From Mytilus galloprovincialis (Eukaryota; Mollusca; Bivalvia; Mytilida; Mytilidae): a DNA stretch of 64,000 nucleotides. Position 1 is the first letter of the stretch; the number at the start of each line of letters is the position of its first letter. This document shows, in pieces, positions 1-64,000 of the stretch. Where the stretch lies: contig NC_134843.1 of NCBI RefSeq assembly GCF_965363235.1, forward strand, positions 5,270,001-5,334,000, in the 5' to 3' direction. The position numbers and the translations under genes are program-made. The notes beneath the pieces are model-generated. The model made no database searches and was not told the DNA's origin. It saw only the letters and a list, made by a program, of their open reading frames with translations.

Positions 1-204
1 TTGCTATAAATATATTTATTTCAGGTTAATAGTATTAGGCCATACTCAAGTTATAAAATAGATCTTGTCGTCAACTTTTGCAACCAGCTTCTATGTTTCT
101 ATAATGCACTGTTCATCTTTTTTGGGCTTCGACTTTTCCATTGGACAGACAATTTTGTTTTCGACTGTTTTAAAAAGATGCATTTTTTTACAAAATCATA
201 CAAG

Positions 205-330
205 TAAGGAGTCTCTGGCCTTTGGTAGTGTTGTATGTTAATTAATTAATGTTTGTTTATTTATTTGTTTAGGAAATAAGTATGACGTACATTTTCACTG
301 AACTAGGACACTTTTTATAATAGTTTTTCG
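205..330 (+). repeat. Fragment of the 3' tail of the Penelope-like family
   Basis: The stretch with GTCTCTGGCCTTTGGTAG, then TTTGTTTAGG and a TATGACGTACATTTTCACTGA box, resembles the non-coding tail of the retroelement copy at 16400-16520. It is diverged and internally shortened. Nothing else is recognised in bases 1-204. Confidence 0.4.
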
Positions 331-2340
331 ATATCGCTCGGGCAAAAATAATCACGAATATAATGCCTACCCATGTTAAAACTACAATAAAGTATAGTTT
401 GCATCAATTATTTCTTGAACCTACCATTTTTTTGTCTGTGTTGGATTTGTGTGGCATTGAAAAAAAAACGGGTATAAACTACACAGTGCAGCTTCCAACA
501 AGAATACAAGATTTATTGATTTTCAAAATGCGACCAAAATTAAAAATTTGCTCGCAGCGGAAAAAATTCAACAGTTTGATTTTCATTGAAATAAAATAAT
601 TGTTATGATTTACACACCGTTACTTTTTCCAATATAAATATTCGAACTATTTTGTTTGTTGTTTCCTTTATAAATTTACATCATTTTTAAAAAGACCACG
701 CGTCTTCGATATTTAGAAGACTATAAAAGCGATGTTCATTATCGTCATTATCTTTCTTCTGCTGTAAGTTTAATTTAGTTATTTTGTGTCATAATTGCCA
801 TCTCGTATGTTTTAAATTTGAATAAAGAAGATTCAGGTTGTCTTATACGTCAATGATACACACAAAAAAAAAACGATAACAAATAAAATAAGGTGCAACA
901 TTCATTCTCCATGAAAAGAATACATCACATGGATGTAATTTTTGTAAGAAAAATACCAATTTCGTGAGAAGTTGTGTGTTGGACTTGAAGAGCCAAGGCA
1001 AACTGACAAATATCTGAATGAACGAATCGATTTATGGTATATATAAAAAAAAACAAAGCCCACATGGTTAGCATTGAATAAATAGAAGGCCACTCTTAAA
1101 TGATCACAACGTAGAAGTTTTTGTTCTCTTAATCAATAAGATATTTTCTGAAATAACGCGGGTCCCTATTAACTTAAAAGTTTTTTTGTTTTTTTTTACC
1201 ATGAAATAAACTTTTTTTTTTTATTATTATTATTTATTGATATCAGCTCTGGACATTAATATTGTTAAAAGTGAAACTGTTGTAAGTGATGATATAACAA
1301 TTATTTAAAATAAATTCCTTAAATGATTTGTAAAAAGAAAGTTTCATTTTATGTATCAAAATTTGTAACAAATGATTATTTAAATCCCCACTTGAAGGCC
1401 TCCGATAGACTGAGTGAGCATAAAATCATCGCCCACGACAAACAAGTTAAAGGTAAACTTTTCAGTACAATTACTAATAAACGTTTTTCTGTCGACCACA
1501 CTGTTATGAATTTCGTTCTAAATATTGACTGAATTAGCGTTAGAAAAATATTGCATGGACAACACTAAAGATCACTATTAAAATATACAGAACCAAAAAA
1601 AAAAAAAAAACAAGCTAAACCCTTTTATGCATTTCACTTTTAGTACACAATTCATTTTCAAAGTAACATCATATTGAAATTAAAATAGTGTTTCGTAAAT
1701 TCTCCTTTCCGTCGTATTTATACAAAACCATGAGATTGCGATGTAATAAAAATATATATAATCTTTAACTTTATACACCATATTTTATACAGTAAAATCG
1801 AGTGAAAAAATAGTTTTATTCGTTTTCTTACCTTACTCGGCTAATTCTCTCTTCAATTCTATTTATTTTATAAACAAGACTGAAAAACTTCTTCGATTGT
1901 CTATATATCGCTAGATGTGAGTATGTCGATGAGATTCTTTCCTCAACGACGATCTGTAGTTAACGGGCGAACCGTGACGTCGTCATCATTGTTACAGCGG
2001 TACCGTGACTTCCGGTTTTTTCGATCCCTCACTAAAATCCGAATATCCCAAATTACCAATAACTGTACAGTTAGTGGTAAAAACCTGTTTAATGTCCTTA
2101 TGTATTTCAAAATGTAATAGTAATATATAAAGACGCAGGGTATCATTCGACAACCGTGAGACAGCAACTCAACAACAAAAATACCCCAAATGCACCGAAG
2201 ACCTACAATAGGAAAATGTCCATACATTTCATTTAAAAAACACTTTTTAAAAATAATATTTTCGTAAAAATTATCATAGACAACAAGGGACTTTATATCA
2301 AACGTACTTGGTGATTTCCAAAAAAAAACTCGACAAAGCC
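331..2340. other. AT-rich stretch without a recognisable gene
   Basis: Only short open frames occur (for example 363-599 and 1323-1532), with no domain, no signal peptide and no splice-linked partner that I can see. The part at 1915-2045 is less AT-rich and contains a TGACGTC palindrome, a CRE-like core, but no gene can be attached to it. Confidence 0.5.
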
Positions 2341-2420
2341 ATACCAGACTTATAATTGTGTACGCCTGATGCGCGTTTCGTCTTCATAGTACTCATCAGT
2401 GGTTCTCGTTTTACTATACA
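2341..2420 (-). repeat. Interspersed repeat fragment with an ACGAAACGCGCATCAGGCG box
   Basis: Read on the minus strand it gives GATGAGTACTATGAAGACGAAACGCGCATCAGGCGT in two overlapping halves, a variant of the box seen at 6140-6200, 21715-21790, 58690-58740 and 61505-61565. It is an isolated remnant. Confidence 0.5.
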
Positions 2421-3229
2421 TATTAAATTTGCATAAACTCAAATTGGATGAGACACAAGTCAAACAGACTTATGAAGTCTTCTTCGTGGTTCTCGTTTGA
2501 ATCATTAGCGAAAATATATGTTCAAAAGTAGATAAACATATTTTATATTGAAATGAGGAGGTGTCGAATAATTGCTTATGATACAACTATCCATCAGAGA
2601 TTAGAGAAGATGTATTCTAAAAAACAAAACAATGAACACAAATTAATAAGGCAGACAGCTACCAACGACAAACACTGACTATAGGCTCTAGAATTGAGAC
2701 ATGTATACGAAAAATGTTGTGGTTTTTAATATGTTTCTGAGCGCTAAAGGATCCGGATCTAAAATGGAACAGTGGTGTAACACCACAACATAAGAACAAA
2801 CTATATATATATACACATACACGAAAACATCAGTTGAGACAAGCTTTAATCGTCAGATCAGCACAATGCAAAAAAAAATCGTAGTTATTGAAAACTAGTT
2901 AAAATGATTGATCACTGGCCATTTTTTGTGATAGCACGGCATTCATGAAAACAACAAAACACAAAATATGTTATGTTTAGTATATCATAAAACAGGAACT
3001 ACTAGCTGTATCATTATGAGAAATGTTCAGTCTGACATGTATGACTCTTGTTTGCCGTATACAACAAATGCTGCAAATGAAAGTTTTGTGAGGAAATATT
3101 TCAAATAAATCTTGTGAAACTTTTGTCATTGTGGGTCCTTCACATATATTTAAATTGAATCTGAAACATATATTAGAAAGCTCCCTTCATGTTTAATAAG
3201 ATATTGGACGAATATTAACAATATGGTGA

Positions 3230-3800
3230 CTATTCTTTTGACATAAGATGCATCACGTGTTCTGGCATATACAATTTAAGCCTTCTCTTTCGTTAACATA
3301 ACATAAGTGTAAATAGTATAGTATAATACACAATTAGATAAAATACACTGGATCATTTGAGCAGTATCAGTCCAGTAATCAGCACTTTTGTGTTGGTATA
3401 AATTAATTATCATTGATATGGTCTATGGTCATAAATAAAAAAAAATAACTGTTTAGAAAATATGAAGTTTTCGAAGTTCTAAGGATTTTCCACCTAGGGA
3501 ATAGATTACCTTAGCTGTTTGGCAAAGATTTTCAGTACTGATTTTGCATTCTCTGTGCTATTTATAAACTTCGTACTTTATTTGTCGTTTCCAGATCTTT
3601 AAAAATCCTGTTAAAATTCCGAGAAAAAAATTACTTATTCATAAAAATGCACGTCACACAGTACATAAATATAACAGTACATATTACCACAGGTAAAGAC
3701 ATAACCGTTGAAACACAAACAGGGATCTGCATGTCACAAACAAGTATGATATATCATTTGACAGAAGCCTTTGGATAAGTTTGAAATAAAACAGGAGAGA
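3230..3800 (+). repeat. Diverged direct duplicate of 8600-8960
   Basis: Shared blocks in the same order are TTTTGACATAAGATRCATCAC then TTCTGSCATATAC (3237-3272 and 8615-8650), CGTTTCCAGATCTTT (3587-3601 and 8759-8773), and CACGTCACRCRGTACATA with ACATATTACCACA. The later copy lies just upstream of the signal-peptide exon at 9210. A repeat fragment with AGTAATCAGCACTTTTGTGTTG (about 3345-3580) sits inside this copy. Confidence 0.5.
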
Positions 3801-4480
3801 GAAAAAAAATAGTATTTTATGTGCAATACATAATGTGTATTTTGAGTTCATTTCTTTTTATGAAACTTTCATGCGACAGTACTATTTAAGCACTATGAAT
3901 ATTACTGACATAGAATACAACTTTTTCCCTGATGAGACAGGGGCATATAGATCTAGATACCGTAATGCACTATAGGCCTTATTTCAACCCCTCAAAAAAT
4001 ATAAAAAAAATAAAAAATAAAAATAAAAAACGTTAATAAGAAATAACGACAACGCATGAGATTATCATGATTTTCCCAAACTTGATAATCATTGCACTTT
4101 TCAACTATCAAATGTTTTGCATTTCCCTGAGATTATCAAGCATGTTACAAAATAGTAATAAGATCTGGAAATTTAAAAAAAATATATTTCGTAATTTCTT
4201 TTATCTAAAATAACACATTGATTTAGTGTTATAAGATTTTATAATAAAATTAACGGTTCCAATTTTCTTGCGCATTTCGACAATACATGTCTCTTCAGTG
4301 ATACTCGTGGCCAAAATATTATAATTGACGTATTACAAGACAAATATACATCATTATGCAAATAGTTTTTACTTGCTCTATTTGTTATGTTTTTTTTTCT
4401 AGTCAATATGAATAAACAGAACCTTGTTCTAGTTTTTATAATGAGGATAAACAGTGTACTTTAAACATGTCTGTTTTTTG
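3801..4480. other. AT-rich stretch, no gene seen
   Basis: No long open frame, tRNA or clear repeat is recognised; short A-rich runs occur near 4000-4030. Confidence 0.4.
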
Positions 4481-4481
4481 T

Positions 4482-4712
4482 TAGCTTGTGCTTGCGGGTT
4501 TCTATATAGATTAGTAGCATAAACTGTATAATCCTTACTAGTGTTGAGGGTGTTTTTTTAGCTTGTCCTTGCAGGTTTCTATATAGGTTAGTAGTATATA
4601 CTGTATAATCCTTACTAGTGTTGAGGGTGTTTTTTTCAGCTTGTCCTGCCAGATTTCTATATAGATTAGTATATACTGTATACACCTGACTAGTGTTGAG
4701 AGTGGTTTTGTC
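4482..4712. repeat. Three tandem copies of a ~77-bp unit
   Basis: The three copies begin near 4482, 4558 and 4636. Each contains AGCTTGTSCTTGC, TTTCTATATAG, a TACTGTATA block and ACTAGTGTTGAG. The third copy is the most diverged. The open minus-strand frame across the array reflects the repeat and not a gene. Confidence 0.75.
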
Positions 4713-5389
4713 AGTTTCTTTTTTTACCAAAAAGCAAAGTGTGTTTGTCTTTGTCTATAGATTTTAATCGCCCCTTCTTTTTTTTATAAAATATAATTAA
4801 ACTGTAGAATCCACGTGAATTTGTGGAGAATGAAAATGAAACCAAACAAGTTAGAGATAATCATAAATTAAGAGACACGAAAGCTCAGAGAAGGACTATT
4901 CAGTATAACAATGGAAAGTTTCAGTTTATCATATCGTCTTCTAAGGAGGATTATGGTTCTTTGCTGTCGAAGAAGTCACCTACAAGCAAATAAAAAAATG
5001 TTTTACTGTAACTGTGGAAGGGAGCAACAATGTTTTAGTTCTTTATTAAAAAAAAAATAACACTATAAGGTACAGGGGAAAGTTCGGATTCATAATAATT
5101 TTTTTTGTCATCTGCTTAACCATAATAATTTTGTGTCGTCAAATTTTGGATCAGTATATTATTTTCAGGGGGAAAACATTACCCTCCACCCCCACCCCAT
5201 CCCCTTTAAAAAAGATAAATGGTAATCCCTTATCAATCATGCAATTGTATTATCTAGATATGCTACGACATTATTGTGCTTATTTCAATTAGAGTAGACA
5301 GAAGATACCAATGTGACACAAGGTGATACAAGAGTGTTATAATTTTCATTAAATACTGTTTATCTGACAATCAGTATATGATTCATGTA

Positions 5390-5560
5390 AAATGATTTTG
5401 TTTACAATTGTCATACAAATGAGAGGTTTATCTAACTATAAAACGAGGTTTAATTCACAATTTTCAGCATAAAAAAATGCTTGTACCAAGTCTGGAATAT
5501 GACAGTTGTTATCCATTCGTTTGTTGAGTTTGAGCGTTTGATTTGGAAATTTCCGTTTTG
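5390..5560 (+). repeat. Interspersed repeat fragment (TGAGAGGTTT / GGAATATGACAGTTGT type)
   Basis: The order of blocks (ATTGTCATACAAATGAGAGG, then AAATGCTTGTACCAAG, then GGAATATGACAGTTGTTATC) recurs at 59040-59155 on the plus strand and at 12540-12720 on the minus strand. It looks like the non-coding tail of a retroelement family. No coding sequence is present. Confidence 0.5.
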
Positions 5561-5899
5561 GGTTGTCCTCGGAGGTCGATATGTTTGTTATTTTTACTTT
5601 TTACCATTACATTGAGTGTGCATCGCTGTATTGCATTCATGTAATATATTTCCGAGCCTGGTTAAACTTTTTATATAACAAATAGACTACCACAACATGT
5701 ATTAACAAAGATATACATACATAATGGCATATTCACAGCACAGAACTTAAAAAAAAACCCAATAATTGAATATACTAGTAAGGTTCAAAAATACAATACA
5801 ATAATTATACAATAATAATTTATTAACGTCTCACCATCAATAATACAGTATACACATTTCACATTATAAAAGTAAACCTTTTTAAAATTATAAATGCCA

Positions 5900-6208
5900 T
5901 TCTTAAAGAATTATGAGAGATGGATCACCAGCCCAGTAGTCAGCACTTTGCTGACATGATTTATCATTGATATGGTCATATTTATAAATTAAATGTTTAC
6001 AAAACTTTTGAATTTTTGAAATCTTAAGGTTTTTCTTCCTCAGGAATAAATTAACTTAGCTGTATTTGGGAAAACTTTTAGGAATTTTGATCGTCAATAC
6101 TCTTCAACTTCGTATTTTATTTGGCCTTTTTTAACCTTTTTAGGATTCGAGCGTCACTGATGAGTCTTTTGAAGACAAAAAGCGCGTCTGGCGTAAATAC
6201 AAAATTTA
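5900..6208 (+). repeat. Interspersed element fragment with CAGCCCAGTAGTCAGCAC and GCGCGTCTGGCG boxes
   Basis: The block order CACCAGCCCAGTAGTCAGCA, then ATATGGTCAT, then TCAACTTCGTATTTTATTTGG, then GAGCGTCACTGATGAGTC and GCGCGTCTGGCGTA matches the copy at 61310-61570. It is a non-coding interspersed repeat. Confidence 0.65.
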
Positions 6209-6213
6209 ATCCT

Positions 6214-6380
6214 GTGTAGCGGGGTTGCTTCCCCTTAGTACATGTAGAACATATATAGCCAGTCTTAATCAACTGAGCTGGGGAATCGATTCTTTGGCTC
6301 AGTGGGTTAACGCACTGACTGTCACGCAAACAACCGGGGTTCGAATCCCGGTGGTGATGATACAAATTAGTAGAGTATAT
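6214..6380 (+). repeat. tRNA-Asp-like SINE head, copy 1
   Basis: The A-box-like TGGCTCAGTGGGTTAACGC (near 6296) and the B-box-like GGGGTTCGAATCCCGG (near 6336) are spaced as in a tRNA. Between them CTGTCACGC resembles the anticodon arm of tRNA-Asp(GTC). The sequences around it do not form an acceptor stem, so a functional tRNA gene is unlikely. The unit begins GTGTAGCGGGGTTGCTTCCCC and is repeated about 305 bp downstream. Confidence 0.65.
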
Positions 6381-6519
6381 TAGTAGCGTATATACGTGCT
6401 CTCCGGTTACATTTGGCGCCCGACTAAAAAAAACACGATGGTTATCTGGAGTATAGCCAGGGTTTGTGTTGTTAAGAGTCATATATTAAAATATGATGAC
6501 TCTTGTGGTGGGGGAATAG

Positions 6520-6710
6520 TGTAGCAGGGTTGCTTCCCCTTAGTACAGGTAGAACATATATAGCCAGTCTTAATCAACTGAGCTAGGGAATCAATTCTTT
6601 GGCTCAGTTAGTTAACGCACTGACTGTCACACAGACGACCGGGGTTCGAATCCCGGTGGTGATGATACAAAGTAGTAGAGTAGATACGTGCTCTCCGGTT
6701 ACACCTGGTA
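6520..6710 (+). repeat. tRNA-Asp-like SINE head, copy 2
   Basis: This is a direct repeat of the preceding unit with a few substitutions: GGCTCAGTTAGTTAACGC for the A box and ACCGGGGTTCGAATCCCGG for the B box. The two copies share the same leading block (GGTTGCTTCCCCTTAGTACA) and the same trailing block (GTGCTCTCCGGTTACA). Confidence 0.65.
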
Positions 6711-7119
6711 TCTATGATGAGTTTATTTGATATGGAAAGGCAGTTTAATGTTATTCATTTCAAAAATGCAGTTGTTTTGTGCATGCCAGAGACTGGAGAC
6801 CATATGATTGCTCCAAAATAGATGTTCTATGGTATCATGTTCTTTTTTTGTAGAATTTACATATATTGCTACTATTTATTTGTATCTTGTAAAGAATTGT
6901 ATTAGTTCACACAATTCTATGGATAGTTCTATATTGGAACTAGCCAAGCTTAGTGCTTCTAGTATATTTTGTACGCGAAGCATCTATTTTTTCCAGTTAA
7001 TCCAGTCAGATTAAGATGGTTTTATCATTTTTCCTTTGCAGCAAAATTAAATAGATTTCTCATTCAATACTTTGTACATTTCCTCTCAACCATTATTTGA
7101 TTCATTGAATATACTTATA

Positions 7120-8498
7120 TTGAAAGGTCGCATTGCTATGGCAAGCCGTTCTCGTCAAAACTATGTTTAAACCATTTTTCGAGAAATTTACACACTGAGA
7201 ATTACAAAAAAACACACTGAGATTTAAAAACTTCAAAACACACACTGAGAATTAAAATTTACACACTGAGAATTAAAAATTACACACTGAGATTTCATAA
7301 AGACGCACTGAGATTACAAAAATGAAAAACACACACTGAGAATTGAAAATTACACACTGAGAATAGAAAATTACACACTGAGAATTGAAAATAACACACT
7401 GAGATTTCAAAAAGACACACTGAGAATAAATAAACTGAAAAACACACACTGAGAATTGTTAATTACACACTGAGATTTCAAAAATACACACTGAGATTAA
7501 TATGCAAATTACTAATGAATATTCATGAGATGAATAATTCAACAGATTAATATCTTGATCTCAAAAACTCTTGTCATTATAGTGAAATGCGATTCCTTCA
7601 ACCAATTAACATTTCGTAATAAATTTCATGACTTAACATCGCTCATATTCACAAGTTTGTTGCCTATAATTCATATCATTACTACCAGTGTATCGGGACT
7701 TAAAACCGTTTTAGCATGGGTCCCTTTTAAAAAGTCTTCCAACTGTTACCCTGATTTCGCAAGTTAATCTTTTATATTTTTGTTACGTTTATATGCTATT
7801 ATAGACACTTGAGTAAAAACTTCACTGCATTATATGTTTTTCAGTGCAAATTGTTCCAAGTTTTCTTATAATTTTAATATAATGTTTTCACCATTTGGTA
7901 TAAATATTTTGTAATAAGAATAAGCGAGTATTTTTCTTGTCCTTGTATTTCTAAAGTTTTTTTATGAATAATTTGGAACCAAATCGAAGGACTAACGAGT
8001 TCTGTCCCCTAGTTGCTTTAAGCTTGTAATAGATTCAGATTAAGTATGCTAATTAGATATGTGCGCATAAAAAGTGCGCACAAATCTCAGTGTGTCATTT
8101 TAAATTTTCAGTGTGTAATTTCAAATTCTCAGTGTGTGTTTTCAATTTATTTATTCTCAGTGTGTTTTTTTGAAATCTCAGTGTGTTATTTTCAATTCTC
8201 AGTGTGTTATTTTCAATTCTCAGTGTGTAATTTTCAATTCTCAGTGTGTGTTTTTCATTTTTGTAATCTCAGTGCGTCGTTATGAAATCTCAGTGTGTAA
8301 TTTTTAATTCTCAGTGTGTAATTTTTAATTCTCAGTGTGTGTTTTGAAGTTTTTAAATCTCAGTGTGTTTTTTTTATAATTCTCAGTGTGTAAATTTCTC
8401 GAAAAATGGTTTAAACATAGTTTTGACGAGAACGGCTTGCCATACATTGCCTAGTCAAACTTGGTATGGCAACATTTTTGCCAATATGGGACTTTCAA
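7120..8498. mobile_element. Foldback element with CACACTGAGA-rich arms
   Basis: The left arm (7120 to about 7510) and right arm (about 8045-8498) are inverted copies in register. Both start TTGAAAG, then carry GGCAAGCCGTTCTCG, AACTATGTTTAAACC and then about 14 copies of CACACTGAGA at 15-35-bp spacing. Odd units such as GACGCACTGAG fall at the same place in each arm, so the arms derive from one inverted repeat and are not two independent arrays. The ~530-bp centre contains no recognised coding sequence. The outermost parts of the arms are less similar because the right arm has an extra ~30 bp. No transposase is visible, so it would be non-autonomous. Confidence 0.85.
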
Positions 8499-8599
8499 GT
8501 TAATCTGAATGGAATCAAAATAATACAAAATGCTTGCCCTCAGTTTATGCATGACTGTCAGTGTGTGACCCCTTCGGTTTTAAGGGAATATAAGAAAAA

Positions 8600-8960
8600 C
8601 GGATGCATCTTCTTTTGACATAAGATACATCACTTGTTCTGCCATATACTAGTCCTTTGGTTGACAAAATATATAAATAGTACAAGAAACAATTGAATTA
8701 AATCGACTTCATAGTTCGCGTTTATTTTTCAATCTTAATGAAAATGATATTAAAAAGTCGTTTCCAGATCTTTTAAAATTGTGTAAAATTTTTGGTTGTT
8801 ATATCTATCTGATGGTATAAATTCTTAGAAACAATTACTTTATCATAAGAATACACGTCACGCGGTACATATTACCACATGTTAAGAAATAAAGAGCACA
8901 AAAAGGATGTACATATGACAGTAAATAACGGTAAATAATTTGACAGCTACTGATTGCATT
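8600..8960 (+). repeat. Second copy of the 3230-3800 direct duplicate
   Basis: It shares ordered blocks with 3230-3800, as described there. It lies immediately upstream of the promoter and first exon of the cysteine-rich peptide gene. Confidence 0.5.
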
Positions 8961-9111
8961 GAAAAGTTTGAAATAGCCACGAATGAAAATAAAATGGGAA
9001 GATGTACAGCCAATTTTCAAGATGCATGACACGTATAGTTTCGTGTTTAATATTTCTAACTAATTGGCATTTTTCTGACATTAATTGAACATTTTTAATT
9101 GCCTCAAGCTA

Positions 9112-9118
9112 TATAAAA
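9112..9118 (+). promoter_or_regulatory. TATA box of the cysteine-peptide gene
   Basis: TATAAAAA lies 98 bases upstream of the ATG at 9210, a distance that would allow a short 5' leader. A six-codon upstream ORF starts at 9193 and ends in TGA overlapping the main ATG as ATGA. Promoter function is inferred from position only. Confidence 0.45.
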
Positions 9119-9209
9119 ATGTAAAATTATACATAATGTCCATAACAAGTTTCAATGAAATAACTGGATTTATCTTCTGTAATAATGTCAGAATGAGAAC
9201 TATATCAGA

Positions 9210-12200
9210 ATGAGAATACTGTCATTTTATCGACTTACACTTGCATCGTTGTTATTAGTCTTATGCTATTCACAAATATACACAGGTAAGAACTATTGCG
9301 AAATATTTGTTTTTAAAGAGAGTTTATCAAAAAAATGTTGAAAATATGATTTTTTACTTAAACGGCTAAGTTTTACCATATAACACAGGTACACATACTA
9401 AAATCTTTATCTGAAATAAAAATCATAGATATTTCATCCAAAGCTTTAGCGATCGGCTTCCTGTACTCTAGTTCACCGACTGCTTTGTATTGCCGCACTA
9501 GACGTTTGACGCTTTTTGAAAGGATATTTGCACTGTTCATAATTGAGCATCAAATAAAAAGGACATAAATTTTGCTCTTATTATCTAGTTTGTTGTTCCT
9601 TAATCGTTGTTTGGACTTGAGACCAGCAGTTAATAAGGTAAAATATTACATGCGATATGTCCTACATATATGCAATCATTAGATGTATATTTGTAATATT
9701 AAGTTAATCGAATATTCTTAAGGATTTGTGATTCGTTAAAACTTGATCACATGTACATTTGTATTTACTCAGATTGCACGCCAATACTGTTAAGCTTTTC
9801 GTAGGTCAAAAACAGCATATTGCACAGGGCATACAGCATGTTACTAAAAATACATTCTAGAAATCCCCAATTTTACATTGTTCATGCAATAGTTGTTGAT
9901 TAATAAAATAAAAATTGCAGCCTTTGGTAGAGGTCAATACGATGTTATATCGACTTAGAGAAGCATATCGACCTCGGACTTTGTCCTCAGTCAATATACT
10001 TCTCTTATGTCGATATAACCTCGTATCGACCTCATACAGAGACCAGCAGTTAATAAGGTAAACTATCGTACGACATGTCCTACATATATGCAATCATTAG
10101 ATGTATATTTGGTAATATCTATCATGGTTTTAATTGATAGGGTATAGACCTGCAAAATTATTGAATTAATAAATGAATTGGATGAAGACGTAGCAACAGT
10201 TTTAAAATAGAAAATAGAGCATAATTTTAGTGGTTCTAGTTTGCGGATATGCAATCATTTTTTTTTTACGAATAAGTGAAACTGCGATATAACAAAATAT
10301 GCAGAAATGAAATACGCCCGAATTTATATCTGCAATAGATATAGGATTGGAAGATGTGGCGTGAGTGCCAATGAGATCGTGAACTCTAAACGTAAATTAA
10401 TACACTATTAATGAATAAATTTGATCTGCGATATATCTGAATGCAAATGCACAGTTAATAAAATATTAGAGACAAACATTCAAGGCCAAAAAGCAAACAA
10501 ACAAGTCCAAACAAAGCCATTGCAAGACACCACTGCGAAATATTTAACCCTTCGAAAATAATCACTTTTGAAAAAAAACCAGTTTTAATAATACAGGTAA
10601 ATCTTGAAGTTTGTACAAATGTAGTAAGAAGAAGTGAAAATTAGAAGATATACCAGTATTAAAGACAAAAATATGGATATTTTATTTTATGTTGAAATCT
10701 TTCCAGTTAAAGAAAGTAATCAAACTTTAAATTGTTAACTTTTTACATACTACCATTTTATATTTAGAACTATAAATGAACGTTCCCGATACGAGTTTAA
10801 CACTATAAAGATCCTAAAACCAAAGATACTTAAAAAAATATTTCATTGGTTAACATATCAAAATGGAAAGGTTAAGGGCATACGATACAGTTTTGATCCC
10901 GTATTTACAGTTTGATGAAAATTTCCATATAGGCTATTTTTTGCCTGATTAAATCAAATATGTAATAAAAATTCTCTTAAATGGTTAGGGCCTGTTATCT
11001 AACTCCCACGTGAATAGATATTTTTCGTATCACACCGTACGGAGTGTGATATGAAAAAGTGATTTCAAAATTAGTTAATTTGATTGGCTTATCTCGTAAA
11101 TTTCCAATATTTTCATTGGCCGTAGATCAGGTCATTATTCACTGGAAAAGGTCATGCCGGGACTACTTTTTTTTCTTGACAACTGATTGTTTACTTCCGG
11201 TTTTGCACAGATGACACCCGTAGCAACAACTCTCGCCACGAAAATAATCATAAAAACATTAGTTTTCTACCATACGTTTTACAGCTTGTGATAATTCAAT
11301 ATCGTTTGAATTAAACTGAGTCATCTCATTTTTAAATATATAAAATCAGCCTTGAGCGAATAAAATAAAACCCAAGGATTTGTATTGTAAAACCATATTA
11401 GTTCAAAAAGTATACAGATCAGTACGCGTTGCAAAGAAAAACGGCCGTAGCAACACAACTCGCAACAAATAGGCCACGCACATACAACTTTTTGCCATAA
11501 GAGAAATAGATTTAACAGGCTCGTTTATTATTATTGAAATTAAATAACTCGTGTTGATATCAATCGATATCTAATTCTCACTCGTTATGAAACCTATAAA
11601 TATAGTTTTACCTTCATGTGCTACTCTTTGAGTTAAATGAGGTGGAAATTTTTTATATTTGCTAAAAATTCGGATTTGTGGTCGTATTGTCCATTTCGAA
11701 AGAAAGCCATAACTTTTATGTTTTAAAAGGTAAACACAAATTGTTAAATAATTTGTAATTTCTGTATTTTATAAGTATTCTAAATTAATTCAGAAATAGC
11801 TCATTTTTATCAAATGATCATGAATTGAGAAAAAAACGTAATTTTTGGCTGTATATTTATCAACATTAAAAAAAATGCATTATTTACAGTTTTGTAAAAT
11901 TTGATTCACATAATCTCCCAGCAAAATGAAACAAAATGTCGTTTTAGAAAAATAGGGGTCCATGCACTCGTTTTTAAATTACATATTTACATTATTAACA
12001 TTTTACGTTAGCAATGTCAGTACCTCCCCTGTAACTGTATTGTATGCCCTTAAGTAATCACGACATAACTCATGACCCAATACAGTAGAACAAAATAAAT
12101 CTGGACTAATATTCAATGTCCATACCATACATAAGTCAGGCTCTAAAATCGACTCTACGCAAGAATATTCAACATAAACTACGTATAGATAAACACTAAC

Positions 12201-14284
12201 GATATATGGACATTTTTTTTTACATAAATAAGGCCGTGAGTTTTCTGGTTTGAATTGTTTTACATTGTCTTATCGGGGCCTTTTATAGCTCACTATGCGG
12301 TATGGGCTTTGCTCATTGTTGAAGGCCGTACGGTGACCTATAGTTGTTAATGTCTGTGTCATTTTGGTCTTTTGTGGTTAGTTGTCTCATTGGCAATCAT
12401 ACCACATCGTCTTTTTTATACGGTATATATATATAGTATAGTTAGGTATTATAGGTCCCCTTTATGGCCCTTGAATTTAAAAGTAAAATCACAACAATAC
12501 TGACCTCCACAGAAAATTAAAAACCATAAAGTCCCTAATGAAATGGCAAAAACAGAAGCTCAAACACATCAAACGAATGGATAACAACTTTCATATTCCT
12601 GACTAGGTACAGGCATTTTCTGATGTAGAAAATTGTGGATTGAACCTGGTTTTATAGCTAGCTAAACCTTTCACTTGTATGACAGTCACCTCTCAAATTC
12701 CATTATATAGACAACAGTATGTGAACAAAACAAAAATGCACAATAGGTAAAAATGTCACAATCAGGGGTAAAGCAGTCAACATTGTGTTATAATCTTATT
12801 CACTATAAAAACAAACAAATATAGAAGAAGCACAAAAATTATCACGAAGATCTACAAGTTGACAATATGATTTACTAGTATGTTCAAATCTGATAAATCC
12901 ATTTAGTATATAATCAACTTATAGAATGGCATGAACTCCGATAGGAACGACACCGAATATGTTTACTGGGTAAATAGTTAAGTTAAGGAGCTACCATTTG
13001 ATTTTTATGGGGGGGGGGGGGGTAAACTAATTAAAAAAGGCAGGACCAAATAGAGTAAAAATTAAGAAAGCAGGACAGAGATTTAAAAAAAAAATGCAGG
13101 ACAACATTTTTCATCATAATTTAAACAATATAACAGAATTCGATGTTTTTCTTTTAAAATACTTTTCAAAAATATGAGTCAAGTACAACTGCGAAACTAG
13201 TCATGTCACAGGAATTAGGTTCTAGTTTTCATCAATGCTAGTCTCACCAGACTCTAAACATGAGGCACCATCTGATAGGCCTTTAAACTCATTGGATTTG
13301 CATTCTGGTTTTTTTTTAAGTTGAAAAAAGTTTATTCAAATGTTCAAATGCAATCAATAATTAAGAAGAAGATAAGCCATCATGTAAGGTCTGATTGTCA
13401 ATGAGACAACTCTCTGCAAGAGACCAAATGACACAGAAATTAACAACTATAGGTCACCATATTGCAAGTATTGTTTTTTTTTTCTACTTGTGATCAAATA
13501 TGATTTTGTGAATTTTATGGTAAATAAAAAAAAATATTTTTGTGAAAAAAGTACGGTATGGTATTTTTTATAAGGAACAAAATAACCTAGCAAAATGAGG
13601 AACTGATTTGTCTTGGTCCCGAAATGTCTCCTGCCTTGTCAAACTGTCTAAAATCATGTCTACTAAATATGTCGCCTATGGTGCCAAACTGTCTATTAAA
13701 CTTGGAGCTGAATCTTTTGAGGTGACGAACTGTCCTGTAAAGTTACATTATCTACAAAGCGCATCATTGATTCGGATCAGTAAGACTGGTTTCCGAGAAT
13801 AGTATATCTTTTACCTGTTAAAAAGTACCTGACAAAGAACCAGTTAAAAATTATCGATTGCCAGTAAACATGTTGAAGGAATGAATAAACAGAATACAGA
13901 AACATGTCAACTTAATATTTGTTTTCTGTTTTTATTTGTTTATAATAAATTACTTTGTTCATCAAAGTTCGATTAAATTTATTTTCTGCAGAATAATTGT
14001 ACTTGTCCCGACGGACAAGCTTGATAGAGGTTTTACTTGTCCGACCTTTTTTCCTTCTGGTACCGGACAATCGGACAAGCGGTATTGTCGAGTCCTGATT
14101 ATTAACGTACAATATGAATGAATACAAGATTGTTGTTTCAGAAAGAATCAAACTACTCAGTAAACCTGCCAAGCCAGAAAATCACAGAAAAATGTCTGCT
14201 GAATTGACAAACATGTTGTGTGCTATGTGCCGCATTAAGAAGGACACGGAAAAGGAGAAATGCATCCCGAAATTCTGTTTATAG
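9210..14284 (+). CDS. Predicted small secreted four-cysteine peptide (two exons)
   Basis: Exon 1 (9210-9285) encodes a signal peptide: a Met-Arg start, then a hydrophobic core LASLLLVLCYS, followed by a consensus donor (CAG/GTAAGA) in phase 1. Exon 2 (14142-14284) follows a good acceptor (TTGTTGTTTCAG) and joins in the same phase, giving a 72-residue product. Its C-terminal part has the cysteine pattern C-x2-C-x10-C-x4-C, ends KFCL and is rich in Lys. An AATAAA at 14411-14416 could be the poly(A) signal. The 4.9-kb intron holds several repeats. A homologous exon at 22299 could be used alternatively or be the relic of a tandem copy. The product would be secreted; I cannot assign a family. It might be a peptide hormone, an antimicrobial or another mussel cysteine-rich peptide. 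The join is an inference from phase and splice sites. Confidence 0.6.
9619..9690 (+). repeat. Direct repeat, copy A (GAGACCAGCAGTTAATAAGG)
   Basis: The block GAGACCAGCAGTTAATAAGG, then ATATGTCCTACATATATGC and AATCATTAGATGTATATTTG recurs at 10040-10112. It lies in the intron of the peptide gene. Confidence 0.75.
9930..10033. mobile_element. 104-bp foldback MITE
   Basis: The two ~45-bp arms pair as an imperfect hairpin: GAGGTCAATACGATGTTATA on the left against TATAACCTCGTATCGACCTC on the right. A short loop (CGGACTTTGTCCTC) separates them. It has no coding capacity. It ends a few bases before the second direct repeat at 10040. Confidence 0.75.
10040..10112 (+). repeat. Direct repeat, copy B
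   Basis: It is a diverged copy of 9619-9690, about 420 bp downstream, with the hairpin element between the copies. Confidence 0.7.
10344..10400 (-). repeat. Short GCCAATGAGA-type repeat end
   Basis: GAAGATGTGGCGTGAGTGCC followed by AATGAGATCGTGAACTC matches the conserved terminal segment seen at 19354, 24312, 32846, 34856, 47940 and, in the opposite orientation, at 12380, 26620, 27755 and 63100. Confidence 0.55.
10872..12053. mobile_element. TTAA-bounded inverted-repeat element, ~1.18 kb
   Basis: The left end TTAAGGGCATACGATACAGT and the right end ACTGTATTGTATGCCCTTAA are inverted copies (19 of 20 bases). No long open frame lies inside, so it is non-autonomous. It contains a short hairpin at 11022-11059 and GCAACAACTCTCGCCACGA-like blocks (near 11225 and 11455). 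The TTAA at both ends could be a piggyBac-type target duplication, or just part of the TIR. Confidence 0.7.
12225..12420 (+). repeat. Mussel-type interspersed repeat, 3' part
   Basis: Ordered blocks TAAGGCCGTGAGTTTTCTGG, GGGGCCTTTTATAGCT, TATGCGGTATGG, CGGTGACCTATAGTTGTTAA and TCTCATTGGCAATCATACCAC recur at 23695-23830 and 27590-27795 (plus) and partly at 22015-22090 (minus). Non-coding. Confidence 0.7.
12540..12720 (-). repeat. Retroelement-tail fragment, inverted
   Basis: AAACGAATGGATAACAACTT and TCATATTCCTGACTAGGTAC are the reverse complement of the blocks at 5390-5560. Non-coding. Confidence 0.5.
12960..13120. repeat. G-tract interspersed repeat (CTACCATTTGATTTTTATGG + G13)
   Basis: A run of about 13 G follows CTACCATTTGATTTTTAT and is followed by GCAGGAC-rich sequence. 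A related but diverged piece may lie at 20680-20840. No gene is present. Confidence 0.45.
13370..13462 (-). repeat. GCCAATGAGACAAC-type repeat end
   Basis: The segment with GGTCTGATTGTCAATGAGAC, AGAGACCAAATGACACAGAA and ACTATAGGTCACCAT is another copy of the conserved terminal repeat. Bases 13463-14120 otherwise hold only short frames and intronic sequence of the peptide gene. Confidence 0.6.
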
Positions 14285-14799
14285 AATACATTGGCTTTTT
14301 AACGGCATTCAAAAGGGATTGAAAAAAACAACAGGACTGCAGTTACAAAATGTAACAGCTTAAAGTCTGCATTTGAGACTATTTTTGATATAACTTATTC
14401 ATGATGTTTTAATAAAAAAGTGGAGTTTTTGTTCATTAGCAAAATTGAAATAATATCAAAACCTAGCAATAACATTACATTAATTTCATATATTATATAA
14501 GTACAAATTATAGCTTCTGTTGTTTTATAATCGCCATTGAGACAACTCTTCCTGACTTGGGACAGGCACATACAGAATGTAGTGGGATACATGTTTACGG
14601 GCACCCAACCATTCCCCTAACCTTGGACAGTGGTGTAGCAGTATATCAGAAGGATAAACTATAAAAACGGGCGTTGTTTGTCAATTTTTAACGTGTTATA
14701 GTGTTCAGCAATTCACCAACATTCCAACTGACTCCATTTTAAAAAAACGACATCTGTAACAAACATTAACTTTTAGCTACCGCTTTACAAGCAGAACCA

Positions 14800-16680
14800 A
14801 AAACAATATAAGTCCCAACTATATATTGGCTTCCGAAGCTACACAAAACACCTTACAAATATAGATTTATTTCGTCTTCAAGCCATTGTTCCACTTCTAA
14901 ATTATCTATTCTGATAATAAATTGTTCAAATAAGGCCTTCGAAAATAGTGGAATTAATTTCTTTTGGAGTGTCAAAAACTCGTTGGAAGTACTTGATAAA
15001 TTGCATGCTTATATTGGTGATTTTAAATCTGTTCAAAGTTTTGATTTTTCTACCCTATATACCACATTGCCTCACATTCTTATTGAGAAAAAAAATCACA
15101 CACCTAATTAAATGGGCATTTAAAAAGTCAGAATGTGAATATATATGTTCAAACACTTTTAGGTCATTTTTTTAGTAGCAATAAACAAAAAAACTATGTC
15201 AATTGCTTTGATACTATATCTGCCCTTGAATTTTTATTAGATACCATTTTTGATCGCTTTGGAGATTCCGTATATCGTCAGGTTATCGGAATTCCAATGG
15301 GGAATGACTGTGCACCACTTATATATTGCGGACAAAAATCAGCAAAGACCCATCGAAACAACATCTGATACACAATGATTTAATAATACTTTTAGATATT
15401 TGGATGATATTTTGGCTCTCAATAATGACGACTTCAGTATGTATATTAAAGAAATGTATCCTGTTGAACTTACTTTAAATAAAGCTTATACTAACAATGA
15501 CCACTGCCCTTTCCTCGATCTTGATATCTATATCATTAACGGAAAGCTTAATACTAAAATTTATGATAAAAGAGATGATTTCTCATTTCCTATCGTTAAT
15601 TATCCATTTTTAGATGGTGACGTTCCCTTGTCACCATCTTACGGTGTTTATATATATCAACTTGTACGATTCGCTCGTGTATGTAACAATGTTTTAGATT
15701 TTAACTAGAGAAATTTATGTATTACTGAAAAATTATTACACCAAGGTTTTCGATATCATAAACTAGTCAAAACATTTACTAAATTTTATCATCGGTATAA
15801 GGACATCATTCGTAAATATAGCTCAACATGCAGACTTCTTATACGTTCAGGTATTTCCCATCCAATATTTTATGGAAATATTATTTTTAAAGCACAAAAA
15901 TGTCAGTATTCACCTCAGAAGCTAACAAAACCTTTAAATAGACTTATTAAGAAGGGATACAGTTACGATACTGTTGTCAGGTCATCAAAGATTGCATATT
16001 TTGCCGTTAATATTGATTCACTTATAGGGTCTTTGCATCGGAACTAAACACATTTATTTAAAAACCAGTTGTTGGCATGACACGGGTTATGTTCTTCTCA
16101 TATATTTTATGATGGTATGATACTTAATCCCTCACGGGGAGGCCATGATTGTGCCCCATTTAATTGAAGTCTGGAGCTCATGCATGTCAGTTAACTGCTA
16201 GTAGTCTGATGTTATTTATGTATTATTGTCATTTTGTTTATTTTCTTTGGTTACATCTTCTGACATCAGACTCGGACTTCTCTTGAACTGAATTTTACAT
16301 GCGTATTGTTATGCGTTTACTTTTCTGCATTGGCTAGAGGTATAGGGGGAGGGAAGAGATCTCACAAACATGTTTAACCCCACCGCATGTTTGCGCCTGT
16401 CCCAAGTTGGAAGCCTCTGGCCTTTGTAAGTCTTGTATTATTTTAACTTTTAGTTTCTTGTGTACAATTTGGACTTTAGTATGGCGTTCATTATCACTGA
16501 ATTAGTATATATTTGTTTAGGGACCAGCTGAAAGACGCCTCCGGGTGCGGGAATTTCTCGTTGCATTGAAGACCTGTTCGTGACCTTCTGCTGTTGTCTG
16601 CTATATGGTCGGATTGTTGTCTCTTTGGCACATTCCCCATTTCCATTTTCAATTTTATTCTTTTTATTAGTCTTAGAATA
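14800..16680 (+). mobile_element. Decayed Penelope-like retroelement, copy 1
   Basis: Reverse-transcriptase blocks appear in order but in shifting frames. Near 14815 is a WLPKLHKTPYK block, near 15035 FDFSTLYTTLPH, near 15280 GIPMGNDCAPL, near 15395 RYLDDILALNNDDF, near 15520 FLDLDIYI and near 15560 KIYDKRDDFSFPIVNYPF. It continues to about 16046 with QKCQYSPQKLTKPLNRLIKKG. Motif C is Leu-Asp-Asp. A ~630-bp non-coding tail follows, ending near 16680 with TTGTCTCTTTGGCACATTCC. Stops and frameshifts show it is dead. The class call rests on the KLHK and GIPMG signatures; no GIY-YIG endonuclease was seen. Confidence 0.75.
15400..15708 (+). pseudogene. Reverse-transcriptase fragment, Penelope-like
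   Basis: This 102-codon open piece holds the conserved Asp-Asp catalytic pair at its beginning (DDILALNNDDF), then the FLDLDIYI and YDKRDDFSFPIVNYPF blocks and an AYGVY-like SYGVYIYQLVRF block. It is the longest intact piece of the decayed ORF at 14800-16046, followed by an in-frame TAG and further homologous sequence. An adjacent piece at 15135-15368 carries GIPMGNDCAPL in another frame. Confidence 0.75.
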
Positions 16681-17042
16681 TTTTTAACCTTTACTCTTTA
16701 GTCCATATTTGTTAATATAATTTTAACTTGGTTCTGTAGTTATAACTCACACCATTGTGTTATTGTTTTATGATCAATTTTTGGCCTATGTCTATTTGCG
16801 CCCAAAATGAATTCTTTTGGGACAAAGCTAATTTTGCGCCCGTAACTTCAGATTTTGAGAACAGTGTGGTGACGAAATGCATATCATTTAAGAGGGCGCA
16901 CATATAACATATCATTTGCATTTTGTCTGCACGTTGTTCTTAAAATCTGTCTTTCCAGTGTCTGAGTATTGTTTTCAGTATATGGTATAATTTCTCATTC
17001 AAAATAACTGTACAATATTCATCTGTTAATCTATATTAATCT

Positions 17043-18531
17043 GTTACGAATAAAGACACTTTTCTTTGTTTCATCGATTTTCAAAAGGCGTTCGACTCCG
17101 TAGATCACAACCTACTTTTTCAAAAACTTTTGTCGATTGGAATTCATGGAAATATGTACAAAGCGATCAAGTCAACTTATGAAAAACTTCAAGCAGCGGT
17201 ACGTTTAAACGGATCTCTAACAGACTGGTTTTCAGTAGAAGCAGGCGTCCGTCAAGGTGACAATTTAGCATCGACACTGTTCGCAGTGTTTGTTGACGAT
17301 CTAGTGACGGAGATAAACCGCATAGGTAAAGGAATTAACATTGGAACAGATTCATTAAGCTGTCTTCTCTACGCCGACGACATTGTACTGATCTCAGATA
17401 CAGTAGATGGATTACAATCATTACTTCACTGTGTAACCGATTGGTCAAAGACATGGCGACTTAAAGTGAATACGGACAAAACTAAGATAATGCACGTACG
17501 GAAAGCTTCGAAACCTAAGAATGATTATGAGTTCCAGCTAAACAATATGACTCTCGAAACAGTCTCGAAATACAGATATCTTGGACTTGTAATTACTGAA
17601 AATTTGGATTATAAGGAAACAACAAACGAACTAGTTTCCAGTGGAAGCAGATCTTTAGGTTCACTTGTGTCAAAATACTATGCAATGGATGGAATGGACT
17701 TTGATACATATACGAAGATTTTTGACTCGACAATTTTACCTATACTAGAGTATGGATCCGGTGTGTGGGGACATAAGCGCTATGATTCATTAGAAAGACT
17801 ACAATATAGAGCTATACGTACTTTTCTCGGTGTAAGTCTAACAACGCCGATACCCGCAATCACTGGAGATATGGGATGGTATCCGGTTCATCATAGAATT
17901 CAGGTCAATATTGTGCGTCTTTATTGTAGACTAGTTAAATTACCTGACACTAGAATATGTCGTAAAGTTTTCGTCTGGGATCAAAATATATCTACCAGAT
18001 ATCGTGATACGTGGTTCAATCACGCAAAGAAACTGTTTGATTCATGCGGACTCAGCGATGTATTTTTCTAGAAACGCATTTAGAAAACGAACATAAACAA
18101 TCTTGGTTAGACAATATTCAGCAAATGCCTAAACTGAGAACGTACAAACTATTTAAAACAGAATTTGAAACAGAAACCTTTCTAAAACGTTGCTTAACTA
18201 GAAGTCAGCGATCTTCTATTTCACGTATGCGTTGTGGGACATTTCCTTTAGAAATCGAAAAGGACGAGTTAGAAACATTCCAGTAGAACGCAGAACTTGT
18301 AAAATGTGCGATACAAACTCCGTTGAGGACGAAATACACTTTTTGATCCACTGTCCAAAATATACAGAGAAAAGAAACCAACTGTTTGAAAATATTTGTG
18401 TAACATTCCGTAATATATCTGGTCTTTCTGACACTGATAAACTGTGTGAGCTTCTTTCTAACCACAAACTTAGCAAACTCGTGGCAAATTTTATAGCAGA
18501 CTGTTATCATATCAGAACTTTAACACTATGA
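17043..18531 (+). pseudogene. LINE reverse transcriptase, 5'-truncated and frameshifted
   Basis: Coding similarity starts abruptly at 17043 after an in-frame TAA. Visible motifs are FIDFQKAFDSVDHN (17070, motif A), GVRQGDNLASTLFAVFVDDL (near 17245, motif B) and LLYADDIVLIS (near 17370, motif C with intact Tyr-Ala-Asp-Asp). The frame then shifts near 18050 and again near 18245. The third piece ends with the zinc-knuckle-like CKMCDTNSVEDEIHFLIHC (18302-18358), typical of the C-terminus of such LINE ORF2 proteins. The endonuclease is missing. Two frameshifts and a 5' truncation make this copy inactive. It runs into the (TTC)n at 18756. Confidence 0.85.
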
Positions 18532-18755
18532 TCATTTGATTTGAAATTATTTATCTTATCTGTTTTGCAATTCGCTTATATATATAACATGACACTTAAT
18601 TTTATGAACAATGATAAAGTCTCTTTAATTAATTATATGTATGTTAAATAACGATTCAAACAGTGCATCATAAGCCTATTTGGCCGGCTGAAGTTTTATA
18701 TTATGTATTTAATGTAACGATATACTTTATATTCAGGTTGCACTATAATAAACAA

Positions 18756-19143
18756 TTCTTCTTCTTCTTCTTCTTCTTCTTCTTCTTCTTCTTCTTCTTC
18801 TTCTTCTTCTTCTTCTTCTTCTTCTTCTTCTTCTTCTTCTTCTTCTTCTTCTTCTTCTTCTTCTTCTTCTTCTTCTTCTTCTTCTTCTTCTTCTTCTTCT
18901 TCTTCTTCTTCTTCTTCTTCTTCTTCTTCTTCTTCTTCTTCTTCTTCTTCTTCTTCTTCTTCTTCTTCTTCTTCTTCTTCTTCTTCTTCTTCTTCTTCTT
19001 CTTCTTCTTCTTCTTCTTCTTCTTCTTCTTCTTCTTCTTCTTCTTCTTCTTCTTCTTCTTCTTCTTCTTCTTCTTCTTCTTCTTCTTCTTCTTCTTCTTC
19101 TTCTTCTTCTTCTTCTTCTTCTTCTTCTTCTTCTTCTTCTTCT
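18756..19143. repeat. Pure (TTC)n microsatellite, ~129 units
   Basis: An uninterrupted TTC/GAA tract of 388 bases follows the 3' untranslated region of the LINE (…ATAATAAACAA). Poly-Phe and poly-Glu frames across it are artefacts. Many LINE clades end in short microsatellites, so the tail may have seeded this expansion. Confidence 0.95.
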
Positions 19144-19186
19144 ATAATATTATAATACAACTCTATTATAATACAACAGGACTTCA

Positions 19187-19206
19187 AAAGGGTGGGGGGG
19201 GGGGGG
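19187..19206. repeat. G-rich homopolymer tract
   Basis: GGTGGGGGGGGGGGGG. Similar G or C runs occur at 13010, 19502, 20139, 36798, 46247, 48103 and 57095. Confidence 0.8.
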
Positions 19207-19353
19207 TCTTCAATGCACAATAAATACACCTTTTTTATTTCCGTGTCAGTACATATATACAAATAAATTTTAGTAATATCTTTAAATGCAATCAATGCCC
19301 AGCAAAACAGTACACTTATGGTACACTTTTACTACACATGCATAGATATACTG

Positions 19354-19420
19354 AGAAGATGTGGCATGAGTGCCAATGAGACAACCCTCTCATCCAGGTC
19401 ACAATTTGTAAAAGTAACCC
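19354..19420 (-). repeat. GCCAATGAGACAAC-type repeat end
   Basis: GAAGATGTGGCATGAGTGCC followed by AATGAGACAACCCTCTCATC is a further copy of the common terminal segment. Confidence 0.65.
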
Positions 19421-19444
19421 ATTATAAGTCATATTTACATATAT

Positions 19445-19680
19445 ACATCTATAAAATAGTTATCCCACTCGGACTTGGTGTGTCAGTGCATTACTAAAAT
19501 CACCCCCCCCCCCTCACTCCCCGACCGCATCTTCTAGACTAAATGAAAGAAAAAAACATGTTCGCTTCACAACATCTAGTTCAAAATACAATACAATAAA
19601 TATGATATACTTTATACATTAGTACATAGTATATACCCTTTATGAGCCCCCATTACGCTGTTTAAATATTTTAAATTTAC
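19445..19680. repeat. Interspersed element related to 41482-41700
   Basis: ATAGTTATCCCACTCGGACT and TTGGTGTGTCAGTG match the right arm of the hairpin at 41482-41582. The following ATATGATATACTTTATACAT region with a TATACCCTTTATGAGCCCCC block is also shared. The left arm is missing here. Confidence 0.55.
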
Positions 19681-19689
19681 AGTAAATTT

Positions 19690-19750
19690 GTATCCAGTCG
19701 TCGTGGTGTAGGAGTTTGAATCGTGGCTTCTTGAGTTCGATTCTGGCAAA
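19690..19750 (+). repeat. tRNA-like SINE fragment
   Basis: GTCGTGGTGTAGGAGTTTGA (A-box-like) and TTGAGTTCGATTCTGGC (B-box-like) are spaced as in a tRNA-derived promoter, but there is no cloverleaf that would make a tRNA. Confidence 0.4.
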
Positions 19751-20107
19751 CACTGGAAATTTAGTGGATTTTTTTCTACATACATTTTATAAGTTAAGTC
19801 TTTTTTCCTGTGACTTCTGTCCTATATCAAAATATATAAATGTTGCGCAATTTGATTTCCATGGATTGGCGCAATTGATACATTTAAAAATCTATGTAAT
19901 TGGCGTAAATTGATTCCGACGTCTATTTGCGCCAAAAATCAATCCATTGGCGCCACAAACATATGTTTTGTCTTTTTGTCTTTCATCTTAGCTTACATGC
20001 TATTTTGTTTTTTCTTTGTTGTCATATGTGTTTGTTTTATAATGATTAAGATTATAATTCAATGTTGACTGCTGTACCCCAATTTTTGACACTTTTATCT
20101 GTTATAT

Positions 20108-20170
20108 CTCAGGGGCGGATCCAGGATTTTGGAAACGGGGGGGGGGGGGGGGGAGTTTGGGACCTTTTAG
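20108..20170 (+). repeat. GGGGCGGATCCAGGA-type transposon end
   Basis: CAGGGGCGGATCCAGGATTTT followed by a G17 run is the typical terminus of a hAT-like non-autonomous element that I recall from marine invertebrates. A partner right end was not found nearby. Confidence 0.4.
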
Positions 20171-21714
20171 GGGATAAAAACATAAAATAAGTGTAATATG
20201 CACTTTTCAAACGGTTCCTGGCGTGGGGCATGTATATATTTTTCTGATGCTGTAAAGTGTATGGGTTGGACATTGTCAATGCTGTATTCTCTCTATTAAT
20301 TGTCTATCATAGTCTGGTTAAAATGATAGTATGGATCCAAAGCTATGTACTGTTTTATTTCATGTGGGACTTGATAGTAAAAAATAGACATGGAAAATTC
20401 TCGCCGTTTTGTTGTAAGTTGAGTTATCATAACCGTACAGATTTCTTGTTGTAAACAATATAAACGCCGGGGTATTTAATGAAATTTCCAATACGACCGA
20501 CACTATATAGTTAAAAAAGACAAACAAGCAATTTTTATCCAAATGTTTAGTTGATATGTTTCACCCAACAAAATTAAGGGACGGGAGTGTTCCAAATCAA
20601 CGAAAGGCTATGAATGAGTCTGAAATGACGACGAATTTATGAGTGACGGTCGACAAATGAAGACATAAAGGCCACACCCAGCAGGCAGGTTTCAGTCTGG
20701 TCTTGAAAAAAAGGAGGATTTGTTTTGGATCGGTTATTTATTTTTGTAAACTAAGAGGACAGATTATCTCTTTTCTGCACTATTGAAGCAAGATTTTTCA
20801 TTTTCATTAAAGCAGGGGACTGATAATTTATTTTTCACAACTTTAAAACATACAATTTTTAAATTATTTATTTATTATAAATAATACATGTATAGTCAAG
20901 TCATTATCAGTGTACCATTTAATCTGCATTAAGCATCATCCTCTGCAGAATTGAATATTTTTAAGTTTCCAACTGCATATATATATATACATGTATTGCA
21001 TACATAAACAGTATTAAAGTTTGGTTGTAAATAGCCTCTTTAAAATGTATTGGCAATCATGTTTCGCCGAGCGGAGCGGAGCAACATTTTTTTGGAGAGT
21101 TTTGGAACTGCTAAAGGCCCAAGAAGCTATGGATTAAATGATGCAAAATCATGCTTTCTGTGTGTTCCCCAGACCCTTTCTTAATCTGAAAATGCAATTT
21201 CTGTTTTATTAAGATTTTGACAATATTTTGGTCTCAAAGCAAAATGTATAGATTCAGTGTAAGACTTAAGTTTCTAGGGACAACATCAGAAGACCAATAT
21301 GCATGATAAAGGAAAAATGTTATTCACATATACATTTTTACATGTAGTTAAGTCTGTGGCTGCTAGTTTGTTTTTTTACTCATGATTAAGTTAATAAAAA
21401 AATCACTAAATTACAAAATGAATGCAACACTAACAGAATACAGAAGGGTAATCAATGAATAAAAGACAAATAAATAAAGAAACATTGATCCCGACAAATC
21501 AGGGCTACATCTGAGGGAGGACAGAACTTGCTTCTAGCAAAGCCCTCGCCATGACCTCAATTTGATATGGAGACAAGCGTTTGGTTTTGAAATTTCCTAC
21601 ATGAGGCATTTGCCTCAATGTAGTTACAACCCTGTAATAAAAGTGTGGTAAATATTCCTGAAACAATATACCTCAAATTAAATGAAACCAATTTTCAGAC
21701 ATTTCAAGTATATC
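20171..21714. other. Non-coding, repeat fragments only
   Basis: Short open frames (20257-20454, 20360-20542) have no support. CGCCGAGCGGAGCGGAGCAA at 21066 is a locally GC-rich palindromic-like box. The rest is AT-rich and unassigned. Confidence 0.4.
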
Positions 21715-21860
21715 TAAATATTACGTCAGACGCGCGTTTTGTCTTCAAAAGATTCACCAGTGACGCTCGAATCATAAAATGTTGAAAAGGCCAAATAAAG
21801 TACGAAGTTGAAGAGCATTGAGGACCAAACATTCCTTAAAGTTTAGTCAAATACAGCTAA
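21715..21860 (-). repeat. Interspersed repeat with the GACGCGCGTTTTGTCTTC box, inverted
   Basis: CGTCAGACGCGCGTTTTGTC, AAAAGATTCACCAGTGACGC and AAATAAAGTACGAAGTTGAA are the reverse complement of the blocks at 6060-6200. Confidence 0.65.
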
Positions 21861-21929
21861 GGTGACACCTATAGTACGAGAATTTATAATAACAGATTTA
21901 GTTGTTGTAATACAGAAAAACATAATAGT

Positions 21930-22095
21930 AAAAACAAAATAATTTATCCGTGAATCAAAAACAAACTACGGTGGCAGAATGCGGCCATGAAAGAAAAACC
22001 CACACTGCATGTATGGTCGGCTATAAAATGCCCCGATATGAAAAATATGAAACAATTTAATTGAGAAAACTAACGGTCTAACATCCCGAACAACA
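21930..22095 (-). repeat. Inverted piece of the 12225-type repeat
   Basis: GGTCGGCTATAAAATGCCCC and GAGAAAACTAACGGTCTAAC are the reverse complement of the GGGGCCTTTTATAGCT and GGCCGTTAGTTTTCTC blocks of the family at 23695 and 12225. Confidence 0.5.
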
Positions 22096-22298
22096 AAATA
22101 GTTAAAAAGTGACACTAATGTCAGTTTATAGATACAAATGTCCTAGAAACATAATTAAGCTTCACCCCTTCCCCTGAAAGCACCAACAGGACCCCACCCA
22201 AACAAATCTCTATAGTTGAAATATTTTATATGAAATTAAGACCATATGTCAATCGAATGTACACATTCAAAATTAATACACACACGTTTTTGTTGTAG

Positions 22299-22717
22299 AA
22301 ATAAGCAAACAGTTGAATTATGTCAAACTCCAGAAAGATGTTACGAATTGGAAAAAGATTATTGGTTCAGAATTAGTCATTCCAATTTTATTAGACATGG
22401 CATGTCAAGCATGTAGCAAAATTTCTGACACAAATAAACGAAAACAGTGCACGAAGAAATTTTGTTAGTCGACCGGAAACCAGAAAGCACCAATGTCGGC
22501 TGCTGCATCAGCTAACAAAGCTTCAAAACGAGCTGTTCGGAGACAAAAAAGATATTCTAATAATCCAAATCTTGGTATTTTAGAAGAAATAACAAACATG
22601 ATGTGTTCGTTGTGTAGCAACATGTCGGATCCAGTAAAAAAGAAGAAATGCATCACGAAATTTTGTTACAGAACAAAAATGACTGAAAAAAACATCAGGA
22701 CTAGGGTTGACACCTAA
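22299..22717 (+). CDS. Duplicated cysteine-module exon (two modules split by an in-frame TAG)
   Basis: After the acceptor TTTTTGTTGTAG the exon opens in the same phase as 14142, so it could splice to the signal-peptide exon at 9210-9285. The first module ends with C-x2-C-x11-C-x4-C and the stop TAG at 22466-22468, giving 81 residues with exon 1. The reading frame then continues without interruption to TAA at 22715 and contains a second module, preceded by basic sites KR, RR and RQKR, with the same C-x2-C-x11-C-x4-C pattern and KFC end. In module two the codon after KFC is TAC where module one has TAG. Either the TAG is a real terminator and the second module is relic, or a precursor with two peptides was broken by one substitution. 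No separate signal-peptide exon was found between 14290 and 22298. Confidence 0.5.
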
Positions 22718-23560
22718 ACGTCATTATTGAATATCTATTTTTAATATCCAAGAATCTATAAACTGTAATTCGGGTTCAAATACTTTTTACAAATTATGAC
22801 TTGGATGGAGAGTTTTTTCACTGGCACTCGTACCATACAGTCAATTTATGACGATTGGATCTCAGTTGGTCACAAGAGGTTAATCTTTTTTTTTCTAAAG
22901 CGCTCACCGGGTGATATACATTAAGGTGCTAATCCTGTCAATATAACACTTCCACGGCTCTCTTGACCACGATATCTGTTCTCTTATAGACCAACAAACT
23001 TTAATCATAGTAATATATGACTATTTTATTATATAATATATTTTATAGATCATTTGCCTAATTATATCATCGTTACTGCAATACTGCTATGTTATAAACA
23101 GACTTTCAGGGACACCCAATAACAAATAGCATTTACCAAAGACAAAAATGTGCATATGGAAGCCGTGAAAGATTATTAAATATTGTTTTTATTAGTATTA
23201 ATATTGGTTTTGTTATCAGTAAATTAAAAGCAGGCTAAATATTATTGTTATATATATACACACATTCATGGATCTACAATCTCCGTCTCTATACTAAACC
23301 TATTAAATGGTGGATTTTTACTGATTGATAATTTAGTCTTAGATGCATGATTTTTCTTATTAGTTGTTAGTGGCTTTGAACTAGATGTCAGTAACTGTGA
23401 GTACTCTCGGATCTGTACTTAAGGTCTTTTTTGTTGTTGTGATTTACAAGTATCCGACCACGTCCACTCTGTGTTTTTGTTAGATGTATTTCTATTTGTA
23501 CTTATCTGATGAGCAATTTCAACTGATTTTTATAGTTCGTTCTAATGTAGTACTGTTACA
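22718..23560. other. Non-coding stretch
   Basis: No recognised gene. 22880-22990 contains AAAGCGCTCACCGGGTGATA and CCACGGCTCTCTTGACCACG blocks that look like part of an unknown repeat. Confidence 0.4.
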
Positions 23561-23564
23561 CCAC

Positions 23565-23830
23565 TGTCCCAGTTTAGGGGAGGGTTGTGATCCTGCTTAC
23601 ATGTTTAACCACACCACATTCCGTATGTATGTGTCCCAAGTCAAGAGCCTGTAGTTCAGTGGTTGTCGTTTGTTGTTGTATTTTTTTTTCGTTCATTTTT
23701 TTTAACATACATAAGGCCGTTAGTTTTCTCGTTTGAATTGTTTTACATTCATTTTGGGGCCTTTTATAGCTGACTATGCGGTATGGCCTTTGTTTATTGT
23801 TGAATGCCGTAAGGGCCCATAGGAATACAT
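23565..23830 (+). repeat. Mussel-type interspersed repeat (single-unit form)
   Basis: It contains one copy of the segment CCACATTCCGTATGTATGTG with CCCAAGTCAAGAGCCTGTA, then GTTCAGTGGTTGTCGTTTGT and the TAAGGCCGTTAGTTTTCTCG tail. The array at 26930-27543 is an expansion of this same internal segment. Confidence 0.7.
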
Positions 23831-23909
23831 ACAATCTGCATATAAAATTAATACTGTAATCATATCATCACAGTCCTGGTAAGTATATCTAGCATATTTA
23901 CCTTTTATC

Positions 23910-24010
23910 AAGGGGTCAGCTGAGGTCCACCGCCGAGTGCTGGATCTACTCGCTGCGTTGTGGCCCTCGGCTGTTATCTGCTACTCGGCCGGGTTGTTGT
24001 TATATTTCCT
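23910..24010 (+). repeat. Penelope-like tail fragment
   Basis: GGGGTCAGCTGAGGTCCACC, CTCGCTGCGTTGTGGCC and GCCGGGTTGTTGTTA follow the same order as GGGACCAGCTGAAAGACGCC, CTCGTTGCATTGAAGACC and GGTCGGATTGTTGTCTC at 16524-16622. Confidence 0.55.
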
Positions 24011-24311
24011 ATTTTATTTATATGAGTTGCAGGAAATAAATCTGCAATCTGATTTTCCAAACGACCGTTTCAATAAATAAGAGAATTTTTGTTTGATAAG
24101 ATTGTGAGGAAATGTAACCGAATTAAACAGGCCACCAACAGCATGTAGCTTATCTAAAACAACCAAAGAGTTTTGACACTCCTAAAAAAATAACTCCATT
24201 ACTTTCCAATACACTTTATTTTCATATCCTTTATTACAAAATTAAACCCTTTTCTTTAATAGAATGAACTAGTTACAAAGTAAAATTAGTAGTTATTAGT
24301 CGTAGATAGAT

Positions 24312-24370
24312 TAAGAAGTGGTATGAGTGCCAATGAGACAACACTTACTGGAAGACGGGACGAAACTATA
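24312..24370 (-). repeat. GCCAATGAGACAAC-type repeat end
   Basis: GAAGTGGTATGAGTGCCAAT followed by GAGACAACACTTACTGGAAG matches the common terminal segment. Confidence 0.55.
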
Positions 24371-25019
24371 TATTTGAAGTGTTTTAATCGTAAAAACCGT
24401 TAAAATTTTAATGTAAAATGTAAAAGAGCAGTAATATAAAGTAAAGCGTGTTTTCTAATTACATAATTTGTTTAGTTGTGTACATGTACAAATATCAAAA
24501 AAGTAACTAAGGTTAAATGTATCTGTCATGATTGTTTACCACAAGTATTATCGCATTGTTTGTAACAAGACTTATAGTTTTGACATATTAAAGAACCAAC
24601 ATTGTACGAATCTGCTGGATACTAGAGTTGTTAATGCGTTTGATGGGCATTATTGTCTAACTTGACATGACATTAAATAACACTCCATTGTATTATAGAC
24701 ACTATCCCTAGTACCATGGAAGTGGAATGAAAATAACCGCATAAACAATAACTTTTAATCGCTTCTACATGTCCTAACTTAATGTATAAATTAATTGTAT
24801 ACAAACGCTAGCAATAAGAAAGACCGCAGAAGAAAAAGTAAAAGATAGCTAAAGAAAATAGCGAAAGGACCAAACTTGAAAGCCGATCTAATGAAACTTC
24901 CAGAAATAAATGAGGAAAATAAGCATTAAGAAAAGAGTAAATTTTAAAGTTGTGAATGAAAAAGTGTTAGACGGCAATCGCCCAGTGTTGCTACCCGTGA
25001 AAGAAAGAATTTATTACAG

Positions 25020-25775
25020 ATGGAAAACGTAAGAGACCAGGAAAAAAGTAAACTTTCTGTGTCAAAGGTAGCATCACCGAGTAGAACAAGTATTACACGA
25101 AGATATTCGGCTGCATCCAATCTAGATCAAAGAAAAAGTTCTTTAGTTGCGCCTGCTTCAGTTAATCGGTGTGCAAGATCTAAATCAACGTCGATAATTA
25201 CTACACGGAATAATGCTGACAACCAACAGTCTGTTCTAAAAAGCACTTTATTGGCTCCATTGGCAGCTGTGAAATTGCAAAAGAATTCAAAATCTTCATC
25301 CCATTCACGTTTTAGTGTTAAAGAAAATGGGAATAGACGGAGAGCTAGCGAGCCTACACTTGAATGTTATAGTAGACCTTCTGGTTCAATGGAATCAGCC
25401 CAGAATAATTTTCTGTTTGTGCCGGTAAATATCGGCAAGTGGCGATCTAAATCAAAATCACCGATCAGAAGGCAGACAGCAGCTCATAGAAACACCGATG
25501 AAGCATCATCTACAGTGTTCGGTAAAAGAAATGCATGTGCAGATGTATTTTCCACTAAGGAAATTTCTATGGCGACTTTGGCAACAATAAAACGTAAAGG
25601 CAAATCGAAACAGCTACACTTACGAAAGAATGGACTAAATGAACAAAGTGAAAAGATACCTGAAATCCCAGAGACTCCATATGAAGATATTAGTTCTGTT
25701 TTAAACAATGGATTTTCAAGTGATTTTGAAAACACTTTGAAGTCACTAAGGGATGATATTAATTTTCATTACTGA
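25020..25775 (+). CDS. Uncharacterised 251-residue Ser/Arg/Lys-rich protein
   Basis: This is the longest non-transposon open frame in the window outside CHMP4. The product is hydrophilic and looks disordered: rich in Ser, Arg, Lys and Asn, with no signal peptide or membrane segment. RRRASEPTLEC near residue 107 fits a basophilic kinase site and a 14-3-3 mode-I-like R-x-x-S-x-P. An acidic tail EIPEIPETPYEDISS lies near residue 212, and the C-terminus is LRDDINFHY. The ATG is directly preceded by TTTATTACAG, a possible splice acceptor, and the frame upstream is open for only about 20 codons back to a TGA. It may be the last coding exon of a gene or a single-exon gene. The nearest AATAAA (26392) is beyond the minisatellite at 25850-26390. 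No domain is recognised and no function is assigned. Confidence 0.55.
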   Translation: MENVRDQEKSKLSVSKVASPSRTSITRRYSAASNLDQRKSSLVAPASVNRCARSKSTSIITTRNNADNQQSVLKSTLLAPLAAVKLQKNSKSSSHSRFSVKENGNRRRASEPTLECYSRPSGSMESAQNNFLFVPVNIGKWRSKSKSPIRRQTAAHRNTDEASSTVFGKRNACADVFSTKEISMATLATIKRKGKSKQLHLRKNGLNEQSEKIPEIPETPYEDISSVLNNGFSSDFENTLKSLRDDINFHY

Positions 25776-25849
25776 CATATGTGATGTTCAAACCAAAAAT
25801 GAATATATGTCAAAACTGTAGAAAAAGATAAGATTGTTTATCCGGGAGT

Positions 25850-26390
25850 GATATTCCTCAACCAATGTATTTACTTTCACTCCCGTGAATAGATATTCCT
25901 CAATCAAATTGTTTACCTTCACTCCCGTAATAGATATTCCTCAACCAACTCATTTACCTTCACTCCCGTAATAGATATTCCTCAATCAACTTATTTACCT
26001 TCACTCCCGTAATAGATATTCCTCAACCAACGTATTTACCTTCACTCCAGTAATAGATATTCCTTAACCAACTTATTAACCTTCACTCCCGTGAATAGAT
26101 CTTCCCCAATCAAATTATTTACCTTCACTCCCGTAATAGATATTCCTCAATCAACTTATTTACCTTCACTCCAGTAATAGATATTCCTTAACCAACTTAT
26201 TAACCTTCACTCCCGTGAATAGATCTTCCCCAATCAAATTATTTACCTTCACTCCCGTAATAGATATTCCTCAATCAACTTATTTACCTTCACTCCCGTA
26301 ATAGATATTCCACAATCAAATTATTTACCTTCACTCCCGTAATAGATATCCCGCAATCAACTTATTTACCTTCACTCCCGTAATAAATTG
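25850..26390. repeat. 41-bp minisatellite, ~13 units, with trimeric higher-order pattern
   Basis: The unit reads roughly ACTCCCGTAATAGATATTCC then TCAATCAACTTATTTACCTTC. Variant units with GTGAATAGATCTTCCCCAAT recur every third unit in the middle of the array (near 26094 and 26217), following the same neighbours CCAGTAATAGATATTCCTTA. That suggests a block of three units was duplicated. It begins about 75 bases after the stop of the 251-residue ORF. Confidence 0.9.
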
Positions 26391-26574
26391 CGACAAATAA
26401 TTGCGAGAAAACTATGATTACCATTTCTTTATTTAATATTGTATTTTTGATTGACTTGCGATATAATACTTCATTTATCAGCATGTGGTTTAAGCTTATT
26501 TATTACCCTGTTGGTGTATCTTTATATTGTATTACTGTTCGTCAAATTGTATGGATATGTGACTGGGTGTGTAT

Positions 26575-26655
26575 TTGTCGTACGGTGACCTATAGTTGTT
26601 AATTTTGGTCTCTTTTGGAGAGTTATCTCATTGGGAATAATACCACTTTTTTTTT
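26575..26655 (+). repeat. Repeat end CGGTGACCTATAGTTGTTAA type
   Basis: GTACGGTGACCTATAGTTGT, TTGGTCTCTTTTGGAGAG and ATCTCATTGGGAATAATACC form a copy of the terminal segment seen at 12340-12415. Confidence 0.6.
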
Positions 26656-26929
26656 TATAAATACGACTAAAAATATTTTTGTAAAAATATTTTTTGAAAT
26701 ATGAATATTCATGCGGTAAAATTTAGATACATGTGCGTAGCTCTCTGTCGTGGCTTTTATGTAATTGTTATATGTGCTTTGATATTTCTCTATCTTTATG
26801 TATTTATATGTGCTTGTTAACATTACTATTGGTATCCTTTACAGTTACATGAATAAATATTATTCTTCAAAGTGCTTCCACAGCCTTTAACAAGATTAAA
26901 AGCACGTGTCTAATGTTGAAGGCTATACT

Positions 26930-27543
26930 CCGCCACATTCTGTATGTATGTGTCTGTCCTAAGTCCTGAGCCTGTAAGCCACATTCTATATGTACATGTA
27001 TGTGCCTGTCCTAATTCCTGAGCCTGTAAGCCACATTCTGTATGTATGTGCCTGTCCTAAGTCAGGAGCCTGTAAGCCACATTCTGTATGTATGTGCCTG
27101 TCCTAAGTCATGAGCTTGTAAGCCACATTCGATATGTATGTGCCTGTCCCAAGTCAGGAGCCTGTAAGCCACATTCTATATGTATGTGCCTGTCCTAAGT
27201 CCTGAGCCTGTAAGCCACATTTTGTGTGTATGTGCCTGTCCTAAGTCGGGAGCTTGTAAGCCACATTATGTGTGTATGATCCTGTCCTAAGTCAGGCGCC
27301 TGTAAGCAGCATTCTGTGTGTATGTGCCTGTAAGCCACATTCTGTATGTATGTGCCTGTCCTAAGTCCTGAGCCTGTAAGCCACATTTTGTGTGTATGTG
27401 CCTGTCCTAAGTCGGGAGCTTGTAAGCCACATTCTGTGTGTATGATCCTGTCCTAAGTAAGGCGCCTGTAAGCAGCATTCTGTATGTATGTGCCTGTAAG
27501 CCACATTCTGTATGTATGTGCCTGTCCTAAGTCAGGAACCTGT
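26930..27543. repeat. 46-bp minisatellite with a 165-bp higher-order repeat
   Basis: The unit is GCCACATTCTGTATGTATGT then GCCTGTCCTAAGTCAGGAGCCTGTAA. About 13 units are present. A block made of three full units and one shortened unit (ending GTATGTGCCTGTAAGCCACA) occurs twice with near identity, about 165 bp apart (27194 and 27359). The unit equals an internal segment of the interspersed repeat at 23600-23650, and the tail of that repeat follows directly at 27544-27795. Confidence 0.9.
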
Positions 27544-27795
27544 ATTCAGTGGTTGTCGTTTGTTGACGTGTAACATACATGTTTTTCGTTCATTTTTTGT
27601 ACATAAATTAAGCTGTTAATAGTTTTCACGTTTGAAAAGTTTTGCATTTTCCATTTCCGGGACCTTTATAGCTGACTATGTCGTATGGTCTTTGCTCATT
27701 GTTGATGGTCGTATGGTGACCTATAGCTGATAATTTATGTGTCTTTTGTCTCTAGTGGAGAGTTGTCTCATTGGCAATCATACCACATCTTCTTT
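27544..27795 (+). repeat. 3' tail of the 23565-type repeat
   Basis: CAGTGGTTGTCGTTTGTTGA, CTTTATAGCTGACTATGTCG, TATGGTGACCTATAGCTGAT and TCTCATTGGCAATCATACCA are in the same order as at 23650-23830 and 12225-12420. Confidence 0.75.
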
Positions 27796-28030
27796 TTAGC
27801 TCAACTGGCCCAAAGGGCCAAGTGAGCTTTTCTTATCACTTGGCGTCTGTCGTCGTTAACTCTAAAAATATTCTCCTCTGAAACTACTGGGCCAATTTTA
27901 ACCAAACTTGGCCACAAGCATCATTGGGGTATCTTGTTTAAATCAAAGCGCGAAAGCGCTGTAAAGGCAGTTAATTACAGGTTGTGTGTATTTCTAGTCC
28001 AGTTATATCATTATCTTCCATAGAACAGAG
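27796..28030 (+). repeat. Interspersed repeat (CTCAACTGGCCCAAAGGGCC type)
   Basis: AGCTCAACTGGCCCAAAGGG, TTGGCGTCTGTCGTCGTTAA and CTGAAACTACTGGGCCAATT are blocks I recall from a repeat that is widespread in lophotrochozoans. Related ACTGGGCCAA blocks occur at 32595. Confidence 0.6.
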
Positions 28031-28119
28031 GTGGTTTGTAGAATTTAAGATTTAGAGTTCTTTTGTACCTAGTTCACCTATATCTATAGTCTACTGTTTA
28101 CAGTATATTTTCTGTGCCT

Positions 28120-28215
28120 CGCCATGAAATGCATTTTTAGCCATGGCCTTGTCAGTTTGCTTTTTAATTTATGAGTTTGACTGTCCCTTTGGGGTCTTTC
28201 GTCCCTCTTCTTTAG
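28120..28215 (+). repeat. Retroelement-tail fragment related to 59640-59730
   Basis: GCCATGGCCTTGTCAGTTTG, ATGAGTTTGACTGTCCCTTT and TCTTTCGTCCCTCTTCTTT recur as CCATGGCGTTGTCAGTTTAT, TGAGTTTGACTGTCGCTCTG and TCTTTCGCCCCTCTTTTTG downstream of the Penelope-like copy at 59150. Confidence 0.6.
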
Positions 28216-28589
28216 ACATATAAGAACTTTTCCTTTTCAATATAAATAGACTATTTTTAATTATTGATTGTATACGCATATTCTATGACTCCCATAAAAA
28301 TAGTTCACAAAGATTGACTAGTCTCTGTACTGTGTGTATAGCAAGAACATCAAGTAACATAATGGTAAATGTACATAGTAACACATCAACTTTTTTGATG
28401 ACCATACCTGCCAACTGTCAGTATTTGCAGAGTATTTCCCCCATCGAGCTCGAGGCTCCCAAATGGAAATTTTGTAAGAGCAATTTTGTCGACTATTTTA
28501 AAGAAAACAATTAATTCAACAATGGCAATGAGCTTGTTTATGCACGAAGAAGCCAAAAACCACATTAGAATATATTTGAAGGGAATCCA

Positions 28590-29410
28590 TGACAAATCGC
28601 CCCATTAGCAAATAGCCCCACTTTTTCACTAACTCGCCCCACTTTAAAAAAAAACTGCCCCAACCTGGATAACCAAATCGCCCCACTTGTGAAATGTGTT
28701 ATATCCCTTAATATTACTCCTGCCAACTTGCCCCACCTAATAGAAAACAATAATATCTAGATAAATATATTATTAACCAGGAAGAATTTACTAATGTCAA
28801 CTCGCCCCACTCATGTAAAAAGATGTTATCCCGTTGTATATAAGTTAAATTCCGTTAATATTACTCCTGCTAACTGGTCCCCCCTTATGGAAATCGGTGA
28901 AATCTAGATAAATATATTATTAACCAGGATGAATTTAGTAATGCCAACTCTCCCCACTTATGGAAAAAGATGTTATCCCGTTGAATACAAGTTAAATTCC
29001 TTATATTGCATTATGATACAATTAACAGGTTTCTTTTCAATTGTTATGCAAATAACTAAGCTTCAAAACTTGTTATTCTTCAACAATACATTTTTTTTTA
29101 GAATTATAATTTCAGTATATCAATAATAGTAATTAAATAAATTTTCGGTTTGTTTGTATTCTGTGTAGATTAGTTTTCATTAAAGTGGTGCGAGTTTTTA
29201 TTTTTAATTATATATATATATATATATATTAATCTAAATATTACCGTTTTTTTTATAAGTAGGGCGGGTTGGCAGGAGTAATATTTAACATGATATAACC
29301 AATCTCACATGTGGGGCGATTTGATAAATCAGTTTGTGGCAGTTTTTTTAAAAGTAGGCGATTAGCCAGTGGGGCAAATTGTCCTGCTTCCATTTGAAGG
29401 CCCCCTTGAA
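28590..29410. mobile_element. GCCCCAC-rich inverted-repeat element
   Basis: The left arm (about 28590-28740) has AAATCGCCCCACTTGTGA and TATTACTCCTGCCAACTTGC. The right arm (about 29255-29410) is its inverted, diverged copy (GGCAGGAGTAATATT and CACATGTGGGGCGATTT). Between them a ~150-bp segment with CTAGATAAATATATTATTAA and AAAGATGTTATCCCGTTG is tandemly duplicated (28750-28860 and 28900-29005). A related piece lies at 41745-41940. No coding capacity. Confidence 0.7.
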
Positions 29411-29419
29411 GGTTTTGTA

Positions 29420-31740
29420 TGACTATATGAACCATCTTTCACGTAAAACCCCCATGTGCATTTTGAAAAGTTGGCAGATATGTTTCTACCTCCAGGCAAA
29501 ATCTACCGGTATGAATGAAAAAGAAGTTTTCAATTAAGGCTCTGTGGCCATAACAGCTGTCTCATTAGCATTATAACCACTTCCCATATTTGCAATTAAA
29601 ACAATAAAAGAAAATTATTCAGCGCAAAAACAAAACTTACTTGTAAATATGAAATTCTCTTTACAGTATGAGTTTTTCTCATTGTTTGAGATTGTACAGT
29701 AGTACCTGTAACTGCTTATACCTATTTCTTATTCACTTTTGTTTGATAAACTCACTAAATTTCATGTATATACATTGTACCACATCTCCTTATTTTTATA
29801 TGCATTCCAATAACATGAACAATTGTAATTCAATTCTATATACCAAAGCAAAATGAACTGCACCACTTTCATTCACTAGTATGCATCTTTTGGCAAAATA
29901 CAAGTTCTTAAATGACACAAGATATATTTATTGATAAAAAAATAAAATTTAGTATACAACTCTTTAACAGGTATAAAAAAAAAGCACAGCTGTGTCATAA
30001 CTTGTGAAATCTGTGCTGAAAACATAGACATTGATGGTATTTGAGTAATTCCATATGTGAAGCTCAACATTAGCTCGTCAGTTGGTGGTGGACAGTTATA
30101 GTTCCTTTCTGCAGGCTAGGATGAATGACTTTTCAGGAAAACCAATTTCACAAATCAAAACTTTCCTCTAGATTTCTCCTACAATATTCATCCAGTTTAG
30201 TTCTTTTGGTTTAATTGGACACCGTCCTGATTTTTAATTTTGCAAACCATTCAGTCTCTTGCTTGCAAATGGTGCATGAAAATAGGATGGGTATGGCAGT
30301 AGACAAGTCTCTTTAAAGTGGGTTTGTGCCCTGAAAAAAAGTTTTATAACTTAAGTTTTTTTGAAACTTGTGCAACACACATACCTAAATAACTATAACA
30401 TAGAAGAGAGCATCATTCGTGTCAATGTTTTGTTCCTGTTTACATTGTCATTGATATTTTTTCAGAAAGCCTGAGGCATAGCTCATGAATTCCTGTCATT
30501 ACATCCTAAATTAACATAATTACTGCTAGAATAATTATCAGTATGATATACGTACACTATCATTGTACAGCCCAAGTCTTCAGTATATATAATTGTTGCA
30601 TTCATTCACTCCTGTGTTCAGTCGTTCAAAAATATTTAAACATCAACAACAAATGAACTTTAATAAGGACAAGAAAACACTAGAAAAGATACGTACATAC
30701 AACCCGTGTTTAAGTGTATTTGAAAGAGAAATATATCTGGTTAAACGATGTATAAAGGAGGAAAAAATTGTAGATATTGCATTACGATGCTTTCTACCTA
30801 ATAGCACGTGGATATGTTTACATATTTAGACTTGACCCAGTATGACCCGTACCTTGTAGGTCACCGCCGTCGTTTAAACACCAGACTACAGTCGTGTATA
30901 AGACAATAAAATGCTTAAGCCTGTACTATTTGTGTGAAGTAAATGTGTTTTTTCTGTACATTTAAATTGTTTTACCTGATAGCAAGGACGTATATCTATC
31001 CGTTTCCGTCTCAATTCACTTTGTCAATTTCTTAGAGCTTCTTCAAAACATACGTATTACTGCGCCCGGAAGTGAAAAAAATATTAGAAATCCTCGTAAA
31101 ATAATGCTATTTTCAATTGTGTGGAATCCATTTTGTTATATTTATTATATAAAGATAAAAAAAGTTACGATTAATTATGAATTTGCATATCATTATACGG
31201 AACGTTTATGAACTATTTTTCCATAGCTGTAAGTCGGTCATTTTGGCGGGAAATCATGTACACATACACACGTAGATTGGCTGGCACCTGATCGTAATGT
31301 TACACATCAGATATATCAAATAGCTAATACCCGGAACGTAGTACCGGGAACCAGGATAATACGTAGACAACATACATAACTAATACCGAAATTGAAAACG
31401 CTTTACGGTTTCTCGTTTATAAACCGAATTCCGCTTTGAATTATAGAAGATGCAATATTAATCATGTTCAGTCGACTTTTCATTGTTATATCAACGTCTG
31501 AACTAATTAAAAAAATCTTTAGATGTCAGATAACACTCGAAATTGACCCGACCTCTTTCCACACGGAATACAAATAATGATAGTTTGTAGTCAGGTTGAC
31601 TGCTTATAACGCAAAATACACATTAATAACAAGTTCTATAAAACGAACAATACACACTGATAGTTTCTTTAGTCCCCAATGTAAATGAAAGAAACAAAAA
31701 CCATATCATACCATAAAAAGAAGAGGAGAAATTCGAACAT
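29420..31740. other. Non-coding stretch
   Basis: No gene can be supported. The 78-codon frame at 30593-30829 has no recognisable domain or splice partner. 30840-31660 is less AT-rich and carries CCCGGAAGTG and ACCCGGAACGTAGTACCGGG, the latter a near-palindrome, but no feature can be assigned. Confidence 0.4.
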
Positions 31741-32760
31741 TTCCGGATCTATTCCTGGCCAAAAGACCCCCTGCATAAATTGCGTATGAAAAGATGAACC
31801 TCATGACTTGAAAGTCAGGCCTTAAAGCACTGCCTTTAAAAATGTGTCCGGTGACCCGGCTCACCAATCAAGATGGCCGCCATGGCTAAAAATAGAACAT
31901 AGGGGTAAAATGTATATTTTGGCTTATATCTCCGAAACCAAAACATTTATAGCAAATCTGACATAGGGTAAAATGTTAATCAGGTCAAGATCTATCTGCC
32001 CTGAAATGTTCAGACCAATCAAGCAACCTTTTGTTGGGTTACTGCCCCTGAATTGGTGATTTTAAGAAAATTATGCAGCTTTGGTGGCTGTTATATTTGT
32101 GACTGTTTTGAATTAAGGAGATCAGGTATGAACACTGACACAAAGTCAAGTAAATAATTTGAGAATAAATACATATATAATGTAATTTTATTATTCTTTG
32201 ATTCACAATATATACCCGGTATGTGGTTTTTAGCTTTGATTCTGACCAATTGCTTATATTCCAAATATATACGTATATGCCGCTATTATTGTTGTTATTA
32301 CCAATTATGTAAATCAATTGTCTCTGATTTTATACCCTTTATGGGCCCTGTAATTTGGGAAATGATAATATTCTATTCTATTCTATTCTATTTATCTTGA
32401 ATATTATTATAGATAGAGATAAACTGTAAACAGCAATAATATACAGCAAAGTAAATCCTACAAATAAGTCAACATGACCAAAATGGTCAATTGACCCCTT
32501 AAGGAGTTAATGCCCTTTATAGTCAATTTCTAACAATTTTTATAAATTTTGTAATTTTTTGTAAATTTTTACAAAATATTTTCCACTGTAATTACTGGGC
32601 CAAGTTCATTATAGATTGAGATAATTGTAAGCAGCAAGAATGTTCAGTGAAGTAAGATCTACAAACACATCACCATCACCAAACACAATTCTGTCATGAA
32701 TCCATCTGTGTCCTTTGTTTAATATGCACAAAGACCAAGGTGAGTGACATATATATACCT
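31741..32760 (+). repeat. Long interspersed non-coding repeat
   Basis: Recognisable blocks are GGCTCACCAATCAAGATGGC, TGGCTTATATCTCCGAAACC, AACCTTTTGTTGGGTTACTG, CAATTGACCCCTTAAGGAGT, AATTACTGGGCCAAGTTCAT and CATCTGTGTCCTTTGTTTAA with a terminal GACCAAGGTGAGTGAC. I recall this order from a repeat that is common in mussels and other marine invertebrates. A short (TTCTA)n lies at 32368-32392. Confidence 0.6.
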
Positions 32761-32839
32761 TTCGTATGATTTTTCTTTGTTGATTTTGCTGCGCTTTATT
32801 GTCTGATAGATGATTACCCACATCTTTTAGAATATGAGT

Positions 32840-33250
32840 GAAAGAAGATGCGGTCTGATTGCCAATGAGACAACTATCCAACAAAATCTTAACGGCGTAG
32901 GTGTAAGAAACAAAAGTAAAGCCTTCAACGATGATCAAATTCAATACCAAATTGATAGTCATAAAAGGCCTGACAAGACATTATGTAAAACAATTCAAAT
33001 GAGAAAACCAACTGTCTGGTACCAGTGTAACAAAACAATAAACTACACACAAATACAAAGAAAAACATGCTTGATAGACAGTGATTAACTACTGAATTAA
33101 GTCAAAAGACTCAGGACAGGCACACAGAGAACGTGGCGGATTGAACGTATTTGTGTGGACTAACCTTCTCGTAACATGGGAAAGTGATGTAATGGAAAAA
33201 GCACAACATAAAAAAAAAAATAAACACAACATTGGGTCTACCAAGGCTTT
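32840..33250 (-). repeat. Mussel-type interspersed repeat, inverted
   Basis: GGTCTGATTGCCAATGAGAC, GACAAGACATTATGTAAAAC with AATTCAAATGAGAAAACCAA, and AAGACTCAGGACAGGCACAC give the reverse complement of the 23565-27795 family. The 84-codon frame at 32834-33088 lies inside the repeat and is not a gene. Confidence 0.6.
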
Positions 33251-33299
33251 ACTTGAAGGATCTACACAGAACACTGAATCACAAAACCACAACTACTAA

Positions 33300-34850
33300 A
33301 CCAAAGTACCGTTTATTGCGTACTCTGTAGCTGAAAGCTAGTTCAAATTCAATTACAATGATATGTATATAAATCCTATCTTCTTTTTAGACAGGTGTGC
33401 ACATGCTAAAATGTCTCATCTGTTTTGCTCATAATTGAATTCATATTGAAAGTTTGTAATATAAAGTTTTTACTACAAGTAGCACATTTACTAAACATTA
33501 TCAATGTTCTATGAAATTGTGGTCATGGTCAGATGAACCATGCCAGACAGAAATTTATGCCTTACAAAATATGGTGGTCTGATTGCTAATAGTACTTGAG
33601 AAACGAATCAACCCACAAAATTTTAATATGACCAATGGAACATGAAAATGAGATTCGTGAAGGTCATATGAACCCTGCCATACAGAAATGTACACCTCAC
33701 AATTATTGCTTATAATATCTGAGAAATATACCAAACCACAAGACAAAAACATAAAATTTTCTAAGGTCATATGAAAGTGTCTGTTAGAACTTTACCTTTG
33801 ACAATCATTCCATAACCATGAACCCAACTCCCAGACATGTAGACGGCTGCAAGGAACACATATACCAAATATAGTTATCATATCACTCTTCATATAAAGT
33901 GAGTGTTTAACCATACAAAAAAACACCCTGAAATTTGTTAACAAGCAGTCACTAGTAAACGAAAATGAGATAAGGACAATGGACATATGAGATTGAAACT
34001 TTGTAACATAAGGAAGCAACCATTTAACATAAACAGGGGGTTACATTTTTTTGTCCAAGTCAGAAAATTATTTTCGCAATAAGCGCTAACATTTTTTTTT
34101 TACACGCTATCAATCAAGTTTTTTTTTTAATTTTAAATTTAATGCTATAAGGTAGGGTGAAAATCTGGATTCAGAATATTTGTTTTGTCATCTGATTGAC
34201 AATATTTTTTACATTAAATTGGGGATCAAAATATTTTTAAAGAAATAACAATAACCCCCCTTTTAGAAGTTGAATGGTCGTTTCACAAGAGTCTGCATAG
34301 AAAGTACCAAGTTTGACAAAAAGTTCATACTGTCACTGCAGGATTGTCATAACTATGTCTCACATACTGCCACTTTCATCATTCTTTAAACTAGTTTTTG
34401 AGGTAAATGCTGTTGAAATTAATAGCATTATGTGTGCCAAAAGTCAAGAGTATACAGTTAAAGTCATCAAAATCTGCAGGTACTTTGACATCATCATGTT
34501 ATTTCTTTTCATTTCTTTTCTGTTATTCAGATTGGATCCACAATGGTTCAAATAATAGACATGAAAATTGGTATTTGTTGCTTTCTGCATTTAGACACAC
34601 AGGTTTGCCTCAAGTCAAAATAAATTTGTCCTTGTTGGGTGTCTTCCACTGTACTGTTACCTTGTGAAATGGCAAATTACATATCTAGCTTAGATTCAAT
34701 GCTTGTCAGTTTAGTACACAGCAAGGTTCATATTTATAAAACATCATAAAATGTAGGTACTGGTTATCAAAACTGCATATATTTTATCATATCTTTATGC
34801 AGAAAACCTAAAAAATAATGTGTCAGAATGTCATTTTTAGCCTTATAAAA
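33300..34850. other. Non-coding stretch
   Basis: No gene or clear repeat is supported. Short frames such as 34313-34555 and 34407-34667 lack domains. Confidence 0.4.
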
Positions 34851-34851
34851 T

Positions 34852-34930
34852 AAGAAGATTTGGTATGATTGCCAATGTGACAACACTCCACAAGAGACAA
34901 AATGACACAAAAATTAACAACTATAGGTCA
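34852..34930 (-). repeat. GCCAATGTGACAAC-type repeat end
   Basis: GAAGATTTGGTATGATTGCC followed by AATGTGACAACACTCCACAA and AACAACTATAGGTCAAG is a copy of the common terminal segment. Bases 34931-37330 hold no recognised gene and may include distal 3' untranslated sequence of CHMP4. Confidence 0.65.
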
Positions 34931-37333
34931 AGCTACTATAATGTACTTTCAACATGGAGCAAATTCCATATTTAAGGTTTTTCAGCTAGGTTTTCCTTCC
35001 AAATTAGATATGGGCCCTTGGTCACAAAACTTTTCTCAGTACTTGGGAGTACAAATTTTGAGCTTGAAACATCAAATCCATTATTTTGTTTGACTGATTT
35101 CTGAGTCGGAGTATAATAATCATGTTTGAAATTTTGCAACATTTAAGAGAAGTTCTTGTCTCTTTTGTTTGAGTCATACTTTGCCCTAGTATCACAGTCA
35201 TGTGTGATAGGAAAATTACGGAATCACTTAGCACTGGAATAAAAGAAACTATTCAAAAGAATAAAATTTCACATGTTTTGTTTTAGGATGTTAACAATGT
35301 TTTATATAAGATGCACATACTTAAGGTTAACAGGTTGTATACATTTTATCAGCTTACATAACCACACTTATGCAAAATCATTACATTAAATATTTACATA
35401 TACCAAGAGGTTACCGAAAAAATCAATTTATATAATACTGTGAAATTATCGAACTGACATAATGTACCAAAGTTATATGTGCACATAGATATTATAATAG
35501 TAACCATAGAAACTAAACACAAAACAAGCAATTCTTATTTTAAATACACATTAAAAGTTTGAAATACTGTAAATTCATAAATTATTACAGAGCATTTTTT
35601 TGGTGATTTTATCATGACCAACCACAAGTCAACATTTCTTAAGGATATTTTAGGAAAACTACATACAGATATATATGTATCAGATACCAGAATGCATTCA
35701 CCCAAATGCATTTTCTGCAATATTAAAAAGTTAATAGTATTTAATAAGTTCAACATTTCGTACCTATGAATTATGCTGTCCAGCATTTTCTTTCACCTAA
35801 AATGTGATTCTGAAATGAATAAGATTTGTTACACTAGCATCACTCATTATATGTATTTCTAATTCACAGTTTTTCTTCTTGACTTGAAGAATAAAAGTTT
35901 GCAAATCATTCTGAAGAAAAAATAACATTTAGATTTATATTTCATCATAAAATAGAGAAAAAAACAACAGCTATGGTTTACTCAAAACAGAAAATTTAAA
36001 AAATGATGAATTTAATTTACACAAACAAAAACAAAAAATGTAAAAGATATGAAATAGTATACAAGACATATATACAGAGTTTTAGTTATTAAAAACTTTT
36101 AACTAAAATCACCATTTACAAGATAAAATCTTTGACCAAGAAATAAATCAGGTAAGACTGGCCTCAATGTTTTAGAATTTTCAACACATAGCAGTTCTAT
36201 TTTTTTTTCATTAGTTATGTTTCAAGAAATTAAAAAAAGATAATTTTCATATTTCAACACAACATTATCTAAGAATAAAAATAAACTTTAAAGTAGCTTT
36301 GCTTAATATCTTCCTTAAGGTCAGTTTATGGGAACATTTTTGCAGTTTATCACAAATGGAAATATTTGAGTAAAAATATTTTTTGCCTAATCAATATGGA
36401 TATGTTTTCGTATATGCAATACATTTCTCTTGTATTTTCACAATTTGAAATATATATTCTTTGTTCAATGCCCTATTTTTAGTTCACATACATGAAAGAC
36501 ATTTATCAACAAATATATAAAAAATAATTCAAAGCATTCTTCTGTATCAGATGGTGAATTGCTGATATTAATAGCTTTGGCACTTTAACACTTTTATGCT
36601 TCAGACTAACCCAGTTTTAAGGACAAGACTTTATGCAAAAAGAGTTCAAAATCAGAACTACCTTATAAATACAAACAGCAAATGTATATTCAAAATTGTT
36701 CAGCACTGCAATGTATTACAACCGTCTACATATTTCATTGTTGATCACATTAAATTACTGTGGCAATTCCTAAAGTGCACATTGAGGCAAATTAAGAGCC
36801 CCCCCCCCCCCCTATTTGTGAAAAATTTTGTTGATTATGTAGGGGATCACTGAAGCATGACTGTAATGGGCCTGCCCCCTCTTAGGCAGTCAGTTGCCCA
36901 TCCCATTGTATGAAAAAGCTCCCACTATCACATTTTATGTATTTTTAACACTGCATTCAGATTCCAAAGGTATCCAATTTTATTGAAGATTTAACAGGCA
37001 TGGATTAACTGCTGTTTGTGATTTAAAAAAATATTCATACAGCAACAAGTACAAACATATTTTCAAATATGCTTATCACTAATAGGTTATAATCAAGACA
37101 ATACAAGTACATGTGTATAAGTCAAATACAAAGTTGTTTTCTGGTTATTGAAACCCCCTTCTATTGCTTGTCTCCCCATTAAGAGAGGCTACATTATTAT
37201 GTAACATATGAACATCCTTTCTAATAGGTTACCATCTTTACTAAAGACAACTAGCTTAAAGAAAAGAAAAATCAGTCCGATATTTCCCAATTTTTCAATA
37301 TAATCATAAACATGTAAGTTGGATAATATATGT

Positions 37334-37339
37334 TTTATT
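37334..37339 (-). terminator. Candidate poly(A) signal of CHMP4
   Basis: AATAAA on the minus strand lies about 183 bases past the CHMP4 stop codon. Other AATAAA hexamers occur further down, so use of this one is an inference. Confidence 0.4.
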
Positions 37340-37521
37340 TTTTTTACAGAGAAAAAGACAAATCTAAAATGAAATTAAACAAATTCAATTTGTTTTCAAA
37401 TCTGTCAGTAAATAATCAATAAATAAGCAACCATACAAAAATTGGTATAAAAACCTGATAACAATGAACTTATAACAGTAAATATTACACTACTACAGTA
37501 CAGATAGATTGTCAGATGTCT

Positions 37522-40500
37522 TTAACTTGCCCAGGCTTCTAATTCCTTTAATTCATCATCGTCATGTTGAGGTTTGCCTACAAAAAGTAATTTATTACAT
37601 ATACAACTAAACAACTATATATATAACAATAATGCACATATAACTATTTGTACATGTATGAAAAGCAGAAAGATTTTTTATTCAAAACTGAATTCATTTA
37701 GTATACATATAATATAATATGCATGTACATGTAGACTTCAGTAAAGACCATAGACCCAAATAAGATTGTACTTTTGACCACTCTTTCACATGTTTCTATT
37801 TCATTTATAAGATTTACAGATGTTCTATCAAGTCACATGATTTACAGATGTTCTATCAAGTCACATGATTTACAGATGTCCTATCAAGTCACATGATTTA
37901 CAGATGTTCTATGAAGTCACATGATTTACAGATGTTCTATCAAGTCACATGATCTTTAGTTTAGTTAACCCTACACATGCCCAAGTGTCTGTGGATTGAG
38001 GAAAACTTGCATTTTCTTGGGTATTTATTTCAAGGTTTTACTAATCGCTGCATACACATCCTATAGAAAATGCATACTTCGTTGAACATTTGAATTCATG
38101 GTTCACCTGTACCCACGAAAAACCATGAAGGGTCAATTTAAAGCTTGACATTTTGTATAAGCACCCATCTATTGCTGATCTCATAGATGGTTTGTCTTTT
38201 TTATGTGATTTTTACTTGATGTCTCATTGATGAGTAGCCCATATCTCCTTTAACCCATTTTGCATACAGCATCTGTTGACCGTTAACTGACAATACATAT
38301 AATATACATTTGTATGCATATGGGAGCAAATAGTAAAATCACACATGGATCTATAATTAGTATTTAGTGAACCTCCAATGGTTCTTCTAATCATGGTGTA
38401 GAACCTAGATAAGATAAATGTATTTCTGTACTTGACATGAGTCTGTCCAATGAAACATCAAGATAAAGAATTGATGTACTTAAACTATAACTTTAATATG
38501 CAGTTTAGAAGAAACTATTTTATTTTAATCCGTATAAAATTCTACCGCTTTGTGTCTTACTTTTGGAAGCAGCTACAGGCACAGGTTCACTGGGTACTGC
38601 TGGGAGGTTATCTACCATTGGACCAACATCCAGTAATTTCTGATCAAGTTCCTCCTGTTCAAGTTCTTCTAATTCTGCCATCAAGTCGTCCTGTAAAATA
38701 AATATGAGAAACTTTTGTAAATCTTCATACATATTCCAGTACTCAAAATGTTTTATCTATGACAATCATAAATTAAACCACAATTCCTTTGCAAAAAAAA
38801 ATAATTATATACTCAAGACAGTTTACGAGTAAAATTGAGAATGGAAATGAGGAATATTTCAAAGAGACATAACTTCATCAAAGAGCAGACAACAGCCGAA
38901 GGCCAATAATGGGTACTCAACGCAGCTCAGCTAGCCCCTAAACAAAATTTTGTACTAGTTCAGTGAAAATGGACCTCACACTAAACTCCTAAACATATAA
39001 AAGAACTGAAATTTAAAAAAAAAACATAAAGACTAACAAAGGCCAGAGGCTCCTGACTGGGGACAGGCTAAAAAATGTGGCATGCATGTAATAAGCTATT
39101 CTGAGTTCTAGATTTACAGGAAACCAAGAAATTCACAAAATTACATGTACATGAGGTTTCCCAAGCCTAAAACTACTTTTACTATAATACATTATAATAT
39201 ATCTTACCTCGTCAGCATCTTGTCCAAAACCAACCGGATTAGAGATGGCTTCTGATATTTCATTGGCTATTTCTTGTTGTTCTGCTACATCATCCATTAA
39301 ATCATGGACTTTATCAACATCCCTAGAAAATTTTATAAGAATTTATCATAAATGAATCGTACCAGTAATTGAACAAAAGAGACATCTATTCGCTTCGGTA
39401 TTTTCACCTCTTGTTTTCTTAAATGCATTGATTATGTATATCCATATTCCATAATATTCCTAGATGTATTTTTTACAAACTACATAAAAGATGTGTATGT
39501 TTTGACTTTTGATTGAATATACATGTTACTAAATTGAACAAAGCAATCTGGAATAATGTGTCAGAATGTCATTTTTAAATTTCTAAACCTCAATTTGAAA
39601 AAGAATGCATGCATATTGTTATATTGTTGTGCTAAGCATATATAAAATTGAGAATGGAAATGGGGAATGTGCCAAAGAGACAACAACCCGACCATAGAAA
39701 AAAATAACAGCAGAAGGTCACCAACAGGTCTTCAATGTAGCGAGAAATTCCCGCACCCGGAGGAGTCCTTCAACTGGCCCCTAAACAAATATATACTAGT
39801 TCAGTGATAATGAACGCCATACTAATTCCAAATTGTACACAAGAAACTAAAATTAAAATAATACAAGACTAACAAAGGCCAGAGGCTCCTGACTTGGGAC
39901 AGGCGCAAAAATGCGGCGGGGTTAAACATGTTTGTGAGATCTCAACCCTCCCCCTATACCTCTAGCCAATGTAGAAAAGTAAACACATAACAATACGCAC
40001 ATTAAAATTCAGTTCAAGAGAAGTCCGAGTCTGATGTCAGAAGATGTAACCAAAGAAAATAAACAAAATGACAATAATACATAAATAACAACAGACTACT
40101 AGCAGTTAACTGACATGCCAGCTCCAGACTTCAATTAAACTGACTGAAAGATTATGATTTCATCATATGAACATCAGGCACAATCCTTCCCGTTAGGGGT
40201 TTAATATCATACCATCATAACATATAATGAGAAGAACATAACCTGTGTCATGCCAACAACTGGTTTTTGAATAAATGTGTTTAGTTCTGATGCAAAGACC
40301 CTATACGTGAATCAATATTAACGCCAAAATATGCAATCTTTAATGACCTGACAACAGTATCGTAACTATGTCCCTTCTTAATAAGTCTATTTAAAGGTTT
40401 TGTTAGCTTCTGAGGTGAATACTGACATTTTTGTGCTTTAAAAGAATATTTCCATAAAATATTGGATGTGAAATACCTGAACGTATAAGAAGTCTGCATG

Positions 40501-43500
40501 TTGAGCTATATTTAGGATTGATGTCCTTATACCGATGATAAAATTTAGTAAATGTTTTGACTAGTATCTATATTCTAACCCGCAATTAGAACTTCAAAGT
40601 ATCCTAAATCTGGAAGTACAAATGTAGATTTTTTATAACTTACATGTTTTGATGAGCAGCTTTAAGAGCTTTGGCTGCATTGCCCATTACATTGAGTACT
40701 TCTGTATTTGTACTAGCATTTTCTAGAGCTTCTCTTTGGAATTCTATTGTAGATAATGTTCCATCTATTTGTTGCAGTTGTTTTTCATATCTCTTCTTTC
40801 TTTTTAATGCTTGTAAGGCAGCTGCAATACACCAAAATATGAATAAATGTAATCAATGTAAGTGCTTTTTGCAATTATTCTTATAATTCTGAAATAACTA
40901 TTAACTGGACCTACATTGTATTCCCCCAAAATATGGTACCAATTGCATTATTGGCTATGAAAATTGGACTCCAAGCAGGGGCGGATCCAGAACCTTGATA
41001 TTTGGGGGGCACTTATTATGTTAAAAATTATTATGTTAAAAATAAAATTTGTGACCTGGATTGGGGTGGGGGGCACATGCCCCTGGTAAATCTGCCACTG
41101 CTAAGTGGCATATATAATTATCAATTTTGATGGTGACTGGCCGTATCATGTACATTTAAGTACAATCTATTTAATTTTTGAAGAGAGACGCATGGAAATG
41201 AAAGGCAGTGACAGTGGGTGAACAAGTTGGGAACAAACCCTCTATATGGTGATTATCCCTCTATAGAGAGGTATTTCTGTTTAGACTGGATTTAAATCAA
41301 AATAGGGCAGAATGGCATTTTCTACTTATAATGACAGTAACCTGCAACAGGTGATGCACCAATTGATGTACAGTGTACTTAGTTTAATATACACATGCCC
41401 AGTTTGCTGCTTATCCGACTGAATATACATTTATGTACAATCTATTGTTCACCATGATTGAAAGCTGTGATGATCATTAATAGTTATCCCACAAGGACGC
41501 AGTGTATCAGTGTAAGATCACCCCGATGGCAGGAGCCAGAGGGTGATCTCACACTGACACACCAAGTCCGAATGGGATAACTATTTTACATCTCAGCTGT
41601 TTTAGATTAGACCAAAAACCATTTACAATTCATAAAATCTAGTTTAGAACGCCACACAACCATTATAATATACTTTATATATTACTTTATGATGTACACC
41701 CTTAATGACCCCCGAACACGATGAGTAGATATCAAATAATGTCAACTTGCCCCACTGGCCAATCGGCCCACACTATATCGCCACTTTATAAAAAAAAATG
41801 CCCCACTCTTATTTACCGACTCGCCCCAATTTGAAAAAGTGTAAAATCAAATTGAAAAATCAGTCTGACAACTCACTTATTAACGAAAAGGGTTTAAACC
41901 CCACTGAATACAGGTCTGCCAACTCGCCCCACTTATAAAAATATTTTGCTTCCTTCAAGTACATTGTACATTGTATGTTAAATTACTGATAGTTCGTATC
42001 CAGTCATCCTGGTGCCATTCTGCCCTATTTTGCTTTAAATCCAGTATAGAGGGATAATTTTATCCCTCTAAAGAAGGATTATCCCTCTATACAGGTATAA
42101 TCACCATACAGGGGGTTTGTTCCCAACCTGGTGAATGGACTCTGGGAAGCAGTAATCAACATCAACAACACAAAAGGAGAACTATTTAAAACACATACAG
42201 GATTACCACAAGGTTCAGTCTTATCCCCTATTTTGTTCAACATCTTTATAGCAGATATTTTTCAAACCGTTCTGGCACAGAAATGTAAATTTGCAGATGA
42301 TGCAACCATATGGCACACAGGTGAGGACATCAATATTCTACAACAAGATCTTCAAACAGATATTGACAAGGTGAATGAATGGAGCAACAAATGGAGGATG
42401 AAATTGAGTTTAGAAAAAACAGAATATTGTATTTTCAGTAAAAGTATACAAAATACTACATCCGTTCTACTTAAGCTTGGTAATGGAACTTTAAAACACA
42501 ACAACAATCCTAAAATTCTTGGAGTTACACTTGACCAAAAACTGACTTTCAATACTCATATAGATAATGTACTGAAAACAGCAAAAAGATCATTAGGAAT
42601 AATTAGAGAAATTAAGGGTATTGCTAATATTCCAACAAAAAGACTAATAGAAATTTACCAAAGTCTTGTTTGTTCAACCATCACATATGCAAGCTGTGTT
42701 TGGCAGATTGGAAATTCAACAAACCTACACAAGTTGGATGAGGTTCAAAGACATGGCCTTGCCTTATGCCTTAATATGCCTTCAACTTCCAGCCTTGAAG
42801 TTCTTCAGATAATTGGTGGAGTCTTACCTTTAGAACTGAGAAGAGAAGAAATAGCAATTAGAGAATTGGCAAAAATTACCTCATCTTTTACAACAGTCCC
42901 AATTAAGAAAAAGCTAGAAAACTGGAAAACAGAATCTATTCCGGAAACTTACATCTCTCCAATTGGAAAAATGATACTACAGGCAGATGATATGAAGAAG
43001 GAAACATCAATTGAAGTAAATAATATTGAACAGCAATATGAATGTCGTGGCATGTGTGCAATTAGAAGGGCACCGGAGTACTGGACCACATTGGGAAGTT
43101 CCAAAACAAGAACCAGTGAACAAGCCATTGAAGGACAAAGACTTATAAAACAACAATTAGAAGAACTTCCTCCAAATACAACAGTGGCATTCACAGATGG
43201 CTCATGCATGGGAAATCCTGGGCCTTGTGGTGCAGGAGCCATTATATACAATAATGAAGAGGAGGAAACAATACAGTACCCTGTATCAAACAGAGGATCA
43301 ATACTACTAGCAGAGCTAGTAGCCATTAAACTTGTGCTGGAAAAAATAGACAATTATAATTACCGCAATGTTAAACAACTTAACATATACTCTGACAGCC
43401 AATCCGCCATAGGCATTATAACCTTAAATTGGAAATCAGAAAACTATCACAAAACCATACAAGAAATCAAAAACAGGAAAATAAAATTGGAACAAAAGGG

Positions 43501-44860
43501 TTTTAGTATCAACATCATTTGGACACCGGGGCACTCTAATATACAGGGAAATGAACAGGCTGACCGTCTGGCAAAAGCAGCGGCAAAAGAGGCAGATAAT
43601 AGGGAGGAAATGTCTTCAATCACGACAAAACAAGACATCAAACAAGCGGCGAAAACATCAGTCATTAAAAAATGGAAGACACAATGGGAATCTAGTGAGG
43701 TTGGGAGAAGATTTTTTAATCATCACCCAGATGCATCAAAAAGAATCAAACTCGACTTCCCATCAAAAAAACACTTCAATATACTAAACAGTCTCAGATC
43801 AGGATACTCCAAACTAAAGGGGTATCAACATTTCATTAACAGACATGTAGAAGAAAACAAATGTACTTGCGGAGAAATAGAATCTGTAGAACATTTTTTA
43901 TTATTTTGTGACAATTACAGTTTGGATAGAGAAAAACTCCGCCAGTCAATATATTTCAAAACAGGAACACTTAATCTAGATCTAGAAGAATTACTTAACA
44001 CAGAAGCCAGTGCAGACATACAATATGCAGTTTCCGAGTTTATAGACGATACTCGAAGATTTGATCATATGTTTTTATAAATCAGTATCAACAGCGCCTA
44101 CCTAAATTAAAGTGAAAGTACAAAGAGAAAATACAAACGTGATTAATGTATTCAAACGCGCAAGTGACCAAAGTACATGTACATATGAGAAAATCAGTGT
44201 CAAGATGACGCATACTAAAGACTAAAGACTAAAGACTCTGGGAGAAAGAACAAGATTCTCCAGTAATGATGAATAAATGAAAATAGCAATAAGGTGAATT
44301 ATATGTACATGTAGTTGTATGTAGGTGATTGACCAGCTGTAATCCTTTAGCTGTAAATAACTTCTGACAAAGGATCTCAGAGAACAGCTAAGATGTTAAA
44401 TGTGTACCTAAGGATGTCTTCTATATGTATATCTCCAGACCTAGTCCAAATAATTATGACGTCCTGAAAATCTATTATATTTAAAATAATTATGATGTCT
44501 TGAAAGGCCATTATATTTTAAAAAAATATAAAAATATAGCCTTTCAAGACATCATAATTATTTGGACTACCCCAGACCATGATCTAGAATTTATAGATCA
44601 TGTAGATATTGCAGTCACAAAATTATTCTAAAAAATTATAAAGATGATCCTGGTCAGTTGGACTAGACTTTACCTCTTTTATTTTTAGCCGCATTCTTTT
44701 TAGCTGTTCCTACTTCTTGGTCTATTTTCTTTTCTAGAAAAGCTTGTTTTTTCTCTAACATCTCTTCAGTCTCTCTAAGTTTTTGTATCGCTTCTTGGGG
44801 CGTTGGGGCTTTATTTTTTCCTTTACCGCCGCCAAACATTTTTGATATTAAACCACTCAT
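37522..44860 (-). CDS. CHMP4: Charged multivesicular body protein 4 (ESCRT-III Snf7/Vps32)
   Basis: Five minus-strand exons give a 221-residue protein: 44860-44674, 40821-40644, 39322-39208, 38690-38561 and 37577-37522. All introns are GT-AG and the phases join (1, 2, 0, 1). Exon 1 encodes MSGLISKMFGGGKGKNKAP and TPQEAIQKLRETEEMLEKKQ, the N-terminal membrane-binding segment and basic helix 1 of Snf7. Exon 2 continues with ALQALKRKKRYEKQLQQID, exon 3 with the DLMDDVAEQQEIANEIS helix, and exon 4 with the acidic DDLMAELEELEQEELDQKLL. The C-terminus ELKELEAWAS corresponds to the ALIX-binding helix. CHMP4 forms the core ESCRT-III filament on endosomes, at the midbody and at membrane wounds. Length and motif order match the family. 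Intron 1 holds a LINE and several DNA elements; introns 2 and 3 hold Penelope-like pieces. The paralogue letter (A/B/C) cannot be assigned. Confidence 0.97.
37812..37953. repeat. 28-bp minisatellite, 5 units, in CHMP4 intron 4
   Basis: The unit is ACAGATGTTCTATCAAGTCA followed by CATGATTT. One unit has GTCC for GTTC and one has ATGAAG for ATCAAG. Confidence 0.9.
38834..39085 (-). repeat. Penelope-like tail fragment in CHMP4 intron 3
   Basis: GAGAATGGAAATGAGGAATA, CAACAGCCGAAGGCCAATAA, ACTAGTTCAGTGAAAATGGA and CAAAGGCCAGAGGCTCCTGA are in the same order as the last part of the element at 39640-40565. Only the end of the tail is present. Confidence 0.75.
39640..40565 (-). mobile_element. 5'-truncated Penelope-like retroelement, copy 2, in CHMP4 intron 2
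   Basis: The minus strand matches 15762-16680 throughout, including the coding end (40499-40281: QKCQYSPQKLTKPLNRLIKKG) and the entire tail to TTGTCTCTTTGGCACATTCC. Similarity starts at ACTAGTCAAAACATTTACTA (40565) and nothing upstream of that point of the element is present, so the copy is 5'-truncated. It is transcribed in the same direction as CHMP4. Confidence 0.85.
40976..41101. mobile_element. Short hAT-like MITE in CHMP4 intron 1
   Basis: The left end GCAGGGGCGGATCCAGAACC and the right end GGTAAATCTGCCACTGC are degenerate inverted repeats. GGGGGGCAC on the left and the same string on the right lie inside. The type is inferred from the CAGNGGC terminus; no clean 8-bp target duplication was found. 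Confidence 0.45.
41482..41582. mobile_element. 101-bp foldback (AGTTATCCC…GGGATAACT)
   Basis: The left arm AGTTATCCCACAAGGACGCA with GTGTATCAGTGTAAGATCAC pairs imperfectly with the right arm GTGATCTCACACTGACACAC with CAAGTCCGAATGGGATAACT. The loop is about 15-18 bases. A copy with only one arm lies at 19450. Confidence 0.75.
41745..41940. repeat. GCCCCAC-type repeat fragment
   Basis: CAACTTGCCCCACTGGCC, ATGCCCCACTCTTATTTACC and CTGCCAACTCGCCCCACTTA match the arms of the element at 28590-29410. Confidence 0.6.
42131..44080 (+). CDS. LINE ORF2 fragment: reverse transcriptase + RNase H, 5'-truncated
   Basis: The 649-codon open frame starts inside the reverse transcriptase. Near residue 24 is GLPQGSVLSPILFNIFIADI (motif B) and near residue 54 FADDATIW (motif C, Phe-Ala-Asp-Asp). 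The thumb follows. An RNase H domain spans about residues 345-490 with all catalytic acids visible: FTDGSCMGNPGPCGAG (Asp), LLAELVAI (Glu), IYSDSQSAIG (Asp) and WTPGHSNIQGNEQADRLA (His, Asp). The C-terminus has the CTCGEIESVEHFLLFC knuckle near residue 577. Endonuclease and finger motifs are absent. No stop or frameshift interrupts the remaining 1.95 kb, so the insertion is young. It lies antisense in CHMP4 intron 1. An RNase H places it near I/LOA/Ingi-type LINEs. It ends with an ACTAAAG microsatellite near 44210-44237. Confidence 0.92.
   Translation: MNGLWEAVININNTKGELFKTHTGLPQGSVLSPILFNIFIADIFQTVLAQKCKFADDATIWHTGEDINILQQDLQTDIDKVNEWSNKWRMKLSLEKTEYCIFSKSIQNTTSVLLKLGNGTLKHNNNPKILGVTLDQKLTFNTHIDNVLKTAKRSLGIIREIKGIANIPTKRLIEIYQSLVCSTITYASCVWQIGNSTNLHKLDEVQRHGLALCLNMPSTSSLEVLQIIGGVLPLELRREEIAIRELAKITSSFTTVPIKKKLENWKTESIPETYISPIGKMILQADDMKKETSIEVNNIEQQYECRGMCAIRRAPEYWTTLGSSKTRTSEQAIEGQRLIKQQLEELPPNTTVAFTDGSCMGNPGPCGAGAIIYNNEEEETIQYPVSNRGSILLAELVAIKLVLEKIDNYNYRNVKQLNIYSDSQSAIGIITLNWKSENYHKTIQEIKNRKIKLEQKGFSINIIWTPGHSNIQGNEQADRLAKAAAKEADNREEMSSITTKQDIKQAAKTSVIKKWKTQWESSEVGRRFFNHHPDASKRIKLDFPSKKHFNILNSLRSGYSKLKGYQHFINRHVEENKCTCGEIESVEHFLLFCDNYSLDREKLRQSIYFKTGTLNLDLEELLNTEASADIQYAVSEFIDDTRRFDHMFL
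44443..44568. mobile_element. 126-bp MITE with strong hairpin, CHMP4 intron 1
   Basis: The ends AGTCCAAATAATTATGACGT and AATTATTTGGACT are inverted. Inside, AATAATTATGATGTCTTGAA followed by AGGC pairs perfectly with GCCTTTCAAGACATCATAATTATT. The left arm is therefore present twice, once as the outer diverged copy and once as the inner perfect one. Confidence 0.8.
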
Positions 44861-45258
44861 AATGTGCTGTGTATGGTGTTGTTCGTTCGATATAAATAAA
44901 GATTTTACAATGTTTATGATATCAAAACAGTCTGATCTTGAGTCACAAAAAATCTACTTCCGGAAAGGTTGAATATTACGAAATAGTGAAAACAAAACGA
45001 ACAAAACTAAGTATATCTAAATACCAAAATTGTGAATTAAAATAAAGTGATACCAGAAGTCCCGTAATGGACTTCAGATGATACAAATAACCGGTACAAC
45101 GATTTCCACAGAACTTCAATCAACTCAATATAAAACAGAGAACCGATAAATGAGACCATGAACCAGCACATTATTTAAACCTTTGAACGTACAACATCAG
45201 AAATATGTAGCGAAAAACAAAAGTCATCCACCACGTTTTTTTTTTCTCCTTGTCCGAC
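44861..45258 (-). promoter_or_regulatory. CHMP4 5' flank, probable promoter interval
   Basis: About 400 bases separate the CHMP4 start codon from the transposon block at 45259. It has CTTCCGGAAGTAG-like ETS-type sequence at 44954-44963 (ACTTCCGGAA) but no TATA box in an obvious position. Assignment is by location. Confidence 0.35.
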
Positions 45259-45268
45259 ATAGGGAAGG
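45259..45268. repeat. 10-bp direct repeat (candidate target-site duplication), left
   Basis: CATAGGGAAG directly outside the left inverted repeat; the same ten bases occur at 49419-49428 outside the right one. A 9-11-bp duplication is typical of Mutator-like elements. Confidence 0.6.
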
Positions 45269-45276
45269 TATCCGGT

Positions 45277-45383
45277 CGTTCCGGCCCCAAACCGATCCGG
45301 CCCCAAGTCAATCCGGCCCCAAGTCGATCCGGCCCAAGTCGATCCGTCCCACGTCGATCCGGCCCCAAGTCGATCCGGCCCCA
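45277..45383. repeat. Left terminal array of GTCGATCCGGCCCCA units
   Basis: Seven units of about 16 bp are present, with TTCC, CAATCC and CCGTCCC variants. It faces the mirror-image array at 49312-49411. Confidence 0.9.
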
Positions 45384-46129
45384 TAATAAAATATGAATAA
45401 ACTGTATTGATTTTGGAGGAATTTGTGACACATTTCAACAGTATAAATGGAATTTTTAAAAAGTGTCCGATGATGGGTGACAAAAGGTAAGTATTGAAGT
45501 ACCAGTTAACGAACTATTTTAAATCGATACGAAAATGAGAGTTAATGTGTCGTTGGTTGTATAGCACTTTCAACATATTTTAAAATATGAAGTTATTTTC
45601 AATGATAACTTTAACTTTGAATGTCTTGGCGATTTCATTTTGTTTAGTTCATACACAGAATATCTAAATACATATTTACTGGAACCTATAAAAATTAACT
45701 AATCATAATGACTTGATGGTACTATGCGGTATTGGTTATGCTCAATGTCAAAGGCAGTACAGTAATAATTAAATATATTAAATTTATGAATTGTTCTACA
45801 TTTATTATATTTAACGATTTTGCTTGATGTTTTCTTTTTTATATAAATAATTCTTACCTCAAAAGTCAGATCTTTAGGTTCCTCTGGACGCAATTTCTCT
45901 CGAAGTCTGTTTACTGAACGCTCCACATAGCCTCGGCTGGGTAGGTTGAAGTCGTCGTCGCTTACTACTTCCATTGCTGTGTCGACGATGTCACCAGCTG
46001 ATACATACGGCTGTTCTTCTGCTGCTTTAAGAGCCTAAAATATAAACATAGATTATAATATTTACCTAAAAAAAGAACTATTAATCTGTATCTATTTTTT
46101 ATCATTCTAGTTAGGGAATGGTCATTATT

Positions 46130-46270
46130 TATCAGCTGAAGGGGTCGGTTAAAATTTTTGATATAAAATTTTATGTTGGGAACCCCCCCATTCTTTTATA
46201 AAACCACATAATGACCCCCCCCTAAGAACATAATTTCAAAAGTTTGACCCCCCCCCCCCAAAAAAAAAAA
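46130..46270. repeat. C-tract repeat inside MULE intron
   Basis: AACCCCCCCATTC, ATGACCCCCCCCTAAGAACA and TTTGACCCCCCCCCCC belong to one diverged element; the A-rich stretch after it is low-complexity. Confidence 0.45.
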
Positions 46271-46744
46271 TAAAAAAATAAAGAATTCCCAGTTGTGTTG
46301 AGGAGATGATGACCAGCTACATAGTAACCGGCTTTGAGAAGCTCTGAGTATAACAAACAGCTTGTCTTCTTGTTTTTTTTTTCAAAAAGGAATATATGAT
46401 ACATGCATGTAGAAAAATAGAAAAAAATATACAGAAAATTGTATGTTCCAATTTATTAATTTATTTTACTGCAACCTATAATTCTACAAATTTTATCAGT
46501 ATACTGGTAGATAAACTTTCAATACTGACTGTTATTTTAATCCCAATCACAGGCCCTTGTATCTGATTTTTTTTTAACCTTTGAACTTTAAAATATCTAG
46601 TTATGAATGGAGGGGGGGGGTTCAGGATTCCAATGTACAAATGATTTAGGAAGTGCAAATAAAATAACACTGATAAAATGGTTCTTGTACTTTCTTGTCC
46701 TTTCTTGATTAAATATGTAAATGATTTATTTGAGATAATGAAAT

Positions 46745-46870
46745 ATACAACCAAGCCAGGAACCTCTGGCCTTTCTTTGTTTTGTACAGATGTATGTTTT
46801 AAGAGCTTAGTGTGTTATCAATTTTCTCTGAACAAGTACACATTTTTGTTTAGGGGCCCCAGCTGAATAT
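46745..46870 (+). repeat. Penelope-like tail fragment
   Basis: AAGCCAGGAACCTCTGGCCT, TTGTTTTGTACAGATGTATG and TTTAGGGGCCCCAGCTGAAT follow the order GGAAGCCTCTGGCC… and TTTAGGGACCAGCTGAAAG of 16405-16535. Confidence 0.5.
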
Positions 46871-47182
46871 ATTTGTTTTTTTTCCAAATCATATAGTGTA
46901 TATTGTTGAGTGTGTGTGAATACCATGGTGCCCATCCCATCAAGTTTTTTTGTTATTAAGGTCTGAAATATGGATAGGATATCTGAGAATGGATAAAATT
47001 TACAGAAAAATGGACCAAATATGAATAAAAGGAGAAAAGGGCAAAAAATACTAACGAATAGAAAAATATTACCTTAATAAAAATTAAAGAATACAGAAGG
47101 GATATACCTATAAATCGAGATCTATCATCTTTTATTCTTATTTGATATCTTTGTAATAATTTCATAAAATAAGTATACGTAT

Positions 47183-47612
47183 TACCACGTGACTAACTCG
47201 AATAATTCAAGCCCTTTCCGTGTCCGATTTTCTCCCACACGAGGGCTTGAACTCCTTGTGATCATTGGCCGCGTCGCCTGCTCTCTGTGAGAGAGAGCCA
47301 ATCAGCGGCGATCAGGATATGAGTCTGCGCAACTCTCTTGAAATTGTCTTACCAAACACGTGTGTTCAATTAACACAAATCCGAAAATAATTAATTAACA
47401 TCAATTAACATCAGTTTACATCATTTATCATCAATTAACATCCGGAACTCCTCCTTCTTTAGCTGCCAATTTAAATCAAAATTCCCATATTGCAAAGCGG
47501 TGTGAATTTTCCGGTTGACGGTCTTGATCGAGGAAGACGTTCAGGCGATAATGTAGCCTTCGTAGATCAGCGGAATATAACGACTGAATTATTCGGGTTA
47601 CCACGTGACGGA
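47183..47612. mobile_element. ~430-bp inverted-repeat element inside the MULE intron
   Basis: The left end ACCACGTGACTAACTCGAAT with AATTCA and the right end TGAATTATTCGGGTTACCAC with GTG are imperfect inverted repeats. The interior is less AT-rich (CACACGAGGGCTTGAACTCC, TGTGAGAGAGAGCCAATCAG) and has four AATTAACATC repeats near 47390-47440. The 78-codon frame at 47490-47726 runs across its edge and is not supported. Confidence 0.5.
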
Positions 47613-47937
47613 CATATAACTAACATGCATCCTTGCTTTCATCAAAATAATTATATATACACACCCATTTCATCTCAAGAATCACATCAAAATGATTTAA
47701 ACACTATCATGACTATAGAAAGTTAATTATGCATGTCCAGAAACCTTTCCAACTCACTGTTTCCTGTGGTCAAAACTAGGGGGAAACGTTTCATAGAGTT
47801 GTTAATTTATTGATTGTAAATTTACACAACTGTGATAAGGAGTGATCAGATTCAGTGCCCTTGAGAAATTAGGCATATCCTGCTGCACGGTGCTTTACAT
47901 TTTACACTATCAAAGATTTAATAAATAGATATAAAAA

Positions 47938-48015
47938 AGAAGATGTGGTATGATTGCCAATGAGACAACTATCCACAGAAGACCAAAATGACAGACATTA
48001 ACAACTATAGGTCAC
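47938..48015 (-). repeat. GCCAATGAGACAAC-type repeat end
   Basis: GAAGATGTGGTATGATTGCC, AATGAGACAACTATCCACAG and AACAACTATAGGTCACTG form a good copy of the common terminal segment. Confidence 0.75.
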
Positions 48016-49311
48016 TGTACGCCTTATTTCACAGATCGCACACTCACTTCAATTTTGTCAACATTTATATACAAGTCAGACATAAAAACCTTTATTGTGT
48101 GACCCCCCCCCCCCCCCTAGTTAAAATATTTTAGGATTCATTATCAAATAATAATAATAATTAAATTATTTCCTTGCTACATGCGATTAAATAATATTAC
48201 TAATAAAGATGTTAAAAAAAAATTTCTTTTCATGGAGAATAGTTTACTTAAATACAATATATATATTTTAGTAGTATTTTCTAATACAATTCTATTAACT
48301 TACAGCTTCTGGTTCAGGTTCAGGTGCAGCTTCAGGTTCAGCTTCAGGTTCAGGTTCTGGTTCAGGAGCTACATCTGGCTCAGCTGGCATACACTCGATG
48401 CACCTGAAGATTACATCTATTTCTGCATTTACCATGCGTCTGTATTCCAGTTGAGATACTCCTATAAATGAAATAAAGGATAATAAAAATCTGTCTTTAT
48501 AATGTAGAATGAAAATAATACAAATTCATGATGCAAAAATGTAACATAAATATTTCATGCAAACATATAATACAAATATATGATGTAAATATATGATTCA
48601 AATTTTTGAACTAATTGAACTCTTTTTCTATTCAGCTTTTTACCATTTTACACATGAAAAACACGCAAATTAACATTCTGAAATTTGAAACAAAACTATA
48701 TAGTATACTGTATAAAAACTTATATACAAAATTACAGTTTGATGATATTAAAGAAAAAAGGCAAATTAGAAACTTACCAGTATTGCATAGACGGTGTTGC
48801 CACTTTGAACATCCCTCACACTGAAGTGCATGCTGTCGAGGTCTAACAGGTTGGAGACAAACCACACAAGGAAACGCCATTGTGATATTAAAAATAAAAG
48901 CATTCTGTCTTCTCTTTTATAGATAGGATTCGGCAAATCAAACAAAATTTCTCAATTTGAGAAATTTTAAGAACTTAAAAGAAAAACAAAGTTTGTATGT
49001 ATCAGCTTGGGGATCGGCTTGTACCGTTGTGTATGTAACTATTTGTTATTACACAAGATGAAAGACTTGTTAGAATCAAAGTCAATTGAAAGAAATTGCT
49101 AATTACTGCTGATTAATGTTGATGTTTGAATTGTTTTAATTATAATTATACCCGATAATCTTGAAAACTTGTAATAAAAACATAATCAATCTAGTTGTTT
49201 TATACTCATCTGAAGATTTACAACTATTACATTATAATAAAAATCATAAACATTTTTTAATAACATCATTTATATATCTTTATTTCTGTTCCCTATAAAT
49301 ATATTTTTTAT

Positions 49312-49411
49312 TGGGGCCGGATCGACTTTACATATGGGCCGGATCGACGTGGGGCCGGATCGACGTGGGACGGATCGACTTGGGCCGGATCGACGTGGGG
49401 CCGGATCGACC
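49312..49411. repeat. Right terminal array of GTCGATCCGGCCCCA units (inverted)
   Basis: Six units occur in the orientation GGGGCCGGATCGACGT; the third-from-end GGGACGGATCGACTTG unit mirrors the CCGTCCC unit of the left array. Confidence 0.9.
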
Positions 49412-49527
49412 CGAAAGCCATAGGGAAGCCCTATACGGAACAAATCTACTGTGAAAATAAAACAATTACTGTTTAATCTTTTCCATATTGCAACAATTTG
49501 ACTTAATACAGTTTGTATAAAACATAT

Positions 49528-50328
49528 ATGTCGGTGACAAAAATATTGAAAGAAAGGAAGAAGTTTTACTCAAAAATTAGAGGTACGGCGTTAGACCGAG
49601 AAACATACCTTTTTACTGATAGTAAAGGAGTTGGATTACAAGAATTTACACCGAATTCCGTTAAAGGAAATTTCAAAGTAATATACAAAAGAGGGGCAAC
49701 CATAGAAAATAAACATCATATTGGAGACCTACTTCAAAAACTAAAATCGTCACCATCAGATAACCCAATAGTTTACATATGGTTAGGCACTTGTGAAATT
49801 ACAAGGAAAGTAAATAGAATAATAGAAACAAGAAAATACCCATACCAAAGCATAGAATTCTTTCTGACCAAATACAGAGAAGTAAAAAAACAAATTCAAG
49901 ATTTAAAACCAGGCAGCACAGTATTGTTTATAGACTGTCCATATTATTCTATAACTAGAGCAAACAATAAATATGCAATTAGAAGAGAAGGCAATGAAAG
50001 ACCGAAACCAAATAAAAAACCATCTCTAGTGATAAATAAATTTAAAAAGAACAGATTAGTACAGTTATCAACAGAAATTGACAATCAAGTATGCAATCAA
50101 GTTGATTACTACAATCGTCAGATAAAACTAATCAACAGAAATACAGCAACTCCTAGGCTATCACAAGATTTAATAATATCAAATAAATCAAAAAAGGACA
50201 GAAGGGTAAGATATAGGAAAAACTATAATCTGCTACAAGACGGTGTACATCCAACACGAACTATAGCAAAGCTATGGATTTATAAACTCATTGATCTAGC
50301 GCTAGAACTATCAGAAGATAGGTGTTAG
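49528..50328 (+). CDS. LINE ORF with SGNH/GDSL esterase-like domain (266 aa)
   Basis: Read from the first ATG (MSVTKILKERKK). SGNH blocks are visible. Block I is LFTDSKGVGL with Ser32 in the nucleophile position. A Gly block RGATIEN follows near residue 64. Block III is WLGTCEIT near residue 96, where the usual Asn is Cys. Block V is DGVHP with Asp238 and His241. The Ser-Asp-His triad is thus kept and the oxyanion Asn is changed. The region between is Lys/Asn-rich. Esterase domains occur in ORF1 of some CR1-type LINEs, where membrane or lipid contact has been suggested; the role here is unknown. The frame is intact. In-frame TTG upstream (49513) is not needed. Confidence 0.78.
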   Translation: MSVTKILKERKKFYSKIRGTALDRETYLFTDSKGVGLQEFTPNSVKGNFKVIYKRGATIENKHHIGDLLQKLKSSPSDNPIVYIWLGTCEITRKVNRIIETRKYPYQSIEFFLTKYREVKKQIQDLKPGSTVLFIDCPYYSITRANNKYAIRREGNERPKPNKKPSLVINKFKKNRLVQLSTEIDNQVCNQVDYYNRQIKLINRNTATPRLSQDLIISNKSKKDRRVRYRKNYNLLQDGVHPTRTIAKLWIYKLIDLALELSEDRC

Positions 50329-50339
50329 ACAAACTTATT

Positions 50340-50875
50340 ATAAGGAAGCCTTATTATAAGCTGAATGACTCTTATAGGGAAGCCCTAAATGAGTTGGATA
50401 TATATAGCAAATGTAACAATTTAGAATAAATAGGGAAGCCCTGTTTGTCTATATTTAGAATTCAAGGAAATAAATTATAGGGAAGCCCTATAAAATAAAC
50501 AAAGGTGACCCATACTGGAAAGAGTACAAATGAGAGTGGAAAATATTTTTTTATTTAGGATAGGGAAGCCCTATACTATAAATAAAGGTGTCCCAGTCTG
50601 GAAAAAGTACAAGTAAGAGTTGAAAATATTTAATTTAGGATAGGGAAGCCCTATACTACAAGCTCAAGGGTAAATCAATAAAGGATAACATAAGATAACA
50701 GTAATAGTTAGGGAAGCCCTACTACACATACAAGGACAGTTATTTTAATCTTAAGAGTAAGATAGAGAAGCTCTATCATACAACGAAAGCAAATAGGTAA
50801 TAATTAGATTTTTAGGGAAGCCCTAGAATCATATTATCACTGTCTCAACTAGATAATAGATAGAGAAGCTCTATC
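50340..50875 (+). promoter_or_regulatory. Array of ten AAG-triloop hairpins between LINE ORFs
   Basis: Hairpins lie at 50340-50354, 50375-50387, 50432-50442, 50475-50493, 50560-50574, 50640-50654, 50709-50721, 50761-50777, 50811-50827 and 50859-50875. The core is invariably G-AAG-C. Most stems read TAGGG/CCCTA. Others read TAAGG/CCTTA or GATAGAG/CTCTATC, with both strands of the stem changed together. The ~80-base units around 50490-50650 are also duplicated (AAAGGTGWCCCA, TGGAAARAGTACAA). One more hairpin is at 49420-49434. The array fills the untranslated stretch before the PHD ORF, so a role in translation initiation, RNA stability or protein binding is plausible but unproven. Confidence 0.85.
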
Positions 50876-50895
50876 AACTATCAAGAGAAGGCGTA

Positions 50896-51870
50896 ATGAC
50901 GAGACGTAACAGAGGTACATCAGTAGATGTAATGAACGAAGAACCATGGGAATGTAAAATCTGCTCAACAATATATAAAGACCCAAATGCTAAACTTCTA
51001 GAATGCCAGAGATGCAAGGACCACTTCTGTATCAAGTGCCTTAATAAATCAAAACCAGAATATGACCTTCTAAGCAAAACAGACTCAATGTGGTTCTGCG
51101 TCCCATGTAGGAAAACAGTAGAAGAACACATAGTTACTGATCTAAAGATAGAGGCGAGATGTAAGGAGATAATGGCAAATTATGAGCAGAGAATACAATT
51201 TTTAGAATTAGCTGTTGACACTAAATGTGACGAGACAAGAGTTAGGGAAATAGTAGAAGAATCAATAATTAAAAATAGCTGTGATAAAGAAATGATCAGA
51301 GAAATAGCTAAAGATGAAGCTACTAAAACAGAGGACGCTGTACATAAAAAAATGGAGGAAGCTGAAAATAAGGGAACAGGGCCGCAAAAGAAAGCAACAG
51401 TTACAACAGTGATAGAAGAGATGAATGAAAGAAAAGCAAGAGAGAAAAACCTGATTATATTTGGCATTACAGAAAATCAATCCGAGGTTAAACAAGAAAG
51501 AATAGACCATGATACAGAGAAAATAAATGAACTTTTTTATGATGCAAAAATACACCTGGAGGAAGGAAATATAATGAAAGCCAAAAGGCTAGGGAAGTAC
51601 GATAGTAAGAAAGATAGTAGACCCTTATTGGTTAATCTTAAAAGCATAGACTCGAAACTCACTCTATTCAAAAATATGCATTATATCAGAGGTATACCAA
51701 AATATGAGAAAGTCAACGTTAGTAATGACCTGACACAAAGTGAAAGAGAACAGGAGAAAGTACTATGGGCAGAGGCAAAAAAGCTACAAGAACAATGCAT
51801 ATCGGGGGAATACCAATACAAAGTAAGAGGACCACCCTGGGCCAGAAAAGTGATAAGAATAAAGAAGTAG
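50896..51870 (+). CDS. LINE ORF with PHD-like zinc finger and coiled coil (324 aa)
   Basis: An N-terminal zinc finger has C20, C23, C37, C40, C45, C48, C68 and C71 (CKIC, CQRC, CIKC, CVPC). The position usually held by His in a PHD finger is Cys45. Residues about 75-180 are charged and helical, suggesting a coiled coil. KNLIIFGITENQSE near residue 186 and a basic C-terminus (VRGPPWARKVIRIKK) resemble the RRM-like and C-terminal parts of CR1-type ORF1 proteins, which bind RNA. The end overlaps the next ORF by 106 bases in another frame. Start chosen at the first ATG, 21 bases after the last hairpin. Confidence 0.88.
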   Translation: MTRRNRGTSVDVMNEEPWECKICSTIYKDPNAKLLECQRCKDHFCIKCLNKSKPEYDLLSKTDSMWFCVPCRKTVEEHIVTDLKIEARCKEIMANYEQRIQFLELAVDTKCDETRVREIVEESIIKNSCDKEMIREIAKDEATKTEDAVHKKMEEAENKGTGPQKKATVTTVIEEMNERKAREKNLIIFGITENQSEVKQERIDHDTEKINELFYDAKIHLEEGNIMKAKRLGKYDSKKDSRPLLVNLKSIDSKLTLFKNMHYIRGIPKYEKVNVSNDLTQSEREQEKVLWAEAKKLQEQCISGEYQYKVRGPPWARKVIRIKK

Positions 51871-54800
51871 TGAAAAAAAGTTCAAAGGATGTAAATAAAA
51901 CTGTAAAAAATAGGGAAAAGGTTTTTAACGGCGAAAATGTAAATAGTTTTGCAGTTCTACCCAAATTGAACTGTTTTTATACAAATGCAGACCAGCTATT
52001 CAACAAATTATCCGAATTAATAGTAAGAGCAAGGGATAATAAACCAAATATAATTGGAATAACAGAAGTTAAACCAAAGGTTAATATGTACAAACCATCC
52101 AAGGCAGAATACTCATTACCAGAGGTGGGAAACTATAAAATGTATGAGAAAAATCTAGAAACGGATGAAGGAAGAGGACTACTATTATATATAGACTCAA
52201 ATCTTGAATCGACAGAAGTAAATATGGAAGCCCAATTCCAAGAAAACATATTTATTAAGATCAAACTTAACCAGAATGACAAATTATTGATAGGCCTAAT
52301 ATACAGATCACCATCTAACAACACAAAGGAATATAATGATAAACTAACGGAACTAATATCGGAAGCAACTCAGAAAGGTTTTTCGCATATACTTATTATG
52401 GGAGACTTTAATTACCCAGCAATAGATTGGGAGATATGGAACACAAAAGGAGAAAATGAAAATAGCATCGAAAACAGATTTTTAGATTCGATACAAGAAA
52501 ATTTCCTATTCCAACATACAATCAAACCAACAAGATGGAGAGGTACAGATACTCCGCATACCTTAGATTTGATATTGACGAACGAAGAAGAAATGATTAG
52601 TAATCTAGAATACATGAGCCCTCTAGGGAAAAGTGACCACTGTGTATTGTCCTTTGACTACAACTGTTATATAAACATTAAGAACAAACCAAGAATAGCT
52701 AAGCTGTATGACCATGGGAACTACCATGATTTTAAACTAGAATTGGATAAGATAAATTGGCAGGAAGAAATTAAAGATGACTTTTCTGTCGACACAAACT
52801 GGAAATACTTTTTAACCACTCTAAATGAATTAGAACAAAGATTCGTACCAACAAAAAAAATGACACAAATTGGAAAGAAGAAAAACGCTTTCCCAGTAGA
52901 CAAAAAAACCAGAGAATTAATTAAGAGGAAAAATATACTGTCAAAGAAAATTGTAACCAATCAAGACCCGGAAATTAGAGCTGAGTATAACAGAGTAAGG
53001 AATAAAACAAAATCATCAGTTAATAAACTTAAGAAGAAATTTGAGAAGGGATTATCAGAAAATGCAAAAGCAAACCCAAAAGCTATTTGGAGTTACGTAA
53101 AATCAAAGTCCAAGACAAGGGAAGGTATTGGTGATCTACACACTGATCCCGACGATACTAAATCTCCAAAAACAGATGACGATAAAGAAAAAGCGGAAAT
53201 ATTATCAGAATACTTTGCAAGTGTATTTACACAAGAACCAGATGGCGAAATCCCTGTACCAAATTCAATAAATATTGCAAATGAATTAACTGAATTAAAA
53301 ATCAACAAAGATATGATAATGAAACACTTAAAAAAGCTAAAGATTGATAAATCACCAGGTCCTGATAAATTACACCCCAGACTGCTTCGGGAAACAATGG
53401 AAAGTATAGCTGAACCCTTGAGCTTGATCTTTAACCAATCATTGAATGAAAAGACAGTACCAAAAGAATGGAAGAATGCACTTGTTAGCGCTATATTTAA
53501 AAAAGGAAACAAATCGCAAGCAAAAAATTACCGCCCAGTGAGTCTAACATCAGTTGTTTGTAAGATATTGGAGAAAATCATAAGAGAACACATAATACAG
53601 CATATGAAGCTAAACAGGTTATTCTCAAATAAGCAGTACGGTTTTATCTCGGGGAGATCAACATCATTGCAATTACTGGAGGTAATTGACAAATGGACAG
53701 AGGCTATAGACGATGGGTATGAGGTAGATTGTGTATATACAGACTTTGTGAAAGCATTTGATACAGTACCACACAAAAGGCTACTAAAGAAAATTGAAAA
53801 TTATGGAATAAAAAACCCTATACTAGATTGGATACAAGATTTTCTATCAAATAGGCAACAAAGAGTCTCAATAAATGGTGAAGCATCAGAATGGAAGGAT
53901 GTTACCTCAGGAATACCGCAAGGCTCGGTACTAGGACCACTCTTATTTGTACTCTACATCAATGACTTACCGGAAGGAGTTAACTCAGATGCTTACTTAT
54001 TTGCTGATGATACAAAAATCTTTAAAATAATAAAGGAAGACGGAGACCATGAAACATTACAAAAGGATTTAGACAAATTAGAAAAATGGAGTGATACATG
54101 GTTACTCAAGTTTCATCCAGAAAAATGTAAACATATAAACATTAGCAAAAAATCAAAGCAATATATTGAAAAATATAATCTACTAGGAAAAGAAATAAGC
54201 AGATGCAAAGAAGAGAAGGATATAGGGGTAGTCATTGATGAAGAATTATCCTTTGAAAAGCATATATGTGAGAAAGTAAATAAAGCAAATTCAATTTTTG
54301 CGGCATTAAGAAGATCATTCAAAAATCTAAATGCAGAAATCTTTATTCCATTATATAAAACACTAGTAAGAACACATCTAGATTATGCAAGTTCAGTATG
54401 GGCACCTTTTAAGAAAAAATATATCGATAAAATTGAAAGTGTACAAAAGAGAGCTACAAAACAAATACCGGGACTTAAAAACCTAAGCTACGAAGAAAGG
54501 CTAAAGAAATTAAAATTACCGACACTAGCGTACAGAAGAATAAGAGGGGACATGATTGAAACCTATAAGATCATACACAATAAATATGACCCGGAAACTA
54601 GTACTTTCCTAAAACTGATGTCGAGCACAGAGAATAGGCACAGTACTAGAACTAATAGCAGTAAAATCGTTCATCAAAGGTTTAATACTAATCTTAGGAA
54701 AAATAGTTTTACGGTGAGAATATCAAAAACCTGGAACAAACTACCAGAAAAAGTGGTTAAGGCACCGTCTGTTAATGCCTTTAAAAACAGACTTGACAAT

Positions 54801-54914
54801 CACTGGAAAAACGAGGAATTATATTATTCTGATTACCGCGCAGTTATAACCGGAAGCAGCAGTAACAGTAATAATTACGACATAATATATGAGTCTGGTG
54901 AAGAGGAGCCGTGA
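51765..54914 (+). CDS. LINE ORF2: AP endonuclease + reverse transcriptase (1049 codons)
   Basis: The endonuclease starts near residue 66 (NCFYTNADQLFNKLSEL) and shows GITEVKPK (Glu), LIGLIYRSPSNN, ILIMGDFNYPAIDW (Asp/Asn near 212), DLILTN and SDHCVLSFD (Asp-His, near 290). The reverse transcriptase has KNYRPVSLTS (near 587), YTDFVKAFDTVPHKRLL (near 660), SGIPQGSVLGPLLFVLYIND (near 716) and YLFADDTKIF (Phe-Ala-Asp-Asp, near 746). The C-terminal region includes HLDYASSVWAPF and the typical RTNSSKIVHQRFNTNLRKNS and FTVRISKTWNKLP blocks. No stop or frameshift is seen over 3.1 kb. The first ~35 codons overlap the PHD ORF, so the true translated start may lie further in, or be reached by frameshifting or reinitiation. 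Confidence 0.95.
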   Translation: MGRGKKATRTMHIGGIPIQSKRTTLGQKSDKNKEVVKKSSKDVNKTVKNREKVFNGENVNSFAVLPKLNCFYTNADQLFNKLSELIVRARDNKPNIIGITEVKPKVNMYKPSKAEYSLPEVGNYKMYEKNLETDEGRGLLLYIDSNLESTEVNMEAQFQENIFIKIKLNQNDKLLIGLIYRSPSNNTKEYNDKLTELISEATQKGFSHILIMGDFNYPAIDWEIWNTKGENENSIENRFLDSIQENFLFQHTIKPTRWRGTDTPHTLDLILTNEEEMISNLEYMSPLGKSDHCVLSFDYNCYINIKNKPRIAKLYDHGNYHDFKLELDKINWQEEIKDDFSVDTNWKYFLTTLNELEQRFVPTKKMTQIGKKKNAFPVDKKTRELIKRKNILSKKIVTNQDPEIRAEYNRVRNKTKSSVNKLKKKFEKGLSENAKANPKAIWSYVKSKSKTREGIGDLHTDPDDTKSPKTDDDKEKAEILSEYFASVFTQEPDGEIPVPNSINIANELTELKINKDMIMKHLKKLKIDKSPGPDKLHPRLLRETMESIAEPLSLIFNQSLNEKTVPKEWKNALVSAIFKKGNKSQAKNYRPVSLTSVVCKILEKIIREHIIQHMKLNRLFSNKQYGFISGRSTSLQLLEVIDKWTEAIDDGYEVDCVYTDFVKAFDTVPHKRLLKKIENYGIKNPILDWIQDFLSNRQQRVSINGEASEWKDVTSGIPQGSVLGPLLFVLYINDLPEGVNSDAYLFADDTKIFKIIKEDGDHETLQKDLDKLEKWSDTWLLKFHPEKCKHINISKKSKQYIEKYNLLGKEISRCKEEKDIGVVIDEELSFEKHICEKVNKANSIFAALRRSFKNLNAEIFIPLYKTLVRTHLDYASSVWAPFKKKYIDKIESVQKRATKQIPGLKNLSYEERLKKLKLPTLAYRRIRGDMIETYKIIHNKYDPETSTFLKLMSSTENRHSTRTNSSKIVHQRFNTNLRKNSFTVRISKTWNKLPEKVVKAPSVNAFKNRLDNHWKNEELYYSDYRAVITGSSSNSNNYDIIYESGEEEP

Positions 54915-54962
54915 GGATCTTGTACCGGAAAACATCTTTAAGTATCTTTAAGTAAGTAAGTA

Positions 54963-55052
54963 ATGGCATCCAAGTCAAAATCAGACCATAAACCAACAGT
55001 TACCACTGCAATGGCAATGGCAATGGCAGCTGAATGCCAGTCACTATCCGAT
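54963..55052 (+). repeat. Short ATGGCATCCAAGTC repeat, isolated copy
   Basis: ATGGCATCCAAGTCAAAATC with AGACCATAAACCAACAGTTA is a single unit related to the array at 55680-56000, followed by four CAATGG repeats. It directly follows the LINE end and is interrupted by the element at 55054. Confidence 0.65.
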
Positions 55053-55053
55053 C

Positions 55054-55453
55054 TTAAGGATGTTTGCTCCTCTATTTTTTGAATTTTTGGCAGATTTTCG
55101 GAATCCTCTGGTTTTATCCATGTATTAACATAAAAAAAAATTGCCCACTAATCCCCACTTTTCTTTTCACATTTTTATTACATAAAATTTAAGAAGCCAT
55201 TTTTCAAAATTTTATAAAATTCTTGTTATTTTTTCATAGTTTTTGAAACAAATTAGGTGCCAATGTTAAATATATGAAAAATCTAGAGAGAATTATTTCC
55301 CGCCAAATTTTCAATGGCTTATATCTCGAAAATGAGCACACGGACCCTCCATTTTTTTCTACTTTTTGAGTTTCTTTATTAATATACTATCAATTCATAA
55401 TAGTCTTTTAAAAAGCTTGTTATTTTTTAACAGAGTAGCGAACATCCTTAAAT
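55054..55453. mobile_element. TTAA-bounded ~400-bp MITE
   Basis: The left end TTAAGGATGTTTGCTCCTC and the right end GAGTAGCGAACATCCTTAA are inverted (17 of 19 bases). The interior is AT-rich and non-coding (TTCCCGCCAAATTTTCAATG, GGCTTATATCTCGAAAATGA). TTAA at both ends could be the target duplication. Confidence 0.75.
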
Positions 55454-55459
55454 ATTTTT

Positions 55460-55487
55460 AGAGAACAGTTGACACCTACTGTTCTCT
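55460..55487. other. Perfect 10-bp hairpin
   Basis: AGAGAACAGT and ACTGTTCTCT are separated by eight bases. No T-run follows and no gene ends here, so it is not called a terminator. Confidence 0.5.
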
Positions 55488-55679
55488 ACAATATAGAACA
55501 GTAAATCTAGTAGTTATGTAAATAGTTTTAACCACATGTCATGTTAGTATTTGTTTATTTTTGGCACTATTCTTTTGTAAATATTTATTTATTATTATCC
55601 TACGCATGCGCAGCAGTCAGTAATCATCAAAAATCTGATGGATAACTGGATACCATAAGAAGAAGAACAAAGACCATAA

Positions 55680-56001
55680 ACCAGCAATGGCATCCAAGTC
55701 AATACCTGACCATAAACCAACAATGCCATCCAAATCAGTACCTGACCATAAACCAACAATTACCGTTGCAATGGCATCCACGTCAGTACCAGACCATGAA
55801 CAAGCAATGGCATCCAAGTCAGTACCAGACCATAAACCAACAATTACCGTTGCAATGGCATCCACGTCAGTACCAGACCATGAACAAGCAATGGCATCCA
55901 AGTCAGTACCAGACCATAAACCAGCAATGCAATACAAATCAGTATCAGATCATAAACCAACAATTACCACTGCAATGGCATCCACGTCAGTACCGGAATA
56001 A
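55680..56001. repeat. 84-bp (48+36) minisatellite
   Basis: Alternating units ATGGCATCCAAGTCAGTACC with AGACCATAAACCAACAATTA and ATGGCATCCACGTCAGTACC with AGACCATGAACAAGCA are repeated. Unit lengths are multiples of three, so several frames on both strands are open (104 codons on plus, 106 on minus). Those frames are a by-product of the period; there is no independent sign of translation. Confidence 0.85.
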
Positions 56002-57090
56002 TAAACCTTATTAAAGAGAAAACATCTGTTTTCAGACACAGAATTAACAAAAACTAGGTCACACTATACACTCTGTTGATGGCTTTCTACACAAAGACAA
56101 GCTTAAAAACACCGACAAATTGACCATCACACGTATTCAGTGACACTTTAAATGACTCACAATATAGAAAACCTGGGAATCAGTATCCAGAAGGCAATTT
56201 GAGATACCATTAAGGTCCTCTACTAAAAACATGTACTACACGACAACTCAACACCAGATTTGATTGGACCCAGCATTGAATTACCAGTAAATGTCGACCT
56301 TGGGTTTACAGACTCAAGTCAAGAAAAATACACGTTGAATTGAATACCTTATACACAAGTTACAACTCCACACGTGATATTTACCACATACTAGTCCCCA
56401 GCAGTCAAGTAAAAATACTAGCTTTATAACAGACCCCGCTTCTTCAATGTAGTTACGAGGTTACAGACAACAGAACAATCAACACATGAATATACCCACC
56501 CGTTTCATCAACAACTTTGTTTAATTGTCACACATAACTCAGCAGCATCACTGCAAACCCAATCAGCCAAACAATCAACTCAAAACTCAATGATCACCAA
56601 CTCAACATCAAATATGTAAGGATTTAGATCTGAGGGAGTAGCAGTTTTTATTGTCAGCAAAACAGGGGTGTGCTAGTGCTACTGTACATAACTTAATGCA
56701 CAGTATCCAAACCTACTGACTGTCCATTTCAAGTAGAGGCCAATAACTTCCATTTGCATGTAAGGATCATTTAACAATATCACACACAAGAAGTAAGTCG
56801 ATCAAGTATTGGAAACCTTGTTAAAGTATTACAAAAACAGTTGCAAAAACAACGAAAGCCTCAATTAGGTGTTCGGAAAAGAAGTGGATAATAATGTGAA
56901 GTGTTGTGTGTAATTGCCTTGTACACATGTGCTCATATCCCTGAGTAATGCTGAGTTGATACCTTTGCTGGTTGACTACTTGTTTCCGAGTGTATCATCA
57001 GCTCACATGAATTGAAACATAACTTTTTTTTTAAATTGTCCGTTTATATTTAAAGTCAAATATTAATAGGAAACATACTTTGATGATTTT
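56002..57090. other. Non-coding stretch
   Basis: CA-rich sequence without open frames or recognised repeats runs from 56040 to 56600. No gene seen. Confidence 0.4.
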
Positions 57091-57113
57091 TTTTTTGGGG
57101 GGGGGGGGGGGGG
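57075..57113. repeat. T-tract followed by G-tract
   Basis: Ten or more T are followed by about 18 G. A repeat with TTGAGCGTTCCTGATGAAGG and CACTGGGTCGATCTCTCTTC follows at 57215-57350 and is related to the family at 61255. Confidence 0.7.
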
Positions 57114-57569
57114 AATCCCTAAAAGTTAACCGGGGATGAATTGAACATTTATTTCTAGGTCATCTAGCTCTCCATGTGTTACCGATTCATATACTTATAA
57201 AAAAAGATATTTATCTTTGAGCGTTCCTGATGAAGGGAAAAAAATCGCTTCAGACGTTTACAATATACTAAGGTGTATTTTTTTCGTTTTTCTATGACAC
57301 TGGGTCGATCTCTCTTCTGGTGGATCATTAGTTTCTGAGTGTGTCATCAACTTTAACGTGCATGCCTGGATTTAGACCTGGTTTAAAACCTACCTTTCTT
57401 GAAATAGGATTAAGATACTGAAGTTTTAACTTTCTCAGAAAAAGCTGAGCTGAGATGGATTTGTCTATCATTTTAAAGTTCCTTTTTTTTTCACAGAACT
57501 CTTCTCGTACTTCGGTATTTATAAATCAGTGGCTTTCAGATGAAAACAAATCCAGACAAGCTGTTACTA

Positions 57570-58560
57570 GTTATAAATATTTTATTTTTCGCTTTAGTAT
57601 GTAGGAAACCATGAAAATGATTCTGATAAATTAGCAACACAAAGCTCACAAAAAGCTGGGGTTGCTCGCAAGTGCTCTGGAAGGGTGAAAAGATCCTGCT
57701 CCATATGTGGCACCCGTCGTGTTGCTCATGGCAGTACAAACGCGGAAACAAGTCTAATTCAATAGGTCATGTTCGTGAAAAAGGGACGAGATTGTAGTTA
57801 CGACAATAGGAACATGTTCGCTATTATCTATGAAACGGATATTCCACAATTGTCAAACAAGCGTCCGTAAAATTTACGAAGTAACGATTTCAACTTCACC
57901 ACTTGGAACTCTTGGTTTATTAATATCTTCCTTGTAAGTAGCAACCTTCTATCAAGGCAATCATGATAGGAAATACAAGCTCTGTAATATCGTATCAAAT
58001 TGATGATATATGCTCCGTATGCAGGCTCTGCTGTGATGATTCTAAATAGAAATGGAAAGTTCACAATTGGGAAGCAGAATCGTCTCTTTTGTCGTAAAAT
58101 TTTGTTTTCAACCGAACCTCATTGTCAATTTATAGATGTTTGTCAATAAATGATGGAGACTTAACGACATCTGTTGAATCCTACATCTCAAGTTCGATTG
58201 GATAGATGCGTTCACCATAGTCAGCAAATTTTGAATTATCAAGTGAGAGAACAACATCTTATATCTAAAAGAAAAATCATAGGATACTGCTTACTCCTTT
58301 TCTTGTATGAAGTCAACCTCATAAGAATAAAAAAAAATCGATAAGAAGAGTTTGTTCCCAAGAGAAAGCCGATAGAAGATGTACAATAACTTTATGATTG
58401 TTAAAAGTGTCTGCGCAGAAAATTGTTTAACCAAGATAATGTCAAAAGATCGTCTCTTTCCAAAGTAAATCAGCGGAAGGTACCAAGACCTTGTTGATAA
58501 AATTCCGTATCAACTTCACAAATATTACACGAAGTTCTTGAAGTTTAGATTCAAGGTACT
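57570..58560 (-). pseudogene. Penelope-like reverse transcriptase remnant, copy 3
   Basis: On the minus strand, 58064-57828 reads NFPFLFRI…PAYGAYIINLIRY, CISYHDCLDRRLLLTRKIL and VVKLKSLLRKFYGR, the C-terminal part of the family at 14800. Further down (57720-57650) is an ATYGAGS-like block that matches CGAGSAYPSGAP of the copy at 59520. Upstream on the minus strand (58560-58240), decayed coding sequence of the same type is likely. Frameshifts and stops are frequent. Confidence 0.65.
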
Positions 58561-58679
58561 GACGTTGTTTATCATCTTTATTTCGTGTTATAGTGTTCTT
58601 TTATTTGTCTTTGTAAAGTACTGCTTTTACTGTTTAGCCTATTTTTCAAATCCGTTCTTTGTTTGCCCTTTTTAACTTT

Positions 58680-58760
58680 TTTTTTATTCGAACGTCACTG
58701 AAGCGTCTTTTGTAGACGAAATTCGCGTCTTGCGCAAATACAAAATTTCAACCCTGGTAC
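58680..58760 (+). repeat. Interspersed repeat box GAACGTCACTGAAGCGTC
   Basis: TTCGAACGTCACTGAAGCGT, TTTTGTAGACGAAATTCGCG and TCAACCCTGGTACCGGTA are a diverged copy of the box at 61505-61590. Confidence 0.6.
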
Positions 58761-59039
58761 CGGTATTTATGTATGATGAGTTAATTGGTAATTTTCATTT
58801 GACGTGGCTCGGTACTTATACATCCCGACATTGTGCTATACCGTAATGCAATGCTAAATTTTTGTATTAATTTCTTTTCTTTCGTTTTTTCTAATGTGCT
58901 TTGTTTATATGCCTTTTTATTTTTTATTGTTGACATATTTGTTTGTTCTTATAGTGATTAAGATTAAAACACAAGGTATACTGCTGTGCTCCTATTTTTG
59001 ACATTTATACCTATTATGTCTGTTTGTCAATGTAATGGA

Positions 59040-59155
59040 ATTGTATGCGATTGTCATACAAGTGAGAGGTTTAAGTAGATATACAACCAAGTTCAATCAG
59101 CCATTCTCTACATAGAAAAATGCCTGTACAAAATCAGGAATATGACAGTTGTCAA
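59040..59155 (+). repeat. Retroelement-tail fragment (GGAATATGACAGTTGT type)
   Basis: GATTGTCATACAAGTGAGAG, AGAAAAATGCCTGTACAAAA and AGGAATATGACAGTTGTCAA match the blocks at 5400-5510. Confidence 0.55.
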
Positions 59156-59157
59156 CA

Positions 59158-59780
59158 AAACAAAACTTTACGACAAAAGATCCCAATTGTGAACTTTCCA
59201 TTTCTATGTAGCAACATTCCAGCAGCGCCTGCATACGGAGTATATATCTCCCAATAGATACGATATTCCTTGGCTTGTATTTCCTATCATGATTTCCTTG
59301 ATAGAGGGTTGCTGTCAACTAGAAAGCTATTTAACCAAGCGTTTTAAATTGTGAAGTTGAAATCATCCCTTCGTTAATTTTACGGACGCCAACACCGTTA
59401 TGGAATAACCGTTTCACAGACGGCTTATGTCGTAACAATAATCCCGTTCCCTTTTCACGAATATGACATACCGAATTAGACTATTTACCGGATTTATAAT
59501 AACACGACTGTTGCAACATGTGGTGCAGGATCTGCTTACCCTTCTGGAGCACCTCATATCACCCCAGTGTTTGGTGGGGTTCGTGCTGCTTAGTCTTAGT
59601 TTTCTATGTTGTGTTGTGTACTATTAATTTGTCTATTTGTCTTTTTTTTTTATCCATGGCGTTGTCAGTTTATTTATCTATGAGTTTGACTGTCGCTCTG
59701 GTATCTTTCGCCCCTCTTTTTGTTATCCATTCGTTTGATGTGTTTAAGCTTTTGAATTTGTCATTTGATTAGGGACTTTC
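59158..59780 (+). pseudogene. Penelope-like reverse transcriptase remnant with tail, copy 4
   Basis: The plus strand reads PIVNFPFLCSNIPAAPAYGV and YISQ then a stop near 59255, followed by ISYHDFLDRGLLST and RKLFNQAF blocks with further stops. A CGAGSAYPSGAPHITPVFGG block (near 59525) leads into the tail (CCATGGCGTTGTCAGTTTAT). Open frames on both strands within this region are shadows. It is dead. Confidence 0.7.
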
Positions 59781-60630
59781 TTTTTTTGAGTTTTCCTTGG
59801 AGTTTGTTAGTTTTTGTTATTTTACTTTTGTGAGAAAGTTTGAATTATTTGTAATTACAGGTTTAAGGAACGTTGTTGATACAAGATGTGTACCCTCTAA
59901 TAAACCAATGGCAACGTTCATGTTTTGGCAAGAGAAATCCTAAGAGTGAATCTTTCAAAGCAAAATAAGAGATGTACAATAGCATTGTATTTTTAAGATT
60001 GTGAGAACGTTTCATTAAATTGTAAATATGGGGTTTAGGAGAAGTTGTAGATACCAAATTGACTAGTAAAACAGATAAAAAATAAAGCAATGGCAGGGTC
60101 CCGCATTGGTAAGGACAGCACGAAAATAATCCTTACCAACTGAGCAATGATTGGTATGTTAAAAATCTGAGAAAGCTCATTGATTTAGTATAATTGGTTT
60201 TGGAGTAGACTCGGACACAAACGTGAAGTATAGTGTTAAGATATTACGAAGTTCAGGCCATTCCAAAGATAACTAAACAAATTTATTCAGATGAATAAAA
60301 TGATATTGGGAGTGATAAAGTTCATTCAAAAGGAGGGACGAATGATACCAAAGGGACAGTCAAACTAATAAATCGAAAATAAACTGGCGTTCTCAAAGAT
60401 TTACACAATTCTGTCAGGCTAATCAGGATCAGTTGGCAAGTACAAATAAAATGCTTCGCTGGCGCACCTTACGACCATGAAGAGTTGGGGCAAGTTAAGA
60501 CACTACATTTAAGATTGATACAACTCTGAATTAGAATTGTGATATAAAAAAAATGGACACATCATATGCTCTTTAACAGAAGTAATTTGTTCAGAGACCT
60601 GAAAAATTGAGTTTGAATTTTATCTTTTTT
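59781..60630. other. Non-coding stretch
   Basis: Nothing recognisable except GATACCAAAGGGACAGTCAA and ACTAATAAATCGAAAATAAA at 60350-60382, which are the reverse complement of the TTTGACTGTCCCTTTGG block at 28172. Confidence 0.45.
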
Positions 60631-60639
60631 GGTTGGTTC

Positions 60640-61150
60640 ACTAGTATCCAAATTCTAAATACAAGATTAGATTCAGCATATCCAAGTACACCAAGAAATT
60701 AATTTATTGATTGTTAATCGACAAATGTGTGCGATTCATAAAATAAAATAAACATAGAAAACGGAACCCAAAATCTAAAATCTAAATACACGATTGGATT
60801 CGGCATATCAAAGAACGTTAAGAATAAAATTTTTGCACACACATAGTTTAGTTTTGAATACTTTGGACCTTAATTTGAATGAGTTTGAAAACAAAGCCCA
60901 AAATCCAAAACTATTAATACCGTTACATTGGGCACATAAAAGAACAAAGGAATTAAATTTGTTGATGAAATAAAACAAAGTTTATTTTTTGACCCCAACT
61001 TTGACCAACTTGAATACTGTGCCCAAAAAAAATAAAAAAAAATAACAACAACTCATAAACACGCTTAGATCTTGCATATCAAAGAACCCAAAGATTGATT
61101 TTTAAATCAAACAAAGTTCACTAATTTGAAAATAAGTCTCAAAATAAAGA
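60640..61150. repeat. ~125-bp diverged satellite, ~4 units
   Basis: Units carry GATTNGATTCRGCATATC, AAAGAACNNNAAGAAT, AACAAAGTTTANTTTTGNA and TTTGAAAACNNAGCCCAAAATC blocks in fixed order. Related units continue at 61600-61760 and 63560-64000. Confidence 0.75.
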
Positions 61151-61189
61151 AAATAAAATAAATGTTTTGTTTGAATAAGCACTTCAAAC

Positions 61190-61600
61190 TTCAAACTTTT
61201 GAAATTATAACTTCAAACTTCTGGCGTATGAAATTATGATCCTGGTACCTTGGATAACTGTTTACACCACTGGGTCGAAGCCACTGCTGGTGGACGTTTC
61301 GTCCCCGAGGGTATCACCAGCCCAGTAGTCAGCACTTCGGTGTTGACATGAATATCAATTATATGGTCATTCTAATAAATTTCCTGTTGACAAAACTTTA
61401 AATTTGTCGAAAAACCAATGATTTTCTTATCCCAGGAATAGATTACCTTAGCCGGATTTTTGGGTATTCAATGCTCTTCAACTTTGTACTTGTTTGGCTT
61501 TATAACTATTTTGATCTGAGCGTCACTGATGAGTCTTATGTAGACGAAACGCGCGTCTGGCGTATGAAATTATTATAATCCTGGTACCTTTGATTACTGT
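61190..61600 (+). mobile_element. Interspersed element with CGCGCGTCTGGCG box, inserted in the satellite
   Basis: CACTGGGTCGAAGCCACTGC, TGGTGGACGTTTCGTCCCCG, GGTATCACCAGCCCAGTAGT, GAGCGTCACTGATGAGTCTT and GACGAAACGCGCGTCTGGCG are the full set of blocks of this mussel-type repeat. TGGCGTATGAAATTATGATC with CTGGTACCTT at 61222-61250 recurs as TGGCGTATGAAATTATTATA at 61559, so the element or its tail is present partly twice. Satellite units lie on both sides. Confidence 0.65.
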
Positions 61601-61760
61601 TCAAAGAACACCAATAATTCAATTTTGAATGAAATAAAAAAACGTTTACTTTTGAACCCTTTGGACTTAATATGGAATATTTGTTATTAAAAAAACAGGA
61701 CCGAAAATCCAAATTCAGTACACCCATTTAGACTCGGTATAATGCAAATATCAAGACTTT
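61600..61760. repeat. Continuation of the ~125-bp satellite
   Basis: AAGAACACCAATAATTCAAT, ACGTTTACTTTTGAACCCTT, GGACCGAAAATCCAAATTCA and TTTAGACTCGGTATAATGCA follow the unit order of 60640-61150. Confidence 0.65.
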
Positions 61761-61839
61761 GAATTAAATCTCATCGCAAGAAAATGTTCAGGAATCAAGA
61801 AATAAGCAATGTATACAAAGTTTTACAAAAGTATTGTTA

Positions 61840-62470
61840 TTGGCCCCTTTTCCAAAATCTTTAGGGTCATTACACCAAAAATCAACCCAAACTTTGCTTT
61901 TCTGATATAAAACCTTGCAGCACAATTAAAAATCAATCCAAAACCTTATGTTCAAGTAATTGTCCAGAAACTAGAAAGTCTCATTTTTTTGGCTCTTAAA
62001 ACTATATTAAACGTTTTCAGCCATGACCCATAAATAAATCCAAACTTTCCTTTTGAAGTATGGAACCATGTGGTAAATTTCACAGGGATCTTTACTCCTT
62101 TGCAAAAGTTTTTGTCCTGCAACATTAGAATTCATATTGATGGCTCATTTCTGGCTCTTAATACTAAACAGCTACGACATTAACCTCCCTCATAAATCCC
62201 GACCTTTCAATTGTGGTATGGAACCTTGTGCTGAAATCTAATAGAGATCCATACACTTATACTCAAGTTATTGTCTGTTTACCAGAAAATAATTGTGAAT
62301 GGCCCCTTTTTGGACCTTAATTACAAAACTGCTACTACAATAACCATATACTAAACCTTTCATACAGGTCCACACACTTATACTCAAGTTATTATCTACG
62401 AACTAATTTATTGTCTATGAACCAGTAAAAAATTCTGTTTTTGGACCCTTTTTGACCGCCAATAAACAAA
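61840..62470. repeat. ~175-bp diverged tandem repeat, 3-4 units
   Basis: Each unit carries a GGCCCCTTTT/GGCTCTTAA block, an ACTNTTTTTGANGTATGGAACCNTGTG block, and a TTATACTCAAGTTATTGTCT / CCAGAAA block. Successive units start near 61840, 61990, 62150 and 62300. I recall it from mussels and other marine invertebrates; non-coding. Confidence 0.65.
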
Positions 62471-62490
62471 ACGTCTACAATACAAAAAAG

Positions 62491-63059
62491 AAAGGAGTAG
62501 GTCCGGTAAGGGCCGATTTTGGCCTAAATTTTCAAGTTCATCTGAGGAAACACTTTTTATACACTAACGTGTCTATTTCAATTGATTCAATTAGTTTATG
62601 TGAAAGATTTTAACTGATTAAGTCATTCAAAACGCTCCGATTCAAGCTTAAATATGGAAAATCTATCAAATATGCCAAAAATCGTCACTTTTCAGATGGT
62701 TTTTGTCAAAAATGAAAGTGGTCGTGTTCATCCTCAACCTTTATATATGTTATGGTTTATCATCAAATACAACTTACATTTCAATATTATGAATGAAAAC
62801 GAATGCGGCCACTTTCATTTAAGACGGAAACCGTCTAAAATTTAACTAAAATGCTAAAATTGTGAAGATTTCAGTAATTTAGCAAGACTTTATGATGCTA
62901 GTACCCGATATATGTGCATTGTATTGTCAAAAACAGCCCATATTTATGTAGCAGAATCATCCTACTTTCCAATAAATAGCTTATCGATTACATTATCACA
63001 ATTTTGTAAAACTGCTATATTTTGGGGCCAAAAAGGAATCTTACTGAACCTACTCCTTT
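62491..63059. mobile_element. 569-bp element with ~35-bp inverted termini
   Basis: The left end AAAGGAGTAGGTCCGGTAAG with GGCCGATTTTGGCC and the right end GGCCAAAAAGGAATCTTACT with GAACCTACTCCTTT are inverted repeats. The interior is AT-rich and non-coding; frames at 62654-62845 and 62912-63193 are not supported. Confidence 0.8.
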
Positions 63060-63140
63060 GCGGTCGTATAAAAAACCACTTAGTGTTATCAAACAATAGA
63101 GTTGTTTCATTAGCACTCACACCACATCTTCTTATATTTA
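63060..63140 (+). repeat. Repeat end (TTTCATTAGCACTCACACCA type)
   Basis: GTTGTTTCATTAGCACTCAC followed by ACCACATCTTCTTATATTTA is a copy, in plus orientation, of the terminal segment seen at 12385-12415. Bases 63141-63560 are AT-rich and show nothing further. Confidence 0.55.
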
Positions 63141-63564
63141 TATACATGTATGAATATTTTCCAAATATTTTTCTTTCATTTGTTACAAACTAATATCTAC
63201 AACTAATCTATTGTTGTCAACAACTTTATCTATTGTGATGAAAAATATCATTTGATAAAAATGAATTATTATCTTAAAAAACCTCTATAATTGTAAAATA
63301 ATATAATGTAAGGCACAACAGTAAAAATTTCACTTACCTAAATATTCACTTCAACAGACAAAGGTTTATCTTATTTTTATGGAATTTTCAACCATAAAAA
63401 GCATTTCGTACTTGTTAATATTAACAGTCTTTAAATAGAACACAATGCATACACAATTATGACTAAAATTAATATATCGGAATCCGCATAATCTATTTAA
63501 ATCAATTACTCAACTTAGAATTTCTAATAGTTATGCAATACATCTATTACATATTTAATATAGC

Positions 63565-64000
63565 AAAGTTTCTGACACAAAATGAAAGTATTCAAATTCT
63601 GAAGAAATCCAACAAAACCTACTTTTGGACACTTTGAACCTCAATGTGAACAAAAAAGATAACAAGACAAAAATCTAGAATCTACATGCACCCGAAATGT
63701 AATTTTGAACTTCAAAACTGTGCCCTACACAAACCAACTAATTATATTTAAAAAAGAAGATGTGGTATACTTAGATTCAGCATATCATAGACTCCCAAGA
63801 ATTATTTTTGTTAAAAACAAACCAAGTTTAATTTTTGGATGCTTTGGAACTTAGTGTAGACCAGTTTGAAAACGGGCCTAGAATCAAAAAGTCAAAGCAC
63901 GGTTAAATTGCACACATTAAAGAACACCAATGATTTAACAAAGTTTAATTTTGGACCCCGAATTTTAGACCCCGATTAAGACCATTTGAAAACCAAGCCC
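63565..64000. repeat. ~125-bp satellite, 3-4 diverged units, running off the window
   Basis: TTAGATTCAGCATATCATAG, CCAAGAATTATTTTTGTTAA, TTTTGGATGCTTTGGAACTT and GACCAGTTTGAAAACGGGCC show the same unit order as 60640-61150. A GAAGATGTGGTATAC fragment interrupts it at 63757. Confidence 0.7.

Follow-up and report, generated by a model that had tools for sequence, protein, structure and literature searches.

In three sister families (A, B, and C) of a LINE in the genome of Mytilus galloprovincialis, the spacer between the first two ORFs holds 10–14 sense-strand hairpins in which the loop is nearly constant and pairing is kept, while the letters of the stems and the linkers vary. The pattern of sequence change suggests that the element depends on the shape of this RNA. 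The explanation that we prefer, to which we would give somewhat less than an even chance, is that the array is a candidate multivalent protein-binding platform, on which the element's own RNA-binding product would assemble the ribonucleoprotein (RNP).

The copy from which the analysis set out lies in a 64,000-nt stretch of contig NC_134843.1 (hereafter the window, whose numbering is used throughout). Its three ORFs lie on the forward strand: a first ORF of 266 aa (49528..50328), which is SGNH/esterase-like by motif only; a second ORF of 324 aa (50896..51870), with a PHD finger, a charged stretch, and a conserved C-terminal region; and an endonuclease-reverse transcriptase ORF (51765..54914), which overlaps the second in another frame. 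The last combines both APE-type domains in one ORF (Pfam RVT_1, 1.2e-35; Exo_endo_phos_2, 5.9e-16). The second ORF reaches 23.7 bits against PF00628, just under the cut-off of 24, and three of five members match at E up to 1; its stretch NLIIFGI might be read as RRM-like, and neither Pfam nor PDB sequences support an RRM there. For the first ORF, "esterase", the label given by the earlier note, is a candidate name only: among the SGNH/GDSL blocks, the S and DGxHP-type motifs are in place (DSKG and DGxHP) and block III reads GTC, and no match of that kind was found in Pfam or PDB. Dispersed copies are represented by 50 matches on 12 contigs, several of which may belong to one copy; seven copies share a common 3' end, and 5' truncation is variable, with truncated copies seen. 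The element is a LINE of the APE type with dispersed copies and a shared 3' end. Its layout is CR1/L2-like, with CR1 as a candidate label only. A 3' octamer repeat is a trait of vertebrate CR1, and other CR1 members may be without it; it is absent from the seven family-A copies, which end in an AAGT-like tail.

Ten G-AAG-C triloop hairpins, all on the forward strand, fill the 567-nt spacer (50329..50895): hairpin 1 (ATAAGGAAGCCTTAT, 50340..50354), hairpin 2 (TAGGGAAGCCCTA, 50375..50387), hairpin 3 (ATAAATAGGGAAGCCCTGTTTGT, U-G pairs included, 50426..50448), hairpin 4 (TTATAGGGAAGCCCTATAA, 50475..50493), hairpin 5 (ATAGGGAAGCCCTAT, 50560..50574), which sits inside an 83-nt partial duplication with hairpin 6 (ATAGGGAAGCCCTAT, 50640..50654), hairpin 7 (TAGGGAAGCCCTA, 50709..50721), hairpin 8 (GATAGAGAAGCTCTATC, 50761..50777), hairpin 9 (TTTTAGGGAAGCCCTAGAA, with one U-G pair, 50810..50828), and hairpin 10 (GATAGAGAAGCTCTATC, 50859..50875), which stops 20 nt short of the next ATG. 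One more, again ATAGGGAAGCCCTAT, lies at 49420..49434 on the same strand, and the first ORF starts about 94 nt after it. The earlier note had placed all of them correctly, and the U-G wobble that it suspected at 50811–50827 is indeed present in hairpin 9; the sizes that it gave, 11–19 nt, become spans of 13–23 nt when G-U pairs are included. Several hairpins reach an outer stem across a mismatch or bulge, as in CUUAU-U-AUAAGG-AAG-CCUUAU-U-AUAAG, and the hairpin consensus is YARRG-AAG-CYYUR. Dinucleotide shuffles rule out chance as the origin of the array: 500 of them yield on average 0.04 AAG-triloop hairpins with at least five Watson-Crick pairs, and the window spacer contains nine. Complementary CTT-loop hairpins with at least five such pairs are found neither in this spacer nor in three representative spacers. 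On the sense strand (z -5.2) and on the antisense strand (z -3.9) alike, the spacer folds better than each of 100 shuffles. Across the 64-kb window, a covariance model returned only these 11 hairpins at E<0.01, a result informative for its specificity only, since ten of the 34 hairpins on which the model was trained came from the window spacer. No known RNA family matches at gathering score in 49200–51000, where an Rfam scan gave a single match, outside the spacer on the opposite strand, that scores 19 bits against a gathering threshold of 54.

The hairpin at 49420 had been regarded as the 5' edge of the element, and this view had to be given up: it belongs to the 5'UTR, which a 4151-bp insert (45268–49418) splits exactly in this hairpin. 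A 10-bp direct repeat, CATAGGGAAG, is seen at both ends of the insert, and inverted arrays of GTCGATCCGGCCC-like units lie just inside them; by these features the insert looks like a DNA transposon. Elsewhere in the window, two arrays of ACACACTGAGA units (7183–7500 and 8081–8398) stand in opposite orientation about 0.6 kb apart.

The 1.385-Gb genome contains 77 matches to the 13-mer TAGGGAAGCCCTA, against 49 for a reversed control, but they are clustered. From this search space 19 places were fetched, the window's own copy being read from the window; 16 of these places together with the window make up 17 copies in three families. Family A (window, L009, L012, L017, L018, L020, L022) has 10 hairpins, or 11 in L022; family B (L010, L016, L024, L026) has 11; and family C (L013–L015, L021, L023, L025) has 13 plus one with a bulged base in L021 and L025, its other members being broken. 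Relative to A, the first ORF is 51–60% identical in the pieces from B and 42–58% in the broken pieces from C. The array is present in seven family-A copies, and B and C carry it with other stems and linkers; between the spacers of A and B, no BLAST alignment is left save around one hairpin, and yet the hairpins persist. This presence in other copies and in sister families excludes an oddity specific to one copy. The core reads GAAGC in 161 of 168 hairpins across the 17 copies, as counted among hairpins with up to one core mismatch, so that more altered cores escape the listing. The earlier statement that the loop and closing pair never change is thus true within the window, and fails for seven of the 168 (GTAGC in three, GAACC in three, GAATC in one), all in family C. 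Random loss of hairpins was also looked for: whole hairpins are absent only from broken or truncated copies, and single mismatches are seen in others, as in L020 (hairpin 3) and L022 (hairpin 5). Hairpin 6 of L021 (sense position about 1936) has an inverted loop, GCTTC for GAAGC, in a largely kept stem, which looks as if it came from a template switch within the hairpin. Single hairpins are found in the 5'UTR of families A and B as well; that of A is kept in all five other copies aligned there, and L020 is truncated 2 nt past it. L046 and L049 are remnants of arrays.

That the stems change in a compensatory manner emerges from a set of 34 hairpins (32 distinct), drawn from one copy of each family and compared with 500 shuffles, which take no account of the phylogeny of hairpins that share ancestry. 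Cells changed on both sides number 51, against 18.4 (sd 3.7) in the shuffles, and covariation scores 0.502 where the shuffles give 0.233; none of the 500 shuffles reaches either value. Pairing is kept in 89.9% of cells, against 75.0% in the shuffles (0/500) and 22–58% in slid versions. Hence, the covariation proposed earlier holds against both shuffled and slid controls, and the stem changes, among which non-compensatory ones were looked for, proved compensatory, with G-U also exceeding A-C. Two further measures are less telling in this set: pairs with changes on both sides (seven of nine) are no more frequent than in shuffles (mean 6.0, reached by 162 of 500), and further pair types (19, against 16.1) are hardly so (19 of 500). 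When all copies are considered, pairing in the 52 distinct hairpins reaches 83.7%, and none of 2000 arm swaps exceeds 75.2%. The inner pairs interchange G-C, G-U, and A-U, and the outer ones take A-U, U-A, and G-C. G-U outnumbers A-C by 26 to 7 in the 52 distinct hairpins (P 0.0013) and by 14 to 2 with one copy per family (P 0.004); as a sense A-C would be an antisense G-U, this excess points to the sense RNA as the folded molecule. Together with the AAG-only loops, it also disfavors an antisense RNA or a DNA palindrome. A plain tandem repeat is likewise rejected, as clear duplication is confined to hairpins 5 and 6 and, outside its 83 nt, the linkers of one family share at most 19–27 nt. Within families, with one comparison each, the core changed at none of 165 sites and core plus stem at 6 of 495, against 104 of 1705 linker sites (P 1e-6); that is, core and stem change about five times slower than the linkers, and five further within-family comparisons agree in direction. 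In an alignment of A to B (window and L024), the hairpins are not slower (substitution rates of 0.50 in core, 0.42 in stem, and 0.44 in linker), which we ascribe to hairpins lying out of register in saturated linkers.

Hairpins are regularly spaced in A and B. Centre-to-centre spacing averages 57.8 nt in A (CV 0.26, P 0.008) and 66.6 nt in B (CV 0.24, P 0.001), where random placement gives a CV of 0.55–0.60. In family C, the mean is 62.8 nt (CV 0.21) with the bulged hairpin, which was added to the count after the gap had been seen, and 68 nt (CV 0.44, P 0.095) without it. In all three families the array begins 11–41 nt past the first stop and stops about 15–30 nt before the next ATG, spacer length ranging from 567 to 863 nt. 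Taken in isolation, the stems average -5.7, -7.4, and -8.2 kcal/mol, a modest strength that makes the hairpins more like recognition sites than roadblocks.

Genome-wide, a letter-based pattern of two hairpins 45–75 nt apart, which may miss arrays without the searched letters, gave 77 matches, against one for a reversed control pattern. By place, 64 of these were assigned to the present LINEs, two B-like places among them being unopened; the other 13 comprise 11 overlapping matches in an 86-nt satellite on C12 and two single unopened places on C3. The satellite (C12:61229969–61230925) carries AGGGAAGCCTTTATAG in its units. No array was found in five places whose first ORF is about 30% identical (L051, L053–L055, L057), although L055 and L057 have the ORF order of the window LINE, with a short spacer (about 160 nt in L057); nor in L037 and L039, which have broken A- and C-like first ORFs; nor over 1.1 kb of sequence preceding eight PHD ORFs at 30–58% (L060–L067); nor upstream of L068, which seems truncated. 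L069, of family C, is the sole bearer of an array among the PHD-ORF places L060–L069. As distant relatives are without it, the array marks one clade within this genome, as far as searched. Isolated hairpins, one or two each, occur in L011, L019, and L027, and no relative of the three LINE proteins was found in L011 and L027. L019 (sense positions 3057–3934) contains a degraded PHD-ORF relative, 32% identical, with one GAAGC hairpin a few hundred nt upstream of it; a piece of reverse transcriptase is present in L019 as well. It is possibly an old remnant of the array; L019 is no independent proof, because it was found through the hairpin pattern. In viral contigs, the pattern matched within a repeated coding sequence of the phage-like contig L058 and at a single unannotated pair (L059), and neither an array nor a relative of the PHD ORF was found.

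The case for a protein-binding platform is built on the covariation, the folding of the sense strand, the slow cores and stems, the regular spacing, and the modest hairpin strength, and on the fact that A, B, and C are alike in array position and hairpin number and unlike in linkers. A constant loop, free stem letters, and one site per 58–67 nt would suit the docking of an RNA-binding protein that recognizes the loop together with the inner pairs. The reader would most likely be the element's own product, given the PHD ORF directly downstream, and its binding along the array could nucleate the RNP on the very RNA that encodes it, resulting in cis preference. The reading is further favored by the nearness of the mean spacing to the site of the L1 ORF1p trimer, 40–60 nt according to the available part of PMC11662928. 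A stricter version, in which the array acts like a ruler, with one hairpin per ORF1p-trimer-sized stretch, and is read by the downstream-encoded protein to package its own RNA, seems to us possible, if on the doubtful side. Several observations speak against a platform. Mammalian L1 ORF1p is a non-specific single-strand binder, as described in the accessible text of PMC11811875. No RRM is recognized in the second ORF, L055 and L057 do without an array, as do other PHD-ORF families over the 1.1 kb read upstream, two covariation measures are not clearly above shuffles, the A-to-B alignment shows no slower hairpins, and the spacing of family C is regular only when the bulged hairpin is counted. 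Finally, the place between two ORFs would suit a role in translation equally well.

Such a role is the main rival: the array might be a translation element, IRES-like, shunting, or promoting reinitiation, that carries ribosomal subunits over the spacer to the PHD ORF. We consider this rather unlikely, even though the spacers of A, B, and C are filled from near the first stop to near the next ATG and, with one copy per family, the exact spacers hold only seven ATGs where 17.2 are expected (P 0.005). LINEs also provide precedents for unusual inter-ORF initiation, in SART1 and L1, in the portion of PMC5972666 that was available; the reinitiation sites reported there are, however, nearby (some viruses tolerate up to 29 nt, and the L1 spacer measures 63 nt), against 567–863 nt here. 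Moreover, L057, which is identical in ORF order, has no array and a spacer of about 160 nt, the 5'UTRs of A and B have single hairpins too, and four, one, and two ATGs are left in the three spacers. Host proteins that read constant-loop hairpins are known, and the element might have hijacked one that acts in export, stability, or localization. The same covariation and pairing would serve a host reader as they serve the platform. Nevertheless, outside these LINEs the two-hairpin pattern occurs only in the 86-nt satellite and two single places, in a search that is blind to host targets with one hairpin, and we judge a host reader to be quite unlikely.

Two alternatives remain. Hairpins that act not by binding a protein but in reverse transcription or recombination, through pausing or template switching, would fit the damaged copies whose breaks tend to lie at hairpins (L013, L014, L015, L023, L046, L049, L069, L020): seven of nine breakpoints are at most 2 nt from a hairpin, a distance within which 0.38 of the array lies (P 0.019), in a count from which two equally close cases, the end of L020 in the 5'UTR and L014's second start, were omitted. 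L046, moreover, joins hairpin 1 to hairpin 3, and one loop is inverted in L021. Yet the events are few and were hand-picked from BLAST ends, breakage looks like a cost, and the constant loop is left unexplained, so that copying is a very improbable purpose of the array; the pattern suggests that copying, too, is hampered by the hairpins, probably as a by-product. Least credible of all, and scarcely likely, is a palindromic site at the DNA level or an ancient tandem repeat with no function as RNA. Palindromic stems, the duplication that holds hairpins 5 and 6 in family A, and an antisense strand that also folds better than shuffles would agree with it, but uniform loop orientation, the excess of G-U over A-C, covarying half-sites, and otherwise unrelated linkers are all at odds with such an origin.

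Parallels to the parts of this element are found in several known systems. In the Jockey superfamily, CR1/L2-type LINEs likewise have a PHD finger in the ORF preceding the APE-RT ORF, and differ in that the esterase-like and PHD proteins are here two separate ORFs with the hairpin array between them. Esterase-type ORF1s are known in CR1 and RTEX (PMC3905857) and in L2 (PMC4120745); in the accessible portions of these papers, the former assigns them to chordates, cnidarians, and sponges and the latter only to vertebrate CR1 and L2 groups. Neither "hairpin" nor "stem" appears as a word in the main text of PMC4120745. GDSL/SGNH-like ORFs of LTR and non-LTR elements, including bdelloid LTR elements and PLEs, are covered by the available part of PMC5408684, whose main text is without the word hairpin; in the bdelloid LTR elements and PLEs the esterase is an additional ORF3, whereas here an esterase-like ORF comes first. 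As in those retroelements, an SGNH-type ORF resembling the first ORF of the window LINE also precedes a zinc-knuckle gag-like ORF in this genome (L051, L053, L054), and in L055 and L057 it precedes a PHD-like ORF; it may be one module used in LTR-type and LINE-type elements. An esterase-like ORF parted from a PHD ORF by a hairpin array does not figure in the accessible parts of PMC4120745, PMC3905857, PMC5408684, and PMC10294476. The inter-ORF signals of SART1 and mammalian L1 are likewise RNA features around a two-ORF junction, but consist, in the available portion of PMC5972666, of an overlapping stop-start or a 63-nt spacer with no array of like hairpins. Among the matches listed from the open-licence literature, there is no such hairpin array of a LINE. 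Arrays of constant-loop hairpins read by one protein are found in the bacterial CsrB/CsrA system and in phage packaging signals. These work alike, with many hairpins, a constant loop, free stem letters, and multivalent binding; they are, however, bacterial or viral and not homologous to the LINE array, whose reader is putative.

If the ruler-like reading is true, the array would provide a non-LTR retrotransposon with a sequence-specific signal for packaging, one that acts as a determinant of its cis preference. More generally, it bears both on how a LINE protein finds its own RNA and on how the internal ORFs of animal LINEs are translated. As the array is compact, with its shape conserved in three sister families of one genome and a simple consensus, either function could be tested with short RNAs.
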